From IMG/VR virus record IMGVR_UViG_3300020470_000380, positions 1 through 20,163 of that record: 20,163 bases of DNA; one strand, 5' to 3'. Positions 1 to 20,163 of the stretch are shown piece after piece (position 1 is the stretch's first letter; every line of letters begins with the position of its first letter). The stretch comes from a virus. Made by a program: the position numbers and the translations under genes. A model generated the notes under the pieces. That model had not been told where the DNA came from. It was given only the letters and a program-made list of their open reading frames with translations, and searched no databases.

Positions 1-886
1 ATTTCTCAACAGACCATCTACCATTAGAGTCAACGTCAAGGTCAAAGATACCACCAGTAGCAGTATTGTTTTGAGCGCCAGGACGTGCGTTGGTGTATAC
101 AGTTCTAACAACTTCTCTGTTGATTTCAGCAAGGATCTCAGTAGAGAGGATGTTGGAAAGTTCCTGCTCAGCATCAAGACCATGAATTGCTTTCAAGTCC
201 TGAGCAAGTTCTAAACTGTACTCAGCTTTGAGGGCTCTGGATCTAGCAGTCACAGTAACCTTCTCAATGCTGAATCCCATTTCGCGGAAGTCAGTACCAG
301 ACTCACCAAGACTTTCAGAAGCCGCAGTGGTCATTCCTTTTGCATCACCAGTTAACTCGTAAGTACCAGGTGAAGAATCGTTGAGAAGTGCAGGGTTAGT
401 ACCTTCTGCATCGTTGTTAGCAGAACTAGATGCGCCAGGATCGTAGGTGGAAGAAGTATCGCCACCAGAGAAACCAGCGTTAGGCTCGTTGAAGAATGCT
501 TCATCGTAACCAGCGGCGTTAGGATCAGTTCCTGTACCGTAGTTAGAACGCATTGCGAAGATCAGTCCAGTAGGACCAGTCATCGGTTGTACGCCAGCAA
601 TATCGTATGCGATAAGTTGTGGCATTGAACGTCTGATTAATGAAATCAGAACTGGGTCAAAACCAGCAACAGGACCTGTTGCGGTTGCGCTACCAGAAAA
701 TCCACCAGTGCCAGCGGCCATGGTAGGTGCCTCAGTAAGCATCTGCTTTTCTTCGGCGGCAGCAAATTCTTGGTTCTCTAAGAGTTGAGCAACAACTGCA
801 CGTTTGTGAGAATCTTCAATCTTTGGAAGTGCCTCGTGATCAAGTACAGGTGCCCACTTCTCTTGGAGTTGCTTAAGATCAGCCAT
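1..886 (-). CDS. 23: Major capsid protein gp23, N-terminal part (cut by window edge)
   Basis: T4-like major capsid protein precursor, the subunit of the hexameric head lattice. The frame is open from the ATG at 886 to the window edge, giving 295 codons; the C-terminal part is missing. The protein begins MADLKQLQEKW. A prohead protease site of the LxE|A type is visible as L50-T51-E52|A53, so about 52 residues should be removed during maturation, comparable to the propeptide of T4 gp23. After the site come a glycine/alanine-rich stretch and then FDPVLISLIRRSMPQLIAYD and VQPMTGPTGLIFAMRS, which are characteristic of cyanophage and T4 gp23. The start is fixed by AGGAGA at 891-896, four bases upstream. 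The gene follows gp22, as in T4, and has its own late-promoter-like sequence. Identification is by recall of family motifs and gene order. Confidence 0.96.
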   Translation of the reverse strand, partial: MADLKQLQEKWAPVLDHEALPKIEDSHKRAVVAQLLENQEFAAAEEKQMLTEAPTMAAGTGGFSGSATATGPVAGFDPVLISLIRRSMPQLIAYDIAGVQPMTGPTGLIFAMRSNYGTGTDPNAAGYDEAFFNEPNAGFSGGDTSSTYDPGASSSANNDAEGTNPALLNDSSPGTYELTGDAKGMTTAASESLGESGTDFREMGFSIEKVTVTARSRALKAEYSLELAQDLKAIHGLDAEQELSNILSTEILAEINREVVRTVYTNARPGAQNNTATGGIFDLDVDSNGRWSVEK

Positions 887-890
887 TTTA

Positions 891-896
891 TCTCCT
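891..896 (-). promoter_or_regulatory. Ribosome binding site of gp23
   Basis: The minus strand reads AGGAGA followed by TAAA and the ATG of gp23. This is a strong Shine-Dalgarno match with rather short spacing, and it fixes the start of the capsid gene. Confidence 0.75.
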
Positions 897-919
897 AAAA
901 GTTTTTAATAAGTGGTTAG

Positions 920-927
920 TATTTACA
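920..927 (-). promoter_or_regulatory. Probable late promoter of gp23
   Basis: The minus strand reads TGTAAATA, one mismatch from the T4-type late promoter TATAAATA. It lies between the gp22 stop and the gp23 start, 33 bases upstream of the ATG. Position and similarity support it; transcription is inferred. Confidence 0.5.
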
Positions 928-932
928 AATAA

Positions 933-1976
933 TTACGAATGAGACCAGCGACTCAGAGCATCAACATATGCGCCCATAGGTCCAGTATACTGTGCCTCTT
1001 CTACTAAGGGTTCAGCATCCTCTGTAGGATCTACACTTGGAGCAGACTCTACTTTCTTAGTAAAATACGACTCCTTAATAGTATTGATTTTCTGACGAAA
1101 ACCTTCTTCACTCTCAAACTCAACACCTTCTGCAAGAGAAGAAAGCTTCTCTTTTTGTGTTTCGGTAAGACCGACTCCACACTCGTTCACGATTTCCATT
1201 TTTACGAAGTCTCCAATGCGCTTATTCAAAGCAACATTAGATTCAATTTGCTCGTTGAGTTTTCCTTCCATATCATCTAATTGTTCTACCATGCCATCAA
1301 GCAGGTTGAACTTCTCTTCGGGTACACCAACGTGGTGGTCTACGAAAAGGCTTTTTAGACCGTTCATAAACGACTCTGCGATTTCATTCTTAACGCCATG
1401 CTCAACAGCGAGGGTATTCTCCTCCATCCACTGCTTAGCGGCATAAGACAGATAGTCGTCTACTTTTTCGGCCAATTCTGTTTTGATCTGCTCAACCTGT
1501 TCGGTAAGTGCAGATTCAAATGCTTCTTGGACTGCAGTAACTTCAGCGTTAACCTTAGAGGTAACTGCTGCTTCAAAGATTGTTACTGCTCGCTCTCTGA
1601 ATTCTTCTGAGAGCTCTTCACCAGCGACAAGAGCGTCAACATCTTCACTAAAGTCGTACTGGGTTTCAGCGATTGTCTCTTCTTCGCCATCTTCTACTTC
1701 CTCCATTTTAGCGGATGCATCAGAAGGTTTGGTCTTAATGGACTTATCGCCTTCTACACCAACAGGTGCAGCTGCGGATGATCCAAGGTTTTTAGTACCC
1801 TTAGCTCCTTCCTCAGTTTTGTTATCTGTTCCACCGATGTTGGTGAAATTTCCGCCAGAGGTGTCAATTTTCTCTCCAGCAGTAGCGCCCTTTTTGATAG
1901 CAGCGACACCAGTTGCAGCTTCTTCTGCCACGTCTGACATGCTTGCCTCAAATTCTGCGTCGCGGTTATCGGACAT
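933..1976 (-). CDS. 22: Prohead core scaffold protein gp22
   Basis: Main internal scaffold of the prohead, on which gp23 assembles; in T4 it is later degraded by the gp21 protease. The product from the preferred start is 347 residues (T4 gp22 is about 270). The N-terminal third is low-complexity, Gly/Ala/Ser/Glu-rich and acidic. The central and C-terminal parts are predicted helical and very rich in Glu. A stretch around WMEENTLAVEHGVKNEIAES and LKSLFVDHHVGVPEE matches the conserved core of T4-like gp22. Possible LxE cleavage sites include LTE, LAE and LVE. The frame extends upstream to an ATG at 2000, but the ATG at 1976 has AGGAGA seven bases upstream whereas the upstream ATG has none, so 1976 is chosen. 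It lies between gp21 and gp23 as in T4. Confidence 0.93.
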   Translation of the reverse strand: MSDNRDAEFEASMSDVAEEAATGVAAIKKGATAGEKIDTSGGNFTNIGGTDNKTEEGAKGTKNLGSSAAAPVGVEGDKSIKTKPSDASAKMEEVEDGEEETIAETQYDFSEDVDALVAGEELSEEFRERAVTIFEAAVTSKVNAEVTAVQEAFESALTEQVEQIKTELAEKVDDYLSYAAKQWMEENTLAVEHGVKNEIAESFMNGLKSLFVDHHVGVPEEKFNLLDGMVEQLDDMEGKLNEQIESNVALNKRIGDFVKMEIVNECGVGLTETQKEKLSSLAEGVEFESEEGFRQKINTIKESYFTKKVESAPSVDPTEDAEPLVEEAQYTGPMGAYVDALSRWSHS

Positions 1977-1983
1977 TTTTGAA

Positions 1984-1989
1984 TCTCCT
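1984..1989 (-). promoter_or_regulatory. Ribosome binding site that sets the gp22 start
   Basis: AGGAGA on the minus strand, seven bases before the ATG at 1976. It favours this start over the in-frame ATG eight codons upstream, which lacks a Shine-Dalgarno sequence. Confidence 0.75.
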
Positions 1990-2017
1990 GTAGTCAGCAT
2001 TTGATTTATCTATAGAT

Positions 2018-2025
2018 TATTTATA
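2018..2025 (-). promoter_or_regulatory. Late promoter upstream of gp22 (exact TATAAATA)
   Basis: The minus strand reads TATAAATA, an exact match to the T4 late promoter element. It lies in the 51-base gap between gp21 and gp22, 41 bases upstream of the chosen gp22 ATG. A small palindrome, ATCTATAGAT (2008-2017), sits just downstream. Confidence 0.75.
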
Positions 2026-2027
2026 CT

Positions 2028-2675
2028 TTACAAACTTTGTAAAAAGGTTTTGAACGCGGAAATTTTGCGTTCTTGGATGTTAATGAGTGTTGATTGGTCA
2101 ATTTCTTGCTTAAGTTCCGCAATATTTGCTTCTTTAAGCAGTCCATTATCCCAGACCCACTCTTTACCTTCCATGATTCCATCAACAAATGCATCAGGAG
2201 CAGAAGGATCTGCAACGATATCGGCTGCAGTAGCAAGCATAAAGTCATCCTCTACGATTGCCATGTCTTCTTCTTTACGGATGGATCCCATACCGCGAGA
2301 AGAAACGCCAAGTTTCACACCCTCGTCAAGAAGCGATTTTGCAATGTTACCCATTGGGGTATCAAGCAACTTCGCTTTGCCAACAAAGTTGTTGCCTTCT
2401 TGTTTAAGGTTTACGATCTTGTGACTTACCCTGTCAAGGTTGATGGAAGGACCATCAGGGTGACCGAGTTCGCCAAGAGCGCGACCTTTACTAATGAAGT
2501 TCTCATCATATTTAGCAACTTCGCGGGTCAAAGTTTCCACGGGATAAAATCTCCCGTTACGATTTTTGATTCCTCCCTGCAGGAAAACGCCTTCAATGAA
2601 GTGGGCTTTTTTCCCATCCTCGGTATCTTCTGCAAGGAAGTTAACGTTTAGAATTTCTTCACTGATTAGTTTCAT
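2028..2675 (-). CDS. 21: Prohead maturation protease gp21
   Basis: Serine protease of the T4 gp21 (herpesvirus assemblin-like, S78) type. In T4 it cleaves the scaffold, core proteins and gp23 inside the prohead. The product is 215 residues, close to T4 gp21 (212). Visible signatures are the GGIKNRNGRFYP segment at about residues 34-45, the catalytic histidine in LGELGHPDG (His72) and the serine in GVSSRGMG (Ser125 or Ser126). Near the C terminus L180-K181-E182|A183 fits the protease's own LxE|A specificity and is a candidate self-cleavage site. The ATG overlaps the end of the upstream core protein by 17 bases, with GAGG nine bases upstream. Family assignment is firm; which serine is the nucleophile is inferred. 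Confidence 0.96.
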   Translation of the reverse strand: MKLISEEILNVNFLAEDTEDGKKAHFIEGVFLQGGIKNRNGRFYPVETLTREVAKYDENFISKGRALGELGHPDGPSINLDRVSHKIVNLKQEGNNFVGKAKLLDTPMGNIAKSLLDEGVKLGVSSRGMGSIRKEEDMAIVEDDFMLATAADIVADPSAPDAFVDGIMEGKEWVWDNGLLKEANIAELKQEIDQSTLINIQERKISAFKTFLQSL

Positions 2676-2991
2676 CTGTTGTTTCCTCAGGTTCAGTAGT
2701 TACTTGGTCAACTGGTTCTGAATCTTCCTGTTCTGACTGAGCCATAGCAACTGCAGTATCTGCAGTGTCTGGAATATCAGTGTTGTCAGGTAATTGATCA
2801 GTTAATTCGTCAGCTACAGCTTGTCCTGTTTTAGCAGGATCAAATCCCCATTGCTGCGCGAATTCCACTTTCTTTGCTTGGATGTCTTCGTAGGACTTAG
2901 CATTTAATGCCTGTTGAATAGCATCAATTGCGCCCGATTTGTCATCAGCAAATACTTTATTTACAATATCGTTTGCGATATCAGAAGCCAT
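2659..2991 (-). CDS. Prohead core protein, gp67/gp68-like
   Basis: Small internal prohead protein of 110 residues. In T4, gp67 and gp68 lie between portal gp20 and protease gp21, and this is the only gene in that interval here. The N-terminal half (residues 1-60) is helical, with an NAKSYEDIQAKKVEFAQQ segment resembling the conserved 'A-ED-Q-KK-E-A' pattern of gp68-type core proteins. The C-terminal half is strongly acidic and low-complexity (Asp, Glu, Thr, Pro), like T4 gp67. It therefore combines features of both, and I do not assign a single T4 number. There is no Shine-Dalgarno sequence before the ATG; the leader is AT-rich. It overlaps gp21 by 17 bases. Confidence 0.8.
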   Translation of the reverse strand: MASDIANDIVNKVFADDKSGAIDAIQQALNAKSYEDIQAKKVEFAQQWGFDPAKTGQAVADELTDQLPDNTDIPDTADTAVAMAQSEQEDSEPVDQVTTEPEETTDETNQ

Positions 2992-3012
2992 AATTTTATA
3001 ATGTGATAATAC

Positions 3013-3020
3013 TATTTAGA
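3013..3020 (-). promoter_or_regulatory. Probable late promoter of the core protein gene
   Basis: The minus strand reads TCTAAATA followed by GTATT, one mismatch from TATAAATA. It overlaps the gp20 stop codon and lies 21 bases before the ATG at 2991. The same TCTAAATA occurs before gp19. Confidence 0.5.
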
Positions 3021-4632
3021 TTTCTCCGCGCTTAGCATCCTCGGAACTCAATTCATCATCTGAAAAGAGAGGTTGCTGACCAGCGGGAGCGCCTTCACCA
3101 GGCGGCAATGCACCACCGCCTTCGGCGGCCATCATTGCTTCTTCGGCAGGATCTACGATCTTACCTTCCGCCATCTCAGAGTCAATCTGTTTGTCAATCT
3201 CAGCAATTTCCGTATCGGTTTGCTTGAGAACTTGACGACGGATATAGTCAATACTAAAGTATTTACCCACGAATGGATCCATAGTACCGACAAGGTTCAT
3301 ACGCTCATTACGGATTTCTGTTTCTTTCAGTTCATTGAAGTAACTATCCGCAATGTAGTTAATCTGGATATGATCCTTGTAGTCATCCCATTCATCAATA
3401 GAGATGACTTCTTTTAAGATTAACTGCGTCTTGAGGAGATCCATGAATAGTTCACTGAATCTCTTACGAAGACGTGCGATGAATTTCTGGAATTTAACTT
3501 CGTCGCGGGTGATCTCTGCTGCGCGTCCGATGTTAAAGGTTGTCTCTGTCTCTAGTCTGGAGGAGGGGACGTTGAGTGCTTTGTAGAGTTTCTTTTGGAA
3601 GTATTTGACATCCTCCAACTCACCCAGATTTTGACCACCAGGGAGAGTAGTAATTTCCGTTCCTCTACCACCTTCACGGCGAGGTAACCAAAAATCCTCA
3701 AGCATTGACATAAATTTCTTATCGTCTCTAATCTCGCCTGTGCTTGCATCGTAAACCAGTTTGTTACGATAGCGACCCATAACCTCACGGAGATACTGCT
3801 CGGCTTTTTGCTTAGGCAAATTACCCACATCAATGTAGAAAATTCTTCGCTCTGGAGCACGGGATAAACGATAGATAACAAGAGAGTCCTCAATCATGCG
3901 GAGTTGGTTTACCGCTTTGATTGCCTTATGTAGGTGAGACAATACCATGTTCTTGTTAAGATCCATGATACCACTATGCACATATGTGATAGAATCAGGA
4001 GCAATCTTCAGTCCCTGATTACCACCTGAGGTGTTCTTGAGTCCTCTAGGATTGTAAAGAAAATACTCTGCCTGACGCATTGTCAGAGCTTCGTTAATGT
4101 CTTTTGCTGCGATTCTAGGGTTCTTTTCAGTCTCTTTGATTTTACGAATCTTTCTAGGGTCAATATATCTGAGCTCAGTCAGACCACCTCTAGGATTCTT
4201 AGGATCAATTACTTTATGAAAAAACAATCTCCCATCAACATACCAGCGACGGAAGATTTCGTAAGATCTATTTTCAAAATCAAGCAACTTGAGGATGTGA
4301 TCAAACTCCTCACGCATAAGTTTTTTGATTTTTTCTGAAACTTTTACATTAGAGAGTTCCAACTCCACAGGTACATCATCAAAATTACCACAAATAGTCT
4401 CGTTAACTACGTCATCTACAGCAGAGTCACACTCTGGTTGTAGAATCATGTCTCTATAACGACCGATGAGTTCGTATTCATTACGAACTACTCCATCAAT
4501 GTCTACCGTATAACCATAATGAGCACCACCTGTAACGGGATAAGCCCCGTCCAAGTTGTCTTTAGTCACAAAAGAAGGTCCCTTAGGACCTTTTTTCGCT
4601 CTATCAATTGAAAAACCGAATAGTTGCGACAC
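3016..4632 (-). CDS. 20: Portal vertex protein gp20
   Basis: Subunit of the dodecameric portal at the unique head vertex, through which gp17 packages DNA and to which the neck attaches. The product is 538 residues (T4 gp20 is 524). Family segments are DMILQPECDSAVDDVVNETI (about 61-80), the conserved HKAIKAVNQLRMIEDSLVIY run (about 235-254) with LSRAPERRIFYIDVG after it, and NVPSSRLE followed by FNIGRAAEITRDEVKFQKFI. The tail (about 490-538) is acidic and Gly/Pro-rich. The start codon is GTG: the reading begins GTG TCG CAA (MSQLFGF), with TAGGA about eight bases upstream and no better ATG nearby. It follows gp19 across a 58-base gap holding a hairpin and a late-promoter-like sequence. Confidence 0.97.
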   Translation of the reverse strand: MSQLFGFSIDRAKKGPKGPSFVTKDNLDGAYPVTGGAHYGYTVDIDGVVRNEYELIGRYRDMILQPECDSAVDDVVNETICGNFDDVPVELELSNVKVSEKIKKLMREEFDHILKLLDFENRSYEIFRRWYVDGRLFFHKVIDPKNPRGGLTELRYIDPRKIRKIKETEKNPRIAAKDINEALTMRQAEYFLYNPRGLKNTSGGNQGLKIAPDSITYVHSGIMDLNKNMVLSHLHKAIKAVNQLRMIEDSLVIYRLSRAPERRIFYIDVGNLPKQKAEQYLREVMGRYRNKLVYDASTGEIRDDKKFMSMLEDFWLPRREGGRGTEITTLPGGQNLGELEDVKYFQKKLYKALNVPSSRLETETTFNIGRAAEITRDEVKFQKFIARLRKRFSELFMDLLKTQLILKEVISIDEWDDYKDHIQINYIADSYFNELKETEIRNERMNLVGTMDPFVGKYFSIDYIRRQVLKQTDTEIAEIDKQIDSEMAEGKIVDPAEEAMMAAEGGGALPPGEGAPAGQQPLFSDDELSSEDAKRGEI

Positions 4633-4656
4633 GATGTGTATCCTATATTATGATAT

Positions 4657-4664
4657 TATTTAGG
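4657..4664 (-). promoter_or_regulatory. Probable late promoter of gp20 (CTAAATA variant)
   Basis: The minus strand reads CCTAAATA followed by ATATC, 24 bases before the GTG start of gp20. The CTAAATA core is shared with the elements before gp19 and the core protein. It abuts and slightly overlaps the hairpin at 4663-4681. Confidence 0.5.
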
Positions 4665-4681
4665 GGGTTTCTAGAACCCCC
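4663..4681 (-). terminator. Hairpin between gp19 and gp20, possible terminator
   Basis: Seven-base perfect stem (GGGGGTT/AACCCCC) with a five-base loop, just after the gp19 stop. On the minus strand it is preceded by AAAA and followed by TAAATAATAT rather than a T run, so it is not a classical intrinsic terminator in the transcribed direction. It could terminate transcription, slow it, or protect the 3' end of the upstream mRNA. Confidence 0.6.
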
Positions 4682-4690
4682 TTTTCCATA

Positions 4691-5281
4691 TTATCCTACA
4701 ACTCCTTCAGGAATTGCTTGCCAGTATTGAACTTGAAGTTCTACAGTGAATTCTTCAACAGCGTCGTTGCTACCGAAATCAAGATCAATAGCGGAAACGT
4801 TGCTTGGGAATACATCAGTGAACTTATAGGATCTAAGGATATTTGCCTTTTCTCCCTTACTTGCGTCACGAGAAAGTTGATGTACGAACATGTCACAGAA
4901 GTAACCTGTTGCATCTTGCTCATCACCAAGACCAGTAGTCTGAGTAATGTTCTCGTTTGCGGCTTGGATTTTCTCAACCCAAGTTTCAAAGGCATTTCTG
5001 AGCGCGAACTTACTATCGTTCATGATAGTTACAGTCCATGGTTCAAAGGTTCTGTCTCCAGCAATCTTAAGAACACGTCCTCTGAAGGGAACCTCAATGA
5101 TTCCCATCTGAGCGGAAGGCAAGTTCGCTGCGCGAACAGTGAACTTACCGAGATCCGAAAGACCTGTAGCGTTAGAAATAACCTGAGTTGGAAAAGCGAG
5201 GTCTACTTGGAATAGATTAGGTCTCGCAAAATCCGAAACGACGCTTGACTTAAATGCGTCAATAGTGCCTCTTACTGCCAT
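4691..5281 (-). CDS. 19: Tail tube protein gp19
   Basis: Subunit of the inner tail tube through which DNA passes, assembled in rings inside the gp18 sheath. The product is 196 residues (T4 gp19 is 163). It begins MAVRGTIDAFKSSVVSDFAR followed by PNLFQVDLAFP. It also has the conserved RVLKIAGDRTFEPWTVTIMN segment (about 69-88) and a YKFTDVFPSNVSAIDLDF stretch, both typical of T4-like tube proteins. The order sheath, tube, portal matches T4. A very strong Shine-Dalgarno AGGAGG (5291-5296) lies nine bases upstream, fitting the high copy number of this protein. Confidence 0.96.
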   Translation of the reverse strand: MAVRGTIDAFKSSVVSDFARPNLFQVDLAFPTQVISNATGLSDLGKFTVRAANLPSAQMGIIEVPFRGRVLKIAGDRTFEPWTVTIMNDSKFALRNAFETWVEKIQAANENITQTTGLGDEQDATGYFCDMFVHQLSRDASKGEKANILRSYKFTDVFPSNVSAIDLDFGSNDAVEEFTVELQVQYWQAIPEGVVG

Positions 5282-5290
5282 TTTTGTTAG

Positions 5291-5296
5291 CCTCCT
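5291..5296 (-). promoter_or_regulatory. Strong ribosome binding site of gp19
   Basis: The minus strand reads AGGAGG, nine bases before the gp19 ATG. It is the best Shine-Dalgarno sequence I see in the window. Confidence 0.75.
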
Positions 5297-5306
5297 TGCT
5301 TAATAT

Positions 5307-5314
5307 TATTTAGA
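5307..5314 (-). promoter_or_regulatory. Probable late promoter of gp19
   Basis: The minus strand reads TCTAAATA followed by ATATT, one mismatch from TATAAATA, immediately after the gp18 stop and 25 bases before the gp19 ATG. Confidence 0.55.
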
Positions 5315-7717
5315 TTAACTGGCAATTTCAGAGAACGAGACACCAGTTCTCGTTGCAGTGAATGTCAATGTAATGTAGTTAATCGTGCGTGTTGGCTTCA
5401 CATAGATTTCAGCGTAGAATTCGCCTCTATCAACAGCATCTGGTGGGTTGTTTTCTTCGTCACACTTGACGAGGAAGTCCGTTACACCACGACGACCTTG
5501 AACATCTCTCAAGTATGGCTCAACCAAGTTACGGAAGAGTGAACGAGATGTCTCATCATTCTGTTCAAAGAGTTGTGCCTTAGCAGACTCTCCGATAACT
5601 CTTTCAAGAGTCAAGAACAAACGACGTACGTTGATACGATCAAAGGCAGATTGATAACCCAGTGCGGTTTTGTCACCGAAGAGGATTACGCCTTGGCCAG
5701 GGAAAGTAACAATAGGGTTAATTCGCTCGGAATATAGTTTGTCTCTTTGATCTTTGTTAGGAGAGTAAGCAAGTTTAATTGCATTTCTCAAAACACCGCG
5801 AGAGAAACCTGCAGGAGAGAACCAAGGATCTTGGTTAATACCAGTTTGCAAGCAAAGACCAGCAACATCACCATTGCAAGGGATGTAGCGATAAACGTCA
5901 GAATACTTATCGTAGATATACTTGTAACCAGAATCAAGAACAGCGTAAGAAGTTGAACCGATTGATTGGAAATAAGTAAGAATCTTGTTAGTGATTGTAT
6001 CAGAGTTAGTCTGACCAATAACGTCGGAACGCATTGGAGAGAAGAACGCGATGCAGTCCTTTCTAGAATTTACGATATTGAGGATTGAGTTTGCTTTTGC
6101 AAGAGCAGCATCCTTAGTAGCACCAGCAGGTCCACCGAGAATGTAGTCTACATTGATTGACTCAGCATCAGATACAAGGTTGTAAGCGTTGCTGAAATCT
6201 GAGGAAGTGTTAGAATAGTCATCAACACCACCAGCGAAAGCAAATTTAATAGAACCACCAGACTTACCACCCACCATGTGACGACCGTTAGGCTCATCAT
6301 GCACAGACTTGGAAGACTGAATTCTATTGAAGTTTCTGTTAGCGGAAATAGCACCCCAAGCACCAGTTGCAAGAACTGCGTTTACAGGGAACTGATCGTC
6401 ATCATCAATATGACCACCTTGGTAGATGTACTGAGATGTCTGCTTCAGAACGTTTGCATAGTAGTTGTTTTCTCCAACAGTAGACTTAGCATCGCTAGCC
6501 TTAGATACAGAGATAAACTTCTCAAGAAGAGTGTTTGGAGTGCCAGTTAACTGACCATCTCCATCAAGAACGATGATATGCATTTCATCATTCTTACCAC
6601 CTTTATCAAGACAATAAAGTGAAGTAGAAGGACGTGGAGCGACATTCACCCACTTCTTACCAGGAAGATACTCACGCTCAGGATACTCGTCGCGGACTGA
6701 ACCAATCACTGCAGCTTCAGCATCAGCATCAGCGATGCTATCTGTTGCAGCGAATGCAGCAGAGTCAGCGTCAAGAACGACGTGAAGTTCTCTTACAACA
6801 CTTGCAATTGGACCTGTTACAGATCCTTGGACGACTGTCATAGTGTCGTCAATTTTACCAGTAATACCACCAGAAGGGATATCAATCTCTAGTACGCGAT
6901 CAGTAGGGTTCCAGGAGAGAACAGTAACTGTCTGATCAGCGCCACCGATTTCAATCGTTGTACCTGCGTCAGCACCAATAAATGCCCAATCCACTCCACC
7001 ATCATTGGCAAGGCCAGATGTGTGAGTAGGTGCAGAAGCACCAGATGTACCAGCACCTTGTGCTTGGTAGATGTTACCACCGTTGGTTACTCTGTCAAAC
7101 TTACTGTAGTAAGCAGCAGTAGACCAAGCGGGTTCGTCTGGGATAAAGTCCCCATTTACAGTTGACTCAAGTGTCAACTTTACTGAATAGCGGAATACTT
7201 TACCGCCTTTGTTACCAGAGACAACTGCACCTGCTCTAACGAATCTATAGTCATCAGTACCTGCGGGAGCGTTCAAAGTTAAAATTTGATCGGCACCAGC
7301 GTCTGTGACAAAGACTCTAAGAGAGTTTCCATAACTACCAGGTGATTGTGTTGCAAATACCCAGTTGTTACTACCACCCTCATACGCGGTTTCGTAGTTC
7401 TGTAGATTTTTAATCTTTACTGCAGCAGAATTACTGACTGCATTTTTTAAGTTCGTGCCATCAGCACGGATAGTTTTGAGAGTACCGCCATAGCTCAAAA
7501 ATTGAGCGGCTGTAAACCAAAATTCGTAATTAGTATCATTCGGTTTGCCAAAGGTAGAGATGAGATTTCTCTCATTGTTGATGTCAACAACCTGTTCTAC
7601 AGGTCCTCTTTCAAAGGGAGCAGCGAGCGCACCAATATTAGCCAGTGCTACTGAACTAACTGTGGTAAAGTCTCTCTCCTGAATAATAACACCTGGCGAT
7701 AACTGTGACGCTGCCAT
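5315..7717 (-). CDS. 18: Contractile tail sheath protein gp18, with an inserted beta-rich region
   Basis: Main subunit of the contractile sheath. The product is 800 residues, about 140 longer than T4 gp18 (659). The N terminus (LSPGVIIQERDFTT) and the C-terminal third (INPIVTFPGQGVILFGDKTA, then FDRINVRRLFLTLERVI and ending FSEIAS) are typical of T4-like sheath. The middle differs. Residues about 194-248 read PAWSTAAYYSKFDRVTNGGN then IYQAQ, SAPTHTSG and DGGVDW, resembling small aromatic carbohydrate-binding-like modules found in many phage proteins. Residues about 249-308 form a second beta-rich stretch. I infer that this region is on the sheath exterior, as the variable domains of T4 gp18 are. 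An AGGAG lies about ten bases before the ATG, with an exact TATAAATA further upstream. Confidence 0.97.
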   Translation of the reverse strand: MAASQLSPGVIIQERDFTTVSSVALANIGALAAPFERGPVEQVVDINNERNLISTFGKPNDTNYEFWFTAAQFLSYGGTLKTIRADGTNLKNAVSNSAAVKIKNLQNYETAYEGGSNNWVFATQSPGSYGNSLRVFVTDAGADQILTLNAPAGTDDYRFVRAGAVVSGNKGGKVFRYSVKLTLESTVNGDFIPDEPAWSTAAYYSKFDRVTNGGNIYQAQGAGTSGASAPTHTSGLANDGGVDWAFIGADAGTTIEIGGADQTVTVLSWNPTDRVLEIDIPSGGITGKIDDTMTVVQGSVTGPIASVVRELHVVLDADSAAFAATDSIADADAEAAVIGSVRDEYPEREYLPGKKWVNVAPRPSTSLYCLDKGGKNDEMHIIVLDGDGQLTGTPNTLLEKFISVSKASDAKSTVGENNYYANVLKQTSQYIYQGGHIDDDDQFPVNAVLATGAWGAISANRNFNRIQSSKSVHDEPNGRHMVGGKSGGSIKFAFAGGVDDYSNTSSDFSNAYNLVSDAESINVDYILGGPAGATKDAALAKANSILNIVNSRKDCIAFFSPMRSDVIGQTNSDTITNKILTYFQSIGSTSYAVLDSGYKYIYDKYSDVYRYIPCNGDVAGLCLQTGINQDPWFSPAGFSRGVLRNAIKLAYSPNKDQRDKLYSERINPIVTFPGQGVILFGDKTALGYQSAFDRINVRRLFLTLERVIGESAKAQLFEQNDETSRSLFRNLVEPYLRDVQGRRGVTDFLVKCDEENNPPDAVDRGEFYAEIYVKPTRTINYITLTFTATRTGVSFSEIAS

Positions 7718-7760
7718 GTTTTTTACACTCCTATAGAATACTGTTTCAGTTTTCTAAAAA

Positions 7761-7768
7761 TATTTATA
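7761..7768 (-). promoter_or_regulatory. Late promoter of gp18 (exact TATAAATA)
   Basis: The minus strand reads TATAAATA, an exact match to the T4 late promoter element. It lies in the 69-base gap between gp17 and gp18, 43 bases upstream of the gp18 ATG. Confidence 0.75.
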
Positions 7769-7786
7769 AAAACCTAGTCTTACAAA

Positions 7787-9436
7787 TCACCGATACTCCC
7801 ACATATACGCACGATCTCCGTATTCATCGGTATGCCAAACGTCTCCATCCGCATCTTTGAACGTATCTTCCTCTAATCCATCGGATATAAAACCGAACGG
7901 TGCCATATCCTGCTCAATATTTTCGCGCTGATCATCATAAATCCTTTGACGAACATCGGTGTCGTTCATCTCTCTAAAATAATCTTGAAGAGCTAACCAA
8001 GAGAAAATAACTAGGCACATAGCCAAGTCATCATTACATCCCTCTTCTGCTTCAAATGATTGTCCTTTCTGAATAAATGTAGTTAATTCAGATATAATAT
8101 CGTAATCACTAACAATTAACTTATCTTCTTCAATTAGAGCTTTTAAGTTTGAGCATCCTACTTTCTTTACAGCAGTGCTCATCTTTACACCCATCTGAGT
8201 TTTCTTCCCAGAGAAACCTTGACCGACAACCTGACCAGAACGTCCACGCATACTGGCCATTAGTAGATTGTCATATTCAAGATCAAAGTGTATAATATCC
8301 GCAACCTGTCCGCCTACGTCATTGACTTCAACTAGAATAAATGCACCGTTATAATGTCTGGCAACATCTACGATAACATTCGGAAACAGGATGGGTTTGA
8401 TTGTATTGTTCTTATACTTCGCTACCATTTTATATGGTAATGTAGTCGTATCTATCACCACAAATGCGGAGTAGTCATTTGATACTCCCCTCGCTACGTC
8501 ACATGCCATGACGTATTGGTGATTTGGTTTTGATTCCTCAAATACATCTAATCCAGCAGACTGTTTTAGAGGATCCTCATACGCCATCACTTTTAATTTT
8601 GATGGGGCAATAAGAGTATCAACAGATCCTAAGAACTCACATTCAAATTCAACTTTGAATTGTGATTCTGATGTATTTGCAATTGTTTGCGCTTTCCATT
8701 TATCATCTCTACCTGGTATCTCAGACCAATGAACTTCCGTGTTCACATATTCATTCTTTCCGCGTTCTGAATCATGCCACAATTTGTAGAACATGTTCAT
8801 CCCGTGTGGTGTGGAGATGATAATAACCTTGGTAGATTTACCAGATGAAATAGTAGGATATACAGAGGAGAAGAACTCATCTGCAATATGATTAGGAACG
8901 AACGCAAACTCATCTAAGAAGATGACATTGAATGACATACCCCTGACAGCACTACTAGATGTAGATGCTGCCATGATCTTAGAACCATTCTCTAGTTCTA
9001 ACGATCCTCGGTTCCATTGGATGATCCCTTGTTGGAGCCATTTCGGTAAGTGTTCGTACGACTTCTGGAGCCTTTGTAGCATTTCCCGCGACGTTGCCGC
9101 TTTGTTGGCAAGAATTGCGACATTAACCTCCTGATTAAAAAGCGTGTACCATAAAAGGTAACTCGTAACAATAGTGGACTTGCCAGATTGACGTGGTAGT
9201 TTCGCAATGTTAAACCTATTGTCGTGGAATTTATGTACCATTTCCGTTTGGAAATCATACATGTCAAATGGTACTAAACCTTTATCAAGTGAAACGATCT
9301 TCACATATGTTTTAATGAAGTACACGGGATCTTCCGAGCACTTCAAAAACTCAGCAATCTGAGCCTCAGTCCACTCATTAGGAACGTTTGCTTTCTTTAG
9401 ATTGGGATTGCCTAGATATACTTCGTTATTCGCCAT
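7787..9436 (-). CDS. 17: Terminase large subunit gp17
   Basis: DNA-packaging motor ATPase and headful nuclease that docks on the portal. The product is 549 residues (T4 gp17 is 610). In order: Walker A in LPRQSGKST (about 80-88); Walker B with the catalytic acid in VIFLDEFAF (Asp175, Glu176); coupling motif STPHG (about 208-212); then the RNase H-fold nuclease, with likely metal ligands Asp313 in ACDVARGVSNDYS, Glu370 in FILVEVNDVGG and Asp469 or Asp470 in GCNDDLAM. The ATG overlaps the end of the upstream oxygenase gene by 11 bases and has no clear Shine-Dalgarno sequence, so translational coupling is likely. Unlike in T4, gp16 is not adjacent: it is about 3.9 kb upstream. Confidence 0.98.
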   Translation of the reverse strand: MANNEVYLGNPNLKKANVPNEWTEAQIAEFLKCSEDPVYFIKTYVKIVSLDKGLVPFDMYDFQTEMVHKFHDNRFNIAKLPRQSGKSTIVTSYLLWYTLFNQEVNVAILANKAATSREMLQRLQKSYEHLPKWLQQGIIQWNRGSLELENGSKIMAASTSSSAVRGMSFNVIFLDEFAFVPNHIADEFFSSVYPTISSGKSTKVIIISTPHGMNMFYKLWHDSERGKNEYVNTEVHWSEIPGRDDKWKAQTIANTSESQFKVEFECEFLGSVDTLIAPSKLKVMAYEDPLKQSAGLDVFEESKPNHQYVMACDVARGVSNDYSAFVVIDTTTLPYKMVAKYKNNTIKPILFPNVIVDVARHYNGAFILVEVNDVGGQVADIIHFDLEYDNLLMASMRGRSGQVVGQGFSGKKTQMGVKMSTAVKKVGCSNLKALIEEDKLIVSDYDIISELTTFIQKGQSFEAEEGCNDDLAMCLVIFSWLALQDYFREMNDTDVRQRIYDDQRENIEQDMAPFGFISDGLEEDTFKDADGDVWHTDEYGDRAYMWEYR

Positions 9437-10034
9437 AACTCATAGGGAAAGGTCTAGTATTTGGTTTGCACATTTCAGCGTGTTGAAGCATTTCTTCTTC
9501 TTGACCAGGTGTGTATTGGAATACAGCACTGAATCGTGCAACTCCCTCATGATTTCTATTTGGCGCTTTTGCACCATGAGGGATTGATCCTGGAAAGATT
9601 ACTAATCTACCAGGTTTAGGGATGATGGCATCTGTGATTTCTCCGTCACGAACAAACACACTTTCAGAACCCCATGCTTCACTCCATTTAGTATTGGGAT
9701 AAACCATAAAGCTTAGAGCATCTTCCTGCTCACCATCAATATGTAAGTTCGGACTGTCTCCAAATCGGAAACAATTATATACTACTCTATGAAAATTTGG
9801 AACGGGGACACCAGATCGTTCCTTAAAAACTCTCATACAAAACTGTTCAAACTCACCGAAGTTTGGTAGGTCAATAACTTGACCCAATGAATACTGGGTA
9901 AGACTTTGTTCAGGATCGTCAAAGATTAACTGCCACCCATCAAATAAGGTAAAGTAATCTTCCATCCATTGAATTTCATCTTTAGTAAATATGTCATCAA
10001 TGACAATTACTTGTTCACGTTTAATTAGCTTCAT
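9426..10034 (-). CDS. 2-oxoglutarate/Fe(II)-dependent oxygenase (prolyl 4-hydroxylase-like)
   Basis: Probable non-haem iron dioxygenase, which would couple decarboxylation of 2-oxoglutarate to substrate oxidation; the substrate is unknown. The product is 202 residues. The double-stranded beta-helix signature is clear: HxD iron ligands in NLHIDGEQ (His98, Asp100), the distal histidine in FPGSIPHGAKA (His153), and the 2-oxoglutarate-binding arginine in EGVARFSAVFQY (Arg167). Such genes are common in cyanophages. Roles proposed for them, such as protein or nucleic-acid modification or adjusting host 2-oxoglutarate (nitrogen) signalling, are not shown by the sequence. The gene overlaps its upstream neighbour by 14 bases and gp17 by 11, so it is embedded in the packaging transcript. 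Confidence 0.88.
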   Translation of the reverse strand: MKLIKREQVIVIDDIFTKDEIQWMEDYFTLFDGWQLIFDDPEQSLTQYSLGQVIDLPNFGEFEQFCMRVFKERSGVPVPNFHRVVYNCFRFGDSPNLHIDGEQEDALSFMVYPNTKWSEAWGSESVFVRDGEITDAIIPKPGRLVIFPGSIPHGAKAPNRNHEGVARFSAVFQYTPGQEEEMLQHAEMCKPNTRPFPMSYGE

Positions 10035-10254
10035 AAAATGTGTATTCAGTTAACATAGCAAAGAGTTTGTGTTTCAAGAGTTTCAAATATTCTTGTTCTT
10101 CGGGGGGTCTAGCGGGTGAACCTGGCCAAACTTCTAGAGAATAACATACATGATTATAGAGTAGTCGGATTTCTCCAACACCCATATTCATGGTCATGTA
10201 CCATTCTCCCTCGTAAGGGAAAAAGTCTTCTCCAAAGTCAAACTCGTCATTCAT
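10021..10254 (-). CDS. Small acidic hypothetical protein (77 residues)
   Basis: I do not recognise a named family. The protein starts MNDEFDFGEDFFPYEGEWYM, is rich in aromatic and acidic residues in its first half, and then has LEVWPGSPARPPEEQEYLKL with a helical C terminus. There is no membrane segment or signal peptide. It overlaps the upstream nuclease gene by eight bases (ATGAATGA) and the downstream oxygenase by 14, with no clear Shine-Dalgarno sequence, so it is probably translated by coupling. The tight packing and sensible composition support a real gene; the function is unknown. Confidence 0.75.
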   Translation of the reverse strand: MNDEFDFGEDFFPYEGEWYMTMNMGVGEIRLLYNHVCYSLEVWPGSPARPPEEQEYLKLLKHKLFAMLTEYTFYEAN

Positions 10255-10711
10255 CGGTTAGCGTACCATAGGTACGACGGATTTCTCGTAGTTCTTCAAA
10301 GTTTTTCTGTTTCGTACCTCCATCATATGCCCATGCATATCCTTCAGTAATCATCATTTCATTGAGGGACAACTCGGAGTCTCCGATGTAACACCATCCC
10401 AATAACCTCCCGTACTTCCCGACACCGCCATCCAACTCAGTACGGATAACGAGATCGTCATCACCATCAATAGCTCCTTCAAGTTTATCTTTGAGCCAAT
10501 TTGTCGCATCAATTCCAAGTGCTTTTTCCTCTAAATCACGAGTTCTCTTTTCAGGAGTATCAACTCCAGCGATACGAACTCTTTCTTTTTTGTATAGGTC
10601 AAATCCTAGATCAATAGTAACATCAATAGTGTCACCATCAACTACTCTGTTGATCTCTATTACTCGGAAGTTGTAACAACTCTTCCGACTTGGGGGTGTC
10701 ATTGCTCCCAT
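10247..10711 (-). CDS. Thermonuclease-like (SNase family) nuclease
   Basis: Likely calcium-dependent phosphodiesterase of the staphylococcal nuclease fold. The product is 154 residues. Signature motifs are RVVDGDTIDVTID (residues 22-34), RVRIAGVDTPE (44-54), KYGRLLGW (99-106) and LNEMMITEGYAWAY (116-129). By alignment to the nuclease active site, Arg46, Asp51, Glu54 and Arg102 correspond to Arg35, Asp40, Glu43 and Arg87, so all catalytic residues are present. The ATG at 10711 has AAGGA eight bases upstream; an in-frame ATG three codons later has its Shine-Dalgarno-like sequence too close. No signal peptide is visible, so action inside the host cell or packaged in the virion is possible. The start overlaps a small membrane-protein frame by 74 bases. 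Confidence 0.9.
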   Translation of the reverse strand: MGAMTPPSRKSCYNFRVIEINRVVDGDTIDVTIDLGFDLYKKERVRIAGVDTPEKRTRDLEEKALGIDATNWLKDKLEGAIDGDDDLVIRTELDGGVGKYGRLLGWCYIGDSELSLNEMMITEGYAWAYDGGTKQKNFEELREIRRTYGTLTDE

Positions 10712-10811
10712 CGTTTAATTCCTTGAAGGCCATCTTCATTATATAGACGATATACCAAGTTACCATTATGAGAAGGATGACTATCATCCATATAACACCC
10801 CATACTACCAT
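10638..10811 (-). CDS. Small single-helix membrane protein (57 residues; start uncertain)
   Basis: The protein reads MVVWGVIWMIVILLIMVTWY and continues hydrophobic to about residue 25. A polar tail with FKELNDGSNDTPKSEE follows. It is predicted to span the membrane once. The frame extends to an ATG at 10865, which would give 75 residues, but that would run largely through hli in another frame; the ATG at 10811 overlaps hli by only seven bases and is preferred. A further ATG at 10784 is also possible. No clear Shine-Dalgarno sequence precedes 10811. The last 74 bases overlap the nuclease gene. The hydrophobic helix plus soluble tail looks like a real protein, but the long overlap lowers my confidence. 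No family is recognised. Confidence 0.55.
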   Translation of the reverse strand: MVVWGVIWMIVILLIMVTWYIVYIMKMAFKELNDGSNDTPKSEELLQLPSNRDQQSS

Positions 10812-10906
10812 AGCGATTTGACTACCAGAATCACAACACCAACCATTGCCAAACGACCATTCCATCGTTCAGCAAATCTCCAGTAACTGTGATCCCAATC
10901 AATCAT
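10805..10906 (-). CDS. hli: High-light-inducible protein (Hli), 33 residues
   Basis: Very short gene beginning MIDWDHSYWRFAERWNGRLA and continuing MVGVVILVV to KSLW and a TAG stop. It contains the Hli/chlorophyll a/b-binding signature A-E-R-x-N-G-R-x-A-M-x-G (residues 12-23), with the chlorophyll-ligating Glu13 and Asn16 and the ion-pairing Arg18. A single transmembrane helix spans about residues 16-32. Cyanobacterial and cyanophage Hlips bind pigments in thylakoids, protecting photosystem II and nascent chlorophyll under stress; phage copies are thought to sustain host photosynthesis during infection. The ATG overlaps the TGA of the upstream gene as ATGA, and the stop overlaps the preferred start of the next gene. 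The C terminus after AMVG is short and lacks the usual Gly-rich end. Confidence 0.85.
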   Translation of the reverse strand: MIDWDHSYWRFAERWNGRLAMVGVVILVVKSLW

Positions 10907-11211
10907 TTCGGTAGTTTATCTAATACTTGTTGTACTATTTGATCTAGTAAGTTCACGTCAAGAGACATGAATGGTGGAATAATTCCTAACATTCTTAGTA
11001 ATCCATCCACAAATAATGCGAGAGTTGTAAACCCTAGGATCATACTGATCACAGTAGCATCTCTATTATGCTTCGCCATGGAAGCATCATCAATTTTCTT
11101 TGCTTCTGCCAAAGCATATTGAACTGCATTATCTATCAACTCATCCACTTCCTTAGCAGTGTAATAAGTCTTCAATGAAAACAGATCATTTTTGTTTTGG
11201 GATAGGGTCAT
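10903..11211 (-). CDS. Putative one-helix membrane protein (102 residues)
   Basis: I do not recognise a named function. Residues 1-50 form a mostly helical soluble segment (LKTYYTAKEVDELIDNAVQY, then AKKIDDASMAKHNRD). Residues about 52-80 are hydrophobic (VISMILGFTTLALFVDGLLR and LGIIPPF), forming one likely transmembrane helix. A short amphipathic helix (LLDQIVQQVLDKL) ends the protein. The layout resembles small phage membrane proteins, and a holin-like role cannot be excluded, but nothing proves it. The ATG overlaps the upstream stop as ATGA, and AGGAGA lies just before it within the upstream gene. Its own stop overlaps the hli start in the same way, so all three are probably co-translated. 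Confidence 0.78.
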   Translation of the reverse strand: MTLSQNKNDLFSLKTYYTAKEVDELIDNAVQYALAEAKKIDDASMAKHNRDATVISMILGFTTLALFVDGLLRMLGIIPPFMSLDVNLLDQIVQQVLDKLPK

Positions 11212-11480
11212 TCTTCTCCTTTTGTTAAATCGGTAGAGGCTTTTATCATGCCATCAATAAATCCTGCACGATACTCCCAAGTTTGTCCACCTTCCATGCC
11301 TTTCATAGGATTAATGCATTCAGCATTACCATACTTATTACAAACAAGTCCAGCAAGATCTAACTCACTGGACTCGGCGGATGCACCTGTTCCTCTCCAA
11401 ATATGTTGCCCGTTTATCCATGTAGCACCACAATGAGTGCATTCTTTTCGTTCCAGTTTGAAATCTGAAAATTGTTCCAT
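11208..11480 (-). CDS. Small Zn-ribbon-like conserved hypothetical protein (90 residues)
   Basis: The protein starts MEQFSDFKLERKECTHCGAT. A CxxC pair (Cys14, Cys17) followed by two further cysteines (Cys47 in LAGLVCNKYG and Cys55 in NAECINP) could form a zinc-binding ribbon; His16 and His26 are nearby. The WINGQHIWRGTG and GGQTWEYRAGFIDGM segments look conserved, and I recall similar proteins in other cyanomyoviruses without a known role. A late-promoter-like element and a hairpin lie in the 89-base gap upstream, so this gene may begin its own transcript. The next gene overlaps it by four bases. Protein or nucleic-acid binding is only a guess. Confidence 0.78.
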   Translation of the reverse strand: MEQFSDFKLERKECTHCGATWINGQHIWRGTGASAESSELDLAGLVCNKYGNAECINPMKGMEGGQTWEYRAGFIDGMIKASTDLTKGEE

Positions 11481-11523
11481 AGGTAAAAGGATCCCACGAG
11501 GGTACGTTCAACATTATACAAAG

Positions 11524-11531
11524 TATTTAAC
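11524..11531 (-). promoter_or_regulatory. Weak late-promoter-like element before the Zn-ribbon gene
   Basis: The minus strand reads GTTAAATA, 43 bases before the ATG at 11480. It has two mismatches to TATAAATA, but its spacing equals that of the gp18 promoter and it follows a hairpin, in one of the longest non-coding gaps of the window. Confidence 0.35.
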
Positions 11532-11543
11532 AATATTGCAAGT

Positions 11544-11563
11544 TACAATCTATTAAGATTGTA
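11544..11563 (-). terminator. Perfect hairpin after the basic multi-module gene
   Basis: Eight-base perfect stem (TACAATCT/AGATTGTA) with a four-base loop, six bases after the stop of the gene ending at 11570. It is AT-rich and not followed by a T run on the minus strand, so it is a weak terminator candidate or an mRNA 3'-end structure. Confidence 0.45.
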
Positions 11564-11569
11564 TCGGTT

Positions 11570-12757
11570 CTAGCAATTCCACGCTCTGAGTGACTTGTTT
11601 ATTCTGGAATCAGGATCTGAAGCAGTTTTTTTAGAGGTTAACTTCTTTTTCATTCCCTTCATTCTAGCGCAGAAAGATGCCCGACGGGGATTTCCAACCT
11701 TCTTGCTTGGAGCTTTAAGGTCGCTGCCAGGATTTTCTCTTTCGTAAGACTTTCGTCCCTTCTCATTAAGTCCTCCTGATTCATTTTTCCCTGATTTCTT
11801 TGTCCATGCTGCTGACTCATTTGTAGTCTCTTCCTTTTTGACGCAGCGGTTGTACGTTTTACCGAAAAGTTTTTGTGTACCTTTTTTCTCGTAACCTTTC
11901 CAACACTTCTTTGCTTCTTCCTGAAATGTTTGGAATGGTTTTCCATTAAATTCTTCTTTTTTAGTGCTGTTTCCCCAGTTTTTAGCACCTTTCTTTCGGC
12001 ATTTGACTAGTGCTCCGCTGGCATACGCACTAGGCCAAACCTTATAACGAGACTTTACCTTATGGTAACAAGCATCCTTCTCTCCCTCGTTCAGGTCTTT
12101 CTTCCCATAATCTCCTTGGGCGTTAGGTTTACCAGTCTTTTTCTTGGCGACAGCTCTCTTAGAACCATCGGCATTTCTAAAGTCTTGAGGATAAGTTGCT
12201 TCTGTTTTCACGTTAATAGCCTTTCCAGATCTATTAGGGTTGGGGTCTTTACGATTCTTTCTGCGGAACGCTCTTTCTTCTTCATCTTTATTGAGGTCGC
12301 GCTTCATTTTTGAAGAACCGCACTTGGGTTTTGTTGTTTGTCCAGGTTGTTTGGCACAGGGTTTTCCTGCATATTTACCACCGAGCTGAACCCAGCCAGG
12401 CTTGCCATCACTAGAACGACTCTTGCCAAACCAGTCACGGAGAGAATTATCACCGCTTTTGTTTTCAAGTTGAGTTTCTTGTTCTTCATTACCAATGGGT
12501 TTATTACGTCCTTTTTCTACATCACTCCAACGTGCGTAGAGAGGACCATTATAATTTCCTGCAAATGTTGATTCTTTAGTCACTTTCTTTTCAGGTAATC
12601 CTTTATGTTTAGTAGATGCAAATTTCTTTACATCTTTCATTTTCATGCTGGCAGCAGCTCTTTGAACCGATGGCGTCGCTTCCCCTTTGAGAGAACCTTT
12701 TTGAGCCGCTCTAACAATCCCGAAGAATCGTTGTTGTTTTTTGCTGACTGCTGGCAT
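11570..12757 (-). CDS. Basic multi-module phage protein of unknown function (DUF3008-like N terminus)
   Basis: The product is 395 residues and extremely rich in Lys/Arg, Gly and Ser. Five modules can be seen. (1) Residues 1-56, MPAVSKKQQRFFGIVRAAQK through FASTKHKGLPEKK, match the DUF3008 pattern. (2) About 104-180: LRDWFGKSRSSDGKPGWVQL with Cys134 and Cys146. (3) About 228-263: DACYHKVKSRYKVWPSAYAS with ALVKCRKKGAKNW. (4) About 280-308: KKCWKGYEKKGTQKLFGKTY to NRCVKK. (5) About 318-395: SGGLNEKGRKSYERENPGSD, then RRASFCARMKGMKKK and ending KSLRAWNC. I recall modules like these as separate short phage proteins. High charge and paired cysteines suggest nucleic-acid binding or a virion-associated role, but the function is unknown. 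The start has GGAGG inside the last codons of the upstream gene. Confidence 0.85.
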   Translation of the reverse strand: MPAVSKKQQRFFGIVRAAQKGSLKGEATPSVQRAAASMKMKDVKKFASTKHKGLPEKKVTKESTFAGNYNGPLYARWSDVEKGRNKPIGNEEQETQLENKSGDNSLRDWFGKSRSSDGKPGWVQLGGKYAGKPCAKQPGQTTKPKCGSSKMKRDLNKDEEERAFRRKNRKDPNPNRSGKAINVKTEATYPQDFRNADGSKRAVAKKKTGKPNAQGDYGKKDLNEGEKDACYHKVKSRYKVWPSAYASGALVKCRKKGAKNWGNSTKKEEFNGKPFQTFQEEAKKCWKGYEKKGTQKLFGKTYNRCVKKEETTNESAAWTKKSGKNESGGLNEKGRKSYERENPGSDLKAPSKKVGNPRRASFCARMKGMKKKLTSKKTASDPDSRINKSLRAWNC

Positions 12758-12760
12758 CCG

Positions 12761-13294
12761 TCATCCTCCGACGACTTGGATTTCTTCAACGACAAGAGCT
12801 TGTCCTCCTGCTGTAATTTTAACGCAACGTTTTACGATTGCTTGTTTGCCTGACGCATAAGTATAGTCTGCTGATGCAGAACTAGAATCAATATCAGTGG
12901 AAATAGTTGTACCTGTTGCAGCAGTTACTTTTTTACCTACAGTGCCTGCAGATAGGAAGTTGCTGTCAATAGTAGGAGATGTACCATTGTCTTCTACAGC
13001 AATGAAATCATCAACTGAGAATGGATGGGTATCTGCTACTTGCCCTACATTATAACCTAATTGGTAGTCACCTGTGGAATCAGAGACTGCCTTTGCAATT
13101 TTTGCTTGACCAGGTTTTGCCCCTTTAAGCAAGAGAGGTTGATCTTGCAATACAGTGATTGCAGGTCCTCCATTGAAGGATACAGTAGAGTCACCAGCAG
13201 TTGCAAGGACGCGATAGTATCCAGTCTGGACAACCTGATACTCCGTCGCAGATCCTGCGATAGCGTTGGTGCTAAGTACATTTAATACTGACAT
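12761..13294 (-). CDS. Putative virion protein of unknown function (177 residues)
   Basis: Begins MSVLNVLSTNAIAGSATEYQ. The composition is Ser/Thr/Gly/Ala/Val-rich with few aromatic or charged residues and looks all-beta (VQTGYYRVLATAGDSTVSFN, then ITVLQDQPLLL; later KRCVKITAGGQALVVEEIQV). There is no signal peptide or membrane helix. Similar small beta-rich proteins near the packaging genes of cyanophages are usually annotated as hypothetical or structural; a head-decoration or tail-associated role is inference only. The leader has no Shine-Dalgarno sequence, but a GATAAATA element lies 28 bases upstream. The stop is four bases from the next start, and its last codons supply that gene's Shine-Dalgarno sequence. 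Confidence 0.8.
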   Translation of the reverse strand: MSVLNVLSTNAIAGSATEYQVVQTGYYRVLATAGDSTVSFNGGPAITVLQDQPLLLKGAKPGQAKIAKAVSDSTGDYQLGYNVGQVADTHPFSVDDFIAVEDNGTSPTIDSNFLSAGTVGKKVTAATGTTISTDIDSSSASADYTYASGKQAIVKRCVKITAGGQALVVEEIQVVGG

Positions 13295-13305
13295 GTCGTG
13301 TCGTG

Positions 13306-13743
13306 TTAATTCGTGTCAGTATTATTTATCTCTTTTTGTTGCTTAAGTAATTTCTGTAGTTCTGAACTTGTGCCAACAAACAATGCATTTGTAACATTGT
13401 TAGGACCTTTTTTCTCTTCAGCATCAAGATCTTTCATCTTCTTCTGTAGATCAATTAACTTATCTGCAACGTCTGCAACGTGTTTAATTAACTGACCTGC
13501 AACTTCATATGCACGAGGATGATCTGATGCCCGTGCCACATCTAATATACCGTCTACTGCCTCCTGACCCTTCATTACAAGACTGTTTAATTGAGCACGA
13601 GAATACTCATAATCTTGCTTGACATCTTGTGTCTCTGATTTTTTTACATCAGGTTTTTTGATTTCATCTTTAGTTTCAATCGCTTTCTGAAGTTCAGAAG
13701 GTTCAGTACCAAAGACTTCATTCAATCCATCAAATGCGCTCAT
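13306..13743 (-). CDS. 16: Terminase small subunit gp16
   Basis: Regulatory subunit of the packaging terminase, which recognises phage DNA and stimulates gp17. The product is 145 residues (T4 gp16 is 164). It starts MSAFDGLNEVFG, has a Lys/Glu-rich linker, then a helical core (YEYSRAQLNSLVMKGQEAVD followed by ILDVARASDHPRAYEVAGQL) that is diagnostic of T4-like gp16. A coiled-coil stretch (VADVADKLIDLQKKMKDLDA) and a C-terminal FVGTSSELQKLLKQ complete it. AGGAAG lies eight bases before the ATG, which overlaps the stop of the preceding 47-codon gene. Its 3' end contains a late-promoter-like sequence serving the next gene. Confidence 0.93.
   Translation of the reverse strand: MSAFDGLNEVFGTEPSELQKAIETKDEIKKPDVKKSETQDVKQDYEYSRAQLNSLVMKGQEAVDGILDVARASDHPRAYEVAGQLIKHVADVADKLIDLQKKMKDLDAEEKKGPNNVTNALFVGTSSELQKLLKQQKEINNTDTN
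13323..13330 (-). promoter_or_regulatory. Probable late promoter inside the end of gp16
   Basis: The minus strand reads GATAAATA followed by ATACT, one mismatch from TATAAATA, within the last codons of gp16 and 28 bases before the ATG at 13294. It would start transcription of the accessory block. Confidence 0.5.
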
Positions 13744-13883
13744 GATTTACGCTTCCTTTTATTTTCTTTAAGAAGATACTCTAACTGAACTCCCTTAAAT
13801 TCTAAGGCAATTCTTTTAGTTTCAGTCATCTCTTCACTATAAAAGATTACTCTAGTATCCATTATGTTTGTGTCGCCACTCAT
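13740..13883 (-). CDS. Small basic hypothetical protein between gp15 and gp16 (47 residues)
   Basis: A 48-codon frame beginning MSGDTNIMDTRVIFYSEEMT and ending LLKENKRKRKS. It fills exactly the only gap between gp15 and gp16. The ATG overlaps the gp15 stop as ATGA, the TGA overlaps the gp16 start as ATGA, and AGGAG lies seven bases before the ATG. The C terminus is strongly basic (KENKRKRK), and the middle (TKRIALEFKGVQLEYLL) could form a strand-helix unit. I do not recognise a family. The two four-base overlaps and the Shine-Dalgarno sequence make it very likely to be translated. A role in packaging or tail completion is suggested only by its neighbours. Confidence 0.8.
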   Translation of the reverse strand: MSGDTNIMDTRVIFYSEEMTETKRIALEFKGVQLEYLLKENKRKRKS

Positions 13884-14659
13884 TCATCTACTCCTGAAAC
13901 TGGATTACGTTGTTTACCGTCATCAAAGTATTCTAAGGTTTCTCCAAACCCAAAGTCGTCATCAGCATCTGCCGTGATAGGGTCGGGGACAACAGTGTAT
14001 CTAACTTCTCTCGGTGCCGTAGCAACGTTAGTAGAAGTATAAGCGTCGGCAATGACTTTGGTGATAGTAGAGCTCTCGCTGATTGGTCCATAAACATAGG
14101 TCTTTGCTGTGAATGTTAAAGTATAGATGATTGCTCTGCGTTGTGCGAAGTTTCCTTCGTAATCATCTTCATACCCCACACTATTAAGTATAACAGGAAC
14201 ATCCTTGGTTTCATTCAAATCAGGCACCAACTTCATAGGAAGATTATATGAAGGTTGGAAGTTGCAGAGAATTTGCTCTAAAATTTCCAAACCATCTTCC
14301 TGATTCTTAGAGATGATTGCTAACTCAAACCCGATATTATATGGTACGGGCATGAAAGAAGTTTTACTCTTGTCAGTTGTACTTACTACGGTTACTTTTT
14401 GTGTAGGTGCTACCTTTCTAGTACCATCATATTCAATTGAATTAATCTCAAAAGAGATTCTTGGCAGAGTAATTTGTACCCTTTTGTTAGTAGGGTCTGC
14501 CATTTGTTCTAGACGAGCTAGAAATTTCTGTTTAGGACCATAGGCAAGAGGTACTTTCATAACCTCATCGTCCTTTTTAATCTCAATATTATTAAAGAGA
14601 GTACCAAAGGCAACTACAGTTTTACGAAAGATTTCGTGATAGCTATATTTTCCTAACAT
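13880..14659 (-). CDS. 15: Tail sheath stabiliser / tail terminator gp15
   Basis: Caps the completed tail, stabilising the last sheath and tube ring and forming the site where the neck joins. The product is 259 residues (T4 gp15 is 272). It starts MLGKYSYHEIFRKTVVAFGT followed by LFNNIEI, the family N terminus. It also contains VPLAYGPKQKFLARLEQM (about 36-53), ITLPRISFEI and the PYNIGFELAIISKNQEDGLE segment followed by ILEQILCNFQPSYNL, all characteristic of gp15. The ATG shares one base with the gp14 stop (TGATG), so translation is coupled. The last 45 residues are acidic and Gly-rich. Confidence 0.95.
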   Translation of the reverse strand: MLGKYSYHEIFRKTVVAFGTLFNNIEIKKDDEVMKVPLAYGPKQKFLARLEQMADPTNKRVQITLPRISFEINSIEYDGTRKVAPTQKVTVVSTTDKSKTSFMPVPYNIGFELAIISKNQEDGLEILEQILCNFQPSYNLPMKLVPDLNETKDVPVILNSVGYEDDYEGNFAQRRAIIYTLTFTAKTYVYGPISESSTITKVIADAYTSTNVATAPREVRYTVVPDPITADADDDFGFGETLEYFDDGKQRNPVSGVDE

Positions 14660-15585
14660 CAGATTGTAGTATCAGTAGTAGATGCAAACGTTCCGAAAGG
14701 ATTTCCTTCTGTGAAATCAAGAATGTCATCATCCTGCGTCTCAAAATCGTAGTTTTGATCAACTTCGGAGTTCACATTATTTAGGGTATTATAAGATGCA
14801 GATGTCCATGCTGCTCCAGATGTCTGTCCAGTAACGGTTTCTGGGATTGTAAAGATACCTGTACGGTTGTAAACTTGTAACTGCCTGTTGGCAGAATCCC
14901 ATGCTTTGACTTCTGCGGTTACGTTGGAAGTGCCTCCTGCGACAACTTCTCCAACAGTGAAATCGCCAGTACCACCCACTGCAAAATTAACAGTGATAGC
15001 ATTGGCGAATGTAGTTTCAATGGCATCAATGTCAGCGACACCAGTGTTAAGTTCCTCGTCACTGTACTCAAAGAGTTCACATTGACATTCCCAAACGTAT
15101 CCTTTACCTAACTGGTAGAAAGGACGTTCAACTTCTACGAACTTAATTTCAAATAAATGCTTGGTAATAGGGAACCAAATTAAATCCCCTTCATTCGGAC
15201 GACCCTCTACATTTAAGGTCGCATTGTCGTCCACTTTTTCTTCAAACTTTGCACGGGAGAAGATAAACGTTGTTTTGTCTTCAACACGAATTCCGAATTT
15301 GCTAAGTAATTCGCCTTGTCCTTCCCATCCTTCAACATTATTGACGTAGGCTCTAACTTGAAGTGCTTGATTAAACTCGCTACTCTCAACTTCATTAAGG
15401 ATAGTGTCTTTGTTGACATAGGTTCTAGGGAGATAATAAATGTTTTGTCCGTAGATTTCAATACTTTCTACGATTAAATTTTCAATAAACTTTTGTTCTT
15501 GCGCTGATCCATTAACATTAATTCTACAGGCAGAATTGTAGTCTGACTGTACGCAATCTGATGGAGTGGGATTAGAATATGACAT
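14659..15585 (-). CDS. 14: Neck protein gp14, with an extra C-terminal beta module
   Basis: Head-completion (neck) protein that works with gp13 to close the packaged head and accept the tail. The product is 308 residues (T4 gp14 is 256). The N-terminal two thirds carry typical segments: SAQEQKFIENLIVESIEIYG (about 27-46), YYLPRTYVNKDTILNE and GDLIWFPITKHLFEIKFVE, then PFYQLGKGYVWECQCELFEY. Residues about 195-265 look like an insertion: VGGTGDFTVGEVVAGGTSNV, then LQVYNRTGIFTIPETVTGQT and SGAAW. That pattern resembles a beta module in the C terminus of the large fibre protein. The conserved end DQNYDFETQDDDILDFTEGN follows. AGGA lies close to the ATG, and gp13 ends one base upstream. Confidence 0.95.
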   Translation of the reverse strand: MSYSNPTPSDCVQSDYNSACRINVNGSAQEQKFIENLIVESIEIYGQNIYYLPRTYVNKDTILNEVESSEFNQALQVRAYVNNVEGWEGQGELLSKFGIRVEDKTTFIFSRAKFEEKVDDNATLNVEGRPNEGDLIWFPITKHLFEIKFVEVERPFYQLGKGYVWECQCELFEYSDEELNTGVADIDAIETTFANAITVNFAVGGTGDFTVGEVVAGGTSNVTAEVKAWDSANRQLQVYNRTGIFTIPETVTGQTSGAAWTSASYNTLNNVNSEVDQNYDFETQDDDILDFTEGNPFGTFASTTDTTI

Positions 15586-15586
15586 A

Positions 15587-16393
15587 TTATCCTATGAGAT
15601 CCATTGGAGGAAGTTCGTAAGTCTTACGCACTTCTTCTTCTAATTGTACTTTCCTAGTAGAAGCATCTTCTAGGATTTGACGACCGTTAAGCGTAACTCC
15701 GCCAAGCATTTGAATACCATCATATTTACTTAGATTACGTCCCCATTGCTGCATAAACAATGCTTCGCAGTAATCTTTTAACCAATTGTCATTGTATGCG
15801 CTGGTATGAATTTCTGGGTCAGTTCTCATGATACAGTCTACCATGATGTAATTACCAACTTGCAATTCATCCCAAGAGAAATCAAGATGCAATTCATTCT
15901 CAACTTTATTATAACGTATTCTTCTGTGAGCGCGAGAGTTTGTTACCCAATCTAGGGTTTCAAGATATTGCGACACCATGAAGTAATGCAAGATATTGTG
16001 ATTTGTGAATGAGTAGATATCATTCAAGAAAATCTGATACTTGATATTAAACATGTTTGCAGGAACTACGCTACTGCTAGACAAGTTTGCATATACCTGA
16101 TTAACCGCTACGACACCTGGTGGGAGATCCACCTTCAAATTGTTTATAGACCAGTCAGTTCCCGTAATAGATGTAGCACTTCCAGCAGCAGTTTTGATTG
16201 CTTCAGTAACTTCAATCTTGATTAGTTCTGTATTAGAACCATCGTAATGATATTCCTGCCAAAAATCAATTGCTTCTTCTATTAGATCATCCAACTGCTC
16301 ATCACACACATTAATGTCAATGGCAGGATATCCTAACCTACGAAGAGCATATGCCTTCAGTTCTGCTTTAGTAGCGGGTCTTGTTGCTGACAT
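15587..16393 (-). CDS. 13: Neck protein gp13
   Basis: Head-completion protein acting with gp14 at the portal. The product is 268 residues (T4 gp13 is 309). It begins MSATRPATKAELKAYALRRL followed by GYPAIDINVCDEQLDDLIEE, the conserved N terminus of T4-like gp13. It continues with AIDFWQEYHYDGS, the NDIYSFTNHNILHYFMVSQY segment and RRIRYNKVENELHLDF, and ends PPMDLIG. There is no clear Shine-Dalgarno sequence. The ATG lies six bases after the fibre-like gene's stop, so coupling or reinitiation is likely. The order gp13-gp14-gp15 matches T4. Confidence 0.95.
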   Translation of the reverse strand: MSATRPATKAELKAYALRRLGYPAIDINVCDEQLDDLIEEAIDFWQEYHYDGSNTELIKIEVTEAIKTAAGSATSITGTDWSINNLKVDLPPGVVAVNQVYANLSSSSVVPANMFNIKYQIFLNDIYSFTNHNILHYFMVSQYLETLDWVTNSRAHRRIRYNKVENELHLDFSWDELQVGNYIMVDCIMRTDPEIHTSAYNDNWLKDYCEALFMQQWGRNLSKYDGIQMLGGVTLNGRQILEDASTRKVQLEEEVRKTYELPPMDLIG

Positions 16394-16399
16394 GAGTTA

Positions 16400-19300
16400 T
16401 CAGGAGAATGAGGAGATAGTTAGAGTAGTAACGTCATTTGCACTGACGACTTCTCCTTTCTTGAAGAATCCGTCAACATTATCAACAGTAATTGCAGTAG
16501 CACCGAGAGCACTGATTCTTGCTGTAGTACCAGATGTAGCACCAGTGACAGTTGCACCAACTTCCATCTCAGTAACGTCACTAAGTGCGAATGTTGCATT
16601 AGTAAACACCTGAGAGATATCAATGGTTGCGTTACCAGCATGGACACTTCCAATAACGAATGTTGCATCACCATTACCACCTGAAACGGTGATAACATCA
16701 CTAGCGGTATATCCATGACCACCGCCAACGATAGAGAGTCCTGTAATAGCACCAGTTCCTGCATCAACAGTGTCAATAGAAACTGTTAGACCTGATCCAG
16801 TGCCTCCTGTGGTAGCTACGAGACTGTCAACACTATATCCAGTACCAGGAACATCAATAGTTGCACTGGCAGCACCGTTGTTCACGATGGTGATTGTCTC
16901 ACCATTTGCATATCCAGTTCCTGCCGCGGCCACAGTCACGTTAGTAACGTTACCAGAACCAGCAGTAAAGTTAACTCTCAATCCAGTTCCGCTACCACCA
17001 GTGGTTGCCACATTGTTAGTAGAAACGTAGTTAGTACCAGCAGAAAGAGATCCAAAGTTAAATGCATTTACACCACCAGCGTTCGGGTTAGTGATGGTGA
17101 TAGTGTCAGAGGTTGTGTAATTTGTACCAGGTGTATTAATGGCAAGTCCAGTAATCGCACCAGCAGATGTTGTGAGATCCACAGTCAAACTAGTTCCACT
17201 ACCTCCACTAGTTGCAAGACCAGTAGAGTTACTAAATCCACCAATACCGTTGTTTTGAATAGCACCGATTGCAACAACAGCACCAGGTGTTGGGTCTCCA
17301 GAAAGATTCAACGTTAGTGTGGTAGAAGTTGCAAGGTTGGTGAGCATTGCTCTAAGTTGCTCGTATGCATTATCAAGTTTTGCTTGTACTCTCGCTTCTG
17401 TGTAATATTGATTAGTTCCCTCAGCAAGTTCAGTTGTAGTCTTGTTAGCAAGACTGAGGTTTGCGCCAGTCTGTAAATTAACTCTAGCGTCAGCGCGAGC
17501 ATTTGTATAGTAAATATTGGTAGATCCTTCAGAAAGATCGTCAGTATCATGGTTACTAATATCAGAAACTGTACCAGTCACATCACCAGTAACGTCACCA
17601 GTCAAGTTTGCAGTGATAGTTCCTGCTGAGAAGTTACCAGACGCATCACGAAGAACGAGATTAGATGCGCTATTAGTAGATGCAGACTGAATGTTGATTG
17701 TAGGATTGCCAGAAACACCATCACCATTAGTGATTGTAATACCAGCACCAGACTTGGTAAGTGTACGTTGTGCGTAAGTATTTCCTGCAGTTCTGGTAAC
17801 CATACCAGTGCCAGACATAGCTGCTAGAGCAGCCACATCAGCGTCAACAAATGAAGTTGTGATAGATACGTCTGAAGTACCATCAAACGATACAGTACCA
17901 GAAACAACGCCAGCAACTGCAATGTTTCTTGCAGTTTCAAGAGCAGTTGCGGTAGAAGAGTTACCAACCAGAGCAGCAGTGATAGTTCCAGCAGCAAAGT
18001 TACCAGAGGAATCACGAGCAACAACTGTAGATACTGTATTAGTAGCAGCAGTTGTCATTCCATCTAAGAGATCTGCGTTAAGATTAGTGACCTTAGAAGT
18101 AGAGTTAACTACGAAAGGAGCACCAGATGTCTTAGTAGATGTAATTACACCGTCAACGGTTAGAGTTCCGTCAATGTTCGCATTATTATCAACGTCAAGT
18201 GCAGTACCAGAACCAGTAAGGTTTAATGTACCTGCTTGTAAAGAACCATCAGTACCAGAGAATACTTCACTAGAGTTTGTGGCATTGACAAGGAATCTAA
18301 ACTTCTCTAGGTTGTTATCAAATCCAATGAATCCGAGTCTTGCTTGAGTATCGTAATATCTAAATTCAATACCACGGTCTTTATTATCATCAGATACTGG
18401 AGCGGTATCTCCACCCAGTGTCATGATAGGATCATCCAGTGTGACCGTAGTGCTATTAACGGTTGTAGTTGTACCATTAACAGTTAAGTTACCACCGACT
18501 ACCAAGTCATTTCTCAAGGTAGCATCACCAGTAGCAACTTCTACAAGGAAACTATTAAGACCACCAGAATTATCATAAACGGTGAAGTCTCCACCAGTCA
18601 TCAAGTTTTTGTTAATTCTCGCACCACCAGTAACTTTAAGAGCAACTGTAGTGTCAGCAAAACTAGTAACTTGGTTTCCATTACTAATAGTAAGGTTGCC
18701 AGAAATATCTGCTGCAGCATTAATGTCAAGATCAGAACTAAACTCAGCAGTTCCATAGAATCTTGTAGCACCGCCTACAGCAAGTTTCTTATCAATACCT
18801 ACACCACCGTCAATTCTTACAGCACCATCGGCACTATAAGATACGTTGGTAATATTTTGATCAGTATTATTTTCAAACGTTGTAATACCAGCAACGTTAA
18901 GAGTATTATTAAGGTCAGTTGCTTGGGAAACTGTAAGAGTACCAATAACAGAGGTGTTACCATTATCAGTATCAATAGTAAATCTATCTGCAGAACTACC
19001 ATTCTGAACCTTAAAGAATTCATTAGATGCTTGTACAATCAGAGAATCATTGATAGTTGTCTGACCTTGAACAACTAAAGTTCCATCAGTTGCAACGTTA
19101 CCAGAACCATTCTCAATAGTAAACTTATCAGTTGTACCTGATCTAACTGCAAAGTTATTATCAATATCTACAGTTCCGTTGAATTCAGAATTACCTTGTA
19201 CTGTAAGTGTCTGGTCAAAGGTAACAGCATTGCTAACATCTAAGGTGTTAGTGATTTCAGTTGCACCGTTAACATCCAGAGTACCTTGGATATCTGTGTT

Positions 19301-20163
19301 ACCAGTTACATTGTCAACAAAGAACTTGTCAGTAGTTCCGTTTCTAACAGCAAAGTCTGCGTCAACATCAAGAGTACCATTGAAGTTTGTATTATTTTCA
19401 ACAAGTAATGTACCCTGAATAGTTGTATTACCACTCTCACCTAGAACTTGGAACTTAACACTATCATTATTGTTTAATTTACCAATGTAAAGATCGTCAC
19501 CAATATGGAGATCGGTTTGAATACCAGCACCACCGAATACTCTTAGGTTTGAACTATTATGAGAAGCGTAACTAGGAGTCAGTGCTTGAATATTACCAAC
19601 CTGTAATTTACGACGAACTCTCAGGAAGTTTTGCTCGTTAAATGTTTCAGTAGAATCGTCTCTCTGAAGAATAGTACCGTTGATAACAACGTCACTATCA
19701 AACATGAAGTCACCAGCAACGTAACCACCACCATCAAATCGGAATGCACCGTAGTCATTGGATTGAATTTCCCAAAGACCTGTAGAACCATTCTTCGCCC
19801 ATGTAGGTTCGTTAGTATCTTCAAAGTATACAGTGTTTGATACATTCAGTGTGCTGTTCAGATCAAGACCAGCACTCATCGTAGTACCTTGTGTTACTGC
19901 AAGAGTACCAGCGATAGAAGTATTACCTGAGGCAGCAACAACGTTAAACTTGTTAGAGTTAACGTTAAAGTTACCAGTTACATCTAAGATACCTGCAAGA
20001 GAACCATTACCAGTTGTAGATTGAAACTCAATCTTAGTAGTTCCAGATCCATTATTAAGTTGCAGAGTCTTAGAAGCACCCTGTAAAACTACGTTATCAT
20101 CAAAACGAGATGTACCATGAGTACGGAAGTTAGTATCAATATCAACTGAACCACCGATATTAA
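16400..20163 (-). CDS. Large repetitive fibre-like virion protein (N terminus outside window)
   Basis: The frame is open to the window edge, so at least 1253 residues are encoded here. An ATG at 19879 is internal, because the repeats continue upstream without a stop. The first two thirds are beta-rich repeats such as NGTLDVDADFAVRNGTTDKF and TVDIDNNFAVRSGTTDKF, 67 residues apart. Next come TNLNADLLDGMTT and GSTNIYYTNARADARV segments, both common in phage tail fibres. The C-terminal 220 residues hold about three GxGY modules (TGGSGTGL, AGTGYANGETITI, GGHGYTASDVITV) and a final VGATVTGATSG module. A trimeric fibre, fibritin or baseplate-associated protein is likely. Its position before gp13 is where T4 has gp12 and wac, but I cannot assign either number. 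Confidence 0.85.
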   Translation of the reverse strand, partial: NIGGSVDIDTNFRTHGTSRFDDNVVLQGASKTLQLNNGSGTTKIEFQSTTGNGSLAGILDVTGNFNVNSNKFNVVAASGNTSIAGTLAVTQGTTMSAGLDLNSTLNVSNTVYFEDTNEPTWAKNGSTGLWEIQSNDYGAFRFDGGGYVAGDFMFDSDVVINGTILQRDDSTETFNEQNFLRVRRKLQVGNIQALTPSYASHNSSNLRVFGGAGIQTDLHIGDDLYIGKLNNNDSVKFQVLGESGNTTIQGTLLVENNTNFNGTLDVDADFAVRNGTTDKFFVDNVTGNTDIQGTLDVNGATEITNTLDVSNAVTFDQTLTVQGNSEFNGTVDIDNNFAVRSGTTDKFTIENGSGNVATDGTLVVQGQTTINDSLIVQASNEFFKVQNGSSADRFTIDTDNGNTSVIGTLTVSQATDLNNTLNVAGITTFENNTDQNITNVSYSADGAVRIDGGVGIDKKLAVGGATRFYGTAEFSSDLDINAAADISGNLTISNGNQVTSFADTTVALKVTGGARINKNLMTGGDFTVYDNSGGLNSFLVEVATGDATLRNDLVVGGNLTVNGTTTTVNSTTVTLDDPIMTLGGDTAPVSDDNKDRGIEFRYYDTQARLGFIGFDNNLEKFRFLVNATNSSEVFSGTDGSLQAGTLNLTGSGTALDVDNNANIDGTLTVDGVITSTKTSGAPFVVNSTSKVTNLNADLLDGMTTAATNTVSTVVARDSSGNFAAGTITAALVGNSSTATALETARNIAVAGVVSGTVSFDGTSDVSITTSFVDADVAALAAMSGTGMVTRTAGNTYAQRTLTKSGAGITITNGDGVSGNPTINIQSASTNSASNLVLRDASGNFSAGTITANLTGDVTGDVTGTVSDISNHDTDDLSEGSTNIYYTNARADARVNLQTGANLSLANKTTTELAEGTNQYYTEARVQAKLDNAYEQLRAMLTNLATSTTLTLNLSGDPTPGAVVAIGAIQNNGIGGFSNSTGLATSGGSGTSLTVDLTTSAGAITGLAINTPGTNYTTSDTITITNPNAGGVNAFNFGSLSAGTNYVSTNNVATTGGSGTGLRVNFTAGSGNVTNVTVAAAGTGYANGETITIVNNGAASATIDVPGTGYSVDSLVATTGGTGSGLTVSIDTVDAGTGAITGLSIVGGGHGYTASDVITVSGGNGDATFVIGSVHAGNATIDISQVFTNATFALSDVTEMEVGATVTGATSGTTARISALGATAITVDNVDGFFKKGEVVSANDVTTLTISSFS
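16640..17250 (-). repeat. About three degenerate GxGY modules in the fibre-like protein
   Basis: Three copies of roughly 55-65 codons share ATTGGSGTGLxV, then a GxVTxVxVxxxGTGY stretch and a DxITIxNxG end. Examples are TPGTNYTTSDTITI, AAGTGYANGETITI and GGGHGYTASDVITV. Boundaries are approximate because the copies are degenerate. Confidence 0.7.
19121..19357 (-). repeat. 67-codon repeats in the fibre-like protein
   Basis: DFAVRNGTTDKF and NFAVRSGTTDKF occur 67 codons (201 bases) apart, each followed by a GNxxxxGTL strand. A more distant copy, FKVQNGSSADRF, lies further downstream. The DNA copies are clearly similar but diverged. Confidence 0.65.

Follow-up and report, generated by a model that had tools for sequence, protein, structure and literature searches.

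High-light-inducible proteins (Hlips) bind their pigments, four chlorophylls and two carotenoids, and release energy as heat only once they have dimerised (PMC12142464). In the solved ChlG2-HliD2 complex an HliD dimer lies at the centre (PMC13297055), and in Synechocystis under stress the HliD homodimers are replaced by HliC/HliD heterodimers (PMC12142464). Ordinary phage Hlips (hli03, T4-GC 267) share the CAB motif and the single helix with the family discussed here, hli06, and occur in the same genomes; unlike hli06, they are longer, carry TGxxIPGxF-like tails and are clustered upstream of psbA. The hli06 family is already known from one phage, P-SSM2 (YP_214510.1, T4-GC 274, 34 aa). Sullivan et al. 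2010 (PMC3037559) list T4-GC 274 among the Hli clusters, with a length of 105 bp in P-SSM2, and our literature search returned no paper naming hli06.

The interval from g16 to g17 (g15-g18) has been documented as a hot spot where host-derived genes collect (PMC3037559, PMC2984593). In this variable, hyperplastic region (Millard 2009; Sullivan 2010), genes such as zwf/gnd and those for plastocyanin and bilin reductases stand next to a nuclease of the SNase type; the text of these papers, as far as consulted, does not mention an hli06 gene in g16-g17. The T4-GC 228 nuclease family has been proposed to promote gene shuffling in this interval (PMC3037559).

A short hli gene in the window
The window, by which we mean the whole stretch of DNA that was analysed, is a virus record of 20,163 bases; over 6.2 kb it shares 99% identity with S-SSM4, a Synechococcus phage of the genus Greenvirus. 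A sequence-only reading of it had claimed a 33-residue hli gene at 10805-10906, bearing the Hli signature and joined by an ATGA to its upstream neighbour, and all three elements are found, on the minus strand:

10805-10906, minus: hli06-family gene, ATG at 10906, TAG at 10805, 33 aa
10838-10870, minus: CAB (chlorophyll a/b-binding) motif, codons 13-23, ERWNGRLAMVG, with the invariant residues (PF00504)
10880-10900, minus: DxxHxYW, the hli06-specific N-terminal signature, codons 3-9, with D3, H6, Y8 and W9 invariant in 28 aligned relatives
10903-10906, minus: ATGA, where the hli06 start overlaps the stop of the upstream gene (read from the sequence)
10805-10811, minus: ATGGTAG, where the hli06 stop overlaps the likely start of the downstream gene (read from the sequence)
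10903-11211, minus: upstream gene for a 102-aa membrane protein, a T4-GC 246 homologue (PHROG 7360)
10638-10811, minus: downstream gene for a 57-aa membrane protein (PHROG 814), its start most likely at 10811, not 10865

The translation, MIDWDHSYWRFAERWNGRLAMVGVVILVVKSLW (33 residues), contains the complete Hlip signature ExxNGRxAMxG (E13, N16, G17, R18, A20, M21, G23). Across all six reading frames of the window the pattern E..NGR.AM turns up a single time, and none of 500 mononucleotide shuffles produces it. The profile search proposed in the sequence-only reading matched PHROG 178, ‘high light inducible protein’ (E=7.7e-8), while PF00504 (E=4.3e-4, 21.3 bits) fell one bit below its curated cutoff of 22.3 bits; PF00504 is matched by all 28 aligned hli06 relatives, and a search of NCBIfam with the window protein returned no match. 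With tblastn, the annotated hli06 of P-SSM2 is recovered at 5e-10. The observation is confirmed: the ORF is a real, conserved gene for an Hlip. It is a previously unannotated hli06 member in an unusual place. That gene finders would easily miss it, as had been suggested, agrees with the named phages S-SSM4 and S-SSM6b, which encode the identical 33 residues without a gene being annotated in the gap of either record. The hli gene had further been called the strongest evidence for a cyanophage, a distinction that belongs rather to the 99% identity with S-SSM4 over the surrounding 6.2 kb.

Relatives and tail of hli06
The closest named relative is hli06 of P-SSM2, at 77% identity over 31 residues. 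Both proteins are of much the same length (34 aa in P-SSM2, 33 aa in the window) and have the DxxHxYW N terminus and the YWR.AERWNGRLAMVGV core, and both genes overlap an upstream gene through ATGA. They differ in the tail (KTCIN for P-SSM2, KSLW for the window) as well as in the upstream partner, which is PSSM2_278 in the hli/psbA region of P-SSM2 and the T4-GC 246 protein in g16-g17 of the window.

Further relatives were fetched from IMG/VR with a degenerate DNA pattern, and the family size given here is a lower bound. The matches split in two: ordinary Hlips with TGxxIPGxF-like tails, versus at least 84 records of the hli06 type. Among the matches listed, 82 of the 83 hli06-type members with a readable start measure 33-40 aa, and the TGxxIPGxF tail is missing from all of them. 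The family consensus, which the window protein fits, reads DxxHxYW[RK][FYW]AERWNGRLAM[VI]G and is followed by a variable tail (KSLW, KTCIN, KCLS, ILLTVR and others). Invariant in the 28 aligned members are D3, H6, Y8, W9, A12, E13, R14, W15, N16, G17, R18, A20, M21 and G23, and the first four of these are absent from the DNA pattern by which the loci were fetched. Since members are near-uniformly 33-40 aa long with variable tails, a short C terminus characterises the family as such. The earlier remark that it is shorter than in phage Hlips is thus true of hli06 as a whole and not of this copy alone, and the term ‘minimal pigment-binding peptide’ is well supported as a description of anatomy.

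Genomic location and origin
Outside the S-SSM4 lineage, a search among the matches listed placed a P278-like gene, encoding a membrane protein of ~65 aa with an acidic stretch, directly upstream of hli06 in 73 of 77 loci. A diverged P278-like gene was recognised by reading in a 74th locus (L133), and the remaining three begin at contig ends. This usual site lies in the hli/psbA region of P-SSM2-like phages, and hli06 is cleanly absent from about half of the P278 loci. As a separate observation, P278, hli06 and the following genes form one 157-aa frame in L101 (near 1030, minus strand), probably through indel errors.

In the window, hli06 follows the T4-GC 246 homologue instead of a P278 gene, and the surrounding interval is bounded as follows:

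13306-13743, minus: gp16, small terminase, which bounds the variable interval on the left (synteny with S-SSM4, ACG-2014d annotation)
10247-10711, minus: SNase-type nuclease (PF00565, E=3.5e-11), with homologues labelled T4-GC 228
7787-9436, minus: gp17, large terminase, which bounds it on the right (S-SSM4 annotation)

Throughout the S-SSM4 lineage the gene sits between the T4-GC 246 homologue and the PHROG 814/SNase genes within g16-g17, and the ATGGTAG overlap is kept in all relatives of this type. Where loci were anchored on the 102-aa gene, hli was next in 4 of the 77 with room for it, each with a 102-aa protein of at least 92% identity; where they were anchored on the nuclease, it was next in 1 of 80. 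Among relatives found by their neighbours, hli06 in g16-g17 is therefore confined to the S-SSM4 (Greenvirus)-like lineage. Its place there is thus not general, and in other phages the gene lies in the hli/psbA region. The same interval holds plastocyanin in ACG-2014d and S-WAM1, and plastocyanin plus bilin reductases in P-RSM6. It is possible that the SNase-type nuclease of the window is an agent of gene shuffling here.

The S-SSM4 genome encodes three ordinary Hlips, at 152.5-153.4 kb, and its P278 homologue is directly followed by the next small gene, leaving the usual site empty of hli06. From this we infer that hli06 was probably relocated within the lineage, rather than gained separately and lost. 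The alternative, that the g16-g17 gene was acquired independently of the hli06 of the hli/psbA cluster, is one that we take seriously, although we would not expect it to prove right. A sequence of 33 aa does not allow a decisive tree, the tail VVILVVKSLW is unlike the main tail classes, and among phages without any past g16-g17 copy an empty P278 site is frequent (about half of P278 loci). Conversely, the N-terminal signature and core are the same as in the cluster copies, the usual S-SSM4 site is empty as expected after a move, and our DNA-pattern search of 84,980 genomes yielded no host source. In that search the strict YW-type motif matched none of the 84,980 bacterial and archaeal species genomes, although a divergent host source could escape such a pattern, and a broader pattern matched a single MAG protein, a classical Hlip. 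Because of these two outcomes hli06 looks phage-specific, within the limits of a strict DNA pattern.

Structure and proposed function
The AlphaFold monomer model consists of one helix, over residues about 5-32 (mean pLDDT 82.7), and thus predicts a single transmembrane helix bearing the CAB motif. A family profile of hli06 matches the solved cyanobacterial HliD chains (PDB 9sau and 9sas, 40-41 residues in chain) with E about 5e-5, aligning residues 11-31 to HliD 8-28 over the same CAB helix. HliD itself binds ChlG and Ycf39.

We consider it likely that the window gene encodes a functional one-helix Hlip of the hli06 family of marine T4-like cyanophages, acting as a pigment-binding dimer, present here as the g16-g17 copy of one lineage, and expressed late. 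By analogy with HliD, two hli06 helices would pair as a homodimer, or as a heterodimer with another phage or host Hlip in the manner of HliC/HliD, and would hold chlorophyll and carotenoid in a heat-dissipating form. Such a dimer could scavenge or protect chlorophyll while photosystem II, including phage-made D1, stays working. The tail would be dispensable, with the N-terminal and CAB parts kept and the last ~10 residues free to vary. Counting against this explanation is the lack of the C-terminal segment found in ordinary phage Hlips and in HliD, which extends about 13 residues beyond the aligned helix. The PF00504 score of the window protein, slightly short of the curated threshold, weighs against it as well.

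Rather than forming a pigment-binding homodimer, hli06 might join ordinary Hlips of phage or host, or a photosystem assembly factor, as their partner. S-SSM4 encodes three other Hlips with which it could pair, the replacement of HliD homodimers by HliC/HliD heterodimers in stressed Synechocystis (PMC12142464) offers a precedent, and the invariant DxxHxYW lies outside the CAB motif, where it may be a docking surface. However, the protein has the full CAB motif, on which a homodimer could rely, and we regard this alternative as unlikely.

As for expression of the pigment-binding Hlip, the gene in the S-SSM4/Greenvirus lineage would be translationally coupled (through ATGA, then ATGGTAG) between the two membrane-protein genes. 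No Shine-Dalgarno-like stretch is evident before the hli06 ATG, and its translation would therefore depend on this coupling. The g16-g17 copy would be made together with the late virion genes, late expression being probable because hli06 sits in the structural operon. No late promoter was found directly upstream of hli06 in the window, where TATAAATA occurs on the coding strand only upstream of gp18 and gp22. Since that number is not above chance, late expression is something we infer from position.

Coding evidence
Over the hli06 core, the mean pN/pS is 0.22 for the motif-fetched set, among the matches listed. In order to avoid the bias of a motif search, a second set of loci was fetched by the neighbouring P278 gene alone. 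Of these, 39 have an intact motif-bearing frame at the junction, again with a pN/pS of 0.22, while 36 lack a frame and five have other frames, at least one of which (L310) is an artefact of frame choice; by a looser count, hli06 comes next in 41 of 80 P278 loci. Such ratios indicate purifying selection on the core.

The ORF could instead be a truncated, decaying remnant of a longer Hlip, given its mere 33 aa and the missing TGxxIPGxF tail of ordinary phage Hlips, but this is very improbable: the at least 84 relatives have, among the matches listed, a near-uniform length and the same core beneath diverse tails, the core is intact at all 39 P278-anchored loci and shows purifying selection, and the empty sites inspected hold no half-decayed copies. 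Family-wide length and selection thus largely refute a remnant.

That the true gene is the other frame, from 10865, with the hli frame a coincidence, can be dismissed almost entirely, for although no stop interrupts the 10865 frame in the window, S-SSM4, L091 or L122, an in-frame stop closes it in L043 and L067, which differ from the window by 14 nt that amount in the hli frame to 10 synonymous codons and two conservative changes (R to K, V to I). The sequence-only reading had named conservation of the 10865 frame in place of the hli frame as its own refutation, and the relatives conserve the hli frame and not the other. PHROG 814 matches the long frame (E=1.9e-24) only from residue 17, and no tblastn match in phages begins ahead of the 10811 start; in terms of the 57-aa form, these matches set in no earlier than residue 18. 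It is on these grounds that the downstream gene most likely starts with the ATG at 10811. With this start the downstream gene overlaps hli by 7 nt, which corrects the 10865 start given in the sequence-only reading.

A putative promoter beside the usual site
In many relatives a sigma70-like promoter (TTGACA, 17-18 nt, TATAAT) can be read in the gap that separates P278/hli06 from the small gene that follows, and its -10 is flanked by an inverted repeat GGTA[GA]AAATAC...GTATTTTTACC (for example L029 about 210-300, L046 about 685-770, L345 about 2160-2240 and L005 about 4690-4760). The -35 box falls within the codons for the hli06 tail ILLT[VT]R or, where hli06 is absent, at the stop codon of P278. 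An exact scan returned 54 IMG/VR stretches, and those examined are all at the P278/hli06 site. Its sequence suggests a regulated promoter ahead of the psbA region.

A broader picture, which we put forward tentatively and with less than even confidence, is that hli06 may form a distinct, phage-only class of Hlip, a bare pigment-binding helix with a DxxHxYW head. This class would be gained, lost and moved between the photosynthesis-gene region and the packaging operon, shifting its expression to late, with a tail that in many relatives also supplies the -35 box of the following promoter. With the hli06 family already known, the gain is modest. Still, hli06 illustrates that phages retain only a small part of an Hlip, about 25 conserved residues, and offers a natural minimal construct with which to ask what pigment binding requires of an Hlip. 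In addition, it places a photosynthesis-related gene in the virion/packaging operon of one lineage, which fits the known gene-exchange hot spot at g16-g17, and exposes genes missed in the reference annotations of S-SSM4 and S-SSM6b.

Neighbouring genes and annotation
The S-SSM4 annotation misses the third Hlip of the hli cluster (...EKLNGRLAMLGIIAGLGAYLTTGQIIPGFV), hli06 and the PHROG 814 gene (L141 about 5273-5398 and NC_020875 82940-83141). Homologues of T4-GC 246 occur in 265 phage records at varied sites, for instance after psbD or beside gp32. In several cyanophages they are labelled ‘gp7’, yet they are membrane proteins of ~110-125 aa, and the label looks misleading. Labels also conflict for window positions 9426-10034, which are ‘DNA endonuclease V’ in S-SSM4 and in PHROG 274 versus a 2OG-Fe(II) oxygenase in Pfam (PF13640, E=3.5e-7). 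Finally, a 47-aa frame at 13740-13883, between gp15 and gp16, matches no PHROG and is similar to a frame of 44 aa in L020 (5926-6060), located there between hli06 and the SNase gene, and judging from this resemblance it is possibly another gene common to both regions.
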